A stretch of 64,000 nucleotides of DNA from Nocardioides marmoribigeumensis. Its GTDB lineage: Bacteria > Actinomycetota > Actinomycetes > Propionibacteriales > Nocardioidaceae. Position 1 is the first letter of the stretch, and each line of letters opens with the position of its first letter. Positions 1 to 64,000 of this stretch are shown one piece after another. The stretch is taken from the NCBI RefSeq assembly GCF_031458325.1, contig NZ_JAVDYG010000001.1, forward strand, positions 62,001 through 126,000. The letters are read 5' to 3'. The notes under the pieces were generated by a model. The model was not told the DNA's origin and ran no database searches. It was given only the letters and a program-made list of their open reading frames with translations. The position numbers were made by a program, and so were the translations under genes.

Positions 1-330
1 GGCGTCCGCGCGGAGCGCCTCGCCGACCACGTCGACGGGCGGCTCGACCTCCCGAGCGGGACGGTCGAGGGTGAGCACGACCTCGGGCTCGTGCGCCTGG
101 GGCTCCTCCGCGAGGTCCGGCGCCGCTTGGTCGTGGGTGGGCTGGGCGGTCGGGCGCTCGTCGGCGGCCGCCTGATCCCGGTCGCCGTGCAGGTGCTCGA
201 CGACCTGGCGCGGGACCCAGGTGAGGGTCGAGACAGCCAGGTGGACGGGACCGGCGAGCGGACCGGGCAGGTGAGCGGTCACCGACGCCGTCACGGTGTC
301 GGTGAGGTCGATGGCCTTGGACAGCAGCAT
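1..330 (-). CDS. Hypothetical protein, C-terminus beyond the left edge
   Basis: An open frame starts at an ATG at 330 and is still open at base 1, giving 110 visible residues. A good ribosome site (GAAGGAG) lies 4 bases before the start. The first 60 residues (beginning MLLSKAIDL) could form amphipathic helices, and the rest is rich in Glu, Pro and Ala and looks disordered. There is no signal peptide or transmembrane segment. I do not recognise a family. It lies downstream of the SDR gene on the same strand, but a strong hairpin separates them, so it may have its own promoter. Confidence 0.55.
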   Translation of the reverse strand, partial: MLLSKAIDLTDTVTASVTAHLPGPLAGPVHLAVSTLTWVPRQVVEHLHGDRDQAAADERPTAQPTHDQAAPDLAEEPQAHEPEVVLTLDRPAREVEPPVDVVGEALRADA

Positions 331-390
331 GGTGCTCCTTCGCGCGGGGTGGACGGGCGCCTGCAACAAGCGGCCCCGTGCACCACGTAC

Positions 391-446
391 CCGTGCCCCG
401 GTCCGGCAAGCCACCCGGAGGGGGGCAATGCCGGGCCGGGGCACGG
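391..446 (-). terminator. Hairpin terminator after the SDR gene
   Basis: Arms 391-407 and 430-446 are complementary at 16 of 17 positions (one T/C difference), with a 22-base loop. It sits about 30 bases past the SDR stop codon. There is no U-tract, which is common in high-GC actinobacteria, so termination is inferred from stem strength and position. Confidence 0.6.
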
Positions 447-474
447 GGCGGAGACGCTCAGGACAGCGACGGCG

Positions 475-1254
475 TCACTTGGGCTGCATGCGGATGCCGC
501 CGTCGACGCGGATCGTCTCGGCGTTCATGTAGCTGTTGGTCACGACCTCGACCACCATCGAGGCGAGCTGCTCGGGGTCGCCGAGCTTCTTGGGGAACAG
601 CACGCCCTTCTCCAGGTTGGCCTTGAACGCCTCGCTCGCCTCGCCCTCGCCGTAGATCGGGGTGTCGATGAGGCCGGGCGCCACGGTGTTGACCCGCACA
701 CCGATCGCCGACAGGTCGCGGGCGATCGGCAGCGTCATGCCGACGACACCGCCCTTGGACGCGGAGTAGGACGCCTGGCCGATCTGGCCGTCGAAGGCGG
801 CGACCGAGGCGAGGTTGACGATCGCTCCGCGCTCGCCGGTATCGTCGAGCGGCTCGGTGCGGCTCATCGCGGTCGCGGCGAGCCGGATCGCGTCGAAGGA
901 GCCGACCAGGTTGATCGCGATGACCTTCTTGAAGGCGTCGAGGTCGGCGGCAGAGTCGTAGCTGCCGTCCTTGCCGACGGTGCGCTGGGCCCACCCGATG
1001 CCGGCGCTGTTGACCAGCACCCGCACGGGGCCGAGCTCCTCGGCCTTGTCGACGGCTGCCTTGAGGTCGTCGGTCGAGGTCACGTCGACCTTGACGAACG
1101 CGCCGCCGATCTCCTCGGCGACCTTGCCGCCGAGCTCCTCGTTGAGGTCCGCGACGACGACCTTGGCCCCACGGGCGGCCAGCTGGCGGGCGCATGCGGC
1201 GCCGATGCCCGAGGCGCCGCCGGTGACGACTGCACTTGCTCCGGTGATGTCCAT
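475..1254 (-). CDS. SDR family NAD(P)-dependent dehydrogenase, 3-hydroxyacyl-CoA dehydrogenase type
   Basis: A classical short-chain dehydrogenase/reductase of 259 residues, the usual length. Residues 11-18 are the cofactor motif [12 protein letters not shown] is at 82-85, and the catalytic Ser150, Tyr163 and Lys167 (YSASK) are all present. The C-terminal VDGGIRM is typical. The overall pattern (long insert after the NSAG strand, [14 protein letters not shown] before the active Tyr) resembles HSD10-type 3-hydroxyacyl-CoA or 3-hydroxy-2-methylbutyryl-CoA dehydrogenases of beta-oxidation and isoleucine breakdown. It starts 10 bases after the stop of the hotdog-fold gene upstream, and an operon acting on acyl-CoA is plausible. 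The enzyme class is secure; the substrate is inference. Confidence 0.85.
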
Positions 1255-1264
1255 GGCGGGGAGG

Positions 1265-1738
1265 CTACTGGTCCCGGGCCGGCTTGGGGGTGACCCACAG
1301 CCGGATGACCCCCTCGATCACCACGGTGCCGTCCTGGCGGACGCCCTTGACCCGCACGGGCAGATCGGGGTCCTCGCTGTCCCACTGCTCCTGGTCGGTC
1401 TCGGCGATGCAGCGGATGTCGGTGGTCGCCTTGGCGGTGTAGGTGACCTCCATGCCCTTGGGGATCCATCGCTTGTCGCGCGGGATCGTCACCTCGGCCA
1501 GCGCCCCCATCGCGGCCTCGAGCCCGTTGCACAGCGCGATCGCGTGCACGGTGCCGAGGTGGTTGTGGACCGCACGGCGCTTGGGGATGACCAGCTCGGC
1601 GTAGTTGGGCCTCAGGTCGATGAAGCGCGGCTTGATCGTGGCGAAGTAGGGCGCCTTGCGGGCGAAGGCCAGCGAGAACAGCTGCTGGCCACGCGGCACC
1701 TTGGACAGGCCCTGGTACATCTCGAGGACGGACGGCAT
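1265..1738 (-). CDS. DUF4442 / PaaI-like hotdog-fold thioesterase
   Basis: A 157-residue protein with the hotdog-fold pattern of the DUF4442 group: an N-terminal helix region, the segment AVHNHLGTVHAIALCNGLE around residues 55-75 (the helix wrapped by the sheet, with the Asn/His-Gly turn), then strands ending IEGVIRLWV. Members are predicted acyl-CoA thioesterases, but few have been tested. It is transcribed just ahead of the SDR dehydrogenase (10-base gap), which supports a shared acyl-CoA role. No signal peptide or membrane segment is visible. Confidence 0.75.
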   Translation of the reverse strand: MPSVLEMYQGLSKVPRGQQLFSLAFARKAPYFATIKPRFIDLRPNYAELVIPKRRAVHNHLGTVHAIALCNGLEAAMGALAEVTIPRDKRWIPKGMEVTYTAKATTDIRCIAETDQEQWDSEDPDLPVRVKGVRQDGTVVIEGVIRLWVTPKPARDQ

Positions 1739-1784
1739 GCCGCGATGCTACTGGCGAGTAACTAGGCGCGCCAGAGCGCCTGCG

Positions 1785-2387
1785 TCACGTCCAGTCCTCG
1801 GGATCCGGCTCGTCGCCGGCCTGTGCCGCGCCCACCACCTCGCGCACCACCGCGAACGCCAGCCCCGGCGAGTAGCCCTTGCGCCCGAGCAGGCCGACCA
1901 GCCGGCGCACCTGGGTCTGTTCGTCGAGGGTGGACATCGAGCGCAGCTTGCGCTGCGCCAGGACACGGGCCGCCTCACGCTCGCTGTCGTCGCTGACGCC
2001 CTCGAGCGCCTCGTCGATGACGTCCTGGGCCACGCCCTTGCGCCGCAGCTCGACCCCGAGCGCCCGCCGGGCCAGCCCGCGGCTGGCGTGCCGGGACTGG
2101 GTCCACTCGCGGGCGAAGGAGGCATCGTCGACCAGCCCGACCTCCTCGAACCGGTCGAGCAGCGGCCCGGCCACCTCCTCGGGCACCTGGCGCTTGGCCA
2201 GCTTGCCGGCCAGCTCGGCGCGGCTGCGTGCCTGGCCGGTCAGCTGGTCGAGCAGGATCTTGCGGGCGACCGCCTCGTGGTCGGCCTCCGGCCCGCGCTC
2301 CTCGGCGTCGGCCGGGGCCTCGCGCGGCGGCGGGGTGAAGGGGCGCGAGCCGCGCGAACGGCCCGCTCCCCTGCCACGACCTGCCAC
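1785..2387 (-). CDS. recX: Regulatory protein RecX
   Basis: RecX binds RecA filaments and limits recombinase activity. The frame is open further upstream, but that stretch lies inside recA. The sensible start is the GTG at 2385-2387, two bases after the recA stop, giving 200 residues. The N-terminal 40 residues are Arg/Gly/Pro-rich. After them come the three-helix RecX repeats, seen as ARKILLDQLTGQARSRAELA, then FAREWTQSRHASRGLARRAL, then RKLRSM and RRLVGLLGRKGYSPGLAFAVV near the end. The tight coupling to recA matches other actinobacteria and implies co-induction by DNA damage. Confidence 0.9.
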   Translation of the reverse strand: MAGRGRGAGRSRGSRPFTPPPREAPADAEERGPEADHEAVARKILLDQLTGQARSRAELAGKLAKRQVPEEVAGPLLDRFEEVGLVDDASFAREWTQSRHASRGLARRALGVELRRKGVAQDVIDEALEGVSDDSEREAARVLAQRKLRSMSTLDEQTQVRRLVGLLGRKGYSPGLAFAVVREVVGAAQAGDEPDPEDWT

Positions 2388-2389
2388 GC

Positions 2390-3448
2390 TCAGAAGGTGA
2401 CGTTGGTCGGCTCGCCCGGCACGTCGGCCACCTCGTCGGTGAGCTGGGGCCCGACTCCGAGCTTCTCGAGGATCTTCTTCTCCAGCTCGTTGGCCAGGTC
2501 GGGGTTGTCCTTGAGGAAGGTGCGGGCGTTCTCCTTGCCCTGGCCGAGCTGGTCGCCCTCGTAGGTGTACCAAGCGCCGGCCTTGCGGACCAGGCCCGCC
2601 TCGACACCCACGTCGATCAGGCCACCCTCGCGGCTGATGCCCTTGCCGTACATGATGTCGAACTCGGCCTGCTTGAAGGGCGGGGCGACCTTGTTCTTCA
2701 CGACCTTGACCCGGGTGCGGTTGCCGACCATGTCGGTGCCGTCCTTGAGGGTCTCGATGCGACGCACGTCGAGGCGGACCGAGGAATAGAACTTCAGCGC
2801 CCGGCCACCGGTCGTGGTCTCGGGCGAGCCGAACATCACGCCGATCTTCTCGCGCAGCTGGTTGATGAAGATCGCGGTCGTGCCCGAGTTGTTGAGCGCA
2901 CCGGTCATCTTGCGCAGCGCCTGGCTCATCAGTCGGGCCTGCAGGCCGACGTGGCTGTCGCCCATCTCGCCCTCGATCTCCGCGCGCGGCACGAGGGCGG
3001 CCACGGAGTCGATGACGATGAGCGACAGGGCGCCGGAGCGGATCAGCATGTCGGCGATCTCGAGCGCCTGCTCACCGGAGTCGGGCTGCGAGACCAGGAG
3101 GGCGTCGGTGTCGACACCGAGCGCCTGGGCGTAGTCGGGGTCGAGCGCGTGCTCGGCGTCGATGAAGGCGACGATGCCGCCGGCGGCCTGGGCGTTGGCC
3201 ACCGCGTGGAGGGCGACCGTCGTCTTGCCGGAGGACTCCGGGCCGTAGATCTCCACCACTCGGCCGCGCGGCAGGCCACCGAGACCGAGGGCCACGTCGA
3301 GCGAGATCGCACCGGTCGGGATCACCTCCAGCGGCGCGCGGGTCTCGTCACCGAGGCGCATGACCGAGCCCTTGCCGAACTGCTTCTCGATGTTGGCCAG
3401 GGCCATGTCCAGGGCCTTGTCGCGGTCTCCCACTGCCATCGCTGTCAT
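2390..3448 (-). CDS. recA: Recombinase A
   Basis: A 352-residue RecA of normal length with no intein. Walker A GPESSGKT lies at about 69-76, followed by the [10 protein letters not shown] segment, Walker [11 protein letters not shown], loop L1/L2 elements ([11 protein letters not shown] and [21 protein letters not shown]) and the C-terminal domain ending PTNVTF. It catalyses ATP-dependent strand exchange and acts as LexA co-protease in the SOS response. The ATG at 3448 is chosen; a second ATG four codons in (3439) is possible. Upstream lie two separate damage-promoter elements (3506-3528 and 3597-3618). recX follows at once. Confidence 0.97.
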
Positions 3449-3505
3449 CCCGTCTGGAGGTCCGCGCGACCTGTGGCGCGGAGCTGGTGTGCTGTGTCGT
3501 GGTCG

Positions 3506-3528
3506 ACCCTAGGAAGCCCCGCCGACAG
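3506..3528 (-). promoter_or_regulatory. RecA-NDp (PafBC-type) promoter of recA
   Basis: On the minus strand this reads CTGTCGGCG, then 8 bases, then TAGGGT. The LexA-independent actinobacterial damage promoter has the form TTGTCRGTG-N8-TANNNT; the match is 7 of 9 in the upstream box, exact in spacing, with a full -10 match. It lies about 60 bases ahead of the recA ATG. It is a pattern match from memory of the consensus, not tested. Confidence 0.65.
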
Positions 3529-3596
3529 ATTCCGTCGGCGCTCGCGGCCTGGGGAGAAGTCGGGGGTCCCGCCCTCGGGTCGGTGACCTGTTCGCC

Positions 3597-3618
3597 ACCC
3601 TAGCCCGAACACGTGTTC
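3597..3618 (-). promoter_or_regulatory. SOS box (LexA site) and overlapping -10 of recA
   Basis: Bases 3607-3618 are a perfect palindrome GAACACGTGTTC, matching the actinobacterial/Bacillus LexA site GAAC-N4-GTTC. Four bases downstream on the minus strand is TAGGGT (3597-3602), a good -10 hexamer, so bound LexA would cover the promoter. It lies about 158 bases upstream of the recA start, giving a long leader. The recA-recX unit is therefore expected to be SOS induced. Confidence 0.85.
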
Positions 3619-3671
3619 GACTCCGGCACCCGCCGATCGGCGTGTCGACGGCTCGGTGCAGGCGGCCGGAG

Positions 3672-3710
3672 CCCGGGTCGGTCCCGGGTCAGTCCCGGGT
3701 CAGTCCCCGG
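3672..3710. repeat. Short tandem repeat of an 11-base unit
   Basis: Three copies of CCCGGGTC(A/G)GT run from 3672 to 3704, followed by a degenerate fourth. The repeat covers the last codons and the stop of the phosphorylase gene, so one unit supplies its TGA. Each unit carries the palindrome CCCGGG. Confidence 0.7.
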
Positions 3711-4495
3711 TCCGGGCGGTGCCGCGGGTCGACGGCGTCGAGCCACGCGACGCACCCGTCCGCAGCGGGCAGCGGCGCGCGTGCCACCGCGTCGGCCAGG
3801 ACACCCTTGAGCCGCTCGAGGTGGGCGGCGAACGACGCGAACACCGCCGCCTGGTCGACCCCTCCCCCGGTCTCGACCCCCGCGTCGAGGTCGGTGACCA
3901 GCGCGACCGTGGCGTAGCAGAGTCCCAGCTCGCGGGCCAGGACGGCCTCGGGGTGCCCGGTCATGTTGACCAGCGACCACCCCTGCGCGGCGTAGGACCG
4001 CGACTCGGCGCGCGTGGAGAAGCGCGGCCCCTCGATGACCACCATCGTCCCTCCGTCGACGGCGCCGGGCGCCGCGTCGAGGAGGGCCGAGCGCAGCGTC
4101 GGGCAGTAGGGGTCGGCGAACGGCGCGTGGGCCGCGCCGCTCTCGACGAAGGTCTGGACCCGGCCGGAGGTGCGGTCGACCAGCTGGTCGGGCACGACCA
4201 GCGCCCCTGGTGGGGTGGTCTCCTGCAGGCCGCCGACCGCGCACGGGGCGAGCACCTGCCGGACTCCGAGCGAGGCCAGGGCCCAGAGGTTGGCGCGGTA
4301 GTTGATCCGGTGGGGCGGGAACGCGTGGCCGGCACCGTGGCGCGGGAGGAACGCGACCTCCCGGCCACCCACCGAGCCCAGGGCGAGCGGGGCCGACGGG
4401 GCGCCGTACGGCGTGTCGACCTCGACCTCGCGCGGCTCGTCGAGGAAGGAGTAGAAGCCGCTGCCGCCGATCACGGCCAGGGTCGGTGAGCTCAC
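3689..4495 (-). CDS. mtnP: S-methyl-5'-thioadenosine phosphorylase family protein
   Basis: A 268-residue member of the PNP/MTAP phosphorylase family. The N-terminus IGGSGFYSF is the phosphate-binding glycine turn. It is followed by FLPRHGAGHAFPPHRINYRAN (phosphate-binding Arg/His), the base-contact segment VVPDQLVDRT, and IEGPRFSTRAESR...GWSLVNMTGHPEAVLARELGLCYA, which gives the purine and ribose contacts. It cleaves methylthioadenosine (a polyamine/SAM by-product) with phosphate in the cytoplasm. The Asp/Asn choice deciding 6-amino versus 6-oxo purines cannot be read with certainty, so related purine nucleoside phosphorylase activity is possible. It ends in the tandem repeat and precedes recA on the same strand, probably as a separate unit. 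Confidence 0.88.
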   Translation of the reverse strand: MSSPTLAVIGGSGFYSFLDEPREVEVDTPYGAPSAPLALGSVGGREVAFLPRHGAGHAFPPHRINYRANLWALASLGVRQVLAPCAVGGLQETTPPGALVVPDQLVDRTSGRVQTFVESGAAHAPFADPYCPTLRSALLDAAPGAVDGGTMVVIEGPRFSTRAESRSYAAQGWSLVNMTGHPEAVLARELGLCYATVALVTDLDAGVETGGGVDQAAVFASFAAHLERLKGVLADAVARAPLPAADGCVAWLDAVDPRHRPDRGLTRD

Positions 4496-4504
4496 GCACG
4501 CACC

Positions 4505-5761
4505 CTAGGAGATCGGCGCGGGCACGGGCCGGACCCGGAGCCGGACCGCCGCGACCAGCACGCCGGCGACGAGCAGTGCGGCGAAGACGTTGAGGACGGC
4601 ATAGCTGGTCAGGTCGACCACGACCCCGCCGGCCGCCCCGGCGACGGCCGCGCTGAGGTTCATCACCAGGTCGGCCGAGCCCTGCACCCGGGTGCGGTGG
4701 GCGATCGGCGTGGCGTCGGTGAGCAGCGTCGAGGCGGCGACCGTGCAGGCGGACCAGCCGACCCCCAGGAGCAGCAGCCCGACCCCGATGACCAGCGAGC
4801 CGCCCTCGGGCGACAGGCCGGCCAGCAGGCAGGCCACCAGGAGCAGCACGCCGCCCAGCCCGAGCAGCGGGGTGCGCCCGGCGTGGTCGGCGACCCAGCC
4901 CATCGCCGGGGAGAAGAAGTACATGCCGAGCACGTGCACGCTGATCACCAGTCCGATCAGCTCGAGCTCGGCACCGCCGTGGTCCATGTGGAGCGGGGTC
5001 ATCACCATCACCGCGACCATCACCGCGTGCGAGGCGCTCATCGCCAGGACCGCCCACCCGATCGCCGGGGTGCGCCGGACCAGCTCGAGGAAGCCGGGGA
5101 CCTCCCCGGCCGGCTCGTCACGCGTCGCCGCGTCCTCGGCCGCCAGGGCGAGCGCGGTCTGCAGCGGGTCGGGGCGCAGCAGGACCAGCCCGACCACGGC
5201 CGCCAGGCCGACCACGACCGCGGAGAGGAGGAACGCGCCGGTCAGGCGCGGGAGGCCCAGGTCGACCGCCGCCGCACCGGCAGGTCCGACCAGGTTGGGA
5301 CCGAGGACCGCGCCGAAGGTGGTCGCCCACATCACGGTCGCCACCGCACGCGCACGGTGGTCGGGCTCGGCGAGGTCGGTCGCGGCGTAGCGGGTCTGGT
5401 AGTTGGTCGCACCCGTCGCCCCGAGCAGCAGGCCACCGAGGACGAGGACGGGGTAGGAGCCGACGGCACCTCCCAGCACGCAGGTCAACGCGCCCGCCCC
5501 GCCGATCGCGTAGCCCGTGACCATGCCGACCCGCCGGCCGTGGCGGCCCATGAGCCGGGCCAGGAGGTAGGACGCCAGGGCCGTGCCCACGACCTGCGCG
5601 GTCTGCACCAGGCCGGCCAGCGCCTCGGAGCCGGAGACGTCGCGGGCCAGGACGGCCGCGACGGCGATGCCGACCGAGATGCCCAGCCCGCCCAGGGCCT
5701 GCGAGGCGACCAGGACCCGCAGCGTGCGCCGCTGGAGCTGTGCGACCTCGGGAGGCGTCAC
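4505..5761 (-). CDS. MFS transporter, drug-efflux type
   Basis: A 418-residue major facilitator with 12 hydrophobic segments in two blocks of six and a hydrophilic linker near residues 190-220 (AAEDAATRDEPAGEVPG). The loop between helices 2 and 3 carries LMGRHGRRVGM, the MFS motif A, repeated in weaker form in the second half (WVADHAGRTPLLG). The start is the GTG at 5759-5761, which overlaps the DUF3046 stop (GTGA); the frame continues upstream but only as a shadow of that gene. The substrate is not evident; the helix pattern is of exporters of drugs or metabolites. Confidence 0.85.
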   Translation of the reverse strand: MTPPEVAQLQRRTLRVLVASQALGGLGISVGIAVAAVLARDVSGSEALAGLVQTAQVVGTALASYLLARLMGRHGRRVGMVTGYAIGGAGALTCVLGGAVGSYPVLVLGGLLLGATGATNYQTRYAATDLAEPDHRARAVATVMWATTFGAVLGPNLVGPAGAAAVDLGLPRLTGAFLLSAVVVGLAAVVGLVLLRPDPLQTALALAAEDAATRDEPAGEVPGFLELVRRTPAIGWAVLAMSASHAVMVAVMVMTPLHMDHGGAELELIGLVISVHVLGMYFFSPAMGWVADHAGRTPLLGLGGVLLLVACLLAGLSPEGGSLVIGVGLLLLGVGWSACTVAASTLLTDATPIAHRTRVQGSADLVMNLSAAVAGAAGGVVVDLTSYAVLNVFAALLVAGVLVAAVRLRVRPVPAPIS

Positions 5762-5952
5762 CTCTCCGACTCGGGCAGCTCGAGCCGCTCGACCACGGCC
5801 CGCCAGACCTGCTTGGGGCTCAGGCCGTCGGCGAGCGCCTGGTCGACCGTGCGCCCGCCCAGCGAGGCCATCACCTGCTGGCTCGACCACACCGGGGCAT
5901 AGCTCTCCCCCAGGGCGGCGGACATGCGGGCCCAGAACTCGGTGTGCCTCAT
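5758..5952 (-). CDS. DUF3046 family protein
   Basis: A 64-residue acidic protein starting MRHTEFWARM and containing GESYAPVWSSQQVMASLGGRTVDQALADG, the conserved core of DUF3046. This small family is found almost only in actinobacteria and is commonly encoded beside recA/recX. Here it is nearby but separated from recA by the transporter and the phosphorylase. Its stop overlaps the transporter start, so translational coupling is likely. Function is unknown. Confidence 0.85.
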   Translation of the reverse strand: MRHTEFWARMSAALGESYAPVWSSQQVMASLGGRTVDQALADGLSPKQVWRAVVERLELPESER

Positions 5953-5974
5953 GGGTCAAGCCTGCCGGAGGCCC

Positions 5975-6763
5975 TCACGGCCGCATGACCCGGTCGAGCC
6001 GGCGCGCGGCGATGCTGATGCCGATCGCGGCCATGACGAGGAGGTAGGCCACCGAGGCGAGGGAGGCCCAGCCCGGGGCCCCGGTCGACAGCTCGCGGAC
6101 GAGTGCGACGGCGCGGTACATCGGGGTGAGCTCGACCACCCAGCGCAGGGCGTCGGGGTAGGTCGTGACCGGGAAGAAGATGCCCGAGAACAGCACCATC
6201 GGCATCATCACGAGCTGGATGTACTCGAAGTCCTGCCACGAGCGCATGAAGGTGGTGAGCGCGAAGCCGACCGCGCTGGTCGCCAGGCTGACCAGGATCG
6301 TGGCGGGCAGCGCGAGCACGACCCACCAGGACCCGGCGAGCCCGAGCACGCCCATCGCGGCCAGGAACACCGCGGAGTAGACCGCCCCGCGGGTCGTCGC
6401 CCAGGCCAGGTCGCCGCGCACGATGTCGCCGGTGGTCAGCGGGGTCGCGAGCATCGCGTCGTAGACGCGGTCGTACTTCAGCTTGAAGAACACGTTGAAC
6501 GTGGAGTCGATGATCGCGCCGTTGAGGGCGGTGCTGGCCAGCAGTGCGGGGGCGACGAACTCGGCGTAGGACAGCTCGCGGCCACCGACCTCGAAGCCGC
6601 TGACCAGGGCGCCGACACCCACGCCGATGGACGCCAGCCACAGGAAGGGCTCGGCGAGACCCGCCACGAAGAGCTTCCAGATGCGGCGGAAGACGGTGAG
6701 GTTGCGCTCGAAGACGGCTGAGGGGCCGCCCGAGACGCGGGCCTGGGCGGTGGGCGTCGTCAT
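5975..6763 (-). CDS. ABC transporter permease, ABC-2 type
   Basis: A 262-residue ABC-2 permease with six hydrophobic segments. The family fingerprint is present: YDAMLATPLTTGDIVRGDL (cytoplasmic coupling region), then LVMMPMVLFSGIFFPVTTYP before helix 5. The start ATG (6761-6763) overlaps the TGA of the preceding permease (ATGA). It makes a complete exporter with that permease and the ATPase; the three genes are transcribed ATPase, permease 1, permease 2. The set resembles daunorubicin-type DrrA/DrrB exporters, but the substrate cannot be named. Confidence 0.88.
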   Translation of the reverse strand: MTTPTAQARVSGGPSAVFERNLTVFRRIWKLFVAGLAEPFLWLASIGVGVGALVSGFEVGGRELSYAEFVAPALLASTALNGAIIDSTFNVFFKLKYDRVYDAMLATPLTTGDIVRGDLAWATTRGAVYSAVFLAAMGVLGLAGSWWVVLALPATILVSLATSAVGFALTTFMRSWQDFEYIQLVMMPMVLFSGIFFPVTTYPDALRWVVELTPMYRAVALVRELSTGAPGWASLASVAYLLVMAAIGISIAARRLDRVMRP

Positions 6764-7608
6764 CAGACCACCAGCCTGCGGCGCAGCCCGCTCACCGCGA
6801 GCAGGTAGCCGACGACCAGCAGCACGACCAGCACGAGCAGGTGGCCCCACAGCACCGGGTCGGCGACGTCGCGGGTGCCGAGGGCGAACCCGCGTGCGGC
6901 CTGCACGGCGTGCCAGAGCGGGGAGAGCTTGGCGATCCACTCCACGGCGTCGGGCAGGTTGGACACCGGGAAGAACGCGCCCGAGAACAGGAACAGCGGG
7001 AAGATGCCCAGCCGGAACATCAGCCCGAAGTTGCTCTCGCTGTGGACCCGCACGCTGTAGGCGAGGAACAGCGAGGTCGAGGTCGCCCCGGTGAGCACGC
7101 CGACGAGCAGCGTGGCGACCACGGCGCCGGTGTCGTCGAAGATGCCGAACGGCACGAGCACGGCGACGAAGACCGTGACCGAGAGCGCCGTGCGGGCGGT
7201 GACGTCGGCGATCGCGCCCGCGGCGATCTCGGCCACGCTGATCGGCGTCGCGACCATGGAGTGGTAGGTGCGGTCCCACTTGAGCGCCCCGAGCACGGGC
7301 CACAGCGACTCGGCCGCGGAGAACTGCATCGCCGCGGCGCACAGGAGCCCGGGCGCGACGTAGTGGAGGTAGGACTCCCCGCCGAGCCGCGCGGAGGCGC
7401 CGGCGCTGGCATCGACGTAGTCGCCGAGCAGCACGCCCATCGCGAGGAGGTAGAGGAAGGGCTGCAGGAACGCCGAGACCACCGACGCGCGCCAGGTGCG
7501 GCGGTAGCGGGTGAGGAAGTAGGTGCGCAGGCGCCACACCATGCGCGGGGAGGGCACCAGGCTCTCGCCGCGAGGTGGGGCGGCGGAGCGGGCGGCGGTG
7601 AGCGCCAT
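6763..7608 (-). CDS. ABC transporter permease, ABC-2 type
   Basis: A 281-residue ABC-2 permease paralogous to the one downstream: YHSMVATPISVAEIAAGAI corresponds to the coupling loop and FPLFLFSGAFFPVSNLP to the FSGxFFP motif. Six hydrophobic segments follow a 30-residue cytoplasmic N-terminus. It overlaps both neighbours by the 4-base ATGA junction, so the three-gene unit is translationally coupled. Two different permeases imply a heterodimeric channel. Confidence 0.88.
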   Translation of the reverse strand: MALTAARSAAPPRGESLVPSPRMVWRLRTYFLTRYRRTWRASVVSAFLQPFLYLLAMGVLLGDYVDASAGASARLGGESYLHYVAPGLLCAAAMQFSAAESLWPVLGALKWDRTYHSMVATPISVAEIAAGAIADVTARTALSVTVFVAVLVPFGIFDDTGAVVATLLVGVLTGATSTSLFLAYSVRVHSESNFGLMFRLGIFPLFLFSGAFFPVSNLPDAVEWIAKLSPLWHAVQAARGFALGTRDVADPVLWGHLLVLVVLLVVGYLLAVSGLRRRLVV

Positions 7609-8615
7609 CAGTCGACCAGCGTCCGGCCGGTGAGGCGGAGGAAGACGTCCTCGAGACTCGAGCGGCGCACCAGCGTCGCCGCGGGCTGGAGCCCGGCCTC
7701 GTGCACGCGTGCGAGGGTCGCCTCGCCGTCGTGGGTGTAGAGCAGCAGCCGGTCGGGCAGCACCTCGACGCGGTCCACCCCCTCGACACTGCCGGCCACC
7801 CGCTCGGCGATCGGCGCGTGGTCGCCGACCCCGAACCGCAGCTCGGCCACCTCGCGGGTGCTGTGCGCGCGGATCAGGGCGAGCGGCGCGCCCTCGGCCA
7901 CGATCAGGCCGCCGTCCATCACCACGAGCCGGTCGCACAGCTGCTCGGCCTCGTCCATGTAGTGGGTGGTGAGCACGAGGGTGACGCCCTGCTCCTTGAG
8001 CCGGAACAGGCGCTCCCAGACCACGTGGCGCGCCTGCGGGTCGAGGCCGGTCGTGGGCTCGTCGAGGATCAGCAGGTCGGGTTTGTTGACCAGGGAGCGC
8101 GCGATCGAGAGCCGCCGCTTCATGCCGCCGGAGAGGTTGTCGACCTTGGCGTCGCGTCGGTCGGAGAGCTGGACGAAGTCGAGCAGCTCGCCCGCCCGCT
8201 CGGCGCAGGTGCGGCGCGAGAGGCCGAAGTAGCGGCCGTAGACGGTGAGGTTCTCCCAGACCGTGAGCTCGTTGTCGAGGGCGTCCTCCTGCGGGCAGAC
8301 CCCGAGCCGCGCGCGCACCGCGGGACCGTGGGTGGTGGGGTCGAGGCCGAGCACCCGCAGGGTGCCGCCGGTGGGGTCGGAGACCGCGCAGACCATGCGC
8401 ATCGTCGAGGACTTGCCCGCGCCGTTGGGACCGAGGAAGCCGAACGCCTCGCCCTGCTCGATGCGCACGTCGATGCCGCGCACCGCCTCGAACCCCTCCG
8501 CCCCGTCGGTGCCGGCGAACCTCTTGCGCAGCCCGACCGCCTCGACCATCGCGCTGCTGCCGGGAGGGGGCGCCGCGCCTGCGGGTGTGGCCGAGGTGCG
8601 GGTCAGGTCGGGCAT
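7608..8615 (-). CDS. ABC transporter ATP-binding protein, DrrA type
   Basis: A 335-residue ATPase with Walker A GPNGAGKS at 62-69, Q-loop VCPQED near 107, signature LSGGMKRR at 161-168, Walker B LLILDEPT at 181-188 and switch His in TTHYMDE. The C-terminal 80 residues form the extra domain typical of drug exporters of the DrrA group (ARVHEAGLQPAATLVRRSSLEDVFLRLTGR). The ATG at 8615 is preferred; an upstream GTG (8639) is in frame. The promoter region is shared with divergent lhr and holds a perfect inverted repeat at 8667-8700. Confidence 0.9.
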   Translation of the reverse strand: MPDLTRTSATPAGAAPPPGSSAMVEAVGLRKRFAGTDGAEGFEAVRGIDVRIEQGEAFGFLGPNGAGKSSTMRMVCAVSDPTGGTLRVLGLDPTTHGPAVRARLGVCPQEDALDNELTVWENLTVYGRYFGLSRRTCAERAGELLDFVQLSDRRDAKVDNLSGGMKRRLSIARSLVNKPDLLILDEPTTGLDPQARHVVWERLFRLKEQGVTLVLTTHYMDEAEQLCDRLVVMDGGLIVAEGAPLALIRAHSTREVAELRFGVGDHAPIAERVAGSVEGVDRVEVLPDRLLLYTHDGEATLARVHEAGLQPAATLVRRSSLEDVFLRLTGRTLVD

Positions 8616-8666
8616 GGGTCCGAACATAGCTGCGAGCACGGACAGTCCTCACCCCGGTTTCCCCAT

Positions 8667-8700
8667 GTACGACGGCCGGGCCGGCCGGCGGCCGTCGTAC
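8667..8700. promoter_or_regulatory. Perfect 12-base inverted repeat between ABC exporter and lhr
   Basis: GTACGACGGCCG (8667-8678) and CGGCCGTCGTAC (8689-8700) are exact reverse complements around a 10-base GC-only spacer. The element lies midway between the two divergent starts (8615 and 8741). It could be an operator for a dimeric repressor of the exporter, or an RNA hairpin in the exporter leader. No regulator gene lies next to it. Confidence 0.55.
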
Positions 8701-8710
8701 GCCCCCGGGA

Positions 8711-8733
8711 CTGTCGGTGCCCTCGGGCAGGAT
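8711..8733 (+). promoter_or_regulatory. RecA-NDp-like promoter of lhr-nei2
   Basis: Reads CTGTCGGTG, 8 bases, CAGGAT. This matches TTGTCRGTG-N8-TANNNT at 8 of 9 positions upstream, with exact spacing and one mismatch (C for T) in the -10. The -10 ends 7 bases before the ATG at 8741, so transcription would begin at the start codon and the mRNA would be leaderless. It is the same motif type as at recA in this window. Confidence 0.6.
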
Positions 8734-8740
8734 GGTCCCC

Positions 8741-11700
8741 ATGCCGCCAGCCGCGCCCCCGGCCGCGTCCTCCGCCACGGTCACCGACCCGGCCTCGGTC
8801 CTCTCCGAGGCCGGCTTCAGCGACGCCACCCGGGCCTGGTTCGAGACCTCGTTCGCCGCCCCGACCCCGGCCCAGGACGGCGCGTGGCGGGCGATCGCGG
8901 CGGGTCACAACGCCCTCGTCGTGGCCCCGACCGGGTCCGGCAAGACGCTCAGCGCGTTCCTGTGGTCGATCGACCGGCTGGCCTCCTCGCCCCCGCCCGA
9001 GGACAAGCGGCTGCGGTGCCGGGTGCTCTACATCAGCCCGCTCAAGGCGCTGGCGGTCGACGTCGAGCGCAACCTGCGCGCCCCGCTCACCGGCATCCGC
9101 CACGCCTCGGCGCGGCTCGGGCTGCCGGAGCCCGACCTGACCGTCGGGGTCAGGTCCGGCGACACCACCGCGGCCGACCGGCGACGGCTCTCCACCACGC
9201 CGCCCGACATCCTCATCACCACGCCCGAGTCGCTGTTCCTCATGCTCACCTCCCAGGCGCGCGAGGCCCTGCGCGGCGTCGAGACGGTGGTGCTCGACGA
9301 GGTGCACGCGGTGGCCGGCACCAAGCGAGGCGCCCACCTGGCGCTGTCCCTGGAGCGGCTCGACGCCCTGCTCGACCGTCCCGCCCAGCGCATCGGTCTC
9401 TCGGCGACGGTCCGACCGATCGAGGAGGTCGCCCGCTTCCTCGGTGGCGGGCACCCGGTCGACATCGTCGCGCCGCCCTCGACCAAGGAGTGGGACCTGC
9501 GGGTCGTGGTGCCCGTCGAGGACATGGGCGAGCTGGGCTCGACCGGCGCGGTCGAGCTCGAGGGCTCCGCGGCGGGCTCCGAGCGCCGCACCTCGATCTG
9601 GCCCTACGTCGAGGAGCAGGTCGTCGACCTGATCGCCGACCACCGCTCCACCATCGTGTTCGCCAACTCCCGCCGCCTCGCCGAGCGCCTGACCGCGCGC
9701 TTCAACGAGATCGCCACCGAGCGTGCCGAGCTCGCCGAGCTCGCAGCGGCGCACGCGGACGAGGCCGGGGGCGCGGCCGTGGATGGGACTGGACCCCCTG
9801 GAGCGACGAAGGAGCGGAAGGGGTGGTTGGCCGCGCCGCCGGCCTCGGTAGCGGGCGCCTCCGGGACCACAGCGGGGGCCGAGGCGGTCATCGCCCGCGC
9901 CCACCACGGCTCGGTCTCCAAGGAGCAGCGGGCGATCATCGAGGAGGACCTCAAGGCCGGCCGGCTGCCCTGCGTCGTGGCCACGTCGAGCCTCGAGCTC
10001 GGCATCGACATGGGCGCGGTCGACCTCGTCGTCCAGATCGAGTCGCCGCCGAGCGTGGCCTCCGCGCTCCAGCGCGTCGGTCGCGCCGGGCACCAGGTCG
10101 GCGAGGTCTCCCGCGGCGTGCTCCTGCCCAAGCACCGCGCCGACCTCGTCCACACCGCGGTGGCGGTCGAGCGCATGCGCGCCGGCGCGATCGAGTCGCT
10201 GCACGTGCCCACCAACCCGCTCGACGTCCTGGCCCAGCAGGTGGTCGCCACCACGTCGGTCGAGGAGTGGTCGGCCGACGACCTGTTCGCGCTGTGCCGG
10301 CGCGCGGCGCCGTACTCCTCCCTGCCGCGGAGCGCCTTCGACGCGACCCTCGACCTGCTGTCGGGGCGCTACCCCTCCGACGAGTTCGCCGAGCTGCGGC
10401 CGCGCATCGTGTGGGACCGCGTGGCTGGCACCCTCAGCGCCCGCCCCGGGGCCCAGCGGCTGGCGGTGACCAGCGGCGGCACGATCCCCGACCGCGGCCT
10501 GTTCGGGGTCTTCCTCGTCGGCGAGCGAGCCAGCCGGGTGGGCGAGCTCGACGAGGAGATGGTCTACGAGTCCCGGGTCGGCGACGTGTTCGCCCTGGGT
10601 GCCTCCAGCTGGCGCATCGAGGACATCACCCACGACCGGGTGCTGGTCTCCCCCGCCCCCGGGGTGCCGGGGCGGCTGCCGTTCTGGAAGGGCGACCAGC
10701 TCGGGCGGCCCGCGGAGCTCGGTGCGGCGATCGGGGCGTTCACGCGTGAGCTCGGCGCGCTGGGCCGCGAGGAGGCGCTGCAGCGGTGCCGCGAGGCGGG
10801 GCTCGACGACTGGGCCGCGGACAACCTGGTCACGTTCCTCGACGAGCAGCGCGCGGCGACCAACGTGCTGCCCAGCGACCGCACGCTGCTGGTCGAGCGG
10901 TTCCGCGACGAGCTCGGCGACTGGCGCCTGGTGCTCCACTCCCCCTTCGGTGCGCAGGTCCACGCCCCGTGGGCGCTCGCGGTGGGGGCGCGACTGGTCG
11001 AGCGCTACGGCATCGACGCCCAGGCCCTGCCCTCCGACGACGGCATCGTGCTGCGCGTGCCCGAGACCGACCAGGACCCACCGGGCGCCGAGGTGTTCGC
11101 CTTCGACCCCGAGGAGCTCGACGACCTGGTCACCAGCGCGGTCGGTGGCTCGGCGCTGTTCGCCTCACGGTTCCGCGAGTGCGCGGCCCGCGCGCTGCTC
11201 CTGCCCCGCCGCAACCCCGGCCGGCGCTCGCCGCTGTGGCAGCAGCGCCAGCGCTCGGCGCAGCTGCTGACCGTCGCCTCGAAGTACCCGTCCTTCCCGA
11301 TCGTGCTCGAGGCGGTGCGCGAGTGCCTCCAGGACGTCTATGACGTCCCCGCGCTGGTCGGGCTGATGCGCGACCTCGGCGCCCGCAAGGTCAAGGTCGT
11401 CGAGGTGGCGACCAGCCAGCCGTCGCCGTTCGCGCGGTCGCTGCTGTTCGGCTACGTCGCGGCCTTCATGTACGAGGGCGACAACCCGCTCGCCGAGCGG
11501 CGGGCCGCCGCGCTCTCGCTCGACCAGGGGCTGCTGGCCGAGCTGCTGGGCCGGGCCGAGCTGCGCGAGCTGCTCGACCCCGACGTGCTCGCCGAGCTCG
11601 AGCTCGAGCTGCAGCGGCTGGTCGAGGACCGCAAGGCCCGCGACGCCGAGGGCGTGGCCGACCTGCTGCGGCTGCTCGGCCCGCTGAGCACCGACGAGGT

Positions 11701-13492
11701 CGCGGCGCGCTCGACTGGCGACCCGCTCCCGTGGCTCCAGGCGCTGCGCGAGTCTCGCCGCGTGGTCGTGGTCCGCATGGCCGGCGAGGACCGCTGGGCC
11801 GGGGTCGAGGACGTCCCCCGGCTGCGTGACGCCCTGGGTGTGCCCGTGCCTCCCGGCACCCCCGACGCGTTCGTGGAGTCGGTGGCCGACCCGCTGGCCG
11901 ACCTGGTCGCGCGCCACGCCCGCACCCACGGCCCGTTCACGACCACCGACGTGGCGACGCGCCTGGGCCTCGGTGTGGCCGTCGTGGCGCACACCCTGCA
12001 GCGGCTGGCTGCCCAGGGCCGGGTGCTCGAGGGCGAGTTCCGCCCCGCGGGCGCCGGGTCGGAGTGGTGCGACGCCGAGGTGCTGCGGCGGCTGCGGCGG
12101 CGCAGCCTCGCCGCGCTGCGCAAGGAGGTCGAGCCGGTCGAGCAGTCGGCCCTCGGCCGCTTCCTGCCGGCGTGGCAGCACGTCCTGTCCCAGTCCGCCC
12201 TGGCCGACGGCACCCGCCGGCGTGGCGACCTGCGCGGGGTCGACGGCGTGCTCAGCGTCGTCGACCAGCTGGCCGGCTGCGCCCTGCCCGCCAGCGCGCT
12301 GGAGTCGCTCGTGCTGCCCAGCCGCGTGGCCGACTACGCCCCCGCCCACCTCGACGAGCTGATGTCGACCGGCGAGGTCCTCTGGGCGGGTCACGGCACC
12401 CTGCCCGGCACCGACGGGTGGGTCTCGCTCCACCTCGCCGACTCCGCCCACCTCACGCTGCCCGACCACGCGGCGTACGACGAGACGCCGGTCCACCGGG
12501 CCGTCCTCGACGCGCTCGAGGGAGGCGGCGCCTACTTCTTCCGCCGGCTGGCCGACTCGGTCACCGCGACGCTCGGGGTCGAGGAGGGGCCCACCGACCA
12601 GGCCCTCGAGGCGGTGCTGTGGGACCTGTTGTGGGCGGGCCACCTGACCAACGACACCCTCGCCCCCCTCCGCATGCTGACCTCGGGGGGCCGCGGCGCC
12701 CACCGGGCCCGACGGCCCGCCCCGCGCGCCCGCACCACGCGACTGGGTGCCACGCGCGGCGGTGGTCCCCGCATGCCCAGCCGCACCGGCCCGCCGACGA
12801 TGCAGGGCCGCTGGGCGCTGCTGCCCGACCTCGAGCCCGACGCCACCCGGCGGGCCCACGCCTCGGCCGAGGCGCTGCTCGAGCGGCACGGCGTGGTCAC
12901 CCGGGGAGCCGTCCAGTCCGAGCGGGTGCCGGGCGGGTTCGCGGGCGTCTACAAGGTGCTCTCGGCCTTCGAGGACTCCGGCCGGTGCCGCCGGGGCTAC
13001 TTCGTCGACGGGCTCGGTGCCGCGCAGTTCGGCGCCTCGGGCGCGGTCGACCGGCTTCGCTCCTTCACCCGCGTCGACGACGGCGAGGAGGCCCCGATCG
13101 TGGCCCTGGCCGCGACCGACCCGGCCAACCCCTACGGCGCTGCGCTCCCCTGGCCCGACCGGGCCGCCGACCCGGCCGACCCACGGGGCGGCGAGGGTGC
13201 CGGTCACCGGCCGGGCCGCAAGGCGGGCGCCCTGGTCGTGCTGGTCGGCGGGGCGCTCACGCTCTACGTCGAGCGGGGTGGCCGCACCCTGCTCACCTTC
13301 ACCGACGAGGCCGCGGCGCTCACCGCAGCGGCCCGCGAGCTGGCCGCCGCCGTGCGCCGCGGGGCACTGGGCCGCCTGACCGTCGAGCGCGCCGACGGCG
13401 AGCACATCCTGGGCCGCAAGGACCCGCTGCGCGAGGCGCTGGAGGCAGCGGGGTTCATCGTCACGCCACGTGGGTTGCGGCTCCGTGGCTGA
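8741..13492 (+). CDS. lhr: Lhr family ATP-dependent helicase
   Basis: A giant superfamily-2 helicase of 1583 residues, the normal size for full-length bacterial Lhr. The core holds Walker A APTGSGKT at 62-69, motif Ia YISPLKALAVD, the DEVH box at 186-189 with VAGTKRGAHL, motif III LSATV, and later VVATSSLELGIDMG and the LQRVGRAGH motif VI. A winged helix and the Lhr core domain follow, then the long actinobacterial C-terminal region with its beta-barrel and winged-helix arrays. It is a 3'-to-5' DNA/RNA:DNA translocase linked to DNA repair. The ATG at 8741 is chosen because a promoter sits 7 bases ahead. An unusual Gly/Ala/Thr-rich stretch (about 345-390) interrupts the second RecA fold. nei2 follows 14 bases on. 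Confidence 0.93.
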   Translation: MPPAAPPAASSATVTDPASVLSEAGFSDATRAWFETSFAAPTPAQDGAWRAIAAGHNALVVAPTGSGKTLSAFLWSIDRLASSPPPEDKRLRCRVLYISPLKALAVDVERNLRAPLTGIRHASARLGLPEPDLTVGVRSGDTTAADRRRLSTTPPDILITTPESLFLMLTSQAREALRGVETVVLDEVHAVAGTKRGAHLALSLERLDALLDRPAQRIGLSATVRPIEEVARFLGGGHPVDIVAPPSTKEWDLRVVVPVEDMGELGSTGAVELEGSAAGSERRTSIWPYVEEQVVDLIADHRSTIVFANSRRLAERLTARFNEIATERAELAELAAAHADEAGGAAVDGTGPPGATKERKGWLAAPPASVAGASGTTAGAEAVIARAHHGSVSKEQRAIIEEDLKAGRLPCVVATSSLELGIDMGAVDLVVQIESPPSVASALQRVGRAGHQVGEVSRGVLLPKHRADLVHTAVAVERMRAGAIESLHVPTNPLDVLAQQVVATTSVEEWSADDLFALCRRAAPYSSLPRSAFDATLDLLSGRYPSDEFAELRPRIVWDRVAGTLSARPGAQRLAVTSGGTIPDRGLFGVFLVGERASRVGELDEEMVYESRVGDVFALGASSWRIEDITHDRVLVSPAPGVPGRLPFWKGDQLGRPAELGAAIGAFTRELGALGREEALQRCREAGLDDWAADNLVTFLDEQRAATNVLPSDRTLLVERFRDELGDWRLVLHSPFGAQVHAPWALAVGARLVERYGIDAQALPSDDGIVLRVPETDQDPPGAEVFAFDPEELDDLVTSAVGGSALFASRFRECAARALLLPRRNPGRRSPLWQQRQRSAQLLTVASKYPSFPIVLEAVRECLQDVYDVPALVGLMRDLGARKVKVVEVATSQPSPFARSLLFGYVAAFMYEGDNPLAERRAAALSLDQGLLAELLGRAELRELLDPDVLAELELELQRLVEDRKARDAEGVADLLRLLGPLSTDEVAARSTGDPLPWLQALRESRRVVVVRMAGEDRWAGVEDVPRLRDALGVPVPPGTPDAFVESVADPLADLVARHARTHGPFTTTDVATRLGLGVAVVAHTLQRLAAQGRVLEGEFRPAGAGSEWCDAEVLRRLRRRSLAALRKEVEPVEQSALGRFLPAWQHVLSQSALADGTRRRGDLRGVDGVLSVVDQLAGCALPASALESLVLPSRVADYAPAHLDELMSTGEVLWAGHGTLPGTDGWVSLHLADSAHLTLPDHAAYDETPVHRAVLDALEGGGAYFFRRLADSVTATLGVEEGPTDQALEAVLWDLLWAGHLTNDTLAPLRMLTSGGRGAHRARRPAPRARTTRLGATRGGGPRMPSRTGPPTMQGRWALLPDLEPDATRRAHASAEALLERHGVVTRGAVQSERVPGGFAGVYKVLSAFEDSGRCRRGYFVDGLGAAQFGASGAVDRLRSFTRVDDGEEAPIVALAATDPANPYGAALPWPDRAADPADPRGGEGAGHRPGRKAGALVVLVGGALTLYVERGGRTLLTFTDEAAALTAAARELAAAVRRGALGRLTVERADGEHILGRKDPLREALEAAGFIVTPRGLRLRG

Positions 13493-13506
13493 GCAGGAGC
13501 GCTCCC

Positions 13507-14280
13507 GTGCCCGAGGGTGACACCGTCTGGCGCACCGGCGTGCACCTCGACGAGGCGCTGACCGGCCGCGTGCTGACCGAGACCGACTTCCGGGTGCCGG
13601 CCTTCGCCACGCTCGACCTCTCCGGCCGTGTCGTGACGGGCACCCTCACCCGCGGCAAGCACCTGCTCACCCGCATCGGCGACGAGCACACCCTCCACAC
13701 CCACCTCAAGATGGAGGGCTCGTGGCACCTCTACTCCCCCGACACCCGGTGGCGGCGTCCCGACCACCAGGCCCGGGTCGTGCTCCGCACCGCCGAGCGG
13801 GTGGCCGTCGGGTTCTCCCTCGGCATCACCGAGGTCATCCCGACCAGCGAGGAGCACACGGTCGTGGGGCATCTCGGGCCCGACCTGCTCGGTGACGACT
13901 GGGACGAGGACGAGGCGCTGCGGCGGCTGCTGGCCCGACCCGAGCGGCCGGTCGGCGAGGCGCTGCTGGACCAGGGCAACCTCGCCGGCATCGGCAACAT
14001 GTACAAGTGCGAGATCTGCTTCCTCCAGGGCATCCACCCCCTGCTGCCGGTGGGCGAGGTGCCCGACCTGCCCCGCGTCGTACGCCGGTCCAAGGCAGTG
14101 CTGGAGGCCAACAAGCACCGCGCGGAGCAGACCACGACCGGTGACCTGCGCAAGGGCAGGCGGATGTGGGTCTACCGCCGTGAGCGCCAGCCGTGCCTGC
14201 GGTGCGGCACGCGCATCGAGGTGGCCGAGCTCGGCGGGCGGGTCACCCACTGGTGCCCGCGGTGCCAACCGGCACCGTGA
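13507..14280 (+). CDS. nei2: Fpg/Nei family DNA glycosylase (Nei2 type)
   Basis: A 257-residue base-excision glycosylase/AP lyase. It begins V-PEGDTVWR: after removal of Met, Pro is the N-terminal nucleophile and Glu the general acid. The N-terminal beta domain (Lys in RGKHLLTRI) is followed by the helix-two-turn-helix LLDQGNLAGIGNMYKCEICF. A C-terminal zinc finger has cysteines in CLRCG and HWCPRC. The start is the GTG at 13507, preceded by AGGAG; the frame is open further 5' but that is Lhr. It removes oxidised pyrimidines. The lhr-nei2 pairing is conserved in actinobacteria and suggests joint work in damage repair. Confidence 0.92.
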   Translation: MPEGDTVWRTGVHLDEALTGRVLTETDFRVPAFATLDLSGRVVTGTLTRGKHLLTRIGDEHTLHTHLKMEGSWHLYSPDTRWRRPDHQARVVLRTAERVAVGFSLGITEVIPTSEEHTVVGHLGPDLLGDDWDEDEALRRLLARPERPVGEALLDQGNLAGIGNMYKCEICFLQGIHPLLPVGEVPDLPRVVRRSKAVLEANKHRAEQTTTGDLRKGRRMWVYRRERQPCLRCGTRIEVAELGGRVTHWCPRCQPAP

Positions 14281-14295
14281 GCGGGGCCCGGTCGG

Positions 14296-14643
14296 TCAGG
14301 CCGCGGAGGGGACGACGTCGTCGTCGGTGTGGCCGGTGAGGTTGCCCGACACCTCGGCCGACAGCTCGACCCCGGCGATCTCGTCGGCCAGGCGCAGGCC
14401 GATGCGGGTCTCCTCGAGGGCCACCGCGTCGGCGACCTCCGACAGGATCTCGGAGAGCGGGGCGTCGAGGGCCGCGCAGATCGAGGCCAGCAGCTCGCTG
14501 GAGGCCTCCTTCTGACCGCGCTCGATCTCGCTCATGTAGCCCAGGCTCACCGCGGCCTCGGCGCACAGGTCGCGCAGCGACCGGCCCTGGTCGAGGCGGC
14601 GGGCACGGAGCACCTCGCCGAGCAGACGGCGGAAGAGGACCAT
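14296..14643 (-). CDS. clgR: ClgR-like XRE family transcriptional regulator
   Basis: A 115-residue regulator with an N-terminal XRE helix-turn-helix (residues 10-65: [33 protein letters not shown]). The [10 protein letters not shown] recognition segment is characteristic of ClgR, the activator of clp protease genes in actinobacteria. The C-terminus ends VVPSAA, a small-residue tail of the sort recognised by ClpP-dependent proteolysis; ClgR is known to be turned over that way, so this is suggestive only. It lies last in the pgsA-cinA-clgR order seen in Mycobacterium and Streptomyces. Ribosome site GGGAGG precedes the ATG. Confidence 0.85.
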
Positions 14644-14718
14644 CGTGTGCCTCCCTCGGTGCTCGGTGGGTGGGTGCGGGGACCCGGCTGACCTGCTCGC
14701 CCGCGCAGGGGGGTAACG

Positions 14719-15216
14719 CTACTCCAGCCCGACAACTTCCCGCGGACGGTCCCGCAACGTCTCGTCCAGCAGCTGCAGGGCCACCCGCACCGTCGCGGCG
14801 CGGACCGTGGCGCGGTCCCCCTCGAGCCGGGGCGAGGAGACGATCGTGCCGGCCGGGCCCGCGATGGCCACGTGGACGGTGCCGGCGGGCTTGCCCTCCT
14901 GCAGGTCGGGCCCGGCGACCCCGGTGGTGCTGAGGGCGAGGTCGGCGCCGAGGAGCCGGCGCACGCCCTCGGCCATCTGCACCGCGCAGGCCTCGGAGAC
15001 CACGCCGTCGGTCTCCACGACCTGCCGGGAGACCCCGAGCACGTCGACCTTGACCCGGGTGGCGTAGGAGACGACCCCGCCGACGTACACCGCGGAGGAG
15101 CCGGAGACCTCGGTGATCGTCGCGCCGAGCATCCCGCCGGTCAGCGACTCCGCGGTCGCGACGGTGAGACCGGCCTCGACGAGCCGGCGTACGACGTGCT
15201 CCGCCGGCGAGGTCAT
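14719..15216 (-). CDS. cinA: CinA family protein (C-terminal domain only)
   Basis: A 165-residue stand-alone CinA C-terminal domain, an NMN amidohydrolase-type fold. Visible motifs are TVATAESLTGGMLGATIT at the N-terminus, VVSYATRVKVDVLGV, SEACAVQMAEGVRRLLGADLALSTTGVAGPD and GTVHVAI. In other bacteria this domain (PncC) deamidates nicotinamide mononucleotide to recycle NAD. The N-terminal CinA (MoaB-like) domain is absent, as in most actinobacterial versions. It starts one base after the pgsA stop, so the two are co-translated. Confidence 0.88.
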   Translation of the reverse strand: MTSPAEHVVRRLVEAGLTVATAESLTGGMLGATITEVSGSSAVYVGGVVSYATRVKVDVLGVSRQVVETDGVVSEACAVQMAEGVRRLLGADLALSTTGVAGPDLQEGKPAGTVHVAIAGPAGTIVSSPRLEGDRATVRAATVRVALQLLDETLRDRPREVVGLE

Positions 15217-15217
15217 C

Positions 15218-15850
15218 TCAGGCGGGCTGCTGCTCGCGCCGGGCGCGCACGGTGTCGCGGACGTAGTCGAGCCCCGTGCCGACGGTGAGGAGCACCGCGG
15301 CTCCCATCGCCACCACACCGACCCACCAGCCGATGTCGCCGACGAGGTCCCAGCCTCCGTCGAGCATCTTGAGCGGCATGATCAGCAGGCCGAGGGCCAG
15401 GGTCTGCACCAGCGTCTTGAGCTTGCCGCCGCGGCCCGCGGGCAGCACGACGCCCTCGCGGATCAGCCAGAAGCGCATCAGCGTGATGCCCCACTCGCGC
15501 ACCAGCACGACGATCGTGACGGCCCACCACAGCTCGCCGACGATGCTGAGGCCGACGAACGCCATCCCGGTGAGCGCCTTGTCGGCGATGGGGTCGGCGA
15601 TCTTGCCGAAGTTGGTGACCAGGTCGTGCTTGCGGGCCAGGTCGCCGTCGACCTTGTCGGTGATCATCGCGACGGCGAACAGCCCGTAGGCGACCCACCG
15701 CCACCCGGCGGAGCCACCGTCGTCGACCAGCAGCGCCCAGCCGAAGAACGGCACCATCAGGATGCGCAGGGTGGTCAGCGCGTTGGGGACGTTCCAGTTG
15801 CTCGCGGAGCTGCCCGTCGTGGCGTCCACGGTGGCACCGTTCTGGCTCAT
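15218..15850 (-). CDS. pgsA: CDP-alcohol phosphatidyltransferase, phosphatidylglycerophosphate synthase type
   Basis: A 210-residue membrane enzyme with about five hydrophobic segments. The CDP-alcohol signature D-x2-DG-x2-AR-x8-G-x3-D-x3-D is intact as [10 protein letters not shown]...GKIADPIAD near residues 65-90. It makes phosphatidylglycerophosphate from CDP-diacylglycerol and glycerol-3-phosphate at the cytoplasmic membrane. The first 18 residues are a polar Ala/Ser/Thr tail. Its ATG overlaps the rimO stop (ATGA), and cinA follows directly. The order rimO-pgsA-cinA-clgR is conserved in the phylum. Confidence 0.9.
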
Positions 15851-17370
15851 CGGGGTCCCTCCGTCGGGTTCGGGCCCGCCACCCGGGCGACGAGGTCGAC
15901 CCCATCGTGACCCACGGCGACCGCATCGACCAGGTCACCCACGGCGAGTCCTTCGATGTCGCCGAGGATCGTGGTGGTGCCGTCGACCTCAGGGCCCTGG
16001 TGCTCGGCGCGGCCCTCGACCAGCGGCTCGCCGTCCTCGTCGGTGCCGACGTGCTCCAGGAGCACCTGCAGGGTCTCCCCCACCCGGTCCTCGGCCCGCT
16101 GGGAGGTGAGCTCCTCGACCAGGTCGGTCAGGTGCTCCACGCGCTCGCGGATCTCGGCGGCGTCGAGCTTGTCCTCGAAGGTCTCGGCCTCGGTGCCGTC
16201 CTCGTCGGAGTAGCCGAAGACCCCGACCACGTCGAGGCGGGCCTCGGTCAGGAAGTCGCACAGGGTGGCGAAGTCCTCCTCGCTCTCCCCCGGGAAGCCC
16301 ACGATGAAGTTGGACCGCACCCCGGCGAGCGGGCTCTGCGCCCGGACGCGGGCGAGCAGGTCGAGGAAGCTGTCGGGGTCCCCGAAACGCCGCATCCGTC
16401 GCAGCACGCGCCCGGAGGCGTGCTGGAACGACAGGTCGAAGTAGTCGGCCACCTCGGGCGTCCCGGTGATGGCCTGGATCAGGCCCGGCCGCGTCTCGGC
16501 CGGCTGGAGGTAGGACACCCGCACGCGCGCCACCCCGGGCACGGCGGCCAGCTCGGGCAGCAGCGTGTCGAGCAGCGCGAGGTCACCGAGGTCCTTGCCG
16601 TAGGACGTGGAGTTCTCGCTGACCAGGAAGAGCTCCCGCACGCCCTGCTCGGCCAGCCAGTGCGCCTCGGCCACCACGTCGGTGGGCCGCCGGGAGACGA
16701 ACGACCCGCGGAACGACGGGATCGCGCAGAACGAGCAGCGCCGGTCGCAGCCGGAGGCCAGCTTGAGCGGAGCGGTCGGTCCCCCGTCCAGCCGCCGGCG
16801 TACGGCGCGTGGTCCGGTCTGCGGGGCCGCGTCGGCCGGGAGGTCGGGGGCGGCGATGGTGTGGCCCGGCACGACGACCGCGCCGGCGGCGGCTCCTCGC
16901 TCGGACGGGCTGATCGGCAGCAGCTTGCGGCGGTCGTGCGGCACGTGGGCGGCCGGTGCCGCACCGGCCAGCACCTCACGCAGTCGGGCCGCGATGTCCG
17001 GGTAGTGGTCGAACCCCAGCACCGCGTCGGCCTCGGGCAGCGACGAGGCGAGGTCCTCGCCGTACCTCTCGGCCAGGCAGCCGACGGCCACGACGGCCTG
17101 CGCCTGGCCGGTCTCCTTGAGGTCGGCGGCGGCGAGGAGGGTGTCGACCGAGTCCTTCTTGGCCACGTCGACGAAGCCGCACGTGTTGACCAGGACGGCG
17201 GTGGCGTCCTCGGGCTCGTCGACCAGGCGGAAGCCGCCCGCCTCGAGCAGGCCGGCCAGCTCCTCGCTGTCGACCTCGTTGCGGGCGCAGCCGAGGGTCA
17301 CCACCGCGACCGGCGTCGGCTCGGTGGTGGTCGGCGGGACGGCGGGTGCGGGGAAGGTGGAGGAAGTCAT
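15847..17370 (-). CDS. rimO: Ribosomal protein S12 methylthiotransferase
   Basis: A 507-residue radical SAM methylthiotransferase. The N-terminal domain has its three Fe-S cysteines in [19 protein letters not shown] and [10 protein letters not shown]. The radical SAM cluster motif C-x3-C-x2-C is in the segment [15 protein letters not shown], close to residue 210. The TRAM RNA-binding domain closes the protein ([19 protein letters not shown]). It thiomethylates a conserved Asp of S12. Between the N-terminal and SAM domains there is an actinobacterial insert of about 50 residues (around 140-195). Transcription runs on into pgsA. Confidence 0.93.
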
Positions 17371-17403
17371 GCCCTCACGAGGATAGGGCCGACCCGGCCG
17401 ATC

Positions 17404-18888
17404 TCAGTCCTCGGCGTTGGGCCGGATGACGTGAGCGGCCGACCCGCGGCGGTCCCATCGCGTGAATCCGGCGTGCTCAGCGGCCTCGGCTGTGTCGAAG
17501 TACACGTCGGCCACGACGTGGGTGTAGAACTTCGCGCCCTTCGGGAAGTAGAGCATCGTCGAGGCCTGGCCCTTGATCGGGTAGTTCTTGGGGACCGACC
17601 CGTCGATCGGGGCGTACATCGAGCCCGGCCCGGCCGGCCCGTGGATCACCGGCGGCACGTAGGGCTCCTCGTCCTCCGGCTCGGGCTCCGGCTCGGGCTC
17701 CGGGGCCTTCGCTGCCACGGGCTCGGGCTCGGGCTCGTATGCCGGGAACACGTCCGCGACCGGCTCCGGCTCGGGGGCAGGCTCCGGCTCGGGCTCGGGA
17801 GCGGGCGCCGGCTCGTACGTCGGGAACACGTCCGCGACCGGCTCCGGCCTGCGCGAGGGCTCGGGAGCGGGCGCCGGTTCCGGCTCCGGGAACAGCTCGA
17901 CGGCCGGCTCGGGCTCCTGGCGCAGCTCGCTGCGACGTCGGCGCACGAAGCCGCCCGATGCGCTGTCGAAGGGGCTGTGCTCGACCCGGGGCGGGGCCGG
18001 CTGCTCCTCCGGCTCCGGCGGGGCGACCGCCTCGACATACTCCGGTTCGACGACCGGCTCCGGCTCCGGCTCCGGCTCGGCAACCGGCTCGGGCTCCCGC
18101 TCGACGACCGGCTCCGGCTCCGGGTCGGGGAACACCGCGTCGGGGAAGACCTGCTCCTCCTCGGCGTGCGCGGTGCGGTCGGCGGCGAAGAGATCGGCGT
18201 CGGAGGCCGGGCTCGGCGGCGGGACCACGACGTCGTCGACCGACGTCAGCGGCGCGCGAGCGCCCCGGTCGTCCCAGGCCTCGGGTCCCCCGTCGGCGGC
18301 GCGGTCGGCGGCGAAGAGGTCGTGGTCGGAGCGACTCCCGGAGGCAGGTGCCTCGTCTCCGCGGCGCAGGGCCGTCGGGAACGGGTCCGGCTCCGCCGAC
18401 GACGGCTCCGCCGACGAGCGCGCGGGCGAGGACGGCGGCGCAGGGGCGGCCCCGGCGACCCGGCGGCCGCCACCGGGCAGCGGCTCCCGGGGCTCCGGCT
18501 CGTCGGTGGCGGACGCCTCGCGACCGGCGGCCTCGTCGGCCCAGGTGCGCCAGTTGGCCGCGGCGTCGTCCCACTCGTCCTTGTGGGCCGAGGACTGGGT
18601 GCTGGCGCGGACCGGCCTGACCGGACGCGACCACGCCTCCTCCTGCTCCCAGGCGCCGTCCTCGAGGGTCGGGAAGACCGGCTCCTCCGGCGCGGTCCCC
18701 GTCTCGACGACCGGCGTGGCCGGGGTGGTGTCCTCCTCCGCGGTCTCCGGCTCGGGGGCGGGGGGCAGCGGCACCTCGACCCACTTCTCGACGCTCACGC
18801 GCGTGAGCGAGAGCGCGGCCCCGGCGACGACCCCGAGCACGAAGGCGAGCACCAGCCACGGAGCCAGCTCCTGCGCGACCCAGGTCAT
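17404..18888 (-). CDS. arfC: ArfC-like membrane protein with sunset domain
   Basis: A 494-residue protein in three parts. Residues 10-30 form one transmembrane helix ([18 protein letters not shown]). Residues 40-425 are disordered and dominated by Pro-Glu and Ala-Pro runs, including two copies of a VADVFPxYEP unit. Residues about 440-494 ([20 protein letters not shown]...[17 protein letters not shown]) are the sunset domain found at the end of several actinobacterial membrane proteins. Following ArfA- and ArfB-like genes it is the third member of an arf cassette, which in mycobacteria supports the OmpA-like ArfA in acid stress and ammonia release. Here the role is inference. The start overlaps the arfB stop (ATGA). 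Confidence 0.72.
17684..17900. repeat. Low-complexity Pro-Glu coding repeat in arfC
   Basis: Runs of the hexamer GGCTCC/GGCTCG code for alternating Pro-Glu and Ala-Pro. A larger unit of about 75 bases is duplicated, seen as GGGAACACGTCCGCGACCGG at about 17746 and again at about 17823. A second shorter tract lies at 18056-18125. Such tracts can change length by slippage. Confidence 0.65.
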
Positions 18889-19133
18889 GCCGCACCCCCG
18901 GTCGGCGCGCCGGCAGCCGGCTCAGCGCCCCCGACAGCGTCGGCGGACTCGGCGGTGGTCGACCCCTTGCGCGAGCGCTTCGACCCCTTGGGGGCCTTGG
19001 GCTGCTTGACCTTGGGCGCGCGGGCCGGGGCGACACGGCGTACGCCGACGCGCACGGCGACCAGCCCGACGACGACGCCGAGGGTGAAGGCGACGAGCAC
19101 GAAGAGGTAGGCCTCGACGACGAACAACCACAT
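18885..19133 (-). CDS. arfB: ArfB-like small membrane protein
   Basis: An 82-residue protein with one N-terminal transmembrane helix (residues 3-27, [25 protein letters not shown]) followed by a very basic Lys/Arg/Pro tail ([17 protein letters not shown]) and an Ala/Gly-rich end. Size, topology and place between an OmpA-like gene and a sunset-domain gene match channel accessory protein ArfB. The basic tail probably faces the cytoplasm. It overlaps arfC by 4 bases and starts 6 bases after arfA. Confidence 0.7.
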
Positions 19134-19139
19134 CGCCGG

Positions 19140-19892
19140 TCACTGACCTTCCACGGTGATCGAGCCGCGCTCGTTCTTGGCCCGAGCGGCGGGGGTGCCG
19201 CTCTTGTCGATCTCGTACTGCGCGCCGTAGCCGCGGGGCACGAGGCGGTCGGCCGGGGCGCCGGCCTTGCGCATGACGCGGATCATCGCTTGGGCCCGGC
19301 GCAGGGTGAGGGTCGGACCGTTGGAGGTCGCCTCGTCGGTGTGGCCGCCGACGTAGACCACGGCGGAGCCGCAGGCGGCGACGAGGCGGCCCGCCTGCCG
19401 CACCATCGTCACGCCGGCGGGGGTCAGCCGGTCGGTGCGGCCGACGAACGGGACGCGCTGCTGACGGGTCGCGCGGTTGAGCTTGGCCTCGAGGTTGGTG
19501 CAGGCGCGCTCCTCGCGCTTGCTGGCGAAGACCTGCTCGACGGTGACCGCGGCGACCCCGTCGACCTCGGTGAGGAGGTCGCGCACCCGGTCGGCGTCGA
19601 CGGACGTCGGCACCTTGGCGGTGACGAAGACGCCGTCGGCCTGGAGCTCGACCTTCCTGATCTTCGCGGCCTGAAGGGCGCTCTGGCCCTGCGCCTCGAG
19701 GTCGCGCTCGACGCCGGGACCGCCGAGGAACCCGGCTCCGGCGGCGACCAGCGCGGGCACCAGCACGAAGCTCCAGCCGAGCCGGCTGCCGGCGGGGTGA
19801 CGGGCGAGCTTGCGCTCGGTCACCTTGGACATGGTGTGGCCGGGCGACGCGCCGCCGTGCGGCTCGTCGGCACTCTGCGCACCGGGGTCCAT
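19140..19892 (-). CDS. arfA: OmpA family protein, ArfA-like
   Basis: A 250-residue protein. Residues 40-58 are a membrane anchor (WSFVLVPALVAAGAGFLG). Residues 70-125 resemble a BON domain (DLEAQGQSALQAAKI...ADRVRDLLTEVDGV). The C-terminal half is an OmpA peptidoglycan-binding domain with VYVGGHTDEATSNGPTLTLRRAQA and RGYGAQY. This order (anchor, BON, OmpA) is that of mycobacterial ArfA/OmpATb. The lead ATG has an AGGAG site; an inner ATG (MSKVTERK, residue 21) would still keep the anchor. It heads the three-gene arf unit and is insulated from the RodZ-like gene by a hairpin. Confidence 0.8.
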   Translation of the reverse strand: MDPGAQSADEPHGGASPGHTMSKVTERKLARHPAGSRLGWSFVLVPALVAAGAGFLGGPGVERDLEAQGQSALQAAKIRKVELQADGVFVTAKVPTSVDADRVRDLLTEVDGVAAVTVEQVFASKREERACTNLEAKLNRATRQQRVPFVGRTDRLTPAGVTMVRQAGRLVAACGSAVVYVGGHTDEATSNGPTLTLRRAQAMIRVMRKAGAPADRLVPRGYGAQYEIDKSGTPAARAKNERGSITVEGQ

Positions 19893-19913
19893 GGGGGGCT
19901 CCTGAACGTGGCT

Positions 19914-19944
19914 CGACCCGCCGGTCAGGGCGACCGGCGGGTCG
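19914..19944 (-). terminator. 13-base perfect hairpin after the RodZ-like gene
   Basis: CGACCCGCCGGTC (19914-19926) pairs exactly with GACCGGCGGGTCG (19932-19944) around a 5-base loop. It lies 43 bases past the RodZ-like stop and just before arfA. On the minus transcript there is no U-run after it (a TATTTT lies before it), so it may attenuate rather than fully end transcription. Confidence 0.65.
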
Positions 19945-19986
19945 AAAATACCGCCTGGGTGGGGCGAGTGTGGCGAAAGTGGCGAG

Positions 19987-21768
19987 TCAGCGGCGGGAGC
20001 GCGCCGGCTGGTCGCTCTGGAAGGTGCGCGTCACCGGCTCCTCGGCCGTGCCGAGCATGCCCTGGTCCTTGCCGGCCAGCCGCACCGACACCGCCGACCC
20101 GTTGTCGCTGGTGACCGTCACCGGCGGCATGGCCCGCACGTGCTTGGACTGGCCGATGACCAGGTCGCCCTCGAAGACCAGGTTGCCGTCACCGTCACGG
20201 ACCTCGACGTGCGCCCCGGCGCTGACCGCGGTCACGGTGGTGCCGACCCGCTGGGGACCCGAGGGGGGCACCGGTTGGTCGAAGGAGTTGCGCTGGCTGA
20301 GGCCGGCCGACCCGTTGAGGACCGGCGGGGCCTCGGTGAACTCCGTCGGGCCGCTGCCGGCGAACAGGCGGACCATCGCCCAGACCAGCACGAGGACGAG
20401 GACGGTGGCGATGAGACCGGTCCAGCTGGCACCGCCGTAGGGGCGCCGCATCTGGCCCCCCATGCCCGTGGCCAGCTCGGCCTCGAAGACCTTGCGGGCG
20501 TTGATCGGCGCCTTGGCGTAGCGGGCGTCGAAGACCTCGAGCATCGGCACCGGGTCCTTGCCGAGCACCCGCGCGAGCGTGCGGATGTGACCCCGGGCGT
20601 AGAAGTCGCCACCGCACGGCGTGAAGTCGTCGACCTCGATCGACTCGATCACGTGGGGACGGATGCGCGTGCGCTCGGCGAGCTCGTCGACCGAGAGACC
20701 CACCCGGGTGCGGGAGGCGGCCAGCTCGGGCCCGATGACGGGGTCGTACGCCGGCTCGGGGACGTAGTCGTCGATCACCAGCGGGCCGACGGGGTCGCCG
20801 AGCTTGGCGATCGCGCGGACCTGGGAGCCTGGCTGCTCGACCGGTGTGACGGCCTCGATCACCGAGCGGATCGCGTCGTGGTGACGGGCCTGGCGCAGCG
20901 GCGCGACGTCGGCGCGGCCGGGCTCGCGCTCGAGTGCGCGGTCGAGGAAGTCGGTCTCGGTCAGCGCCACGGGCTCGCCGAACTCGGGGTCCTCCTCGAG
21001 GGCCTCGGGCTCCGTGTCGGTCTCGGGCTCGACGTGGCGCCGACGACCCCAGCGACGGCCCTCGCGGGCGGCGGTGCCCGACGGCGCCGACGGCTCGGTC
21101 GCGGGCTCGGGCTCCTGGACGACGGGGGCGCTCCCCTCGACCGGGATCACCGGGGTCTCGGGGGTGTCGACGACGGTGAGGACCTCGGCACGGTCCTGGG
21201 CCAGCGCCGCGATGCGGTCGGGCAGCTCGGCCAGGTGGCTGCCCTCGAGACGGGTCGCGACGCCGAGCGGCACGGCCAGCGCCGCGCCGTACACCTTGCG
21301 GTTGAGGACCGCGTGGCGGCGGGCCCGCCCGTCGAGGCCCTCGATGGTGCGCGTGACGTGGACCAGGCTGATCAGGACGCGCCCGTCGCGCAGCAGGCCC
21401 TTGCGGGGGTGGACGACGACCCGGTCGATCGCCTCCCACGGAAGGCCGCGCCACTGCGAGCCCAGGCGCAGGCGCACGCCCATCTCGTCGGCGACGAGCA
21501 GGGGCGTGCGGGAGTCGAGCAGGCTGTGCAGGAAGACCGCGGCGAAGCCGGCCATCACCAGGCAGAGCAGCCAGTCGAGGGCGTTGCCCCCGGCCCCGGC
21601 GCGCCAGAGGTAGGCGATCGCGACCGCGGAGGCCGCGGCGCCGAGCACGGCGGACAGGGCGGCGTTGCGACGGACCTCGACGACCTCGGGGACGTGGGCG
21701 GTCTCGGGCGTGCCCGGGCCCTCGTCGCGGGTGAGGTCCTCGGTCTCCTCGACCGGCTGCGCGCTCAC
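19987..21768 (-). CDS. RodZ-like helix-turn-helix membrane protein with N-terminal PH-like domain
   Basis: A 593-residue composite. Residues 35-85 hold two transmembrane helices. They are followed by a PH-like segment (VADEMGVRLRLGSQWRGLPWEAIDRVVV...). Next comes a long Glu/Pro linker (about 205-300), then a RodZ-type HTH near 350-420 (ASRTRVGLSVDELAERTRI, ending in FYARGHIRTLARVLGKDP). A third transmembrane helix (WTGLIATVLVLVLVWAMVRLF) and a DUF4115 beta domain (VTAVSAGAHVEVRDGDGNLVFEGDL) close the protein. RodZ anchors the elongation cytoskeleton or wall machinery; the usual actinobacterial form starts at the HTH. The start is GTG at 21768. ftsK lies directly upstream, so both are likely co-transcribed. 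Confidence 0.75.
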   Translation of the reverse strand: MSAQPVEETEDLTRDEGPGTPETAHVPEVVEVRRNAALSAVLGAAASAVAIAYLWRAGAGGNALDWLLCLVMAGFAAVFLHSLLDSRTPLLVADEMGVRLRLGSQWRGLPWEAIDRVVVHPRKGLLRDGRVLISLVHVTRTIEGLDGRARRHAVLNRKVYGAALAVPLGVATRLEGSHLAELPDRIAALAQDRAEVLTVVDTPETPVIPVEGSAPVVQEPEPATEPSAPSGTAAREGRRWGRRRHVEPETDTEPEALEEDPEFGEPVALTETDFLDRALEREPGRADVAPLRQARHHDAIRSVIEAVTPVEQPGSQVRAIAKLGDPVGPLVIDDYVPEPAYDPVIGPELAASRTRVGLSVDELAERTRIRPHVIESIEVDDFTPCGGDFYARGHIRTLARVLGKDPVPMLEVFDARYAKAPINARKVFEAELATGMGGQMRRPYGGASWTGLIATVLVLVLVWAMVRLFAGSGPTEFTEAPPVLNGSAGLSQRNSFDQPVPPSGPQRVGTTVTAVSAGAHVEVRDGDGNLVFEGDLVIGQSKHVRAMPPVTVTSDNGSAVSVRLAGKDQGMLGTAEEPVTRTFQSDQPARSRR

Positions 21769-21787
21769 TGCTGGCCTCCCAGAGTGC

Positions 21788-24385
21788 TCATTGCTCTCCC
21801 TGCAACGTTGCGATGACCTCGTCGAGGTCGTCCGGCTTGATCAGGACGTCGCGTGCCTTGCTGCCTTCGCTCGGGCCGACCACGCCGCGGCTCTCGAGGA
21901 TGTCCATCAGGCGACCGGCCTTGGCGAACCCGACCCGCAGCTTGCGCTGCAGCATCGAGGTCGAGCCGAACTGGGTGGACACGACCAGCTCGACGGCTTG
22001 GATCACCAGTTCCAGATCATCGCCGATGTCGTCGTCCAGATCGCGCTTCGACGCGGCCGGAGCGGTGACGTCTTCGCGGTAGCTCGGCTCGAGCTGGTCC
22101 TTGCAGTGCTTGACCAGGGCGTGGATCTCCGCCTCGGTCACCCAGGAGCCCTGGACGCGCACCGGCTTGGAGGCGCCCATGGGGAGGAAGAGGCCGTCGC
22201 CCTGGCCGACCAGCTTCTCCGCGCCGGGCTGGTCGAGGATGACCCGGCTGTCGGCGAGGCTGGACGTGGCGAACGCCAGGCGCGACGGCACGTTGGCCTT
22301 GATCAGGCCGGTCACCACGTCGACGCTCGGTCGCTGCGTGGCGAGCACCAGGTGGATGCCCGCGGCGCGCGCGAGCTGGGTGATGCGGACGACCGCGTCC
22401 TCCACGTCGCGCGGGGCGACCATCATCAGGTCGGCGAGCTCGTCGACGACCACGAGCAGGTAGGGGTACGGCGACAGCACGCGCTCGCTGCCCGGCGGCA
22501 CCTGCACCTTGCCCGCACGGACCGCCTTGTTGAAGTCGTCGACGTGACGGAAGCCGAAGTGGGCCAGGTCGTCGTACCTCAGGTCCATCTCGCGGACCAC
22601 CCAGGCGAGGGCCTCGGCGGCCTTCTTGGGGTTGGTGATGATCGGGGTGATCAGGTGCGGGATGCCTTCGTAGGCGTTGAGCTCGACGCGCTTGGGGTCG
22701 ACCATGATCATCCGCACCTCGTCGGGCGTGGAGCGCATGAGGATCGAGCTGATCATCGAGTTGATGAAGCTCGACTTGCCGGATCCCGTGGCGCCGGCGA
22801 CGAGCAGGTGCGGCATCTTGGCGAGGTTGGCCACGACGAAGCCGCCCTCGACGTCCTTGCCGAGCCCCACGATCATCGGGTGGTGGTCGTTGCGGGCGTT
22901 GTTGGACCGCAGCACGTCGCCGAGGGAGACGATCTCCTTGTCCACGTTGGGGATCTCGATGCCGATCGCGGACTTGCCCGGGATCGGCGAGAGGATCCGC
23001 ACGTCGGCGCTGGCCACGGCGTAGGCGATGTTCTTGCCGAGCGCGGTGACCTTCTCGACCTTGACCGCGGGGCCGAGCTCGACCTCGTAGCGCGTGACCG
23101 TCGGGCCACGGGTGTAGCCGGTGACCTGGGCGTCGATGTCGAACTGCTCGAGCACCTCGGTGAGCCGACCGACGACCGCGTCGGAGGCCTTCGAGCGGGC
23201 CTTGTGGACCGACCCGGGCTTGAGCATCTCGTTGGCCGGGAGGCTGTAGGTGATGTCACCGGAGAGCTCCAGCTGCTCCACGCGGGGAGGCAGCGGCGAG
23301 TGGGGAGGTGCGACGACCTCGGCCTCGGCGGCCTTCTCGCCGTCCGCCTCGGGCTCGGCCACGGCGCCCTTGCGGCGGCGCTTGCCGAGCTCGCGGTCGG
23401 CGCCGTCGATGAGGACCGGGGAGTCGTAGGGCGCGTCGCCCTCGGGGGCGTCGTCGGCGTCCTCGCTCATCGCGCCGACCCGGCGGCGCGGCCGGCGACG
23501 CTGCAGCGGGACGGCCTCGGTGTCCTCGGTGGCCTCGACCTCGGGCTCGGCGTCGGCGTGGCGGCCCAGCGCCAGGTCGCGCAGGTGCGCCAGGCGCGTC
23601 GGGATGAGGTAGACCGGCGTCGCGGTCACCACGAGCAGGCCGAACGTGGTCAGCAGCCCCAGGATCGGCACCACCACGAAGGTCGACTGCAGCAGGTCGG
23701 TGGCCAGCGAGCCGACCACGAACCCGATCGCTCCCCCGGCGCCCTGCAGGGCCGCGGTGTCGGTGCCCTCCGGGCTGCCGTTGGCCAGGTGCACCAGCCC
23801 GAGCAGGCCGAGCACGAGCGCCGACCAGCCGACCACCTGGCGCCCCGCGGGCCCGGTGGCCTCGGGGTTGCGCATGACGACCATGCCCATCACGACCAGC
23901 ACCAGCGGCACGAACCAGCCCAGCAGGCCGACCGAGCCGTTGACCACGGTGCGCGTGGTGTCCCCCACCTGGCCGGGCAGCCGCCACCAGACCGAGGCGG
24001 CGACCACGACCGCGAGCGCCATGAGGAACAGTCCCGCGCCGTCGCGGCGGTGCTCCGGCTCGAGCTCGCGCGCGGAGTGCCCCACCCGTCGTACGACGAG
24101 ACCGACGGCCTGGGCGAGACCCATCCAGCAGCTGCTCAGCGCGTGCCAGAGGGCGACGAAGATCCGGAAGACCGGGCCGGGTCCGGTGCGGACCGCACGA
24201 GGGGGCACGCGCGAGGGGGTGCCGCGGCCCTTGGCGGGGGCCTTGGCGGAGGACCTCGGCGCCGGCTTGCGGGTGGTGCCCTTGGCGGAGGACTTGGCGC
24301 CGGAGCGCGTGCGGCCGCCCGAGCCGCTCGGCTTGCGGGAGCCGGAGGAGCGCGAGGCCGGAGGGGAAGACGTGCGGGTGGCCAT
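21788..24385 (-). CDS. ftsK: FtsK/SpoIIIE family DNA translocase
   Basis: An 865-residue DNA pump for chromosome segregation at the septum. The basic Ser/Arg-rich N-terminus leads into four transmembrane helices (about 110-240). An acidic linker, the FtsK alpha domain (IPNVDKEIVSLGDVL) and the motor follow, with Walker A GATGSGKSSF near 529 and Walker B LLVVVDELADLM. The C-terminal gamma winged helix, which reads orientation signals in DNA, begins at ELVVSTQFGSTSMLQRKLRVGFAKAGRLMD. The ATG at 24385 (MATRTSS) is chosen. The RodZ-like gene starts 19 bases after its stop. Confidence 0.93.
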   Translation of the reverse strand: MATRTSSPPASRSSGSRKPSGSGGRTRSGAKSSAKGTTRKPAPRSSAKAPAKGRGTPSRVPPRAVRTGPGPVFRIFVALWHALSSCWMGLAQAVGLVVRRVGHSARELEPEHRRDGAGLFLMALAVVVAASVWWRLPGQVGDTTRTVVNGSVGLLGWFVPLVLVVMGMVVMRNPEATGPAGRQVVGWSALVLGLLGLVHLANGSPEGTDTAALQGAGGAIGFVVGSLATDLLQSTFVVVPILGLLTTFGLLVVTATPVYLIPTRLAHLRDLALGRHADAEPEVEATEDTEAVPLQRRRPRRRVGAMSEDADDAPEGDAPYDSPVLIDGADRELGKRRRKGAVAEPEADGEKAAEAEVVAPPHSPLPPRVEQLELSGDITYSLPANEMLKPGSVHKARSKASDAVVGRLTEVLEQFDIDAQVTGYTRGPTVTRYEVELGPAVKVEKVTALGKNIAYAVASADVRILSPIPGKSAIGIEIPNVDKEIVSLGDVLRSNNARNDHHPMIVGLGKDVEGGFVVANLAKMPHLLVAGATGSGKSSFINSMISSILMRSTPDEVRMIMVDPKRVELNAYEGIPHLITPIITNPKKAAEALAWVVREMDLRYDDLAHFGFRHVDDFNKAVRAGKVQVPPGSERVLSPYPYLLVVVDELADLMMVAPRDVEDAVVRITQLARAAGIHLVLATQRPSVDVVTGLIKANVPSRLAFATSSLADSRVILDQPGAEKLVGQGDGLFLPMGASKPVRVQGSWVTEAEIHALVKHCKDQLEPSYREDVTAPAASKRDLDDDIGDDLELVIQAVELVVSTQFGSTSMLQRKLRVGFAKAGRLMDILESRGVVGPSEGSKARDVLIKPDDLDEVIATLQGEQ

Positions 24386-24441
24386 GGTGGGCACGCTACG
24401 GGATCGCCTCACCCGTCACAGGGATCCCACGCCGCCCCAGG

Positions 24442-24453
24442 CGCCACGTGGCG
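24442..24453. promoter_or_regulatory. 12-base palindrome upstream of ftsK
   Basis: CGCCACGTGGCG is a perfect palindrome with a CACGTG core. It lies 57 bases upstream of the ftsK start and 5 bases past the stop of the receiver gene. It could be a protein site or a small hairpin. Confidence 0.3.
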
Positions 24454-24457
24454 GGGC

Positions 24458-24907
24458 TCAGGCGGGGGTCGACCGGCTCGCGCTCAGGTCACGAGCGGCG
24501 CGTGCGTGCGTCTGGCCCGGCAGCCGGCGCAGGTCGACGAGCCGGCGCAGCGACGGCACGAGCTCCTCGACGAGGTTCATCTTGTCCAGGCATGCGTCGG
24601 CGCCCGCCTCGTCGGCCGCGGACTCGAGCGTGCCGCGGGGGAACGCGGTGAGCATCACCAGGAGGGCGTCGGGCAGGACGGCCCGCAGCCGAGGGAGCGT
24701 CTCCAGCCCGTCCATCACGGGCATGGCCGCGTCGACGAGCACCAGGTGCGGGTCGAGCCGGCCCGCCTGGTCGACCGCGTCGGCCCCGTCGCCGGCCTCG
24801 CCGACGATGACCCAGCTCGGCTCCTCCTCCAGCACCAGCGAGATGAGGAACCTCAGGTCGGCGGCGTCGTCGACCACGAGCACGCGGAGCTCATCGATCA
24901 CTCGCAT
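24458..24907 (-). CDS. Receiver-only response regulator
   Basis: A 149-residue protein made of one receiver domain and a short basic tail; there is no DNA-binding or other output domain. The acid pocket is complete: Asp13/Asp14, phospho-acceptor Asp59 (LVLVDAAMPVMDG), Thr87 and Lys109. Its ATG lies inside the end of the upstream PAS-like gene (17-base overlap), so the two proteins are made together. A second such pair lies 1.3 kb upstream. Because no active kinase is encoded in the pair, its phosphate donor must come from elsewhere, or it works as a phosphate sink. Confidence 0.85.
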   Translation of the reverse strand: MRVIDELRVLVVDDAADLRFLISLVLEEEPSWVIVGEAGDGADAVDQAGRLDPHLVLVDAAMPVMDGLETLPRLRAVLPDALLVMLTAFPRGTLESAADEAGADACLDKMNLVEELVPSLRRLVDLRRLPGQTHARAARDLSASRSTPA

Positions 24908-25523
24908 CGCCCTGTCTGCCGACCTGTGCTCCCCCGGTGGCCTGGGGTACGACGTGGTCGGGCTGGTCTGGTGGCGGCCTGGACGGGCCCTCTCGGCGTA
25001 CGGCGCCCGGCCGGGCACCGCCGGAGGCGACGAGCTGCTGACCGATCCAGGCCCGCGACGCTCGGGACGCCTCGGCCACGAGACTACGACCAAGAGCGGT
25101 CCTGCCGAGGTCAAGCGCGGTCTCGGCGGCGACGAGTGTCTGCACGACGGCGTCGTTGATCTCCAGCGCGGCCTGGGCCTCGCGACGGGCCAGCCGCTCC
25201 TGGGTGGTGACGTCGTGCACCACCACCATCAGCCGCTCGGGCCCGAGACGGACCACCTGGATGCTCGCCCAGGTGTCGGCCACGGGCATGGTGCAGGCGA
25301 CCTCCCGCCCGACCTCGCCCGGCGGAGCGTCGGCCAGCATCGCGGCAGCCAGGTCGGGCACCAGCCGGCACAGCACGGGGCCGAGGTCGCGGAAGTCGGG
25401 GAGCGGCATCGCCGGGGCGAGCAGGCGGACCGCCGCCGGGTTGATCTCGTGCACCACCCCGTGGCGGTCGGTCTCGGCCAGACCCACCGGACAGACGTGG
25501 AAGAACTGCTGGAGGTCGTCCAC
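24891..25523 (-). CDS. PAS-domain protein with degenerate kinase helix
   Basis: A 210-residue protein starting at a GTG (25521-25523) behind GGGAGGCGAGG. Residues 1-110 are a PAS domain (FFHVCPVGLAETDRHGVVHEINPAAVRLLAP ... VVVHDVTTQE). Residues 115-165 look like a HisKA_3 dimerisation helix pair, but the phospho-acceptor His is replaced: EINDAVVQTL where kinases have E-(I/L)-H-D. No ATPase domain follows; the protein ends in a disordered Arg/Pro/Gln tail. It is coupled to the receiver gene downstream. Role unknown; a sensory scaffold for the receiver is inference. Confidence 0.75.
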   Translation of the reverse strand: MDDLQQFFHVCPVGLAETDRHGVVHEINPAAVRLLAPAMPLPDFRDLGPVLCRLVPDLAAAMLADAPPGEVGREVACTMPVADTWASIQVVRLGPERLMVVVHDVTTQERLARREAQAALEINDAVVQTLVAAETALDLGRTALGRSLVAEASRASRAWIGQQLVASGGARPGAVRREGPSRPPPDQPDHVVPQATGGAQVGRQGDASDR

Positions 25524-25708
25524 CTGATCGCCTCGCCTCCCGAGTCGTGCGGTCCCGCACCTGGTCGGTGAGGGAACCGCACCGCCCGGCGCACCGAGAG
25601 CACCGGGCCCGCGGCTCACCGTAGACCCGGGCGTCGCGCCCGGACGGCCGCTGCACCGGGCTCGGCCCAACGTGACCCGATGGGACCGGTCGGCCTGGTC
25701 CGGGGCGA

Positions 25709-26215
25709 CTACGGCCTGGGACCCAGGGCATGGCCCGGCTGCGCACCCGGGCCGCGCGCCTGCTGCCGCTCGGCGTGCAGCCGGAGCAGGGCCGGCACGA
25801 GCGTGGTGGCCATGTCGACCTTGTCCAGACAGGCGTCCGCGCCGCAGCCCACGGCCACCTCGCGCACCTCGGCGACCGGGAAGGCCGTGACCAGCACGAT
25901 GAGCGCCTGGGGCAGCACCCGACGCAGGTGCGGGAGCGCCTCGAGGCCGTCCATCACCGGCATGCTCATGTCGAGCAGCACCACGTCGGGCCGGGTCTGC
26001 TCGGCGCGCACGATCGCCTCGGCGCCGTCCCGTGCCTCGCCGACGACGGTCCACCCGGCCTCGTCCTCGACCAGGAGGCCGATCAGCCACCGCACCTCGC
26101 CGGCGTCGTCGACCAGCATCACCCGCACCGGCGGCTCGCAGCCCTGCTGACTGCCCTGCTGGTCGTGCGCCCGCCCGGCGCCACGCCCCTGCTCGGGGAC
26201 CGAGGGCCCGCTCAC
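25709..26215 (-). CDS. Receiver-only response regulator
   Basis: A 168-residue paralogue of the regulator at 24458. A 30-residue Gln/Gly-rich N-terminus precedes the receiver domain with Asp36/Asp37, Asp82 (VVLLDMSMPVMDG), Thr110 and Lys132. The sequence ends in a Gly/Pro/Arg tail without an output domain. The two receivers share the unusual ...ACLDK(V/M)(D/N) ending of strand 5, which supports descent from one duplication. Its start overlaps the PAS-like gene upstream (ATGA). Confidence 0.85.
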   Translation of the reverse strand: MSGPSVPEQGRGAGRAHDQQGSQQGCEPPVRVMLVDDAGEVRWLIGLLVEDEAGWTVVGEARDGAEAIVRAEQTRPDVVLLDMSMPVMDGLEALPHLRRVLPQALIVLVTAFPVAEVREVAVGCGADACLDKVDMATTLVPALLRLHAERQQARGPGAQPGHALGPRP

Positions 26216-26982
26216 CGCTCGTCCATGGTGGAGACGTCGTCCGGACCGCCCTGCCGGCGTACGACGCCCGGCGCGAGGCCGCCCGAGCGGCGGACGTGCT
26301 CGCCGATCCGGGTCTGCACCAGGGCACGTGCCTCGGCGACGAGCCGCCGGCCGAACTCGTCGCGGCCCAGGTCGAGCGCCGTCTCGGCGGTGACCAGGCG
26401 CTGCGCGAGGGTGTCGGCCAGCTCCCAGCCGATCGCCGCCTCCGAGGTGCCGGCCGACCCGACCTCGGGGGCGGGGTCGCGCTCGACGGAGGTCACGTCG
26501 ACGAGGGTGACCAGGAAGCGGTTGCCCGAGCGCCGGTAGCCGTCGATGCGCACCAGGCGCCGTCCCCGTGAGGAGGGGCAGCTGACCACCCGGCTCGGCC
26601 CCAGCGGGCCGGCAGGCCCGGAGGAGGACCTCTGCGGGCCGCGGCCCTCGCGCCGGATCGTCTCGGCCATGGCGGGGGCGTAGGTCGCGAGCAGCTCGGT
26701 CAGGTCGCCGCGCACGCTGAGCGGGCCGCGGGCGCGCCGGTCGCGCAGCAGGGCCGGGCGCGGGGCCTCGGCGGTCACTGCGGCCGCGGCGCTCCCCTCG
26801 CCGTCGTGGCCCGCGACGCCCTCGCGGAGCAGCTGGAGCAGCTCGCGAGCGGCGTCGTTCATCAGGGCGGTCGTCCCGTGCCCGTCGAGGTCGACCAGAC
26901 CCACCCTGGAGTCGCCGACGACGTCGGTCCAGGTCAGCGGCCGTCCCGCGTCGTGCGCGGGGACGCCGACGTCCTCACTCAT
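26212..26982 (-). CDS. PAS-like protein with degenerate kinase helix, paralogue of 24891-25523
   Basis: A 256-residue protein. The N-terminal half is PAS-like but weak (VGLVDLDGHGTTALMNDAARELL, later FLVTLVDVTSVERDP). Residues 185-235 hold the dimerisation-type helices ELADTLAQRLVTAETALDLG, where the His of E-L-H-D is Ala189. The TAETALDLGR...LVAEA segment is nearly identical to the one in the second copy, so the two genes are duplicates. There is no ATPase domain. The start ATG at 26982 is used. A divergent 360-base region with the DAHP synthase leader lies upstream. Confidence 0.72.
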   Translation of the reverse strand: MSEDVGVPAHDAGRPLTWTDVVGDSRVGLVDLDGHGTTALMNDAARELLQLLREGVAGHDGEGSAAAAVTAEAPRPALLRDRRARGPLSVRGDLTELLATYAPAMAETIRREGRGPQRSSSGPAGPLGPSRVVSCPSSRGRRLVRIDGYRRSGNRFLVTLVDVTSVERDPAPEVGSAGTSEAAIGWELADTLAQRLVTAETALDLGRDEFGRRLVAEARALVQTRIGEHVRRSGGLAPGVVRRQGGPDDVSTMDER

Positions 26983-27336
26983 CGCCCACACCCCTGGGGC
27001 GGTCCCCGCTGGTCACTGCACTCCCCCTCCGGCCGGCTCCGAGCGCCGGACGTCGTTGCGGTCTGTCGTCCCGTCGACCCCGGTCGGACCCCACCGTCCG
27101 GGTGACGTCCCGGCTGAGCGGGGGCACAAGGGCCAGGACATCTGTCAGCAAGTCAACGACTTCCACGGCAAAATGTCACGAGGGGACACCTGTTCCCTGT
27201 GTGCGATCGTCCACACCCCACTGATTCCGTCGTCTCCCGTGTCGCCTGCGTCACGGCGGCCCCAGCCGACCCAGCCGACCCAGCACCGGGCCGCGCCGCA
27301 TCGTGGACGGGCGACCGGCCGGCGTCACCGTGTGGC
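26983..27336. other. Intergenic region between divergent PAS-like gene and aromatic leader
   Basis: About 350 bases without a convincing gene. Part of it (about 27140-27230) is richer in A and T than the surroundings and probably holds the promoter of the minus-strand PAS/receiver unit, but I cannot fix a clear -10/-35 pair. Bases 27259-27285 contain a short direct repeat (CAGCCGACC twice, then CAGCACCGG). Confidence 0.4.
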
Positions 27337-27342
27337 TAGCCT
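27337..27342 (+). promoter_or_regulatory. -10 element of the DAHP synthase leader
   Basis: TAGCCT fits the actinobacterial TANNNT -10. It ends six bases before the GTG of the leader peptide, so transcription should start at or beside the start codon and the leader peptide would be read from a leaderless mRNA. The -35 is weak (GACCGG at 27313-27318). Confidence 0.5.
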
Positions 27343-27348
27343 CGGCTC

Positions 27349-27411
27349 GTGCACGCCTGGACCTATTCCTTCGCCACCTGCCCGGGGCTCCCGAGCAGCC
27401 GGCAACGGTAG
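27349..27411 (+). CDS. Aromatic leader peptide of the DAHP synthase attenuator
   Basis: A 20-codon frame from a GTG with a TAG stop, reading MHAWTYSFATCPGLPSSRQR. Trp4, Tyr6 and Phe8 stand close together, i.e. all three end products of the pathway whose first enzyme is encoded next. Tyr uses TAT, rare in this GC-rich DNA. The stop lies 27 bases before a perfect terminator hairpin. This is the layout of ribosome-mediated attenuation: scarcity of charged aromatic tRNA would stall ribosomes on codons 4-8 and favour read-through. No ribosome site is visible, consistent with a leaderless transcript. Confidence 0.7.
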   Translation: MHAWTYSFATCPGLPSSRQR

Positions 27412-27438
27412 GTCACTGCCTGCGCCGCGCCGCCCACC

Positions 27439-27466
27439 AACGCCCCTGGTTCCCGCAGGGGCGTTT
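27439..27466 (+). terminator. Attenuator terminator ahead of the DAHP synthase gene
   Basis: AACGCCCCTG (27439-27448) and CAGGGGCGTT (27456-27465) form a perfect 10-base stem with a 7-base loop, followed by T then CGCATG. The rival pairing CCGGGGC (27382-27388, inside the leader peptide) with GCCCCTGG (27442-27449) would break this stem and can serve as antiterminator. It lies 60 bases before the enzyme start. Confidence 0.75.
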
Positions 27467-27525
27467 CGCATGTCGCCGGTTGCGCGGACCCTGCCAGGAC
27501 CGGGGCCTACCCACAGGAGGAACCC

Positions 27526-28569
27526 ATGGTCGTCGTCATGACGCCCGACGCCACCGACGAGGACGTCCAGCGCGTCGTCGACAAGGTCACAGCCGTCGGC
27601 GGTGAGGCCTTCGTCAGCAAGGGCCTGACGCGCACGATCATCGGCCTGGTCGGCGACATCGACTCCTTCCACGGCCTCAACCTGCGCACGCTGCCCGGGG
27701 TCGGGGACGTGCAGCGCATCTCCGACCCGTTCAAGCTGGTCAGCCGCCAGCACCACCCCGAGCGCAGCACCGTCTGGGTCGGCGCCCCGGGGCAGCAGGT
27801 CCCGATCGGGCCCGACACGTTCACCTTCATCGCCGGCCCGTGCGCCGTCGAGTCGGCCCAGCAGACCCTCGAGGCGGTCGAGATGGCCCGCGCCGCGGGT
27901 GCGGTGATGATGCGCGGCGGGGCCTACAAGCCCCGCACCTCGCCATACGCCTTCCAGGGCCTGGGGGTGAAGGGCCTGGAGATCCTCGCGTCGGTCCGCG
28001 AGGCCACCGGGATGCCCGTGGTCACCGAGGTGGTCGACGCCCGCGACGTCGCCGTCGTCGCCGAGCACGCCGACATGCTGCAGATCGGCACGCGCAACAT
28101 GGCCAACTTCGGGCTGCTGCAGGCGGTCGGGCAGGCCGGCAAGCCGGTCCTCCTCAAGCGCGGCATGACCGCGACGATCGAGGAGTGGCTGATGGCGGCG
28201 GAGTACATCGCCCAGCGCGGCAACCTCGACGTCGTCCTCTGCGAGCGCGGCATCCGCACCTTCGAGCCCGCGACCCGCAACACCCTCGACATCAGCGCGG
28301 TCCCGATCGTGCAGTCCAAGAGCCACCTGCCGGTGATCGTCGACCCGTCCCACGCCGCCGGTGTCAAGGACCTGGTCGTCCCCCTGTCGCGGGCCGCGAT
28401 CGCGGTCGGGGCCGACGGCGTGATCGTCGACGTCCACCCCCACCCGGAGGAGGCGCTGTGCGACGGGCCCCAGGCGCTCCTCGGCGCCGACCTGCGCAGC
28501 CTCGCCCAGGCGGTCCGTCAGCTCCCCCCGACGGTGGGTCGCGTCGACGCCGGGACCGCCCGCCGTTAG
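27526..28569 (+). CDS. aroF: 3-deoxy-7-phosphoheptulonate synthase, type I (AroA-I-beta)
   Basis: A 347-residue DAHP synthase: phosphoenolpyruvate plus erythrose-4-phosphate gives DAHP, the entry step to Phe, Tyr and Trp. Residues 1-70 are the ferredoxin-like/ACT-type regulatory domain of the I-beta group (MTPDATDEDVQRVVDKVTAVGGEAF). The barrel has IAGPCAVES, RGGAYKPRTSPYAFQG, IGTRNMANFGLL, LLKRGM, LCERGIRTFE and the metal/substrate-binding IVDPSHAAG and VDVHPHPEEALCDG. The N-terminal domain suggests allosteric control by aromatic amino acids. It follows the attenuator; AGGAGG precedes the ATG. A second, unrelated DAHP synthase lies at 31072-32427. Confidence 0.92.
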   Translation: MVVVMTPDATDEDVQRVVDKVTAVGGEAFVSKGLTRTIIGLVGDIDSFHGLNLRTLPGVGDVQRISDPFKLVSRQHHPERSTVWVGAPGQQVPIGPDTFTFIAGPCAVESAQQTLEAVEMARAAGAVMMRGGAYKPRTSPYAFQGLGVKGLEILASVREATGMPVVTEVVDARDVAVVAEHADMLQIGTRNMANFGLLQAVGQAGKPVLLKRGMTATIEEWLMAAEYIAQRGNLDVVLCERGIRTFEPATRNTLDISAVPIVQSKSHLPVIVDPSHAAGVKDLVVPLSRAAIAVGADGVIVDVHPHPEEALCDGPQALLGADLRSLAQAVRQLPPTVGRVDAGTARR

Positions 28570-28623
28570 CCGCCCGCCCGCCCTCCAGCTGTAGATCGGG
28601 GGGCGCGTGGGCACCCTGCGCCC

Positions 28624-29241
28624 ATGAGGCTTCCCAAGCTGTACGCCGACGACCAGGTCCGCGCCGGCCGCCAGATCGCCGGCGACGTCCTGCTGGTGGT
28701 CTGGGTGGTCACGTGGTGGCGCATCGCGCAGTCGGTGCACGACGCGACCCTCCAGCTGGCCGGGCCCGGCCGCCAGATGCGCGAGTCCGGCACCGGTCTG
28801 GCCGGCAGGATGCGCGACGCCGCGTCGGCCGTCGACGGGACGCCCTTGATCGGCGACAAGCTGCGGGCGCCGTTCGACGGGGCGGGTTCGGCGGCCGACC
28901 AGCTGGCGCGGGCGGGCACGGCCCAGGTCCACGCGGTGCAGGACCTCGCCTTCTGGCTGCAGCTGGCGGTGGCGCTGGTCCCGATCCTGCTGGCCTGCGC
29001 GTTCTACCTGCCCCTCCGGGTCCGGTTCGTACGACGAGCAGGTGCGGCCCAGCGCTTCGTCGACGCGGCCGAGGACCTCGACCTGTTCGCGCTGCGCGCC
29101 CTCGCCAAGCAGCCCATGCACCGGCTGGCGCGGATCAGCGACGACCCGGCCGGGGCGTGGCGCCGTCGTGACGAGGCCGTCGTACGACGACTGGCGGAGC
29201 TCGAGCTGAGGACGGTCGGCCTGAAGCCACCACCCGCGTGA
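28624..29241 (+). CDS. Hypothetical membrane protein
   Basis: A 205-residue protein not assigned to a named family. There are two transmembrane helices, at about 18-35 (IAGDVLLVVWVVTWWRI) and 118-140 (FWLQLAVALVPILLACAFYLPL). The loop between them (about 35-115) is helical and Ala/Gly-rich (AGRMRDAASAVDGTPLIGDKLRAPF), probably extracytoplasmic. The last 60 residues are charged and cytoplasmic. It starts 54 bases after the DAHP synthase stop on the same strand. A perfect GTCGTACGAC palindrome falls within its C-terminal codons. Confidence 0.65.
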   Translation: MRLPKLYADDQVRAGRQIAGDVLLVVWVVTWWRIAQSVHDATLQLAGPGRQMRESGTGLAGRMRDAASAVDGTPLIGDKLRAPFDGAGSAADQLARAGTAQVHAVQDLAFWLQLAVALVPILLACAFYLPLRVRFVRRAGAAQRFVDAAEDLDLFALRALAKQPMHRLARISDDPAGAWRRRDEAVVRRLAELELRTVGLKPPPA

Positions 29242-29256
29242 GGGCATGATCACCGC

Positions 29257-30312
29257 ATGCGCCTCCTCCTCGGGATCCTGGTCTGCTGCGGCCTCGTCGC
29301 GTGCGGGAGCGAGGAGCCGCCGGCCCGCGCCGAGCTGGGCGACCCCGTCGCCCTCTCGGCCGATGTGCGGCTCCTGTGGGAGTCGCCCCACCGGGTCTTC
29401 GCCGAGCACCGGACGGCCGACGGGTGGTCGGACCCGGAGGTCGTGCTCGACGACGGCAGTCGCGAGTGCGGCAAGGTGCGTTCGGTCGGGACCGGGTCGG
29501 TCGTGGCGGCGACCTTGCTGTGCGACGAGCACTACGCCGAGGACCAGGCGCCGACCGCCAGCGTCGCGCTGCTCTACGACGGGTCCGAGTGGCACCACCA
29601 TGACCTGCGGGGCGAGGCCTACCTCGCCCCCGGCCTCTCGCCGGACGGGTCGCACGCCGTGTGGGTCCAGGACGACGAGCTGCTGACCTGGTCGGGCGGC
29701 GACTTCGGCACGCGCGCCCTCCCCGACGAGCCGACCCAGGTGGTCACGGTCGAGGACGACGGCGGGCTCGTGCTGGTCTCCCCCGGGCACGCCGAGGGCC
29801 GCTGCACCGTGGAGCTCACCACCGAGGGGGCCCGCGCGACCGTCCCGGTCGCGGACGCCGACCTCCTGCTGTGCGACGAGGTGGGCCTCTCGCTCGAGTC
29901 CCCGACCGAGCTCCAGGGCGACGTCTCCGGCCAGCCCGGCACGGAGTTCGTCGTACGACGGCAGGGAGGCACGTGGACCCTGGCGGCTCCCCCGCCGGTC
30001 ACCGCGCCGGGGCTCGAGGTCTACCCCGACGACCCGTCCCGCGCGGTGTGGAACCAGGTCACCGAGAACACCGGCGGCGACCTGGTCGCCGTCGGGTCCC
30101 CGGACCGGCAGCACGTGACGGCGCAGCGCTACGACCCGTCCCGACAGCGCTGGACCCGACCGGAGGTCGTGCACGACGCGGGCGCCCCGGTCTGCCGGCG
30201 GGACGACCTCGACTCGGGGATCGTGCAGGGCGCCTCGTTCGAGCTGCGCGTGTTCTGCGACGGGAAGCCGGTCGTGCTGCGCAGCCGCACGGGCGAGTCC
30301 TGGACCAGCTGA
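29257..30312 (+). CDS. Hypothetical lipoprotein
   Basis: A 351-residue exported lipoprotein: the signal peptide MRLLLGILVCCGLVACGS has a lipobox LVAC with Cys16 as lipidation site. The mature part is rich in short beta-strand units with recurring Gly-Ser/Trp turns (LSPDGSHAVWVQDDELLTWSGGDF, TVEDDGGLVLVSPGHAEG), suggestive of a WD40/TolB-like beta-propeller fold. Function is unknown. It follows the membrane protein by 15 bases and probably shares its transcript. Confidence 0.72.
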   Translation: MRLLLGILVCCGLVACGSEEPPARAELGDPVALSADVRLLWESPHRVFAEHRTADGWSDPEVVLDDGSRECGKVRSVGTGSVVAATLLCDEHYAEDQAPTASVALLYDGSEWHHHDLRGEAYLAPGLSPDGSHAVWVQDDELLTWSGGDFGTRALPDEPTQVVTVEDDGGLVLVSPGHAEGRCTVELTTEGARATVPVADADLLLCDEVGLSLESPTELQGDVSGQPGTEFVVRRQGGTWTLAAPPPVTAPGLEVYPDDPSRAVWNQVTENTGGDLVAVGSPDRQHVTAQRYDPSRQRWTRPEVVHDAGAPVCRRDDLDSGIVQGASFELRVFCDGKPVVLRSRTGESWTS

Positions 30313-30359
30313 GTCGTCGTGCTCATGCGCGGTCGCCCGGCCCCGGCCGACACTGAGGC

Positions 30360-31071
30360 ATGGCCGTCCCCCTCGCCACGCGCTTCGAGGCCTTCACCCC
30401 CGAGCACCTCGGGCTGGTCGTCGGCTTCCTGGTCGGCTGCGTGGTCCTCGCCGTCGTGGGTCGCGCGCATCGCGGCACCCCTGCCGAGCTGCGCTTCCGG
30501 CGTACCTTCGCCCTGGTCGTCCCCTGCTTCACGGTGCCGATGCAGGTGCTGCAGCTGCTGCCCGGCGACTTCGACCTGGGCACGTCCCTTCCGCTGCAGC
30601 TGTGCGACCTCGCCTGGATGGCGGCGATCGTCGCGCTGTGGACGCGTCACTGGGCGGCGACCGCGCTGGTCTACTTCTGGGGCCTGACCCTGACGGTGCA
30701 GGGCATCGTCACGCCGTCGCTGGGCGAGGTCTTCCCGGACCCGCGCTACTTCATGTTCTGGGGCATGCACCTCGCGACCGTGTGGGCGGCGGTCTACCTG
30801 ACCTTCGGCCTGGGCGTGCGGGTCGACTGGCGCAGCTACCGCCTCGCGGTGGGCGTCACCCTGGTCTGGGCCGTGGGCGTCATCGCGTTCAACGCCGCGA
30901 CCGGCACCAACTACGGCTACCTCAACCGCAAGCCGGCGGTCGGCAGCCTCCTCGACCTGCTCGGCCCGTGGCCGGGGTACGTCGTCGCGGAGGTCTGCGT
31001 CGTCGCAGCCGTCTGGGCGCTGATGACCTTGCCGTGGGTCCGGGCCGAGCGCGCCGACCGGCCCGCGGCCC

Positions 31072-31100
<29 letters not shown>
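30360..31100 (+). CDS. TIGR02206 / YwaF family membrane protein
   Basis: A 246-residue integral membrane protein with seven hydrophobic segments. The family pattern is visible: FTPEHLGLVVGF near the N-terminus, LPLQLCDLAWMAAIVAL in helix 3, VYFWGLTLTVQGIVTPSLGEVFPDPRYFMFWGMHLATVWAAVYL, and GTNYGYLNRKPAVGSLLDLLGPWPGYVVAE near the C-terminus. The family is widespread in Gram-positive bacteria and of unknown function. The gene ends inside the convergent class II DAHP synthase gene (29-base tail overlap). Confidence 0.85.
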
Positions 31101-32427
<1,327 letters not shown>

Positions 32428-32461
32428 CAGCGTACTTCGGGGCAAAGGGCGCGTGGACATG

Positions 32462-32491
32462 GGGACATTTCCGGCACGGGTCACGTAGATT
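32462..32491 (+). promoter_or_regulatory. Promoter of the 32500 gene
   Basis: GGGACA (32462-32467), an 18-base spacer and TAGATT (32486-32491) precede the ATG at 32500 by eight bases, so the transcript would be leaderless or nearly so. Confidence 0.45.
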
Positions 32492-32499
32492 ACGGCCGC

Positions 32500-32982
32500 A
32501 TGGGGTTGCTGGAGCGCTTCCGCGCCACGGGGGACGAGCAGATCGAGCAGGTCGACTGGACACCGCCGGCGTACGGCGCGTGCCAGTGCGACGGGCACGT
32601 CGAGGACGTCCTGGAGCTGCGCATCCCCCTCGCCGACGGCACCGGTGACGTGGCCGTCTGGGCCCTGCTCACCTCCGGCGCGCTGGCCACCGTGCCGGTC
32701 GAGCCCGACCTCCAGCAGCTCAGCGACGGCCTCACCCCCCAGGGTCGCGGGCCGTTCCAGTGGCTGCTCACCGCCGGTGAGCGGCTGATGCCCTTCATCG
32801 CCGAGGGCGCGACCAGCAAGCTCGAGGACGCGCTGTTCGTCCAGGAGGGCGTCGAGCGCGCGATGTGGCAGCACCGCCGCAAGGAGCTCGCCGTCGGCGC
32901 GCCCCGGATGTGCATCAACGGGGTCCAGTGCGCCGTCGTCATGGCGCTGATGAACCTTCGTGCTGCCCACCCGCCGGCCTGA
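32500..32982 (+). CDS. Hypothetical protein
   Basis: A 160-residue cytoplasmic protein (starts MGLLERFRATGDEQIEQVDW) with mixed strands and helices and no membrane segment. A cluster of cysteines at the start (YGACQCDGHVED) and one near the end (MCINGVQCAVVM) might bind a metal or be oxidised. It is acidic overall. I do not recognise its family, although its GC content and codon use fit the host. It is divergent from class II DAHP synthase; the next gene overlaps or follows it closely. Confidence 0.6.
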   Translation: MGLLERFRATGDEQIEQVDWTPPAYGACQCDGHVEDVLELRIPLADGTGDVAVWALLTSGALATVPVEPDLQQLSDGLTPQGRGPFQWLLTAGERLMPFIAEGATSKLEDALFVQEGVERAMWQHRRKELAVGAPRMCINGVQCAVVMALMNLRAAHPPA

Positions 32983-32998
32983 AGAACGCCTCCAGCAG

Positions 32999-34252
32999 AT
33001 GCCTCGAGCAGTCGAGCACGAGATTCGACGTGGCATGGGCCCGGCGGGGGCGAGAGCGTGGCGTTCGGACGACCCCGAATCTTCAAGGCGCGCATCCTCT
33101 GCAAACAAGCCCTGGTATTACCTGTCCGTCGCCGCTATCAGCCTGGCCCTCGGCCTTCTTTTCAGCCGGATCCCCTTCAACGCCTTTGATCTGCAGATCT
33201 ATTGGCGGGTCGGAGAGGTCTTCCGTCACGGACCAAACGAAATCTACTCTTTCAGCTATTACGGCCTCGGGCTGACCTATCCCCCATTCGCCGCATTGGT
33301 CTTCGCAGGCCTTTCCTACATTCCTTTCGCCGTCGTGACGGTCGCGGCGAAAGTCGTCCAATTTGCGCTATTGGCTGCATGCCTGCACATCTGCGTCCGA
33401 GCGACCAGTTGGTCGGTGTGGTGGGTACTTCCGCTCACTCTGGCGGCATCAGCACTCGAACCCATCTACTCCGGCATCATCCTTGGCCAGATCAATCTGC
33501 TCCTCCTGGTCCTGATCCTCTGGGACTTGACCCGCCCCAAGGAAACAGCGTGGGCAGGGATTCTTCTGGGATTAGCAATTGGCATCAAGTTGACGCCCGC
33601 CATCTTCCTGTTGTACCTCGTCGCCCACCGCGACTACCGCACGGCGATGCGCGCCCTGCTCACCTTCGCGACGACCGTTGTCATCGGATTCGTCGTCGCG
33701 CCAGGACCAGCAAACGCGTATTGGACCAAGTACTTGTTCGACACGGAGAGAATCGGTCCCTCCAAAGACACCGACAACCAGTCCATCCGGGGGATGCTCG
33801 ACCGTCTGGAAGTCGCACATGCCGGGTTGATCTGGGTTCTGGCATGCGGCGCGCTGTGTGCGCTGTACCTCTGGTGGAGCCAAAGGCCGCGACAACGCGC
33901 AGACATGCTCCTCGAGATCTCCGGCGTCGGTCTCCTCGGCTGCCTCGTGTCTCCACTTAGCTGGAGTCACCATTGGGCCTGGATCGTCCCTGCAGCGGTG
34001 GCCTTCGTGGGCTCGCCGCAATCTCGCGAATCGCAGGTACGTCGCCTGGCCATCGCGAGCGCGGCTTGGCTCCTGTTCCTGCTGCCAGTCGCAAGGTACC
34101 GCGCACACATGCCGCAAGACGTGCCAGTGGCGTGGCTGGTCCTGATGGAGAACCTTTACGTGCTGGGGACTTTGATCGCGGTGACCGTATGGGGCGTCAT
34201 GCGGACGCTGCGACGTCGGCACTGGCTCGCCACGCAAAGGCGAGTCAACTGA
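32999..34252 (+). CDS. GT87 (DUF2029) family polyprenol-linked mannosyltransferase-like protein
   Basis: A membrane glycosyltransferase of about 417 residues with 9-11 hydrophobic helices. The first loop carries FNAFDLQIYWRVGEVFRHGPNEIYSF; the Asp in this loop is the catalytic-type residue of the GT-C fold. The segment YGLGLTYPPFAALVF and later LLGLAIGIKLTPAIFLLYLV are the usual GT87 motifs (compare mycobacterial PimE). It should add mannose or arabinose from a polyprenyl phosphate donor at the outer membrane face. The start is uncertain: ATG 32999, GTG 32960 or ATG 33035. Base composition drops to about 55-60% GC, well below its neighbours, which suggests acquisition by transfer. Confidence 0.75.
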   Translation: MPRAVEHEIRRGMGPAGARAWRSDDPESSRRASSANKPWYYLSVAAISLALGLLFSRIPFNAFDLQIYWRVGEVFRHGPNEIYSFSYYGLGLTYPPFAALVFAGLSYIPFAVVTVAAKVVQFALLAACLHICVRATSWSVWWVLPLTLAASALEPIYSGIILGQINLLLLVLILWDLTRPKETAWAGILLGLAIGIKLTPAIFLLYLVAHRDYRTAMRALLTFATTVVIGFVVAPGPANAYWTKYLFDTERIGPSKDTDNQSIRGMLDRLEVAHAGLIWVLACGALCALYLWWSQRPRQRADMLLEISGVGLLGCLVSPLSWSHHWAWIVPAAVAFVGSPQSRESQVRRLAIASAAWLLFLLPVARYRAHMPQDVPVAWLVLMENLYVLGTLIAVTVWGVMRTLRRRHWLATQRRVN

Positions 34253-34300
34253 CCTGCCGAGGTCGCGTCGACCAGACGTCGGCGAGATCCGCCAGCGGGA

Positions 34301-35329
34301 TCAGCCGAAGAACACCTCGGCCTCGGCGTACTCCTCCGGCGAGACGACCTTGAGCTCGCCGGTGCCCTCGATCAGCGGGACGCGCACGATGTCCTTGCCG
34401 CGCAGCGCGACCATCGTGCCGAAGTCCTTCTCGGCGACCGCCGTGATCGCGTGGAGCCCGAAGCGGGTGGCCAGCCAGCGGTCGAACGCCGTCGGGGTGC
34501 CGCCCCGCTGGACGTGACCGAGCACGACCGCGCGGGCCTCCTTGCCGGTGCGCTGCTCGATCTCGCTGGCCAGTCGGTCGCCGATGCCGCCGAGTCGCAC
34601 GTGGCCGAAGGCGTCGGTCTCGCCGCTCTGCAGGGTCATGTCGCCGCCGTCGACGGGGACCGCGCCCTCGGAGACGACCACGATCGGGGCGTAGGACTTC
34701 TTGAAGCGCTCCTCGACGTAGGCGCAGACCTTGTCGATGTCGAAGGGCTTCTCGGGGATCAGCACGATGTTGGCGCCGCCGGCCATGCCGGCGTGCAGGG
34801 CGATCCAGCCGGCGTGGCGGCCCATCACCTCGACGACCAGGACGCGGTGGTGGGACTCGGCGGTGGTGTGGAGGCGGTCGATCGCCTCCATCGCGATGTT
34901 GACCGCGGTGTCGAAGCCGAAGGTGAAGTCGGTGCCCGACAGGTCGTTGTCGATCGTCTTGGGGACGCCGACGACGTTGACGCCGAGGTCGGAGAGCTTG
35001 GTGGCGACGCCGAGGGTGTCCTCGCCGCCGATCGCCACGAGCGCGTCGACGTGGTTGTCGGCGAGGTTCTGCTTGATCCGCTCGACCCCGCCCTCGACCT
35101 TGAACGGGTTGGTCCGCGAGGAGCCGAGCACCGTGCCGCCGCGCGGCAGGATCCCGCGGACCTCGGCCACGCCGAGGGGGCAGGTGACGTTCTCGAGCGG
35201 ACCGCGCCACCCGTCGCGGAACCCGACGAAGTCGAAGTCGTAGACCTCGACGCCCTTGCGGACCACGGCGCGGATGACGGCGTTGAGGCCGGGGCAGTCC
35301 CCGCCTCCGGTGAGTACTCCAACTCGCAT
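34301..35329 (-). CDS. pfkA: 6-phosphofructokinase, PPi-dependent type by its active-site residues
   Basis: A 342-residue PfkA-family enzyme that phosphorylates fructose-6-phosphate. The N-terminal glycine loop is MRVGVLTGGGDCPGLNAVIR. GGEDT stands at 101-105 and PKTIDND at 123-129. In this family Gly104 with Gly124 marks ATP use, while Asp104 with Lys124 marks pyrophosphate use; this protein has Asp104 and Lys124. Substrate segments MGRHAGWIALHAG and LGHVQRGGTPTAFDRWLATRFG are intact. A PPi enzyme is reversible and could serve both glycolysis and gluconeogenesis. It is divergent from glycerol kinase. Confidence 0.9.
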   Translation of the reverse strand: MRVGVLTGGGDCPGLNAVIRAVVRKGVEVYDFDFVGFRDGWRGPLENVTCPLGVAEVRGILPRGGTVLGSSRTNPFKVEGGVERIKQNLADNHVDALVAIGGEDTLGVATKLSDLGVNVVGVPKTIDNDLSGTDFTFGFDTAVNIAMEAIDRLHTTAESHHRVLVVEVMGRHAGWIALHAGMAGGANIVLIPEKPFDIDKVCAYVEERFKKSYAPIVVVSEGAVPVDGGDMTLQSGETDAFGHVRLGGIGDRLASEIEQRTGKEARAVVLGHVQRGGTPTAFDRWLATRFGLHAITAVAEKDFGTMVALRGKDIVRVPLIEGTGELKVVSPEEYAEAEVFFG

Positions 35330-35391
35330 GTGGCTCACCGTAGACCCCGGAGGTTGGAACGATCCAGCCCAACCGGGCGGTAACTCTTCAC

Positions 35392-35397
35392 TAGGGT
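35392..35397 (+). promoter_or_regulatory. -10 element of glpK
   Basis: TAGGGT, identical to the -10 of both recA promoters, ends seven bases before the glpK ATG, giving a predicted leaderless transcript. No clear -35 is seen. Confidence 0.45.
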
Positions 35398-35404
35398 CGC
35401 GCCC

Positions 35405-36889
35405 ATGAGCGTTCTCGCCATCGACGCCGGGACGACCGGCGTGACCGCCGTCGTCGTGACCCCCGAAGGCACCATCGCGGCCCGCGGCTACCAGGAGTTC
35501 TCCCAGCACTTCCCCCGGCCCGGGTGGGTCGAGCACGCGCCGGAGGAGATCTGGCAGGCGACGATCGAGGCCACGCGCGCCGCGCTCTCGGCGTACGACG
35601 AGACGGGCGGTCCGGCGCTCAAGGCGGTCGGCATCACCAACCAGCGCGAGACCGTGGTCCTCTGGGACCGCGAGACGCTCAACGCGCCCCGCCGCGCGAT
35701 CGTGTGGCAGGACCGGCGCACCGCCGACATCTGCACCCGGCTCAAGGACGAGGGGCACGAGGAGCGGGTCGCGGAGCTGACCGGGCTGCGGCTCGACCCC
35801 TACTTCTCCGGCACCAAGTTCCTCTGGCTGGCCGAGCACGAGAAGCACACCTGGGGCATGGTCGAGGACGGCCGCTACGCGGTCGGCACGGTCGACTCCT
35901 ACCTGATCGCGCGGATGACCCGCGGCACCTGGCACGTCACGGACGTCTCCAACGCCTCGCGGACGCTGCTGTTCGACCTCGAGGCCGGCGACTGGTCCGA
36001 CGAGCTGACCGACCTGTTCGGCGTGCCCCGCGAGGCGCTGCCCGAGATCGTCCCGTCCTGGGGCGACATCGCGACCACCGACCCCAAGGCGTTCTGCGGG
36101 CTGGAGCTCCCGATCGCCGGCATCGCCGGCGACCAGCAGTCGGCGCTGTTCGGCCAGACCTGCTTCGCGGTCGGCGACACCAAGTGCACCTACGGCACCG
36201 GGTCGTTCATCCTCACCAACACCGGCACCGAGGTGGTGCGCTCCGACGCGGGCCTGCTCTCGACGGCGGCGTGGAAGTCACCGGAGGGCGAGCTGACCTA
36301 CGCCCTCGAGGGCGCGATCTTCGTGACCGGCGCGGCCGTGCAGTGGCTGCGCGACGGGCTCCAGATCGTGGGGTCCGCCGCCGAGACCGCCGCCGTCGCC
36401 GGCACCGTCGACTCCACCGAGGGCGTCGTCTTCGTGCCCGCCCTGACCGGTCTCGGCGCTCCCGACTGGGACCCGCGCGCCCGGGGCATGATCATCGGCC
36501 TCACCCGGGGTACGACGCGTGCGCACCTCGTGCGCGCGACCCTCGAGGCGATCACCTTCGAGGTGCGCGACGTGATCGAGACCCTGCCCGACGACGCGCC
36601 GCTCACGAGTCTGACCGTCGACGGCGGCGCGGCGGCCAACGACCTGCTCTGCCAGCTCCAGGCCGACCAGCTCGGGGTCACCGTCGAGCGGCCCGAGATC
36701 GTGGAGACGACCGCGCTCGGGGCGGCGTTCCTCGCGGGCCTCGGCACCGGGGTGTGGTCCTCGACCGACGACCTGCGCGAGACCTGGAAGCTCGACCGGG
36801 CCTTCGAGCCCGGCGGTGACCGCGAGGCCTCCGACGCCGCCCACCGGCAGTGGCGCGAGGCGGTCGAGCGGGCCAAGGGCTGGGCCTAG
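35405..36889 (+). CDS. glpK: Glycerol kinase
   Basis: A 494-residue FGGY-family kinase of normal length: glycerol plus ATP gives glycerol-3-phosphate. N-terminal ATPase loop IDAGTTGVTAVVV, ITNQRETVVLWDRET and IVWQDRRTADIC match GlpK. Substrate residues are in YFSGTKFLWLAEH. The second half has AGDQQSALFGQTCFAVGDTKCTYGTG and the FGGY-type signature LTVDGGAAANDLLCQLQADQLGV. No glycerol facilitator or dehydrogenase gene adjoins it. The stop codon overlaps that of the convergent coiled-coil gene. Confidence 0.95.
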   Translation: MSVLAIDAGTTGVTAVVVTPEGTIAARGYQEFSQHFPRPGWVEHAPEEIWQATIEATRAALSAYDETGGPALKAVGITNQRETVVLWDRETLNAPRRAIVWQDRRTADICTRLKDEGHEERVAELTGLRLDPYFSGTKFLWLAEHEKHTWGMVEDGRYAVGTVDSYLIARMTRGTWHVTDVSNASRTLLFDLEAGDWSDELTDLFGVPREALPEIVPSWGDIATTDPKAFCGLELPIAGIAGDQQSALFGQTCFAVGDTKCTYGTGSFILTNTGTEVVRSDAGLLSTAAWKSPEGELTYALEGAIFVTGAAVQWLRDGLQIVGSAAETAAVAGTVDSTEGVVFVPALTGLGAPDWDPRARGMIIGLTRGTTRAHLVRATLEAITFEVRDVIETLPDDAPLTSLTVDGGAAANDLLCQLQADQLGVTVERPEIVETTALGAAFLAGLGTGVWSSTDDLRETWKLDRAFEPGGDREASDAAHRQWREAVERAKGWA

Positions 36890-37749
36890 TCGTCCAGCCC
36901 GGCGAGCTTCTCCCGCGCCTCGTCCAGCTTCTCCCTGGCCGCGTCGACCAGCTCCTCGGTCTCCTCGACCTCCCCCTCGAGCTCGTCGACCCGCGTGGCG
37001 GTCTGCTCGGCCTCGGTCTCGACCTCGGCCAGCTGCCGGCGCAGCTCCTCCAGCCGGGACTCCAGGTGGAGCTGCTCGGCCTGGGCGGAGCGGTGGTCCT
37101 CCTGCGCGGCCTCGTGCCGCTTGGTCGCCTGCTTGAGCGCCTTCTCGGCCTGCTTGACCCGCTTCTCGGCCTTCTTGCGCTTCTTGGGGTCGACCGGCTC
37201 GGGCTGCTTGCTGCGGATGTCGGTGACGGTCGCGCGGGTGCCTTTGGCCGGGGCCGGACGGTCACCCACCCCGCCGAACGACGCCACCCCCGTCGACGTC
37301 AGTGGCTGTGCCAGGCACCCGGCGAGCACCTGCTCCGCCGCCTCGGGGTCGGCCAGCGCGGCCTGGAGCGTCGCCGCCACCTGGTCCGCCACGGCGTCGG
37401 TCAGTCGGACGCCCTCGTCGTCGGCGAGCTCCCGCGTCTGGGTGACCACAGCCGCGACCACCTGCCGCCGCTGCTTTGACAGCTCGCGCAGCGCGTCGCC
37501 CTCGGCGCCGGCCTGGGCCTCGCGCAGGGAGTCGCCGATCGAGAGCACCTGGCGCACGAGGTCCTCGCGCTGCCGCACGAGCTGGTTGACCGCCCACGCC
37601 GCGACGGTCGGCCTGCGCAGCGCCTTGACCGAGTCGGCGAGCGGCCGGTCCGAGCCGCGCAGCTCCTTGACCCGGGCGTCGCGCGCAGCGGTGAACTCCT
37701 CCACGGGCAGCGCGTAGAGGGCGGTCGCCTCGTCGTCCAGGGCGCCCAT
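36886..37749 (-). CDS. Hypothetical coiled-coil protein
   Basis: A 287-residue soluble protein. Residues 1-150 are Ala/Leu-rich helices, with the segment LRRPTVAAWAVNQLVRQR typical of a recurrent actinobacterial hypothetical family. A basic linker with PKKRKKAEKRVK follows, and residues 195-287 form a long heptad coiled coil (AEQLHLESRLEELRRQLAEV and onward). Function unknown. The start overlaps the macR stop (ATGA), so it is the last gene of the plsC-macS-macR unit. Confidence 0.7.
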   Translation of the reverse strand: MGALDDEATALYALPVEEFTAARDARVKELRGSDRPLADSVKALRRPTVAAWAVNQLVRQREDLVRQVLSIGDSLREAQAGAEGDALRELSKQRRQVVAAVVTQTRELADDEGVRLTDAVADQVAATLQAALADPEAAEQVLAGCLAQPLTSTGVASFGGVGDRPAPAKGTRATVTDIRSKQPEPVDPKKRKKAEKRVKQAEKALKQATKRHEAAQEDHRSAQAEQLHLESRLEELRRQLAEVETEAEQTATRVDELEGEVEETEELVDAAREKLDEAREKLAGLDD

Positions 37750-38465
37750 CAGAGCTCGTCGTCGAGGCCCTGCTCGATCGCGTAGCGCACGAGCTGGACC
37801 CGGTTGTGCAGCTGCAGCTTGCGCAGGGTGTTCTGCACGTGGTTCTGGACGGTGCGGTGCGACAGCACGAGCCGGTCGGCGATCTGCTTGTAGGACAAGC
37901 CCTTGGCCACGAGCCGCAGCACCTCGGTCTCCCGGTCGGTCAGGCGCGGCAGGTCGGTGTCGTCGTCCTTGGCCGACCCGCCCTCGGCGAGCCGGCGGTA
38001 CTCCCCCAGCACGAGGCCGGCCAGCCCCGGGGTGAACACGCTGCCCCCGGCGGCGACCCGGCGTACGGCGTCGATCAGCTCGGCCTTGGACGCCGACTTG
38101 ACCAGGTAGCCGCTCGCGCCCGCCTTGACCGCCTCGAGCACGTCGCTCTGCTCACCGGAGGCGGAGAGCACGAGGATGCGCACGGTCGGGTCCTCCGCCA
38201 CGAGCGTCGCGGTGACGTCGACGCCGTTGGGCTCGGGGATGTTGAGGTCGAGCACCACGACCGACGGCCGGGTCGCCCGGGCACGGTTGATCGCCTCGCT
38301 GCCGGTGGCCGCGGTGGCGACGATGCTGAGGCCGGCCGCGCTCAGGTCGCGCTCGACCGCGTCGCGCCACATCGGGTGGTCGTCGACCACCATGACCCGC
38401 GGCGTCGCCGAGCCGGTGTCGGCGCTCGTGACGTCGTCCGAGGGTGCGCCTTCGGGAACGGTCAT
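37749..38465 (-). CDS. macR: LuxR/NarL-type response regulator, MacR-like
   Basis: A 238-residue two-domain regulator. The receiver has Asp28/Asp29 and phospho-acceptor Asp73 (VVVLDLNIPEPNG). The C-terminal LuxR helix-turn-helix is LTDRETEVLRLVAKGLSYKQIADRLVLSHRTVQNHVQNTLRKL. It pairs with the kinase gene that overlaps it upstream (ATGA). By analogy with Streptomyces MacRS it should control membrane or wall genes, but the target set is not visible here. Confidence 0.88.
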   Translation of the reverse strand: MTVPEGAPSDDVTSADTGSATPRVMVVDDHPMWRDAVERDLSAAGLSIVATAATGSEAINRARATRPSVVVLDLNIPEPNGVDVTATLVAEDPTVRILVLSASGEQSDVLEAVKAGASGYLVKSASKAELIDAVRRVAAGGSVFTPGLAGLVLGEYRRLAEGGSAKDDDTDLPRLTDRETEVLRLVAKGLSYKQIADRLVLSHRTVQNHVQNTLRKLQLHNRVQLVRYAIEQGLDDEL

Positions 38466-39703
38466 CGGTGTCCTCCTGGTCGGTCCGAGTCCTGACGGGG
38501 TATGACGAGCTCCCACTCCGTGCCCAGCGACGGCCCGGTCGTGAGCTCGGCACGGCCACCGAGGTCGCGCAGCCGGCCGGCGATCGACTCCGTCACGCCG
38601 AGGCGCCCCTGCCCGCGGGCCTCGTCGAGGCGGCCCTCGGGGATGCCGGGTCCGGCGTCACGCACGGTGACGACCACCTCGTGCCCGAGATCCTCGAGCA
38701 GCACCCAGGCCGGGGCGTCGGGGCCGACGTGGGCGGCGGTGTTGTCGAGGCAGGCGCGAGCTGCCGAGACGACCTCGTCGACGACGGAGGCGGGCAGCAC
38801 GACCGGGGTGCCCGGCCCGGTGAAGGTGACCCGTGGGCCGACCGCGGCGGCGAGGGCCTCGCCGAGGTCGACAGGGCCGCTCCGCACGTCCCAGGCGCCG
38901 ACCCGGACCCCGTCGCCCGCGAGACGGGCGGTCTCCTCGGCGACGGTGCGGGCGTCGTACTGCACGAGGCGGCGGAGCGCCACCTCCTGCTCCCCCGCGA
39001 GCCGGCCGAGCTCGGCCATCTCGCCGCCGGCCTCGAGACCGGTCCGCTGGACCAGCGCAAGCACCTGGAGCACCCCGTCGTGGACGACCCGCGCCAGCCG
39101 GGCCCGCTCGGTGAGGACGGCGGCGGTGCGCTCGGCCTCGGCGCGGAGCGTGGCGGCCTGACGGACCAGGTCGGCGGCGAAGCCGACGACGACCGCGGCG
39201 AGCAGGAGCAGGAAGATGTTGCCCCACGTCGCGCCGCTGGACACGGTGCGGACCGACAGGTCGGCGGCGGAGACCACGAGCGCCACCAGACCGCCCTGCC
39301 ACCAGCCCCGCCCGACCGACCAGGCGAGCACCGAGGTCATCACCCAGAAGGTCGGCAGGGTCGAGGCGTGGCGCGCGAGCATCGCCTCGGACTGGACGAG
39401 CGGGGTCAGGAGCAGCAGCCCGACCGCGACGGCCAGGTCGACGGCGTACCACCGCCAGGTGCGGCGCGCCGGGGTGAGGTAGGCCCAGGAGGCGACCACC
39501 GACCAGACGGTCATCACCGCGAGGGCGACCCCGGCGAGCACCGGACGGGAGAACTCGTCGAAGCGCCCCAGGTTGAGGGCGACGGCGTAGGCGAGCACGA
39601 TCGCGCGCAGCACGACCAGGGCTCGGAAGAGGTTGGCCTCGACGACCGACGCGGCCGACGGGCCCCCGATGCGGACGCTCAGCGCCGGACCCTGCTGGGC
39701 CAT
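38462..39703 (-). CDS. macS: MacS family sensor histidine kinase
   Basis: A 413-residue membrane kinase. Four to six transmembrane helices fill residues 25-190. A HisKA_3 dimerisation domain follows with the acceptor His in ARVVHDGVLQVL. The ATPase domain carries the N-box ACLDNTAAHV and G-box DAGPGIPEGRL. The membrane part has no extracellular domain, so it probably senses membrane or lipid state. It is in one operon with plsC (4-base gap) and macR (overlap), which fits a link to lipid metabolism. Confidence 0.88.
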   Translation of the reverse strand: MAQQGPALSVRIGGPSAASVVEANLFRALVVLRAIVLAYAVALNLGRFDEFSRPVLAGVALAVMTVWSVVASWAYLTPARRTWRWYAVDLAVAVGLLLLTPLVQSEAMLARHASTLPTFWVMTSVLAWSVGRGWWQGGLVALVVSAADLSVRTVSSGATWGNIFLLLLAAVVVGFAADLVRQAATLRAEAERTAAVLTERARLARVVHDGVLQVLALVQRTGLEAGGEMAELGRLAGEQEVALRRLVQYDARTVAEETARLAGDGVRVGAWDVRSGPVDLGEALAAAVGPRVTFTGPGTPVVLPASVVDEVVSAARACLDNTAAHVGPDAPAWVLLEDLGHEVVVTVRDAGPGIPEGRLDEARGQGRLGVTESIAGRLRDLGGRAELTTGPSLGTEWELVIPRQDSDRPGGHR

Positions 39704-39707
39704 GGCG

Positions 39708-40454
39708 TCAGGACACCTTGCGGGCGGAGTCCTCGGAGCCCCCGGCGGTCGACCCCTTCCCGGCGGTCGCGGCCCTCTCCTTGTCGAGCGCCTTGGCGCG
39801 GGAGGCGTACATGTCGACGTACTCCTGGCCGGAGAGGTTCATGATCTCGTACATGATCTCGTCGGTCGCCGAGCGCAGGATGAAGCGGTCGTTCTCGAGG
39901 CCTTGGTAGCGGCTGAAGTCCAGCGGCTTGCCGAACCGCACCCGCGGGCGCGTCCAGTGGCCGAACTTCTTGCCGGGCGGCGCGACGATGTCGGTGCCGA
40001 CGACCGCGACCGGGACGACCGGCACGCCGGTCTCGATGGCCAGGCGGGCCACGCCGGTCTTGCCGCGGTAGAGCTTGCCGTCGTGCGAGCGGGTGCCCTC
40101 GGGGTAGATGCCGAACATGTCCCCGCCGTGCAGCACGCGCTTGGCCGTGGTCAGGGCGCCGGAGGCGGCGTCACCGCTGGTGCGGTCGATCGGGACCTGG
40201 CCGGCGCCGGTGAAGAACATCTTCTGCAGCCAGCCCTTGAAGCCGGGCGTCGTGAAGTACTCCGCCTTCGCCACGAAGGTGACCTTGCGGTCCAGCGTGA
40301 GCGGCATGAACAGCCAGTCGGCGTAGGAGAGGTGGTTGCTGGCCAGGATGACCGGCCCCTCCTCGGGGACGTTCTCGATGCCCTCGACCTGCGGTCGGAA
40401 GACCAGCTTGAGCACCGGACCCAAGGCGATCCACTTCAGGAACCAGTAGAACAA
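39708..40454 (-). CDS. plsC: 1-acyl-sn-glycerol-3-phosphate acyltransferase family protein
   Basis: A 248-residue lysophospholipid acyltransferase. The catalytic NHxxxxD motif is NHLSYAD at 40-46, the substrate motif FVAKAEYF and the third motif YPEGTRSHDGKLYRGKTGVARLA are present. It acylates lysophosphatidic acid or a related acceptor at the inner membrane face. The hydrophobic N-terminus (MFYWFLKWIALGPVLKLVF) anchors it. The last 35 residues are a polar Ala/Lys/Ser tail. It is the first gene of an operon with macS and macR. Confidence 0.9.
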   Translation of the reverse strand: MFYWFLKWIALGPVLKLVFRPQVEGIENVPEEGPVILASNHLSYADWLFMPLTLDRKVTFVAKAEYFTTPGFKGWLQKMFFTGAGQVPIDRTSGDAASGALTTAKRVLHGGDMFGIYPEGTRSHDGKLYRGKTGVARLAIETGVPVVPVAVVGTDIVAPPGKKFGHWTRPRVRFGKPLDFSRYQGLENDRFILRSATDEIMYEIMNLSGQEYVDMYASRAKALDKERAATAGKGSTAGGSEDSARKVS

Positions 40455-40535
40455 CCCACGCTCCTGTCTGACTCCGTGCTGACACCTCTCGGCCGGGACG
40501 GTTCACCCTAGCCTGCCTCTGGGGTGCGTGCGACG

Positions 40536-41300
40536 ATGGCGGGCGTGACCTCACCGTCCTCTCCCACCGCACCGTTCCACGCCTCCGTGCCCGGTGCCGG
40601 CGTCGGCGTCCTGCTGGTCCACGGGTTCACCGGCAGCCCGGCCGCGATGCGGCCGTGGGCCGAGGACCTCCACGCCCGCGGCTACTCCGTCTCCCTGCCC
40701 CAGCTGCCCGGTCACGGCACGCGGTGGCAGGACCTCCAGGCGACGACGTACGACGACTGGTACGCCGAGGCGGGCACCGCGTTCGCCAAGCTCAAGGCCG
40801 AGCACGAGCACGTCGTGCTCTGCGGGCTGTCGATGGGCGGGCTGCTGAGCCTCGCGCTCGCGCAGGAGCACGGCCGCGACATCGCCGGCCTGGTCCTGGT
40901 CAACCCCGCGGTCGACAGCAACCGCAAGGACGTCAAGCTCCTGCCGGTGCTCAAGCACGTCGTGCCCGCCTTCCCGGCGATCGGCAACGACATCAAGAAG
41001 CCCGGCCAAGAGGAGCAGGCCTACCCGCGCACCCCGCTCAAGGCGGCCGCCTCGCTGTTCAAGGAGATGCCGCGGGTGCGCGAGCGGCTGGCCGAGATCA
41101 CCCAGCCGCTGCTGATGTTCCGCTCCCGGGTCGACCACGTGCTCGACCCGTCGTCGGGTCGGGCGATCATGTCGCGCGTCTCCTCGCGCGACCTCGAGGA
41201 GGTCGTGCTCGAGGAGAGCTACCACGTGGCCACCCTCGACAACGACGCGCCGATGATCTTCGACCGCGCCTCCTCGTTCATCGCCCGCGTGACCTCTTGA
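40536..41300 (+). CDS. Alpha/beta hydrolase, carboxylesterase / monoacylglycerol lipase type
   Basis: A 254-residue hydrolase. The oxyanion segment VLLVHGFTGSPAAMRPWAEDL, the nucleophile elbow GLSMG (Ser99), the acid in SRVDHVLDP and the His in ESYHVATLDND are all visible. The protein resembles Bacillus carboxylesterase Est30 and monoacylglycerol lipases, so it likely cleaves short- to medium-chain esters in the cytoplasm. No signal peptide. Starts at GTG 40524 or GTG 40545 are possible alternatives; a -10 like TAGCCT at 40509-40514 would favour the 40524 start on a near-leaderless mRNA. It is divergent from plsC. Confidence 0.85.
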   Translation: MAGVTSPSSPTAPFHASVPGAGVGVLLVHGFTGSPAAMRPWAEDLHARGYSVSLPQLPGHGTRWQDLQATTYDDWYAEAGTAFAKLKAEHEHVVLCGLSMGGLLSLALAQEHGRDIAGLVLVNPAVDSNRKDVKLLPVLKHVVPAFPAIGNDIKKPGQEEQAYPRTPLKAAASLFKEMPRVRERLAEITQPLLMFRSRVDHVLDPSSGRAIMSRVSSRDLEEVVLEESYHVATLDNDAPMIFDRASSFIARVTS

Positions 41301-41313
41301 GGCCCAGCCCGTG

Positions 41314-41802
41314 ATGCCCGACAACCCCGCCGACCGTGACCCGGACGAGCCCGACGCCCCCCGCGAGGAGCCGGAGCTCGACTTCGAGGCCGAGTTCTCC
41401 CGCCTGATCGCCGACTGGGGACCGACCCCCGACGTCGAGGAGGTCCGCAAGGAGGCCCGCCCCTCTCCGCCGCCCGCCTCCTCCGACGACAGCCTCAAGC
41501 GACTGCTGCGCCAGGCGTGGCCCGACGAGCAGCCGACCCGTCCGGCCGCCGAGGACGAGGCCCACTTCGAGCCGCCGCCCCCGCCGCCGATCCCCCGTCC
41601 CGAGCCCCGCCGGCTCGCCGCCTGGATCGCCCTCTTCGGGGCCCCGATCCTGGGCCTGCTGCTCCTGATCAGCCCGCTCGCCATGCCGTCGTACGTCGGC
41701 TATGGGCTGTTCGTGTCGTTCGTCGGCGGCTTCGGCTACCTCGTCTGGACGATGGGCGCCGGCCGTGGCCACGACGGCTGGGACGACGGCGCGCGCCTCT
41801 GA
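41314..41802 (+). CDS. Hypothetical membrane protein
   Basis: A 162-residue protein with an acidic, Pro-rich N-terminal 95 residues (DPDEPDAPREEPELDFEAEF, later a run of prolines), then two transmembrane helices (LAAWIALFGAPILGLLLLIS and YVGYGLFVSFVGGFGYLVW) and a short Gly-rich end. The layout, with a cytoplasmic disordered head on a two-helix anchor, is common among actinobacterial proteins of unknown role. It follows the hydrolase by 13 bases, so the two are co-transcribed. A GTG one codon earlier is also possible. Confidence 0.7.
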   Translation: MPDNPADRDPDEPDAPREEPELDFEAEFSRLIADWGPTPDVEEVRKEARPSPPPASSDDSLKRLLRQAWPDEQPTRPAAEDEAHFEPPPPPPIPRPEPRRLAAWIALFGAPILGLLLLISPLAMPSYVGYGLFVSFVGGFGYLVWTMGAGRGHDGWDDGARL

Positions 41803-41803
41803 T

Positions 41804-41820
41804 CCGCCCCGCGGGGGCGG
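41804..41820 (+). terminator. Short GC hairpin after the small membrane protein gene
   Basis: CCGCCCC (41804-41810) and GGGGCGG (41814-41820) pair around a 3-base loop, one base past the stop codon. No U-tract follows. It marks the boundary to the Tad region. Confidence 0.45.
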
Positions 41821-41879
41821 TCGGTAGTCCAAACTGAGGGGGCCTTATGTCCTCACCTCGGGGGATGTTCGCCCAAATC

Positions 41880-41953
41880 TGGACAAACGACCTTCTGGTC
41901 GAGTAGACGCTGGCCTAGCATTGCCACACTGGGGCCGGAGTATGCGCACTCCG
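41880..41953 (+). promoter_or_regulatory. Probable promoter and leader hairpin of the tadE-tadG unit
   Basis: TGGACA (41880-41885), an 18-base spacer and TAGACG (41904-41909) resemble a housekeeping promoter. The spacer carries an inverted repeat CGACC-TTCT-GGTCG (41888-41901), which could be an operator. Downstream, CGGAGT-ATGCGC-ACTCCG (41936-41953) is a perfect small hairpin, 27 bases before the tadE start. The ribosome site GGGGAG precedes the ATG. Confidence 0.4.
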
Positions 41954-41980
41954 CCCGCTGAATTTTCCTGGGGAGCCCGC

Positions 41981-42433
41981 ATGTCGCCTCGCACCGTCAC
42001 CGCGTGGCGCCCCCGTGTGCGGCGGGGTGAGCGTGGGGCCGTGGCGGTGGAGTTCGCCCTGGTCGTCCCCCTGCTCCTGCTGATCGTCTTCGGGATCATC
42101 CAGTACGGCTTGTACTTCTTCTCGATGCAGGGCGGTTCGGCAGCAGCCCGCGACGCAGCACGCGCGGCTTCCGTCGGCAAGATGGCCACGTGCGCTGAGT
42201 TCGTGCCGTGGGTCAAGGCGCGCGTAGGGTCGGCCAACTTCGGCGACGTCATCGACGTCAAGCGGGAGTACCCGGACGGGACGGGGATCGGCAAGCTGGT
42301 CAAGGTCACGGTGAGCTTCGACAGCCTCAACCTCCACTTCCCGTTGATCCCGGTCCCAGGGGATGGCGAGGTCTCCACGGTGGCGGACACGCGTGTCGAG
42401 TTCGAACCGACCACTCCCGAGGAGTGTTCATGA
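41981..42433 (+). CDS. tadE: TadE family pseudopilin
   Basis: A 150-residue minor pilin of the Tad apparatus. The prepilin-type site is RG/AVAVEFALVVPLL: cleavage after Gly19 leaves Glu24 at +5, followed by a hydrophobic helix to about residue 45. The mature domain has the usual TadE pattern (GGSAAARDAARAASVGKM) and a pair of cysteines (Cys in MATCAEF and near the C-terminus, PEECS). The start ATG is supported by the GGGGAG site. tadG overlaps its stop (ATGA). Confidence 0.88.
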   Translation: MSPRTVTAWRPRVRRGERGAVAVEFALVVPLLLLIVFGIIQYGLYFFSMQGGSAAARDAARAASVGKMATCAEFVPWVKARVGSANFGDVIDVKREYPDGTGIGKLVKVTVSFDSLNLHFPLIPVPGDGEVSTVADTRVEFEPTTPEECS

Positions 42434-44265
42434 GGATTCGCTTCCAGCGTCATCGCGAGGACCGAGGAGCCATCGCCGTCATCGTGGCGATCAGCGCCAC
42501 CCTCCTGTTCGTGCTGGCCGCGATGTCCGTGGACCTCGGCAACGCCTGGGCCCGTGCCCGGCAGTCCCAGAGCCAAGCGGACCTGGCAGCCCTGGCCGGC
42601 GGGCAGGAGCTGCCCGCGGGCGACTCAGCACACCAGCTGCAGATCGCACAGGTCGTGGCGGACTACCTCAACGACAACCGCATCAGCAGCGACCAGCCCA
42701 ACGTCACCGCCAGCGCGCTGCAGGACGGGAACGACGCCAACGGCGAGATCTCCTTCCCCAAGGACACGCAGCTGAAGGTGGTGCCGCCGTTGTCGCAGGT
42801 GAACTTCGGCTTCGCCAGCGTGATCGGCGCGAACAACGTCAGCGTGGCGCGCACCGGCACGGTGGAGAAGCGGGCTCTGACCCCGAAGCCCGACAAGATC
42901 CTGCCGATGTGGCTGCCGGCCAGCTGTGTCTATGGCCCCGTCGAGGGCGACACCGACCCGCACACCTCACCCTCGGCGAGTCCGACCTACTCCCCTGCCT
43001 CGCAGGGCTTCACGGTCAGCACCCGGTTCCACGTCACGAACATCTCGGTGAACACGACCCCCTACGGCACGACCACAGGATCGATCGACGTCACGTTCTC
43101 GAACGAGAACACCGTCGCGCAGGGCACACCCGCCGCCCCGCTGAAGGGCGCCGTGATCTTCACCTTCGGTGCCCCCACGGCCTGGGCCGGCAACCCGACC
43201 GTCTACCCCGTCAACCTCGCCATCCCGGGCAAGGTCGGCTCCACGCCGGGCACCCAGACCGTGACGATCCCCGGCGTCGGTCCCGAGGTGACCTCGACCG
43301 TCGGCAAGTGGGAGGTGTGGGGCGCCCGCAACATCGTCGCCGGCACGCCCGTCCCCGGCACCACCGTCTTCAGCGCTGACCCCGGCCCGGCCTCGGCAAC
43401 CGTGGGCAGCCAGAGCGAGCCGCTGGTCTTCGAGGTCACAGGTGGAGGTGGCGAGGTCGGCTGTGACGACTCGGAGCGTGGCAACTTCGGCCAGATCGAC
43501 AGTCCTCGGACGGGTATGACCGCGATGAACAAGGCGTACGGCTACAACATCGCGCTGGGCCTGGACCACAAGCTCAAGGAGTTCGAGCCCAGCCTGGCCC
43601 TTCCCGGCGTCGACATCACCCTCAATCCGGAGTGCTACAGCGACGGCAATCCTGGTGGCGCCAAGATCGACAACACGGTGAGAGACGGCAACAACTGCAT
43701 CTATGTCGAGGCCGGCAACGATCCGCCTTACCTGACCAACGGCCTCCTGTCAGGCATGACCGGAGGACCCGACGGGACGGTCAAGGGTCGCCTCTTCAGC
43801 GCGGACACAAGCCCGCTGTGCACGGCCAACGGAGACAAGCGGGCGCCTGCCAAGGCCGACGACGGCCACTTCCAGTGGTCCAAGATCAACCGGGACACCC
43901 TCTCCTGTTACCTCAAGCCCGGGGTCACCCTGGCCGACATCGCCAAGGACGGATCCGACTTCGACCTGCTGGACAAGTCGATCGAGGACTCGCCCCGGTT
44001 CTTCTACGTCCCGATCGTCTATGCCACCGATCGAACGGACAAGAAGTACATCGCGATCAAGCAGTTCGCCCCGGTCTTCCTCACCGACGAGACCCTGACC
44101 AGCGGCGCCACCGCGGACAACGGCGTCCAGATGAACACCGGCGGCACCCAGGTCTTCGCCGTCCAGGTCTTCGCCTTCAACTACAACGCCATCCCGGTCG
44201 ACCCTGACGGGGAGGACGTGGAGTGGTTCGACGGTGGGCGAGCTGTCGTCCGGCTCGTCGACTGA
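42430..44265 (+). CDS. tadG: TadG-like pilus assembly protein
   Basis: A 611-residue protein beginning with the Tad-type N-terminus DRGAIAVIVAISATLLFVLAAMSVDLGNAWARARQSQSQADLAALA. This is a TadE-like helix in which the +5 Glu is replaced by Ile, so it may not be processed like a pilin. The large external part (about 70-611) is beta-rich with Thr/Ser/Pro repeats around 170-200 and several cysteines in NPECY, NCIYVEAG, PLCTANG and LSCYLKPG. In Tad systems TadG couples the pilus to the envelope. It is much larger than typical short TadG-like proteins in actinobacteria. Confidence 0.82.
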   Translation: MRIRFQRHREDRGAIAVIVAISATLLFVLAAMSVDLGNAWARARQSQSQADLAALAGGQELPAGDSAHQLQIAQVVADYLNDNRISSDQPNVTASALQDGNDANGEISFPKDTQLKVVPPLSQVNFGFASVIGANNVSVARTGTVEKRALTPKPDKILPMWLPASCVYGPVEGDTDPHTSPSASPTYSPASQGFTVSTRFHVTNISVNTTPYGTTTGSIDVTFSNENTVAQGTPAAPLKGAVIFTFGAPTAWAGNPTVYPVNLAIPGKVGSTPGTQTVTIPGVGPEVTSTVGKWEVWGARNIVAGTPVPGTTVFSADPGPASATVGSQSEPLVFEVTGGGGEVGCDDSERGNFGQIDSPRTGMTAMNKAYGYNIALGLDHKLKEFEPSLALPGVDITLNPECYSDGNPGGAKIDNTVRDGNNCIYVEAGNDPPYLTNGLLSGMTGGPDGTVKGRLFSADTSPLCTANGDKRAPAKADDGHFQWSKINRDTLSCYLKPGVTLADIAKDGSDFDLLDKSIEDSPRFFYVPIVYATDRTDKKYIAIKQFAPVFLTDETLTSGATADNGVQMNTGGTQVFAVQVFAFNYNAIPVDPDGEDVEWFDGGRAVVRLVD

Positions 44266-44275
44266 GGCCCGCCGC

Positions 44276-44632
44276 TCAGTCGTCGTCGAGGTCGATGTGC
44301 TGCGGCTCCGCCGACCGTGGCGTGCTGCCCTGCGAGGAGGCACTGAGATAGAGACTGACTGCCTGGGCAAGTGAGCCGGCGGCAGTCGCCAGGTGCTGCT
44401 TGATCTCGGGGCTGGTCTCACGGAAGACGCGGATCGCCTGGCACACGGGGCAGTAGCGGCAGTCCTCCCCGTGGGCGAGGTGCGCGCCGAGGTCACGCAC
44501 CTGCGCCCCCAGGTCGTCCGCGACCCCGCCGGCGTGCGCCGCGCCGGTGTCGCGGGCCCAGTCCTGCAGCGCCCCGAGGAGCTTGGCTGCCTCCTCGCCG
44601 ACGGACCCGACCTCGTCGCGATCGTCGCTCAT
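44276..44632 (-). CDS. DUF5304-like hypothetical protein
   Basis: A 118-residue helical protein with the motif HGEDCRYCPVCQAIRVFRE around residues 54-72, three cysteines in a C-x2-C-x2-C spacing that may bind a metal. N-terminal helices (EEAAKLLGALQDWARDTGAAHAG) and an acidic C-terminal tail (HIDLDDD) flank it. Proteins of this shape are regularly encoded next to an ArsA-type ATPase and an SRPBCC protein in actinobacteria; function unknown. The start overlaps the arsA-like stop (ATGA). Confidence 0.7.
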   Translation of the reverse strand: MSDDRDEVGSVGEEAAKLLGALQDWARDTGAAHAGGVADDLGAQVRDLGAHLAHGEDCRYCPVCQAIRVFRETSPEIKQHLATAAGSLAQAVSLYLSASSQGSTPRSAEPQHIDLDDD

Positions 44633-45831
44633 CCCGCCGCTCCCTCAGCGGGACGCAGGCGCACCCGGAGAGAGCCGTCCCGCAGCCGCGCCCCCGCGAC
44701 CTCGGCGCCGCGGAGGGCGGTCGGGAGCGTCAGCACCCGGCGATAGGAGCCGACCGTGACGATCAGGTCGTCCGCGTGGCGCGCGAGGTCGATGTCGGAC
44801 CGCGCGGTCAGCGGGAGTGACAGGACGAGCTCGGCGTCCGTCCCGTCGCGCTCGAGGCGGAACGGCTCGGGACCTGTCGGCAGCGCCAACGGGTCGTCGT
44901 CGCCGTAGACGTCGTCGCCGAGAGCGAGCAGCGCGGGGACTCCGGTGGGCTCCTCGGCCCGGTAGGCGGAGCGCCACACCGGCAGGTCGGCGAAGGACTC
45001 CTCGACCTCCTGGAGGACCACGCGCTGGGCGCGCACCCAGCCCTCGAGCCAGCCGTCCCCCTCCTCACCCGGGAAGACGCGGTTGGCGACGACCCCGTCG
45101 ACGGCATAGCCGAACAGCGCGAGGGAGGTGTAGGTCCGCCGCGCCTCGGCGAGCACGACGCGTTCGGGGGTCAGCACCAGCCGGACGCTCGCGTTCTTGC
45201 CGGTCAGGAGGTCGTGCAGGTCAGCCAGGTCCCGGTGCAGCGCGGCGACCGCCTCGAACACCGCGTCCTGGGGCATGGGGACGCCGGCTGCCCGGCTCAG
45301 GACGGGCCGGAGCGCCGAGACCAGCCGTCGGTTGGCCGGGAAGATCCGGTCCATGTACCAGTTGAGGGCCTCGGGCAGCGCCAGGAGCCGCAGAGTCTCG
45401 GCCGTGGGCGCGCAGTCGACCACGACCACGTCGTACTCCCCCGACCTGACCTGCCGACGGAGCTCGAGCAGCGCCAGGACCTCCTCGGCGCCGGGCAGGA
45501 CGGTCAGCTCCTCGGCGCTCATCGGGTCCACCCCGGCGGCATCGAGGACCGAGCGCAGGTAGCCCTGGACCGTCAGCCAGGACTCCTCGAACCGCTGCTG
45601 GGTGCTCACGTGCTGCACCCACAGGAGCTCTGCCACCGGGGTCGGGGCGGTGCCGACCGCCACGCCGAAGGCATCGCCCAGGGAGTGGGCGTGGTCGGTG
45701 GAGATCACCAGGGTCCGCAACCCACGACGTGCCGCGCCGGCGGCCGTGGCCGCGGCCAGGGTCGTCTTGCCGACGCCCCCCTTGCCGGTGAGGAGGAGGA
45801 CGCGGACGTCGGCGCCCTGCTGCTCGCTCAC
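44629..45831 (-). CDS. ArsA/GET3 family ATPase
   Basis: A 400-residue deviant Walker-type ATPase: VLLLTGKGGVGKTTLAAAT at the N-terminus, switch I STDHAHSLGDAFG, switch II VVVVDCAPTAETLRLL and the adenine-binding VVANRVFPGEEG. The metal-binding cysteines of true arsenite pumps are absent, so it belongs to the GET3-like group seen in actinobacteria. The C-terminal 90 residues form an alpha-crystallin-like beta domain (LVLSLPLTARSDIDLARHADDLIVTVG), common in this group. The GTG start (45829-45831) overlaps the SRPBCC stop. Its client or cofactor is unknown. Confidence 0.85.
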   Translation of the reverse strand: MSEQQGADVRVLLLTGKGGVGKTTLAAATAAGAARRGLRTLVISTDHAHSLGDAFGVAVGTAPTPVAELLWVQHVSTQQRFEESWLTVQGYLRSVLDAAGVDPMSAEELTVLPGAEEVLALLELRRQVRSGEYDVVVVDCAPTAETLRLLALPEALNWYMDRIFPANRRLVSALRPVLSRAAGVPMPQDAVFEAVAALHRDLADLHDLLTGKNASVRLVLTPERVVLAEARRTYTSLALFGYAVDGVVANRVFPGEEGDGWLEGWVRAQRVVLQEVEESFADLPVWRSAYRAEEPTGVPALLALGDDVYGDDDPLALPTGPEPFRLERDGTDAELVLSLPLTARSDIDLARHADDLIVTVGSYRRVLTLPTALRGAEVAGARLRDGSLRVRLRPAEGAAG

Positions 45832-46271
45832 GCGGCGGGCAACGACTCGACGCGCTTCTTCAGACCCTTGAGCGCGGTGTCGATGATGACCTTCTCGGCC
45901 TTGCGCCGCAGCATGCCGATCATCGGGATGCTCAGGTCGACGGCCAGCTGGTAGGTCACCTTGGTGCCGCTCCCCTGCGGCTCCAGGATGTAGGAGCCGT
46001 CGAGGCCGCGCAGCATCTTGCCATCGACCAGCGTCCAGTCGACCCGCTTGTCGCCGTGCCAGTCGTACTTGAGGCTGTAGGCGTCCTTGATCGGGGTGGC
46101 CTCGATCTCGAAGTAGACGACCTCGGCCCGACCGTCGGGGAAGGACGAGCGCACCTGCGCCACGTGCATCCCCTGCGCCCACTGCGGATAGGCGGGGAAG
46201 TCGGCGATGACGTCCATGATCTGCTCGGCCGGAGCGCCGATGACGATGCTGGAACTGGTCTTGTCGGCCAT
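45828..46271 (-). CDS. SRPBCC family lipid-binding protein
   Basis: A 147-residue START/Bet v1-like protein: SIVIGAPAEQIMDVIADFPAYPQWAQGMHVAQV at the N-terminus and the long C-terminal helix LRRKAEKVIIDTALKGLKKRVESL. The fold holds a hydrophobic ligand; polyketide cyclase-like and coenzyme Q-binding COQ10 proteins belong here. Directly coupled to the ArsA-type ATPase and divergent from an acyl-CoA ligase, it probably handles a lipid or acyl compound. The ligand is inference. Confidence 0.85.
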   Translation of the reverse strand: MADKTSSSIVIGAPAEQIMDVIADFPAYPQWAQGMHVAQVRSSFPDGRAEVVYFEIEATPIKDAYSLKYDWHGDKRVDWTLVDGKMLRGLDGSYILEPQGSGTKVTYQLAVDLSIPMIGMLRRKAEKVIIDTALKGLKKRVESLPAA

Positions 46272-46371
46272 GGACCGGGACTCCTCGAGCGGTGCTGTGT
46301 GGGGCTGGCGAGCGGCCAGCCTACCGAGTGGCGTCGACCGGCCAGTCGCTGCGCTCGCTGCTCGACCACCG

Positions 46372-46377
46372 TACGAT
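46372..46377 (+). promoter_or_regulatory. -10 element of the acyl-CoA ligase gene
   Basis: TACGAT lies eight bases before the ATG at 46386, predicting a leaderless transcript. A clear -35 is not seen. Confidence 0.4.
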
Positions 46378-46385
46378 CGCCGACG

Positions 46386-48206
46386 ATGCGTGAGTACTCC
46401 TCCCCGCCGCTCGACCGGCCCTACGCGGTGCACGGCCACGAGTCGCTCAACCTGGTCGACGACGTGCTGCGTCGTGCCCAGGAGAGCCCGGACACGGTCG
46501 TGGCGTGCCGCCGCGCCGGACGCGGCTGGGAGCCGGTCACGGCACGCGAGCTGGCCGAGGACGTGGAGACCTGGGGGCGGCGCTTCCTGGCGGCGGGGCT
46601 CGAGGCGGGTGATCGCGTCGCCCTGCTCTCGCGCACGCGCTACGAGTGGACCGTCGCCGACTTCGCGCTCTGGCTCGTCGGCTGCGTCGGGGTGCCCCTC
46701 TACGAGACCTCCTCGGCCGAGCAGATCGCCTATGTCCTGCGCGACAGCGGTGCGCGCACGGTCCTCGTCGAGACCCCGGCCCACGCGGACCTCGTGAGGT
46801 CCGCACGCCCCGACCTCCCGGCACTCGAGCACGTCTGGTCCCTCACCCAGGACGCCTCCACGTCGGAGGCCACCGACCCCCTGCCCTCCGTGTCGGCGGT
46901 CGAGGCGACTGAAGTCGAGCGCAGACGCGCCGCTGTCGACCACTCGTCCCCCGCGACACTCGTCTACACCTCCGGGAGCACCGGCACCCCGCAGGGCTGC
47001 CGCCTCGACCACGGTCAGCTCATCTTCGGCTCGTCGGCGACGGCCGAGGTCCTCCGACCCGTCCTCGAGCGGGACGACGCCTCGACGCTGCTCTTCCTCC
47101 CGCTCGCGCACGTGCTCGCGCGGCTGGTGCAGGTCACCGCGATCCGCACGGGCGTTCGGCTCGGTTACGCGACCGACATGCGGACCCTGGTCGACGACCT
47201 GGCCGAGTTCCGGCCCACCTTCCTGGTCGGTGTCCCTCGGGTCTTCGAGAAGATCTTCACCGTCTACAGCCAGCGCGCCGCCGCCGACGGCCGCGGGGCG
47301 CTGTTCGACCGGGCGACGGACACGGCCATCGCCTACAGCCAGGCGCTGGAGACTCCTCGCGGACCGGGCCGCGTGCTGCGCGCCCGTCACGCCGTCCTCG
47401 ACCGACTCGTCTACCGCCCGATGCGGGAGGCGCTCGGCGGGCGACTCACCCACGCGATCGCCGGTGGTGCTCCGCTCGGGGACCGGTTGGGCCACGTCTT
47501 CCGGGGTGCCGGGATCCCGGTCCTGGAGGGCTACGGACTCACCGAGACGACCGGTGGCACCACGGCAACCGCGCCCGGCGACCACAAGGTGGGCAGGGTC
47601 GGCCGCCCGCTTCCCGGGACGTCGGTCAGGGTGAGTGGCGAGGGGGAGCTCCTGGTCCGTGGACCTCACCTCTTCTCCGGCTACTGGCACCAGCAGGAGT
47701 CGACCCCGGACCCGATGACCGCGGAGGGGTGGCTGCGGACCGGTGACCTCGGCGAGATCGACGACGAGGGCTTCGTCCGGGTCACCGGCCGCCTGCGCGA
47801 GATCCTCGTGACCGCCGGCGGCAAGAACGTCTCCCCTGGCCCCATGGAGGACGCGATCCGTGCGCATCCGCTGGTCGACCACTGCCTCGTGGTCGGGGAC
47901 GCGAGGCCGTTCGTGGCCGCCCTGGTCACCCTCGACCGCGAGGCGGCCACCGCCTGGGCGCGGTCCCACGGCCGCTCGACCGATCTCGCCTCCCTCGCCG
48001 TCGACGACGAACTGCTGTCCGAGCTGCAGGTGGCGGTCGACCGGGCCAACGAGCGGGTCAGCCAGGCGGAGTCGATCCGGCGCTGGGCGGTCGTCCCGGA
48101 GACCTGGACCGAGGAGTCCGGGGAGCTGACCCCGAGCCTGAAGCTGAGGCGCCACGTCGTCGTACGCCGCCATCGTGCGGTCGTCGACGACCTCTACCTG
48201 CCCTGA
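46386..48206 (+). CDS. fadD: Long-chain fatty-acid-CoA ligase (AMP-dependent synthetase)
   Basis: A 606-residue ANL-superfamily enzyme. The P-loop is LVYTSGSTGTPQG (near 195), motif A5 is EGYGLTETTGG, WLRTGDLGEIDDEGFVRVTGRLREI is the hinge region and the adenylation-site Lys is in ELTPSLKLRR. Length and the MREALGGRLTHAIAGGAPL segment match the FadD15-like long-chain ligases of actinobacteria. It activates fatty acids to acyl-CoA with ATP in the cytoplasm. It is divergent from the SRPBCC/ArsA/DUF5304 unit and lies inside the Tad region. Confidence 0.9.
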   Translation: MREYSSPPLDRPYAVHGHESLNLVDDVLRRAQESPDTVVACRRAGRGWEPVTARELAEDVETWGRRFLAAGLEAGDRVALLSRTRYEWTVADFALWLVGCVGVPLYETSSAEQIAYVLRDSGARTVLVETPAHADLVRSARPDLPALEHVWSLTQDASTSEATDPLPSVSAVEATEVERRRAAVDHSSPATLVYTSGSTGTPQGCRLDHGQLIFGSSATAEVLRPVLERDDASTLLFLPLAHVLARLVQVTAIRTGVRLGYATDMRTLVDDLAEFRPTFLVGVPRVFEKIFTVYSQRAAADGRGALFDRATDTAIAYSQALETPRGPGRVLRARHAVLDRLVYRPMREALGGRLTHAIAGGAPLGDRLGHVFRGAGIPVLEGYGLTETTGGTTATAPGDHKVGRVGRPLPGTSVRVSGEGELLVRGPHLFSGYWHQQESTPDPMTAEGWLRTGDLGEIDDEGFVRVTGRLREILVTAGGKNVSPGPMEDAIRAHPLVDHCLVVGDARPFVAALVTLDREAATAWARSHGRSTDLASLAVDDELLSELQVAVDRANERVSQAESIRRWAVVPETWTEESGELTPSLKLRRHVVVRRHRAVVDDLYLP

Positions 48207-48427
48207 CGCTGCGACCGAGTGGCCGGTCGGCCGGCTCAGCATCCCCCACGCTGTGCCGTGCGACACGGACCATCGTCCCTACGCCCGGAGGTCACATCCG
48301 TATCAATATTCTCATTCGGGTGGCAGGCGCCCGTTCCATGCGGAATTCTGTGGTCTGCGCATCAGGGGGAAACCAGAGCTCCCATGTCCGCTGCACCGGG
48401 CATGGCTGACTTGAAGGATCGTGACGT
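48207..48427. other. Intergenic region before the main Tad operon
   Basis: About 220 bases. The stretch CCGTATCAATATTCTCATTC (48298-48317) is strikingly AT-rich for this DNA and probably holds the promoter of the cpaB-to-tadC operon, though I cannot fix its boxes. A GGCCGGTCGGCCGG direct/inverted repeat just after fadD (48221-48234) might end that transcript. Confidence 0.4.
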
Positions 48428-49159
48428 ATGGGACGTCGGACCGTCATCTTGATCGTGGCACTCCTCATCGCAGTGGTGGGGAGCGCGATGGTCTTCATCT
48501 ACGTCCAGGGGGCGGACAAGCGGGCCGAGCAGAAGCAGGACCCGGTCAAGGTCCTCAAGGCCGTGGCCCAGATCGAGCCCGGCGAGTCGCTCGCGAAGGC
48601 TCAGGCGGCGGGCAAGCTCAACATCGACACGGTGCCGCGCGAGGACTTCCTCGAGGGCGCCATCACCAGCGTCGGCGACAACGGCACGCTGGTCGCCCTG
48701 TCCAGGGTGTTCCCGGGCGAACAGATCACGTTGTCGAAGTTCGGCGCGGTCGGAGAGCAGGACCCTCTGGCGATGCCAGAGGGCCAGTTCGCGATCTCGG
48801 TCAACCTGTCGGACACCGGGCGGGTTGCGGGCTTCGTCTCGCCCGGCTCCAACGTGGCAGTCTTCATGAACGGTCCGATCGGTGCGCAGGGTCAGGACGG
48901 CACTCGCCTTCTGCTGCCCAAGGTGCAGGTGATCGCGGTCGGAGCCACCACGGTCACGACGTCGACCACGACCGCCGAGTCCGGAACCCAGACGACGGAG
49001 ACCCTGCCGCGTACGCTGTTCACGCTCGCTGTCGACCAGAAGAAGGCGGAGAAGTTGATGTACGCCTCCACCCACGGAGAGCTGTCCTTCGGCCTCCTGA
49101 CCGACAAGTCCAAGGTGAGTCCGGACTCGGGCACCACCCAGGCGAACCTCTTCCGGTGA
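48428..49159 (+). CDS. cpaB: Flp pilus assembly protein CpaB/RcpC
   Basis: A 243-residue protein with an N-terminal membrane anchor (residues 5-25, TVILIVALLIAVVGSAMVFIY), an SAF domain (AVAQIEPGESLAKAQAAGKL ... LSRVFPGEQITLSKFG) and an RcpC beta domain (GQFAISVNLSDTGRVAGFVSPGSNVAVFM). CpaB is the periplasmic/outer assembly factor of Flp pili. It starts the main Tad operon; tadZ follows after 4 bases. Thr/Glu-rich segment TTTAESGTQTTET interrupts the RcpC domain. Confidence 0.9.
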   Translation: MGRRTVILIVALLIAVVGSAMVFIYVQGADKRAEQKQDPVKVLKAVAQIEPGESLAKAQAAGKLNIDTVPREDFLEGAITSVGDNGTLVALSRVFPGEQITLSKFGAVGEQDPLAMPEGQFAISVNLSDTGRVAGFVSPGSNVAVFMNGPIGAQGQDGTRLLLPKVQVIAVGATTVTTSTTTAESGTQTTETLPRTLFTLAVDQKKAEKLMYASTHGELSFGLLTDKSKVSPDSGTTQANLFR

Positions 49160-49163
49160 TCTG

Positions 49164-50381
49164 ATGCCCATCGTCGTCGAACCCAACGACTCCAACGCCG
49201 AGCTGGTGATGACCGTCGCCGGCGTCGGCACCAAGGTCGTCCCCAACCTCGACGAGCTCAAGCGTGCCTTGGCGGAGTCCCCGGAGGAGCACGCCGTCGT
49301 GATCGGACCGACGGTCGACCTCGAGGCCGCCGCGTCGCTCGCGGACAACCTCCGAGTCACTCGCCCGGCCGTGAGCGTCATCCTGATGCGCCGGCGGGTG
49401 GACACCAGTGTCCTGGCCGAGGCACTCCGCTCCGGCATGCGCGAGGTCGTGGAGGAGCGCGACCTGAGCGGCCTGGGTGAAGCGATCAAGCGCGCCCACC
49501 AGGTCTACCGAGCCGTGACTGGTCCCGCCCACAGCGCGTTGGACACCCCCACCGGCAAGCTGGTGACGGTCTTCTCCCCCAAGGGGGGCGTCGGCAAGAC
49601 GACGATCGCGGCCAACATGGCGGTCGCGCTGACCGCTCGGGACCTGCACGTCTGCCTCGTCGACCTCGACCTGGGCTTCGGTGACATCGCCATCACGCTC
49701 CAGCTGTTCCCCGCACGGACGATCGCGGACGCGGTCGCCCTGGAGGACGGGCTGGACTTCGCCGTCCTCGAGCCGCTGCTGACCCCGCATCGGCGCGGCT
49801 TCACCACGCTCGTGGCGCCCGTGCAGCCCGATGCCAAGGACTCGATCCCGCCCTCGCTGATCAACAAGATCCTGTCGATCCTCAAGCAGAACTTCGACTG
49901 GGTGGTCGTCGACACCTCGCCGGCCTTCGACGAGCACGTCCTGCAGGCCTTCGACGAGACCGACGAGCTGCTCCTCGTCACCACTCTCGACGTGCCCACG
50001 CTCAAGAACGTCAAGATCGCCTCCGAGACGCTGGACCTGCTCAACTTCCCCAAGCCGAGGCGGCACCTGGTGCTCAACCGCGCGGACGACAAGGTCGGGC
50101 TCTCCTCGGACAAGGTCGAGGCGACCCTCGACATGAAGATCGCCCAAGCGATCCCCACGTCGCCGGAGGTCGCCAACGCCACCAACGCCGGCGAGCCGAT
50201 CACCGCCTCACAGCCCAAGCACGTCGTCAGCCAGGCGATCAACCGACTGGCCGACGTGATCACCGGCGTCAGCGCCGGCAAGCAGCCCAGCGAGTCCGGC
50301 CGACAGGGGTCGGACGGCAAGGGCGACCCCTCGCGCACCGCGACGCCGAAGCGGGGGCTTCTGCGCCGTCAAGGAAGGTAG
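49164..50381 (+). CDS. tadZ: TadZ/CpaE-like pilus localisation ATPase
   Basis: A 405-residue MinD/ParA-type protein. Residues 1-115 form an atypical receiver-like domain without a phospho-Asp (HAVVIGPTVDLEAAASL). The ATPase has deviant Walker A FSPKGGVGKTT (Lys140 to Thr146), switch motifs LVDLDLGFGDIAITLQL and WVVVDTSPAFDEHVLQAF. TadZ positions the pilus machine at a pole or site on the membrane. The C-terminal 60 residues are a polar Ser/Gly/Lys linker. tadA follows after 3 bases. Confidence 0.9.
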   Translation: MPIVVEPNDSNAELVMTVAGVGTKVVPNLDELKRALAESPEEHAVVIGPTVDLEAAASLADNLRVTRPAVSVILMRRRVDTSVLAEALRSGMREVVEERDLSGLGEAIKRAHQVYRAVTGPAHSALDTPTGKLVTVFSPKGGVGKTTIAANMAVALTARDLHVCLVDLDLGFGDIAITLQLFPARTIADAVALEDGLDFAVLEPLLTPHRRGFTTLVAPVQPDAKDSIPPSLINKILSILKQNFDWVVVDTSPAFDEHVLQAFDETDELLLVTTLDVPTLKNVKIASETLDLLNFPKPRRHLVLNRADDKVGLSSDKVEATLDMKIAQAIPTSPEVANATNAGEPITASQPKHVVSQAINRLADVITGVSAGKQPSESGRQGSDGKGDPSRTATPKRGLLRRQGR

Positions 50382-50384
50382 TCC

Positions 50385-51779
50385 ATGAGCAGTCTCGCCG
50401 ACCGGCTCGCCGCGGCCTCACGCGACCGGGCCTCCAACGCGCCCAAGAAGAACGACGCGCTCCCTGAAGGCGGAAGCCGGGCAGGCCGTGCCAAGCGGGA
50501 GGACACCGACGCCTTCCGCGAGCTGAAGCACACCGTGCACAACCGGCTGCTCACCCAGCTCGGGCCCAAGCTCTACGACGCCGACCTCACCCAGGGTGAG
50601 CTCGAGCGCATGGTCCGCGGGGCGCTGCAGGAGGCCATGCAGGACGAGGACATCATCCTCACCCCGGCCGACCGCACCCGCATCGCCCAGGAGATCGCCG
50701 ACGACATCCTCGGCTACGGCCCGATCGAGCCGTTCCTCCGCGATCCAGACCTGACCGAGGTCATGGTCAACGGCTGCGACGACATCTGGATCGAGCGCGG
50801 CGGCCGCCTCCAGCGCGTCGAAGGGCGCTTCAGCGACGAGCAGCACCTGCGCCGCACGATCGACAAGATCGTCTCGCGCATCGGCCGACGCGTCGACGAG
50901 TCCAGCCCGATGGTCGACGCTCGCCTCCCCGACGGCTCGCGGGTCAACGCCGTCATCCCTCCGCTGGCGATCGACGGCTCGCTGCTCACCATCCGGAAGT
51001 TCTCGGCAGACCCCTACCAGTCCGACGACCTGGTGGCGTTCGGCACCTACACCCAGCGCACGGCCGAGTTCCTGTCGGCCTGCGTCCGCGGCAAGCTCAA
51101 CATCATCGTGTCGGGCAGCACGGGTGCGGGGAAGACCACGACGCTCAACGTGCTCTCGTCGTTCATCCCCAGCGACGAGCGCATCATCACCATCGAGGAC
51201 GCCGCCGAGCTCCAGCTGCACCAGGACCACGTCCTCCGGCTCGAGTCGCGCCCGGCCAACATCGAAGGCCGCGGTGCGGTGGACATCCGCGACCTGGTGA
51301 AGAACTCACTGCGCATGAGGCCCGACCGGATCGTCGTCGGTGAGGTCCGCGACGCCTCCGCGCTCGACATGCTCCAGGCGATGAACACGGGTCACGACGG
51401 CTCGATCTGCACGGTCCACTCCAACGGGCCGCGCGACACGCTCGCACGCGTCGAGACCATGGTGCTGATGGCGGGCATGGACCTGCCGATCAAGGCGATC
51501 CGCGAGCAGACCGCTTCCGCGGTCGACCTCATCGTCCACCAAGCGCGACTTCGTGACGGCTCGCGTCGCATCACCCACGTGACCGAGGTGGAGCGGATGG
51601 AAGGCGACATCATCACGCTCCAGGACATCTTCCTCTTCGACCACTCGATGGGCCACGACGAGAACGGCCGGAGTCGCGGCTCGCTCAAGGCGACCGGCCT
51701 CCGACCCAAGTTCCTCGAGAAGCTGTCCCACCACAACGTGCACGTCGACCCGATGATCTTCGCCCGGGACGGTGGCTGA
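50385..51779 (+). CDS. tadA: TadA/CpaF family secretion ATPase
   Basis: A 464-residue hexameric ATPase that powers Flp pilus assembly. Conserved blocks are GPIEPFLRDPDLTEVMVNG, the His/Asp-box region VDARLPDGSRVNAVIPPL, Walker A GSTGAGKTT near residue 243, the Asp box IITIEDAAELQL and Walker B-type MRPDRIVVGEVRDASALDMLQAMNTGHDG. The basic 50-residue N-terminus is variable. The last base of its stop is the first base of the VWA-TadB gene start (TGATG overlap). Confidence 0.95.
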   Translation: MSSLADRLAAASRDRASNAPKKNDALPEGGSRAGRAKREDTDAFRELKHTVHNRLLTQLGPKLYDADLTQGELERMVRGALQEAMQDEDIILTPADRTRIAQEIADDILGYGPIEPFLRDPDLTEVMVNGCDDIWIERGGRLQRVEGRFSDEQHLRRTIDKIVSRIGRRVDESSPMVDARLPDGSRVNAVIPPLAIDGSLLTIRKFSADPYQSDDLVAFGTYTQRTAEFLSACVRGKLNIIVSGSTGAGKTTTLNVLSSFIPSDERIITIEDAAELQLHQDHVLRLESRPANIEGRGAVDIRDLVKNSLRMRPDRIVVGEVRDASALDMLQAMNTGHDGSICTVHSNGPRDTLARVETMVLMAGMDLPIKAIREQTASAVDLIVHQARLRDGSRRITHVTEVERMEGDIITLQDIFLFDHSMGHDENGRSRGSLKATGLRPKFLEKLSHHNVHVDPMIFARDGG

Positions 51780-53737
51780 TGTCGCGGAGAGCCACGAGGA
51801 CCGCGCTCCGATCGGTCCTCGCGGCCGGCGCCGCAGGCGCCCTCCTGCTGCTGGCCGGAGCCCCTGCTCTGGCGGCGACGAGCAGCATCGACTACATCGA
51901 GCCGAAGGATGGCGGCCTGCGGGTCGTGGTGTCGCTCGACGACGTGCCGGCGGGGACGACCCCGGACCTCGCCACGGTGACAGCCACTCTCGACGGCGAC
52001 CCGGTCACGGCGTCGGCCGAGTCGCTCTCCAAAGCGGCCGACAAGGTCGAGCGGACCACGGTGCTCGCCCTCGACGTCAGCGACAGCATGGCCCGGGGCG
52101 GACGCTTCGACCAGGCCAAGGCCGCGGCCAAAGCGTTCCTGGCGAACGTCCCCGACGACGTCAATGTCGGGCTCGTGACCTTTGCCGACACTGTGAAGGT
52201 CGTCGCCGAGCCCACCACTGACACCGCCACCCTCGACGACGCCATCGACGGCCTGACCCTCTCCCGCGGCACCAGCCTCTATGACGGGGTGATCCAAGCG
52301 GTGAAAACCGCCGGATCGAAGGGTTCGCGCAGCGTCCTGCTTCTCTCCGACGGCAACAACACCAACAAGACTCCTCTTGGCGCCGCCACCGCCGCCGCCA
52401 AGAAGTCGAAGGTCGTCGTGGACGTCGTCGCGCTGGCACAAGGAGCCGGCACGCCGTTCCTCGAGGAGATCGCGTCCGCTGGTGGCGGTCGCCAGATCGC
52501 AGCTGACGACCCCGCAGCCCTGCAGGGGCTCTTCGAGGACCAGGCCAACGCTCTTGCGAGCCAGGTCCTCGTGACGATCAAGGGCGACAAGGCGCTGGCT
52601 GGCAAGGAAGGCACCCTCGCAGTCACCCTGCAGGTGGACGGTTCTCCCGTCACGGACGATGCGTTCGTCAGCTTCCCGAAGCCCGAGGTCAAGCCTGGCG
52701 GGGGGGAGGCAGCCAGCAAGATCGTGCCGGCCGACACTGGTTTTCTCATCCCCGCCGAAGCCATGTATGCCGGCCTTGCGGCTGCGGCAGTTGCCTTTGC
52801 GTTCATCGTCCTCCTCGCCTCCGGAGCGGTCGGTGCCAACAAGCAGCAGGACGCTGTCGACCGGAGCATCGAGGCCTACACGCGCAAGGGCGCGAAGAAG
52901 CTCGCCGCCGCCGCCAAGGAGCCTGAGAACCAGTCGGTGACCCAGCAGGCCGTCGCCGGCGTCGAGAAGGCGCTGGAGGGTCAGAAGGGCCTCGAGTCCG
53001 CACTCGGCGACCGCCTCGAGGCCGCGGGGATGAGCCTCAAGCCGGCCGAGTGGCTGCTCATGCACATGGGGGTCGCCGTGCTGCTCGCCCTGATCGGGCT
53101 CCTGATGACAGGGGGCAACGCGATCTTCATGCTGCTCGGCCTGTTCTTCGGCATCGCAGGCCCATGGTTCTATCTCTCGTTCGCCCGACGTCGCCGGCTC
53201 AAGAAGTTCAAGAGCCAGCTGGCCGACACCCTGCAGCTCATGTCAGGTGCACTGTCAGCGGGACTGTCGCTCGCCCAAGGGGTCGACACCGTGGTCCGCG
53301 AGGGCAGCGACCCGGTCGCAGGCGAGTTCCGGCGCGCCCTCATGGAGACCCGGCTCGGCGTGGAGATAGAGGACGCCCTCATGGGTGTCGCCGATCGCAT
53401 GCAGAGCGTCGACTTCGAGTGGGTCGTCATGGCGATCCGGATCCAGCGCGAGGTCGGCGGCAACTTGGCCGAGCTGCTCAACAAGGTGGCTGAGACCATC
53501 CGCGAGCGGGAGTACCTCGAGCGACAGGTCCTCACCCTCTCGGCTGAGGGCAGGCTGTCGGTCTGGATCCTGGGTGGCCTCCCCCCTGGCTTCATGGCCT
53601 ATCTCGCCCTCGCCAACCCGCGGTATCTCAAGCCGATGTACACCAACCCCCTCGGCTGGGCCATGCTCGTCGTGATGAGCGTCCTGCTCACGGCCGGGAT
53701 CTTCTGGATGCGCAAGCTCGTCAAGGTGGAGGTCTGA
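51779..53737 (+). CDS. tadB: VWA domain fused to TadB-type (T2SSF) pilus platform protein
   Basis: A 652-residue fusion. Residues 1-33 are a signal peptide (AGALLLLAGAPALAA). Residues 92-270 are a von Willebrand A domain with a full MIDAS: Asp99-x-Ser101-x-Ser103 (LALDVSDSMARGG), the Thr in SRGTSLYDGV and the Asp in LLLSDGNN. A transmembrane helix (about 318-345) leads to a cytoplasmic Lys/Ala-rich linker, then three transmembrane helices and the T2SSF domain (FKSQLADTLQLMSGALSAGLSLAQGVDTVVREG ... QREVGGNLAELLNKVAETIREREYL) of TadB. The external VWA could bind a metal-dependent partner. tadC begins 2 bases later. Confidence 0.88.
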   Translation: MSRRATRTALRSVLAAGAAGALLLLAGAPALAATSSIDYIEPKDGGLRVVVSLDDVPAGTTPDLATVTATLDGDPVTASAESLSKAADKVERTTVLALDVSDSMARGGRFDQAKAAAKAFLANVPDDVNVGLVTFADTVKVVAEPTTDTATLDDAIDGLTLSRGTSLYDGVIQAVKTAGSKGSRSVLLLSDGNNTNKTPLGAATAAAKKSKVVVDVVALAQGAGTPFLEEIASAGGGRQIAADDPAALQGLFEDQANALASQVLVTIKGDKALAGKEGTLAVTLQVDGSPVTDDAFVSFPKPEVKPGGGEAASKIVPADTGFLIPAEAMYAGLAAAAVAFAFIVLLASGAVGANKQQDAVDRSIEAYTRKGAKKLAAAAKEPENQSVTQQAVAGVEKALEGQKGLESALGDRLEAAGMSLKPAEWLLMHMGVAVLLALIGLLMTGGNAIFMLLGLFFGIAGPWFYLSFARRRRLKKFKSQLADTLQLMSGALSAGLSLAQGVDTVVREGSDPVAGEFRRALMETRLGVEIEDALMGVADRMQSVDFEWVVMAIRIQREVGGNLAELLNKVAETIREREYLERQVLTLSAEGRLSVWILGGLPPGFMAYLALANPRYLKPMYTNPLGWAMLVVMSVLLTAGIFWMRKLVKVEV

Positions 53738-53738
53738 C

Positions 53739-54680
53739 GTGGCAACGATTCTCATGATCGCCGGGCTCGTCGCCATCTTCGTCGCCATCTTCCTGAGCCT
53801 GACCGCGATCGGCGTGTTCACCAACGAAGCACGAGGCGTGAGCAAGTCGCTCACCGTGATCGAGGCGTTCTCCGCTGCACCGCAGGAGATGCAACGGCAG
53901 TTCGAGCCCTCCTTCCAGGACCGTGTCATGGGACCGCTGGTGGACAGGGCCCTGGGCATCGGCAAGAAGCTCACCCCGTCCGACCACAACGACCGCATCC
54001 GCCAGAAGCTCGAGATCGCCGGCAACCCGCCGGGGTGGACCGTCGACCGGGTCACCTCGCTGAAATTCATCGGCTTTGTCGCCATGCTGGTGCTGAGCCT
54101 GATCATCTCGCTGCTCTTCGGCTTCGGACTGGGCCTCATGCTCGTGTTCTGCATCGGCTTCGCGGTCATCGGCTACATGGGACCGAACATGTACCTCTAC
54201 CAGAAGGGGTACGACCGGACGAACGCGATGCAACGCGCCATCCCTGACGCCATCGACCTGCTCACCATCTCGGTCGAGTCTGGTCTCGGCTTCGACGCAG
54301 CGCTGTCGCAGGTCGCTCGCAACACCGACGGCCCCTTGGCTCAGGAGTTCGCCCGCGTGCTGCAGGAGATGCAGATCGGCATGGGGCGAGGTGCCGCTCT
54401 TCGCGCCCTCGGGGAACGAACCAACGTGGAAGAGATCAAGGGGTTCGTCTCGTCGATGGTCCAGGCTGATGCTCTCGGCATCCCGATCGCACAGGTCCTT
54501 CGGGTCCAGTCCCGCGAGATCCGGACCAAGCGTCGGCAACGAGCGGAGGAGAAGGCGCAGAAGGTAGCGGTGAAGATCCTGGTCCCCCTGATCTTCTGCA
54601 TCCTTCCCTGTCTCTTCATCGCGGTCCTCGGACCGGCTGGCATCTCCATGGTCGAGGCGTTCTCGGGTCGCGTCGGGTGA
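53739..54680 (+). CDS. tadC: TadC-type (T2SSF) pilus platform protein
   Basis: A 313-residue membrane protein. There is an N-terminal helix, a pair of helices near 105-150 (FIGFVAMLVLSLIISLLFGFGLGLMLVFCIGFAVIGYMG in two spans), the T2SSF domain (RAIPDAIDLLTISVESGLGFDAALSQVARN ... IPIAQVLRVQSREIRTKRRQRAEEKAQK) and a C-terminal helix. With TadB it forms the inner-membrane platform turned by TadA. Starts at GTG 53739. The kinase gene overlaps its stop (GTGA). Confidence 0.92.
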   Translation: MATILMIAGLVAIFVAIFLSLTAIGVFTNEARGVSKSLTVIEAFSAAPQEMQRQFEPSFQDRVMGPLVDRALGIGKKLTPSDHNDRIRQKLEIAGNPPGWTVDRVTSLKFIGFVAMLVLSLIISLLFGFGLGLMLVFCIGFAVIGYMGPNMYLYQKGYDRTNAMQRAIPDAIDLLTISVESGLGFDAALSQVARNTDGPLAQEFARVLQEMQIGMGRGAALRALGERTNVEEIKGFVSSMVQADALGIPIAQVLRVQSREIRTKRRQRAEEKAQKVAVKILVPLIFCILPCLFIAVLGPAGISMVEAFSGRVG

Positions 54681-56227
54681 CCTCTCTGGGTCGCCTTGGG
54701 TTGACCTCGAGGGTCTTCTGCCTCGCCACGATCCTCGGCCTCACCCTGGCGTTTGGCGAGGGTCAGGCCATCCAGGGGACTCTGCTCCTTGCCGTCGTCG
54801 GCGGCGCGGCCATCGGCTGTACGCGCTTCACCTGGCTGAGCCCCACCTGGTTGTGCACCTTCGAGTCGACTCTTGCAGGGATTGTCATCGGGCTGACGTT
54901 GCCAAATGGGGCCCTTCTCCTGCCTTACATGGCCATCCCGTCGCTCCTCGTCGGCGTGTACGCAGAACGGCGCGCCGTTGTCGTGACCTCCGGCATGGCC
55001 ACGGCGGGGATGCTGATCACGCTCGTGCTCGGCGACGCAGCGACAACGACCCGGCAAGGGATCGAGGTATCCGCCCCCTGGGTGCTCGCCAGTCTCGGCG
55101 TCGGACTTCTGGCCAACTGGATCTACCGTCTTCGTGGAGAATCCACGGCCGACGAGGAGTCCTACGCCTCTGCGCGCCGCCTGCTGAGCCAGCTGCGGAC
55201 TGTGACACGACGCCTCTCGTCCGGACTCGACCCCGTCTCCATCAGTCAGCAGATGTTGGATGGGTTCGAAGAAGAGCTCGGAGCGGCTCGGTCTGCTGTC
55301 TTCATCCTGACCGAAGGTGGCGTGATGTCTCCCCTCGCCTATCGCGGGCACGGAGCGAAGGACGCTATCCGGTCAGACAGCCCCTTGGTTGAGCAAGCCG
55401 CCAGGACGCGTCGCCCGGCCGCCGGCGCGCAGGAGTCAGGCATGGCCACTTGCCGGCACCGGTCGGCGCTACCCCTGAGGCTGGGTGATCGCCTGGTCGG
55501 GGTAGCCGTAGCGGATGCGTCCGAGGCTCCTACCGAAGACCTCACTGCCCGGCTCATGGCGAGCTTCGACGAGCTGGCTCTCCGACTCGACACTGCACTC
55601 GTGTGGGACGAGCTGCGGTCGTTGGCGACGCAGGAGGAGCGTCAGAGACTGGCGCGCGAGATCCATGACGGCGTCGCGCAGGAATTGGCTTCTCTGGGTT
55701 ACGTGGTCGATGATCTCGCGGCCACAGCGACCAACGACGGTCAGCGAACCCGCCTGCACGGTCTGCGGTCGGAGATCACACGTGTGGTGAACGAGCTTCG
55801 GCTGTCGATCTTCGACCTGAGGAGCGAGATCAGCACCTCTGGGGGCCTTGGATCGACGCTCTCGGACTACGTCCGCGCCGTCGGGGCAAGATCCGGCATG
55901 ACCGTCCACCTGACCCTCGACGAAGGTCCCACCCGCCTTCGCGGAGATGTTGAGGCCGAGCTGCTGCGCATCGCGCAGGAGGCCATCACCAACGCCCGCA
56001 AGCACAGCCGGGGCGGCAACCTGTGGGTGGACTGCAGGATCCATCCACCGACGGCCCGCATCACCGTGCAGGACGACGGCGGCGGCCTCGGAGCCGCTCG
56101 CCCCGACTCCTACGGCTTGATGATCATGCGGGAGCGGGCCGAGCGAGTCGGGGCTCGGCTCGACATCGGCGAGGAAGTCGCAGAGACGGGCGACAAGGGC
56201 ACTAGAGTCTCAGTGACGATCGACTGA
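54677..56227 (+). CDS. Membrane sensor histidine kinase linked to the Tad locus
   Basis: A 516-residue kinase. Residues 10-150 hold five to six transmembrane helices. A GAF-like domain follows (about 180-310, LDPVSISQQMLDGFEEELGAARSAVFILTEG). The HisKA_3 acceptor is in REIHDGVAQELASLG (His near 330). The ATPase has N-box EAITNARKHSRGG and G-box VQDDGGGLG. The GTG start overlaps the tadC stop and the regulator gene follows after 20 bases, so it is co-transcribed with the pilus genes and probably controls them. Base composition is somewhat lower in GC than the flanking regions. Confidence 0.88.
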   Translation: MTSLGRLGLTSRVFCLATILGLTLAFGEGQAIQGTLLLAVVGGAAIGCTRFTWLSPTWLCTFESTLAGIVIGLTLPNGALLLPYMAIPSLLVGVYAERRAVVVTSGMATAGMLITLVLGDAATTTRQGIEVSAPWVLASLGVGLLANWIYRLRGESTADEESYASARRLLSQLRTVTRRLSSGLDPVSISQQMLDGFEEELGAARSAVFILTEGGVMSPLAYRGHGAKDAIRSDSPLVEQAARTRRPAAGAQESGMATCRHRSALPLRLGDRLVGVAVADASEAPTEDLTARLMASFDELALRLDTALVWDELRSLATQEERQRLAREIHDGVAQELASLGYVVDDLAATATNDGQRTRLHGLRSEITRVVNELRLSIFDLRSEISTSGGLGSTLSDYVRAVGARSGMTVHLTLDEGPTRLRGDVEAELLRIAQEAITNARKHSRGGNLWVDCRIHPPTARITVQDDGGGLGAARPDSYGLMIMRERAERVGARLDIGEEVAETGDKGTRVSVTID

Positions 56228-56247
56228 CCCGCTCGGAGGGGGATGAC

Positions 56248-56895
56248 ATGACCGAGGACCGTCTCACGGTGCTGCTCGTGGACGACCACGAGCTGATCCG
56301 GCAGGGGCTGGCCCGGGCCTTTGAAAGGTCCCCGGACTTCTCCGTCGCCGGCGAAGCAGGCAACGTGGCCGAGGGTCTACGGCTCGCGCGCACCCTTAAC
56401 CCGAGCGTGATCGTGACTGACGTGCGCATGCCGGACGGCACCGGCCTCGACCTGACCAAGGCGATCCGCGCGGACAATCAGGAGGTCGGCATCGTCGTCC
56501 TCACTATGTATGCCGGCGACGAGCAGTTGTTCGGTGCGCTCGAGGCCGGGGCCTCGGCCTTCGTCTCCAAGGACAGTCCGTCCGACGACGTGATCGCGGC
56601 AGCTCGCCACGCGAGTGTCTCGCCCCGCAGCTTTGCGGCGGCCGACCTCGCCAGCGCCATGCAGCGCCGGCTTGCGCCCAGCGGTCCTCAGCTCTCTCAG
56701 CGCGAGTCCGAGGTCTTGACACTCTTGGCCGAGGGGCTCGGTGTGTCGGGGATCGCCCGCAAGCTCTTCGTGTCGGAGTCGACGGCCAAGACCCACATCT
56801 CGAAGATCTACGAGAAGCTCGGGGCCGCCAACCGCGCCCAGGCGATCATGATCGCGGTGCGATCGGGATTGTTGTCCGACCAGATGGGCGATTAG
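56248..56895 (+). CDS. NarL/LuxR-type response regulator linked to the Tad locus
   Basis: A 215-residue regulator. The receiver carries LLVDDHELIRQG, acceptor Asp in VIVTDVRMPDGTG and Lys in FVSKDSPSDDV. The C-terminal LuxR helix-turn-helix is LSQRESEVLTLLAEGLGVSGIARKLFVSESTAKTHISKIYEKL. GGAGGGG precedes the ATG. Partner of the kinase upstream. The pilin genes 185 bases downstream are a likely target by position, which is inference. Confidence 0.9.
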   Translation: MTEDRLTVLLVDDHELIRQGLARAFERSPDFSVAGEAGNVAEGLRLARTLNPSVIVTDVRMPDGTGLDLTKAIRADNQEVGIVVLTMYAGDEQLFGALEAGASAFVSKDSPSDDVIAAARHASVSPRSFAAADLASAMQRRLAPSGPQLSQRESEVLTLLAEGLGVSGIARKLFVSESTAKTHISKIYEKLGAANRAQAIMIAVRSGLLSDQMGD

Positions 56896-57080
56896 ACCCG
56901 ATCTGCCCGTGCCTCCGAAGGGACCTTGGGTCGTAGCCCGAACGGACTAGGGGCCCACTGGTGGTTCGTCCATTTAGGTAGGGCACTCCACACATTCCGC
57001 CGATGCTCTGCTCCCCAGCATGCTGCAATCTAGACCTACCCGTCACCGGGCACGTCACAACTCACACTGGGAGATCCACC
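56896..57080 (+). promoter_or_regulatory. Regulatory region of the Flp pilin genes
   Basis: 185 bases with several -10-like hexamers: TTTAGGTAGG around 56973-56982 and TAGACC in AATCTAGACC (57028-57037). A short inverted pair, ATGCT...AGCAT, lies near 57003-57021. The pilins thus probably have their own strong promoter independent of the operon. GGGAG precedes the first pilin ATG. Confidence 0.4.
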
Positions 57081-57281
57081 ATGCTGCAGCACCTCCAGCG
57101 CCTCGTGAACCGCAAGGACGAGCAGGGCGCCTCCGCCGTCGAGTACGGCCTCCTCGTCGCCGCCATCGCGGCCCTCATCGTCCTCATCGTGTTCGCCCTC
57201 GGCGGGGTGGTGAAGGAAGTCTTCACCAACACGTGCACCTCCATCCAGGCGAGCGCCAACACGACCGCTGCATGCAGCTGA
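57081..57281 (+). CDS. flp1: Flp family type IVb pilin
   Basis: A 66-residue major pilin. The prepilin site is DEQG/ASAVEYGLLVAAIAALIVLIVFALGG: cleavage after Gly leaves Glu at +5 next to Tyr, the Flp hallmark. The mature C-terminus has two cysteines (NTCTSI and AACS) that can form a disulphide. The leader is about 19 residues and basic. A prepilin peptidase is needed but no TadV/CpaA gene is in this window. Confidence 0.93.
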   Translation: MLQHLQRLVNRKDEQGASAVEYGLLVAAIAALIVLIVFALGGVVKEVFTNTCTSIQASANTTAACS

Positions 57282-57315
57282 GCCAACTAACGTCACAGCG
57301 TCGGTGAGACCACTC

Positions 57316-57519
57316 ATGATCAGTCGCGCTCGTCGACGGCTCGTCGGCCTTGAGCGCGACGAGGCCGGTGCCAGTGCAGTCGAGTACGGGTTGCTCGCAG
57401 TCGCTATCGCCGCGCTGATCGTGATCATCGTCTTCGCTCTCGGAGGAGTGGTGCAGGACCTGTTCGACAAGACCTGCAACAGCATCCAGGGAAGCGCGCA
57501 GACCGACGCTACGTGCTGA
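57316..57519 (+). CDS. flp2: Flp family type IVb pilin, second copy
   Basis: A 67-residue paralogue of the first pilin: EAG/ASAVEYGLLAVAIAALIVIIVFALGGVVQ, with the same Gly/Glu+5 site and two C-terminal cysteines (KTCNSI, DATC). The ATG 57316 has GGTGAG seven bases upstream; a GTG at 57304 is in frame. It starts 34 bases after the first pilin and is followed by a strong terminator. Confidence 0.92.
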   Translation: MISRARRRLVGLERDEAGASAVEYGLLAVAIAALIVIIVFALGGVVQDLFDKTCNSIQGSAQTDATC

Positions 57520-57537
57520 AGCTGAGCCCAAGGAGAA

Positions 57538-57574
57538 CTGATGGGGACGCCCCGAGGGCGTCCCCATCAGCGCT
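57538..57574 (+). terminator. Strong intrinsic terminator of the pilin genes
   Basis: CTGATGGGGACGCCC (57538-57552) pairs perfectly with GGGCGTCCCCATCAG (57556-57570) around a 3-base loop; CGCTTTT follows. It is the best terminator in the window and lies 18 bases past the second pilin. Its 3' arm also contains the stop codon of the convergent glycosyltransferase. Confidence 0.92.
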
Positions 57575-58553
57575 TTTGCGAACATCTTGCTTCGTGAGTT
57601 CCACCGCTCATCGAGCCACCTAGCGCCAGGCCCATCGCCGCCGCCTCGGCGTAGACGATGCCGAAGGCCTCGACCTCCAGCCCCCACCAGCGCGCCCTCG
57701 ACGGCGAGGCGAACACGTCCGCCGCCGCGAGATAGGGCACGACGTCCGGCACCTCTCCGAGCAGATGGACCGAGACACCGAGGACGCGTCGGCGCACCAT
57801 CCGCTCCAACTTGGCTCGGTCTGGCCCCTCCCCCACGATCACCAGGTGCGAGCCCGGATAGCGTCTCAGGACCTCCGGCCACACGCGCACGAGGTCGACC
57901 TGCCCCTTGCGTCGGACCAGCCTGCCCACGCTGGCCACGACGAGAGCGTCCGCCGGAATGCCGAGGACACGACGCACCTCGGAGCCGTCCTGGCCAGGGT
58001 GGAACCGCGAGCGGTCCACCTCGGGAGACAGCCGGATGAACTTCTCTCGTGTTGACGCCGGCAGCGCGGGCGCGATCCGACCACGCGTGTACTCGCTGAC
58101 GTGCGTGAGCACGTCCACGTCGGCCGCGATCCGGCGCAAGGCTGCGCGGGTTCCGGGCAGGGCGGCCCACCACACCTCGTGACCGTGCGTGATTGCGACC
58201 TGACGGTGCGCGCCGGCCGAACGCAGGGTGCGAGCCATGAGGCCAAGCGGAGCCGCGGCCCCGTAGACGACCTGGGAGCAACCGTGCTCGCGCAGCGTCG
58301 CCACGACCCGTCGGGTCGCGGCCGGTGTCGGCAGCAGCATCGAGCTCGGGTCTCGCACGATGGCGAAGGACTGCTCGGCGTCGTACGCCGACGCGTCCGG
58401 GTGCGCGGAGGCATGCACCACCACGCGGTCGGGGGGCAGCTCCCCCACCAGCTGCCGCACGAACGTCTGGATGCCACCCACCCGCGGCGGGAAGTCGTTG
58501 GTGACGACCAGGACCTTCCCCTCAGGGTGCAGGAGGTCCGTGAAGGCAGTCAC
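57567..58553 (-). pseudogene. GT4 glycosyltransferase (PimB-like), C-terminally truncated
   Basis: A 328-residue frame from GTG 58553 (overlapping the protease stop). It matches PimB-type phosphatidylinositol mannosyltransferases: VLVVTNDFPPRVGGIQTFVRQL, ITHGHEVWWAALPG, LSPEVDRSRFHPG, VASVGRLVRRKGQVDLV, LVIVGEGPDRAKLERM and the E-x7-E motif EAFGIVYAE. After AAAMGL, where relatives continue with P-V-V-A-G and about 85 more residues, the sequence turns into an unrelated ALGGSMSGGTHEARCSQKR and stops inside the pilin terminator. The last helices of the GT-B fold are lost, so activity is doubtful. The Tad region probably replaced the 3' end. Confidence 0.72.
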
Positions 58554-59794
58554 TCGCCGGCTCGCGCGAGGGACGCCGGCAGGCCGAGCCGCTGGAGCAC
58601 GGTCGGGTGTGTCCCCCACCAGAGCTGCGCCGGCTCCCACGGCGTCGGGTCCGCCACCGAACGCAGAGCCAGTCGCTTCTGCAACGCCTCGAACGCAGGC
58701 GCGTCGTGGGTCGCGGCCAGTGACTCGCGGTCGGCGCGCGCCTCGACGGCGCGGCTGGCAGCGTTCTGGAGCGGGCTGGCCACGAACGTCCCCCAGGCCA
58801 GCGCTGCGACGAGGGCGAACGCCGCCGACGCGTCGCCGAGGTCGGTCGCGCCTCGTCGGCGCCGGGTGTCCCACACGAGCGCCAGTGCGGCCACCGCCGC
58901 CATGGCCCCCACGGCCCCGAGACCTGTCCCCACGAGGACGTCGTGGTTCTTGGCATGGCCGATCTCGTGGGCGACCACAGCCTCCACCTCGTCGGCCGGG
59001 GCAGCCTTCAACAGGTTGTCGTAGACGACGAGGCGCTTGCTGCTGCCGATGCCGCTGACGTAGGCGTTGAGCGTCGTCGTACGACGGGACGCGTCCGCGA
59101 CCAGGACGTCGCCCACCGCAACCCCTTCCCTGCGCGCCAGGTCGAGCAGCGCGGTCCTCTCGGGCCCGGCCGGCATCGGGGTGAAGTGGTTGAACAGCGG
59201 CTCCACCACCAGCGGCGTGACGAACGACCCCAGGACGACCAGGGCCGCCGCTCCCAGTCCGGCCGGGACGAACCACCGCCGTGGCCACCTCCGTGCGCAC
59301 CCGATCAGGAGGAGCACGACGATGGTCAGCCCCACCCACGACACCGCGGTCGAGGTCAGGCGGTCAGCCCACCAGCCCCCGGCCGACTGGGTCGTCAGGC
59401 CGTCGGCGAGGGCGCGCCCGCGCAGCTGCCAGGCGATCGGGGTGGTCAGGGCGGTCCGGAGCACCGTGTAGGTCAGCGTCGCGGCGGCGACCCCGAGGAC
59501 CCACCGCCGTCGCGGCCAGCGATCCCGCAGGCGACGCCCGACCGGTCCGGCCGCGAGCGCGAGCGCCAGCGCCAGGGACAGCCCGGTCGCCAGCAGCGAC
59601 CGCGGCAGGACGTAGTCGGCGCGGGCCTGGGCTCGTGCCACCTGGGCGCGGGTGAACGCCTCCGACTCCTTCACCGGGCGCAGCGTCCCGTGAGGCACCC
59701 AGTGCCACGGCACGAGCACGACCAGGCCGATCACGAGCAGGGCGACAGCTCCCCCGAGCACGAGCCACGCGGCACGACGGTCGAGACGGGTCAT
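58550..59794 (-). CDS. M48 family metalloprotease, Ste24/CAAX protease type
   Basis: A 414-residue integral membrane zinc protease. Four to five hydrophobic segments in the first 220 residues precede the zinc motif VVAHEIGHAKNHDVL (HExxH). The third ligand Glu is in SRAVEARADRESLAATHD. Two further helices flank the motif, as in Ste24p-like enzymes. Near the C-terminus SVADPTPWEPAQLWWGTHPTVLQRLGL is the family ending. It degrades or processes membrane proteins; the substrate is unknown. It overlaps both neighbours in a three-gene unit. Confidence 0.9.
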   Translation of the reverse strand: MTRLDRRAAWLVLGGAVALLVIGLVVLVPWHWVPHGTLRPVKESEAFTRAQVARAQARADYVLPRSLLATGLSLALALALAAGPVGRRLRDRWPRRRWVLGVAAATLTYTVLRTALTTPIAWQLRGRALADGLTTQSAGGWWADRLTSTAVSWVGLTIVVLLLIGCARRWPRRWFVPAGLGAAALVVLGSFVTPLVVEPLFNHFTPMPAGPERTALLDLARREGVAVGDVLVADASRRTTTLNAYVSGIGSSKRLVVYDNLLKAAPADEVEAVVAHEIGHAKNHDVLVGTGLGAVGAMAAVAALALVWDTRRRRGATDLGDASAAFALVAALAWGTFVASPLQNAASRAVEARADRESLAATHDAPAFEALQKRLALRSVADPTPWEPAQLWWGTHPTVLQRLGLPASLARAGE

Positions 59795-61050
59795 GCCAGG
59801 GACACCAGGTAGGAGCGCCAGTCCCGGACGAAGGCGCCCTCGCTGGTCCCGAGCACCTGGGAGAAGGCACGGTCGGCGCTGCCGGCGCGCTCGGTGGCGC
59901 GGTAGAACCGCAGCAGGTCCTCGGCACCGTAGGTGTCGGCCAGTCGCTTGACGGCGAGCCAGGCGGCTTCGTACCACGCGCCGATCCGCTTGTCCGAGCC
60001 GTCGAAGGCGGACGGACCCGGCAGCGTGCGCGGGCCGCCGTTCTCCCTGACCCAGCCGAGGACCTGGCTGGCCAGCCGATCCATCGGGACCGTCGAGCGG
60101 CGCAGGGCGATCCAGTCGGCTGTCCCCTCCGAGAGCCACAGCGGCATCTGCGAGGTCGCGGCGCCGAGCGCGACGTGGGCCGACTCGTGACTGATCACGA
60201 TCTGGCGCCCGTCGTCGGCCAACGGGTCGTAGAGCCGCGGGTTGACGTAGACCTGACCACGCGCGTCGGGGTCACCCGAGCCGTCCGGGGTCGTGGTGAC
60301 CGCGGCGACCGCACGCGCCTGCTCCGCGGGCAGGCCGGCCGCGAGCTGGAAGACCCGCTGGCTGGGCGCCTCCTGCACCAGCAGCCTGCTGCGCCACTGG
60401 GGCAGCGTCTGGCGGACGGTGGTGACAGCCTGCTCGGCGAGGGCCGACAGCCGGCGTGCCGCCGCCTGGGTGGGGGCGGCCACCACCGTGCGCTCCCGGC
60501 GTACGACGGCCAGCCGGGTCAGCAGCCACAGCGGCACGTGCTCGGAGCCCACGGTGGTGAACGAGGCGAACTCCTGGTCCTCGCCCTCCCCGGTGAGCAC
60601 CATCGGGACGGTGAGGAGCGCGTCGCGGCGGTCGACCCCTGGCTGCCGCCAGGACACCTGGACGTCGGCGAGCCACGCGGCCGCGCCGAAGCGGGCCTCC
60701 TCGGGCCCTGAGATCGTCGTGCTCGAGGGGGCGAGGTAGCGGAGCCCGACGTCGCGGAGGCCCAGGGCACGCACGTTGGCCGCGGCGGCGACCAGCTCGG
60801 CGCGTGCGCTGCCACTGGCACTCGCCACCCGATCGACGGCGGCGGGACGGCTCATCGCCTGCTCGAGGTCGGCGACCAGGTCAGCTGCGCCGTCGTCCCG
60901 CAGGTCCTCGGGAGCGACGGACGCGGGCGGCTTGCCCAGGTCGGCCTGGTGCTCAGGTGTGCACCCGACCGTGAGCGGTGCGGTCACGGCAACCAGGACG
61001 ACGACGGCGCGAGTGCGTCGCGACCGGGGGTGAGGTGGCACGGTTCCCAT
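59791..61050 (-). CDS. Lipoprotein with HExxH metalloprotease motif
   Basis: A 419-residue exported protein. The signal peptide (RRTRAVVVLVAVTAPLTVGC) ends in a lipobox-like TVGC. The middle is helical and of unknown fold. The C-terminal part has IVISHESAHVALGA, a zinc HExxH, and 18 residues on SEGTADWIAL, whose Glu fits the third ligand of a gluzincin. It resembles peptidase MA-like proteins. It leads an operon with the M48 protease and the truncated glycosyltransferase (ATGA overlap). A GTG at 61068 is an alternative start. Confidence 0.78.
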   Translation of the reverse strand: MGTVPPHPRSRRTRAVVVLVAVTAPLTVGCTPEHQADLGKPPASVAPEDLRDDGAADLVADLEQAMSRPAAVDRVASASGSARAELVAAAANVRALGLRDVGLRYLAPSSTTISGPEEARFGAAAWLADVQVSWRQPGVDRRDALLTVPMVLTGEGEDQEFASFTTVGSEHVPLWLLTRLAVVRRERTVVAAPTQAAARRLSALAEQAVTTVRQTLPQWRSRLLVQEAPSQRVFQLAAGLPAEQARAVAAVTTTPDGSGDPDARGQVYVNPRLYDPLADDGRQIVISHESAHVALGAATSQMPLWLSEGTADWIALRRSTVPMDRLASQVLGWVRENGGPRTLPGPSAFDGSDKRIGAWYEAAWLAVKRLADTYGAEDLLRFYRATERAGSADRAFSQVLGTSEGAFVRDWRSYLVSLA

Positions 61051-61068
61051 TGTCGTGGGCACGAGCAA

Positions 61069-61097
61069 GCCCCCGGCGCGGACGACGCGCCGGGGGC
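61069..61097 (-). terminator. 12-base perfect hairpin after the NlpC/P60 gene
   Basis: GCCCCCGGCGCG (61069-61080) and CGCGCCGGGGGC (61086-61097) pair exactly around a 5-base loop, 22 bases past the NlpC/P60 stop and 19 bases before the lipoprotein start. On the minus strand it is followed by TTGCTCGTG, without a U-run. Confidence 0.75.
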
Positions 61098-61118
61098 TCG
61101 ATCTCGTGCTGGAAGGTC

Positions 61119-62108
61119 TCAGCCGGGGCGGACCGCACCCGCGATCGGCATGGAGCTCACCGAGGTGACCTGCACGCCGGTGCTGGGGTTGGCGGCGTGC
61201 ACGAGCTGGCCGTTGCCGATGTACATGCCGACGTGGCTGACCGGGCTGTAGTAGAACACCAGGTCACCGGGCTGGAGGGCCTCGATCGACACCGGGGTGC
61301 CCGAGCCCATCTGCGCGCTCGACGAGTGCGGCAGCGCCACGCCCGCCTGCGCCCACGCAGCCATCGTCAGGCCGCTGCAGTCGAACGCGTCCGGACCGGC
61401 GGCGCCGTACACGTAGGCGTCGCCGACCTGGGCCATCGCGTAGGCGACGGCAGCGGCGGCGCCGCTCGACGCAGCGGGGGCGGCCGGAGCCTGTGCCTCG
61501 GCCTCGGCCTCGGCCGCGGCGGCCTCGTCCTTGGCGTCCTTCAGAGCGGCGTACGCGCGGGACAGCGAGGCCTTGACGTCGGCCAGGTGGCGGTTGGTCC
61601 GCTGGACCCGCGTGGTGAGGACCCGGACGCGGGTCTCCTGCCTGGTCGAGGCGGCACGCAGCTCCACGAGACGGTCCTGGAGGGAGTCCTCGGTCTCGGG
61701 CGCCTCGGCGTCCTCGGTCATCTCGGCCTGCACGTCGTCCAGGGCCTCGGCCGGGTCCGGCGCCGTGGTGACCTCGGAGGCGGCGCTCAGGGCGCGCCCG
61801 ATCGACGAGCCCTCCTCGTCCTGCATCGCCTGGACGCGGTCCTGCACCTCGACCAGAGCCATGCGGTAGGAGCGGAGCTCCGCGCGGGTGACGGACAGGC
61901 TCAAGCGAGCCTTGTACAGAGCCCTGTGGTTCTGCTGGGCGGTCCGTGCCACGGCCTTGCGGTCGTGGCTGATGTGCTCGACCTTGGCTTGCGCCTGGTC
62001 GACGTCGTCGGCGAGAGCGGGGGCTGCGGTGAGAATGGTGGCGCCCGTCGCGCCGAGGCAGATCGCCGTCAGGGCGCGGGCAGCGTGATTTCTGCTGGCG
62101 TGAGCCAC
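61119..62108 (-). CDS. C40 (NlpC/P60) family cell-wall peptidase
   Basis: A 329-residue secreted endopeptidase. Signal peptide to about residue 33 (ILTAAPALA/DD), then a long coiled coil (35-200) like that of mycobacterial RipA. An Ala/Glu linker leads to the NlpC/P60 domain from about residue 215. The triad is Cys in FDCSGLTMAAW, His in VSHVGMYIG and His in VHAANPSTG. It cuts peptidoglycan stems during growth or division. The GTG start has AAAGGAGA upstream. Expression is under a c-di-AMP riboswitch. Confidence 0.93.
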   Translation of the reverse strand: MAHASRNHAARALTAICLGATGATILTAAPALADDVDQAQAKVEHISHDRKAVARTAQQNHRALYKARLSLSVTRAELRSYRMALVEVQDRVQAMQDEEGSSIGRALSAASEVTTAPDPAEALDDVQAEMTEDAEAPETEDSLQDRLVELRAASTRQETRVRVLTTRVQRTNRHLADVKASLSRAYAALKDAKDEAAAAEAEAEAQAPAAPAASSGAAAAVAYAMAQVGDAYVYGAAGPDAFDCSGLTMAAWAQAGVALPHSSSAQMGSGTPVSIEALQPGDLVFYYSPVSHVGMYIGNGQLVHAANPSTGVQVTSVSSMPIAGAVRPG

Positions 62109-62127
62109 GTCAGCTGTCTCCTTTGTC

Positions 62128-62283
62128 TGACGCCTACCGGGTTAGCTGACGGGTTCGGGCGGCAAAGAAACCCTACGGAGCAAGCTCCGATTCACCCCAA
62201 GGACGTGGGTCCCCGGCTCCGCTCGCACGCTGCCGGGATGGGCGGCGCGCTGCGCGGACTAAGCGCGGCTCCCGCGCCGACGG
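62128..62283 (-). ncRNA. ydaO-yuaA riboswitch (c-di-AMP sensing)
   Basis: On the minus strand the leader of the NlpC/P60 gene carries the conserved blocks of this class in order: GGAGCCGGGGACCC, then GGGGTGAATC (62189-62198), GTAGGG (62171-62176), CCCGAACCCG with TCAGCTAACC (62140-62159), then GTAGGC (62132-62137). The last block ends about 24 bases before the start codon. In actinobacteria this riboswitch commonly controls wall hydrolase genes and turns them off when c-di-AMP is high. The outer ends given are approximate. Confidence 0.9.
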
Positions 62284-62312
62284 GTCGTCGACTGGGACAG
62301 AAGCCGACAAGC

Positions 62313-62342
62313 AACATAGGTAAGTCACGTGACCGAGTCCAA
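62313..62342 (-). promoter_or_regulatory. Promoter of the riboswitch / NlpC transcript
   Basis: On the minus strand TTGGAC (62337-62342), an 18-base spacer and TATGTT (62313-62318). The spacer contains a perfect palindrome GTCACGTGAC (62324-62333), a possible regulator site. A second CACGTG-type palindrome, ACACGTGT, lies at about 62354-62361. Confidence 0.5.
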
Positions 62343-62454
62343 TCGGCCACGTCACACGTGTCGTGTGTTCCTGCTCACCGTGTGTCATGAACAATGCACT
62401 CAGGAGACACCCGTCGGACCAGTCCATGACTCCCGACCGACCCCTTGGACACCC

Positions 62455-64000
62455 GTGACCCTCACTGACACGGAGGTGGAGAGCCCGCCTTCACCCGATC
62501 CTGAGCCGCGCCCGACGCGTCGTTGGATCCTCCAGATCGTGGCCGCGGTCTCGTTCGCAGCTGTCTGGACCATGGCGTGCAACGTCCTGCTGAACTACTG
62601 GCGGACCGACGCCTCCTTCCAGCAGCTCGTGGAACGACACGACGTCCAGCGCGTCTTCCTGCTGTCCTCGGTCGTGCTGGGGGCGCTCCTCGCGGTGCTG
62701 ACCGCGCTGACCAACCGCTTGCTCGCCAGCTGCGGCGTGCTGCTGGCGCTCTGCCTGATCGTCGCCGCGGCCGACCACGCCAAGCTCGAGCTCCGGCGCG
62801 AGCCGGTCTACCCCTCCGACGTGGCGTTCCTGCGCGAGCCCGGCTTCCTCACCGAGATGGTGAGTCCCCAGTACGTCGCCGTGGGCCTGCTGGGGGCCGC
62901 CGGCGTCGTCGTGGGGGCCGCCCTGCTCGGGCGACTCCTCCGGCGATGGTTCCCCCACCCCGACCGGACCCAGCGGCGCCTGTGGCTCGGCTGGCACGCC
63001 TCACGCGTCGTGGTCGGTGCCGTCGCCCTCTCGTTCCTCGTCTCCCTGCACGGCTTCAACCACGCGGGCAGCTTCGCCCGTGGCGCCTACGAGAAGGCGG
63101 GCGTCCACTGGAAGCCGTGGGCCCAGAGCGCCAACTACAAGCAGAACGGCTTCGTGGCCGGCTTCCTCTACAACATGCCGGTGCCGGCGATGAGGGAGCC
63201 GAAGGGATACTCCGCGGCCACGATGCGCGAGATCGCCGCCCGCTACGCGGCGCCGACAGCGTCGGAGTCGGCGGGCGGGTCGACGGTCACCCCCAACGTG
63301 GTCGTCGTGCTGAGCGAGGCCTTCTCCGACCCCACCCGGCTCCATCGCGTCCATCTCGAGCGCGATCCCATCCCCTACACGAGGGCCCTGATGGGCCGCA
63401 CGACCTCCGGCAACATGCTCGCGCAGCTCCTGGGCGGCGGCACGGCCAACATGGAGTTCGAGACGCTGACGGGTCAGTCGCTCTCGCAGTTCCTGCCCCA
63501 GATGAACACGCCCTACCAGATGCTCGTGGACAAGATGAAGTCCTACCCGTCGGCGGTGGGCTACGCCAAGCAGCAGGGCCACCCCACGGTCGGCGTGCAC
63601 CCCTTCATCCCGACGATGTACCGGCGCGACGCGGTCTATCCCGTCCTCGGCTTCGATCGGTTCGTGTCCAAGGACAAGATGGTCCACCGCCGGAGGATCG
63701 AGCCGACCAGTCGCTTCATCTCCGACGGAGCGGCGTTCGACGAGGTGCTGGACCAGCTGCGGGACGCCGACGGCCCGGCGTTGGTCAACCTCGTGACGAT
63801 GCAGAACCACTACCCGATGAAGGGGCAGTATCCCGACCCGATGCCGGTCACCGGCATCACCGGCACGCGCAAGGACCAGCTCGCCAACTACGCCCGCGGG
63901 CTGGAGTACTCCGACCGCGCGATGAAGAACTTCCTGGCATCGCTGCGCCAGCTCGACGAGCCGACGACCGTGGTGTTCTTCGGCGACCACCTGCCGTCGT
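62455..64000 (+). CDS. LTA synthase family (sulfatase-fold) membrane protein, 3' end beyond the window
   Basis: An open frame from GTG 62455 to the right edge, 515 residues visible. The first 190 residues have four to five transmembrane helices (RWILQIVAAVSFAAVWTMACNVLL onward). The extracellular sulfatase-type domain starts NVVVVLSEAFSDPTRL, where a Ser/Thr-type nucleophile region follows (GGTANMEFETLTGQSL). MQNHYPMKG and FFGDHLPS are the metal-binding blocks of LtaS relatives. It would transfer glycerol phosphate or a similar group onto a wall or lipid polymer. A 10-codon frame (ATG 62426) ends across its GTG. It is divergent from the riboswitch-controlled wall hydrolase. Confidence 0.85.
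   Translation, partial: MTLTDTEVESPPSPDPEPRPTRRWILQIVAAVSFAAVWTMACNVLLNYWRTDASFQQLVERHDVQRVFLLSSVVLGALLAVLTALTNRLLASCGVLLALCLIVAAADHAKLELRREPVYPSDVAFLREPGFLTEMVSPQYVAVGLLGAAGVVVGAALLGRLLRRWFPHPDRTQRRLWLGWHASRVVVGAVALSFLVSLHGFNHAGSFARGAYEKAGVHWKPWAQSANYKQNGFVAGFLYNMPVPAMREPKGYSAATMREIAARYAAPTASESAGGSTVTPNVVVVLSEAFSDPTRLHRVHLERDPIPYTRALMGRTTSGNMLAQLLGGGTANMEFETLTGQSLSQFLPQMNTPYQMLVDKMKSYPSAVGYAKQQGHPTVGVHPFIPTMYRRDAVYPVLGFDRFVSKDKMVHRRRIEPTSRFISDGAAFDEVLDQLRDADGPALVNLVTMQNHYPMKGQYPDPMPVTGITGTRKDQLANYARGLEYSDRAMKNFLASLRQLDEPTTVVFFGDHLPS

Follow-up and report, generated by a model that had tools for sequence, protein, structure and literature searches.

The type I DAHP synthase gene of this DNA is preceded by a short leader frame at which attenuation is very likely, as judged from sequence comparison and RNA folding. 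To the full reading, a ribosome-mediated transcription attenuator for DAHP synthase which is read from a leaderless mRNA, we assign a probability of roughly 85%. The window, meaning the whole analysed stretch of 64,000 nucleotides, belongs to a genome of 4.44 Mb in a single contig, with Nocardioidaceae as nearest named relatives. According to the proposed mechanism, transcription would start at or next to the GTG of the leader frame, and the ribosome would initiate directly there, as the spacing of the -10 box and the missing Shine-Dalgarno sequence suggest. With charged tRNA for Trp, Tyr or Phe plentiful, the ribosome would run on. Upon its passage, the hairpin P1 would re-form behind it, or the ribosome would stand between the two rival strands; the terminator-like hairpin (27439-27465) would form and RNA polymerase would stop before the gene. 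With one of these tRNAs in short supply, the ribosome would stall on codon 4, 6 or 8 and reach with its front edge no farther than the foot of P1. In this stalled state 27382-27388 would pair with 27442-27449, the hairpin would not be made, and the DAHP synthase gene would be transcribed. The features are summarized in Table 1.

Table 1. Features of the leader region and the DAHP synthase genes (positions of the window)
Feature	Position	Strand	Details
-10 box TAGCCT (TAnnnT)	27337..27342	+	6 nt upstream of leader GTG
Leader peptide frame, MHAWTYSFATCPGLPSSRQR and stop	27349..27411	+	20 codons, GTG start, MHAWTYSF..., no Shine-Dalgarno sequence seen
Proposed sensing codons	27358..27372	+	Trp4 TGG (27358-27360), Tyr6 TAT (27364-27366), Phe8 TTC (27370-27372); from codon reading and stall model
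Hairpin P1 in the leader frame (CTGC-C-CGGG / CCCG-A-GCAG)	27378..27398	+	predicted to tie up the antiterminator strand
Antiterminator strand CCGGGGC	27382..27388	+	leader codons 12-14; predicted to pair within P1 or with the terminator 5' arm
Terminator-like hairpin AACGCCCCTG-7-CAGGGGCGTT	27439..27465	+	perfect 10-bp stem 27439-27448/27456-27465, 7-base loop; 5' arm 27442-27449 is the antiterminator partner
Shine-Dalgarno sequence AGGAGGA of the DAHP synthase gene	27515..27521	+	sequence
Type I DAHP synthase, B. subtilis subfamily, ferredoxin-like N-terminal domain	27526..28569	+	PF00793 (E 1.1e-78), PF18152; TIGR01361 and PRK08673, both over cut-off
Type II DAHP synthase	31093-32388	-	PF01474/TIGR01358

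The leader was found as the sequence-only reading had described it, a 20-codon GTG frame with Trp4, Tyr6 and Phe8, and its aromatic codons form the motif W-T-Y-S-F (W-x-Y-x-F), i.e., end-product codons are clustered in a short upstream frame, as in known attenuators. Using a scan for ATG or GTG frames of 9-32 codons with at least two aromatic residues within six and a TAnnnT box 5-8 nt upstream, exactly one match was obtained on both strands of the 64-kb window, namely the frame at 27349. Conservation in close relatives, proposed earlier as a check, was observed. From four genomes of the same genus searched with the protein two matched, and both of these (L082 and L083, the latter being the same DNA as L001) keep W-x-Y-x-F in their leaders VQRSWTYAFACRSGCPSSRLG and MQRWSYLFAGCPGLPGSEAR, with TAnnnT 6 and 7 nt upstream; P1 strands, hairpin and tail are recognisable in the alignment. 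That a chance frame met chance stems in GC-rich intergenic DNA has next to no probability. Stems form easily in high-GC sequence, and the fold of the 191-nt region was no better than those of shuffled sequences (z -0.69; 46 of 200 shuffles as stable), but frame, codons and promoter spacing are conserved across relatives and the scan of 64 kb gave this one match.

Other functions of the frame were considered. Translational coupling or re-initiation, by which the short frame would raise DAHP synthase expression, has been proposed for leader genes near a start codon (PMC4833913); here this is very improbable, since 114 nt separate the leader stop from the gene start (120 and 145 nt in the two relatives of the genus) and a separate Shine-Dalgarno sequence precedes the gene. 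Sequestration of this Shine-Dalgarno sequence by the hairpin was rejected, as the hairpin ends 49 nt upstream of it. Among nine aligned leaders Y6, F8, P12, G13 and P15 are invariant. An arrest peptide was also rejected, since a ribosome on the sensing codons would carry a nascent chain of just 3-7 residues, and the conserved P-G-x-P codons further on would coincide with the P1/antiterminator strand. At gathering scores Rfam gave no family, T-box or other cis-element at the leader position, and an Rfam element was discarded on these grounds. The sole Rfam match in the window at these scores is a c-di-AMP riboswitch (RF00379, 87.5 bits) at 62116-62254 on the minus strand.

For the survey of relatives, 80 named loci found by protein similarity and 15 loci from 39 relatives were combined with a class sample of 197 genomes, which contributed 74 B. 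subtilis-type loci (of 94 listed matches) and all 36 E. coli-type loci. The control consisted of the 30 best-scoring upstream regions of type II DAHP synthase genes; because half of these came from one family (f22), 20 further type II regions were added, taken from the family of the window or from leader-bearing families. All loci were scanned in the same way, for frames of 9-32 codons that have two aromatic residues within six and a TAnnnT box 5-8 nt upstream. Leaders were found at 46 of the 80 protein-similarity loci, at 5 of the 15 loci from relatives and, within the class sample, at 38 of 74 B. subtilis-type loci (40 less two chance matches) and 28 of 36 E. coli-type loci (29 less one chance match). 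At the type II regions the same scan gave 0/30 and 0/20 leaders (0/50). A total of 117 of the 205 type I DAHP synthase loci carried a leader, after L131, L221 and L222 had been dropped by eye as chance from 120 raw matches. Eight of the 117 represent DNA fetched twice, leaving 109 distinct neighbourhoods, and the 117 correspond to 96 distinct leaders; counts on 79 leaders given below rest on a partial list, the full list being these 96. Four loci with little upstream DNA (L032, L062, L189, L200) were counted as misses among the 205. Counted by taxon, leaders occur in 66 of 92 genomes of the class sample and in 16 of its 25 families for which a type I locus was examined. At L003 and L084 (Nocardioidaceae MAG SSC3), a leader MQQLTYWFGHLPGF... 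runs without in-frame stop before the gene start, either by a real change or by an assembly error; this Y-W-F leader was left out of the counts.

Evidence on the transcription start came from a promoter-free search for leaders in the 80 protein-similarity loci, which yielded 45 leaders. TAnnnT was located 4-9 nt before the start codon in all 45, compared to a background of 2/2073 at that spacing for ATG/GTG inside genes, and a Shine-Dalgarno-like sequence was seen before the leader start in none of them (0/45). The genes behind these leaders showed a Shine-Dalgarno-like sequence in 41 of 45 cases and a TAnnnT -10 box in 0/45. TAnnnT in all and a Shine-Dalgarno sequence in none of the leaders make a leaderless transcript likely, and the leader of the window, which had appeared leaderless already from its own letters, is thus likely transcribed without a 5' UTR. 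The consensus scan of 27000-27800 found no sigma-70 promoter. Out of 35 loci without a leader in the promoter-free search two are cut off and two (L003, L040) do carry one; 31 remain, i.e., a leader is absent at 31 of the 78 protein-similarity loci with readable upstream DNA. These 31 show TAnnnT directly before the gene's own start (23) or a Shine-Dalgarno-like sequence (8). Together with the 45 leaders this indicates that the gene at these loci either follows an attenuator or, at most of the others, looks leaderless itself. Examples of DAHP synthase genes which lack the leader and look leaderless are L020, L029, L031, L034, L038 and L041, among others. At L017 and L045 we noticed by eye an inverted repeat of the GAGGGTG/CACCCTC type upstream instead of a leader.

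The perfect 10-base terminator stem and the rival pairing (seven pairs with one bulged base, 27447), both claimed before, are present, and the antiterminator pairing excludes the terminator-like hairpin by computation, as is expected for an attenuator. Hairpins starting at most 32 nt from the leader stop were found for 93 of the 96 leaders, and 86 of these hairpins reached -14 kcal/mol or lower. The corresponding control used random points of type II loci with mixed orientation; of 180 such points, 16 reached -14 kcal/mol or lower, versus 68 of 74 leaders. The tail behind the stem of the window, TTTCGCATGT, is U-poor, and the consensus scan of 27000-27800 found no U-tract terminator. Because such a U-tract appears too weak for intrinsic termination, leader and switch might be real while the stop is Rho-dependent or the hairpin only pauses the polymerase. 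This version we consider rather unlikely. It agrees with the tail of the window, with the result of the consensus scan and with the 30 of 74 leaders that do not have at least four T in the first seven bases (44 do), and Rho has been proposed for actinobacterial leaders without terminators (Seliverstov et al., PMC1262725). It is countered by the hairpin right after the leader in 93/96 cases, by clean T-runs in several relatives, e.g., L064 and L193, and by T directly behind the stem, at the first place in 68 and at the second in 60 of 74 leaders. For Nocardioides very few intrinsic terminators (30) have been predicted (PMC2965389). As separate observations, the post-hairpin bases (27464-27475 in the window) are alike in distant leaders (TTTCGTCATGT-like), beyond what a plain U-tract needs, and T stands at the eighth place after the hairpin in 45/74 leaders.

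Paired changes were observed in P1. At one position, 21 Nocardioides-type leaders have U-A (9), U-G (4), C-G (3), G-C (1) or unpaired bases (4). Where P1 of the window has a C.A mismatch, L082 pairs U-A and L083 C-G; in L082 a different pair has turned into C.A. Inside each Nocardioidaceae subgroup no covariation was found for the terminator and antiterminator pairs, because these pairs are near-invariant there. Between subgroups, leaders with GCCCGGGGC have GCCCCTGG or GCCCCGAG as terminator 5' arm in 8/8 cases and leaders with GCCGG have CCCCGG there in 21/21; in the 3' arm, the base ahead of GGGG is A in 7 of the 8 leaders of the first type and C or T in the 21 of the second. Using 65 leaders, the duplex with the own partner had a mean of -15.10 versus -13.99 (sd 0.25) for swapped partners, and 0/5000 permutations reached it; these swap and pair counts are over related leaders, with kinship still in them. 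For E. coli-type leaders the own-partner pairing with the hairpin arm was weak, -11.7 versus -10.8 for within-group swaps. Several of them (L137, L145, L157 and others) show a pairing of 10-12 bp between the leader codons for A-P-G-G and the sequence immediately ahead of the hairpin; it is possible in most of 21 listed E. coli-type leaders and does not overlap with the hairpin.

Stalling was modelled by folding the RNA from the front edge of the ribosome, the position of which was assumed, to the end of the terminator loop, at equilibrium and not kinetically. In the window, the terminator 5' arm was held by the leader with a probability of 0.61 for codons 2-7, which includes A-site stalls at Trp4 and Tyr6 (0.61 each), of 0.51 for Phe8, 0.13 for codon 9 and 0.00 from codon 10. 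The earlier claim that a stall on codons 4-8 leaves the rival segment free is therefore supported by the model; stalls at codons 2 and 3 (His, Ala) act alike. The companion claim, that a ribosome at the stop covers this segment, was not supported. With the usual ribosome footprint, a ribosome at the leader stop codon (27409), about 20 nt downstream of 27382-27388, would sit between the rival strands. In L082 the same boundary at the last aromatic codon was obtained (0.66 on its Phe9, 0.00 on codon 10). Averaged over 65 of the 68 group-1 leaders, three being omitted as they have no hairpin within 32 nt, the value was 0.45 on the last aromatic codon, 0.70 two codons upstream of it, and 0.24 and 0.11 one and three codons downstream. 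Ribosome edges of 13, 15, 16 and 17 nt shifted the fall by at most about one codon in 53 leaders; the 53-leader runs omit L001, L004, L026, L036 and L201, for which the hairpin was mispicked. Shuffling the bases after the last aromatic codon lowered the mean from 0.67 to 0.46, with the observed value higher in 58/65 leaders; in the window itself the observed value was reached by 4 of 30 tail shuffles. In the minimum-energy fold of the window without ribosome, P1 is formed and the terminator arm is free of the antiterminator. The mean without ribosome over the 53 leaders was 0.37, and some relatives would therefore form the antiterminator without any ribosome. In the fold model with its assumed edge, the regulatory codons of the window are placed such that the antiterminator becomes free upon a stall but not upon passage.

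Comparing the aromatic codons of the 96 distinct leaders, Tyr was found in 96, Phe in 95, Trp in 53 and all three in 53. Sensing of all three amino acids is possible in the window; it does not appear to be a rule of the family, because Trp is conserved less than Tyr and Phe (present in 3 of the 28 distinct leaders from loci L001-L063, within the protein-similarity set), and of the three responses the one to Trp is the least certain. It is conceivable, with odds of about one in three, that the same attenuator design answers to Phe and/or Tyr only, Trp4 being incidental or too far upstream. The near invariance of Tyr and Phe next to the rarity of Trp in L001-L063 speaks for such a restriction, as do the last aromatic codon, which is Phe or Tyr in 78/79 leaders, and the aroR leader of C. 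glutamicum, which has F-Y-F and is described as answering to Phe and not to Tyr (PMC11802643). Against it, both same-genus relatives have W at the same position, W occurs in 53/96 leaders, and the fold model gives a stall at W4 the same antiterminator as one at Y6. Moreover, the 1500 nt upstream of three TIGR00564 (trpE-family) matches, all below the family cut-off, and of the prephenate dehydratase match of the genome contained no aromatic leaderless leader, so that among the genes tested Trp would be without another sensor of this kind.

For the attenuator as proposed, codon choice at the sensing positions is of interest. In 39 leaders (38 protein-similarity loci and the window), TAT and TAC were found in a ratio of 34:13 and TTT and TTC in a ratio of 30:29, versus 1:157 and 2:275 in the DAHP synthase genes behind them. 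Among the 68 group-1 leaders, 116 of 200 clustered Phe/Tyr codons end in T, whereas of the remaining 269 codons ahead of the last aromatic one only 26 end in A/T. From the rarity of TAT and TTT we infer that they may be decoded slowly; the window uses TAT for Tyr and TTC for Phe. A need for weak structure near the leaderless start is a possible other reason for T-ending codons, but such a need would not stop at Phe and Tyr codons.

The type I and type II DAHP synthase genes of the window are convergent, with 2.5 kb between them, and no aromatic leader was found ahead of the type II gene. By eye from coordinates, this convergent type I/type II neighbourhood recurs in many genomes of the class. 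Both type I isozymes were matched in 23 genomes and examined in 17; a leader on exactly one of them was found in 17/17, a result which depends on the three chance matches dropped by eye. The attenuated isozyme was of the E. coli type in 9 and of the B. subtilis type in 8 of these genomes and differs between families f20 and f23. As the 17 genomes come from two families, the pattern may amount to two or few events. Taken to its widest form, the reading would be that of a wide actinomycete family in which one leaderless attenuator integrates Trp, Tyr and Phe availability at the first step, is tuned by deliberately slow TAT/TTT codons, and sits on exactly one type I DAHP synthase per genome, with the isozyme switching between lineages. 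We put this forward tentatively and rate it somewhat below even odds.

One described case, aroR of C. glutamicum, now stands beside a family that allows comparison, with 96 distinct leaders in all and a presence in 16/25 families of the class sample. The stall edge before the antiterminator strand offers a testable rule for which leader codons count, and rare synonymous codons concentrate at the sensing positions. For the engineering of aromatic amino acid production in actinomycetes, the leader is a probable site of control ahead of the first pathway enzyme.

Among known systems aroR-aroF of Corynebacterium glutamicum comes closest; the attenuators of this organism, aroR included, are leaderless. 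Located ahead of aroF (DAHP synthase), aroR carries F-Y-F and is described as Phe-responsive (Neshat et al., 2014, as described in PMC4046766, PMC11802643, PMC11525245). In both systems a DAHP synthase gene is preceded by a leader peptide in which aromatic codons are clustered, and attenuation by ribosome stalling is reported there and proposed here; going by the description of aroR, they differ in the motif, W-x-Y-x-F in the window versus F-Y-F. They also differ in the enzyme. C. glutamicum, used as a control, matches TIGR00034 (E. coli-type DAHP synthase) and not TIGR01361, whereas the enzyme of the window matches TIGR01361 and no TIGR00034 match was found anywhere in its genome. In the open-access literature, among the matches listed, no such leader was reported outside Corynebacterium or ahead of a DAHP synthase of the B. 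subtilis type; as most subscription journals were outside the search, this argues only weakly for absence. For phenylalanine/tyrosine operons of Actinobacteria, Seliverstov et al. (2005; PMC1262725) report no conserved upstream structure.

A leaderless arrangement, regarded in the sequence-only reading as unusual for attenuation, turned out to have precedents. In S. lividans seven of eight leader peptides are described as transcribed leaderless, trpL, leuL and ilvL among them (PMC8079986), and cysteine attenuators on leaderless mRNA are described for M. smegmatis (PMC9031893). As predicted for the window, these leader peptides start at or near the mRNA 5' end, and several S. lividans leaders have downstream hairpins. 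They differ from the window in amino acids and targets; none of the eight S. lividans leaders listed belongs to a DAHP synthase. A further comparison is provided by E. coli ilvGMEDA, the leader of which is not leaderless. The notion that classic attenuators sense one amino acid does not hold there, ilvGMEDA being attenuated by all three branched-chain amino acids (PMC6449708). Similar to the design proposed here, one attenuator serves several end products in ilvGMEDA, with the difference that these belong to the branched-chain pathway.
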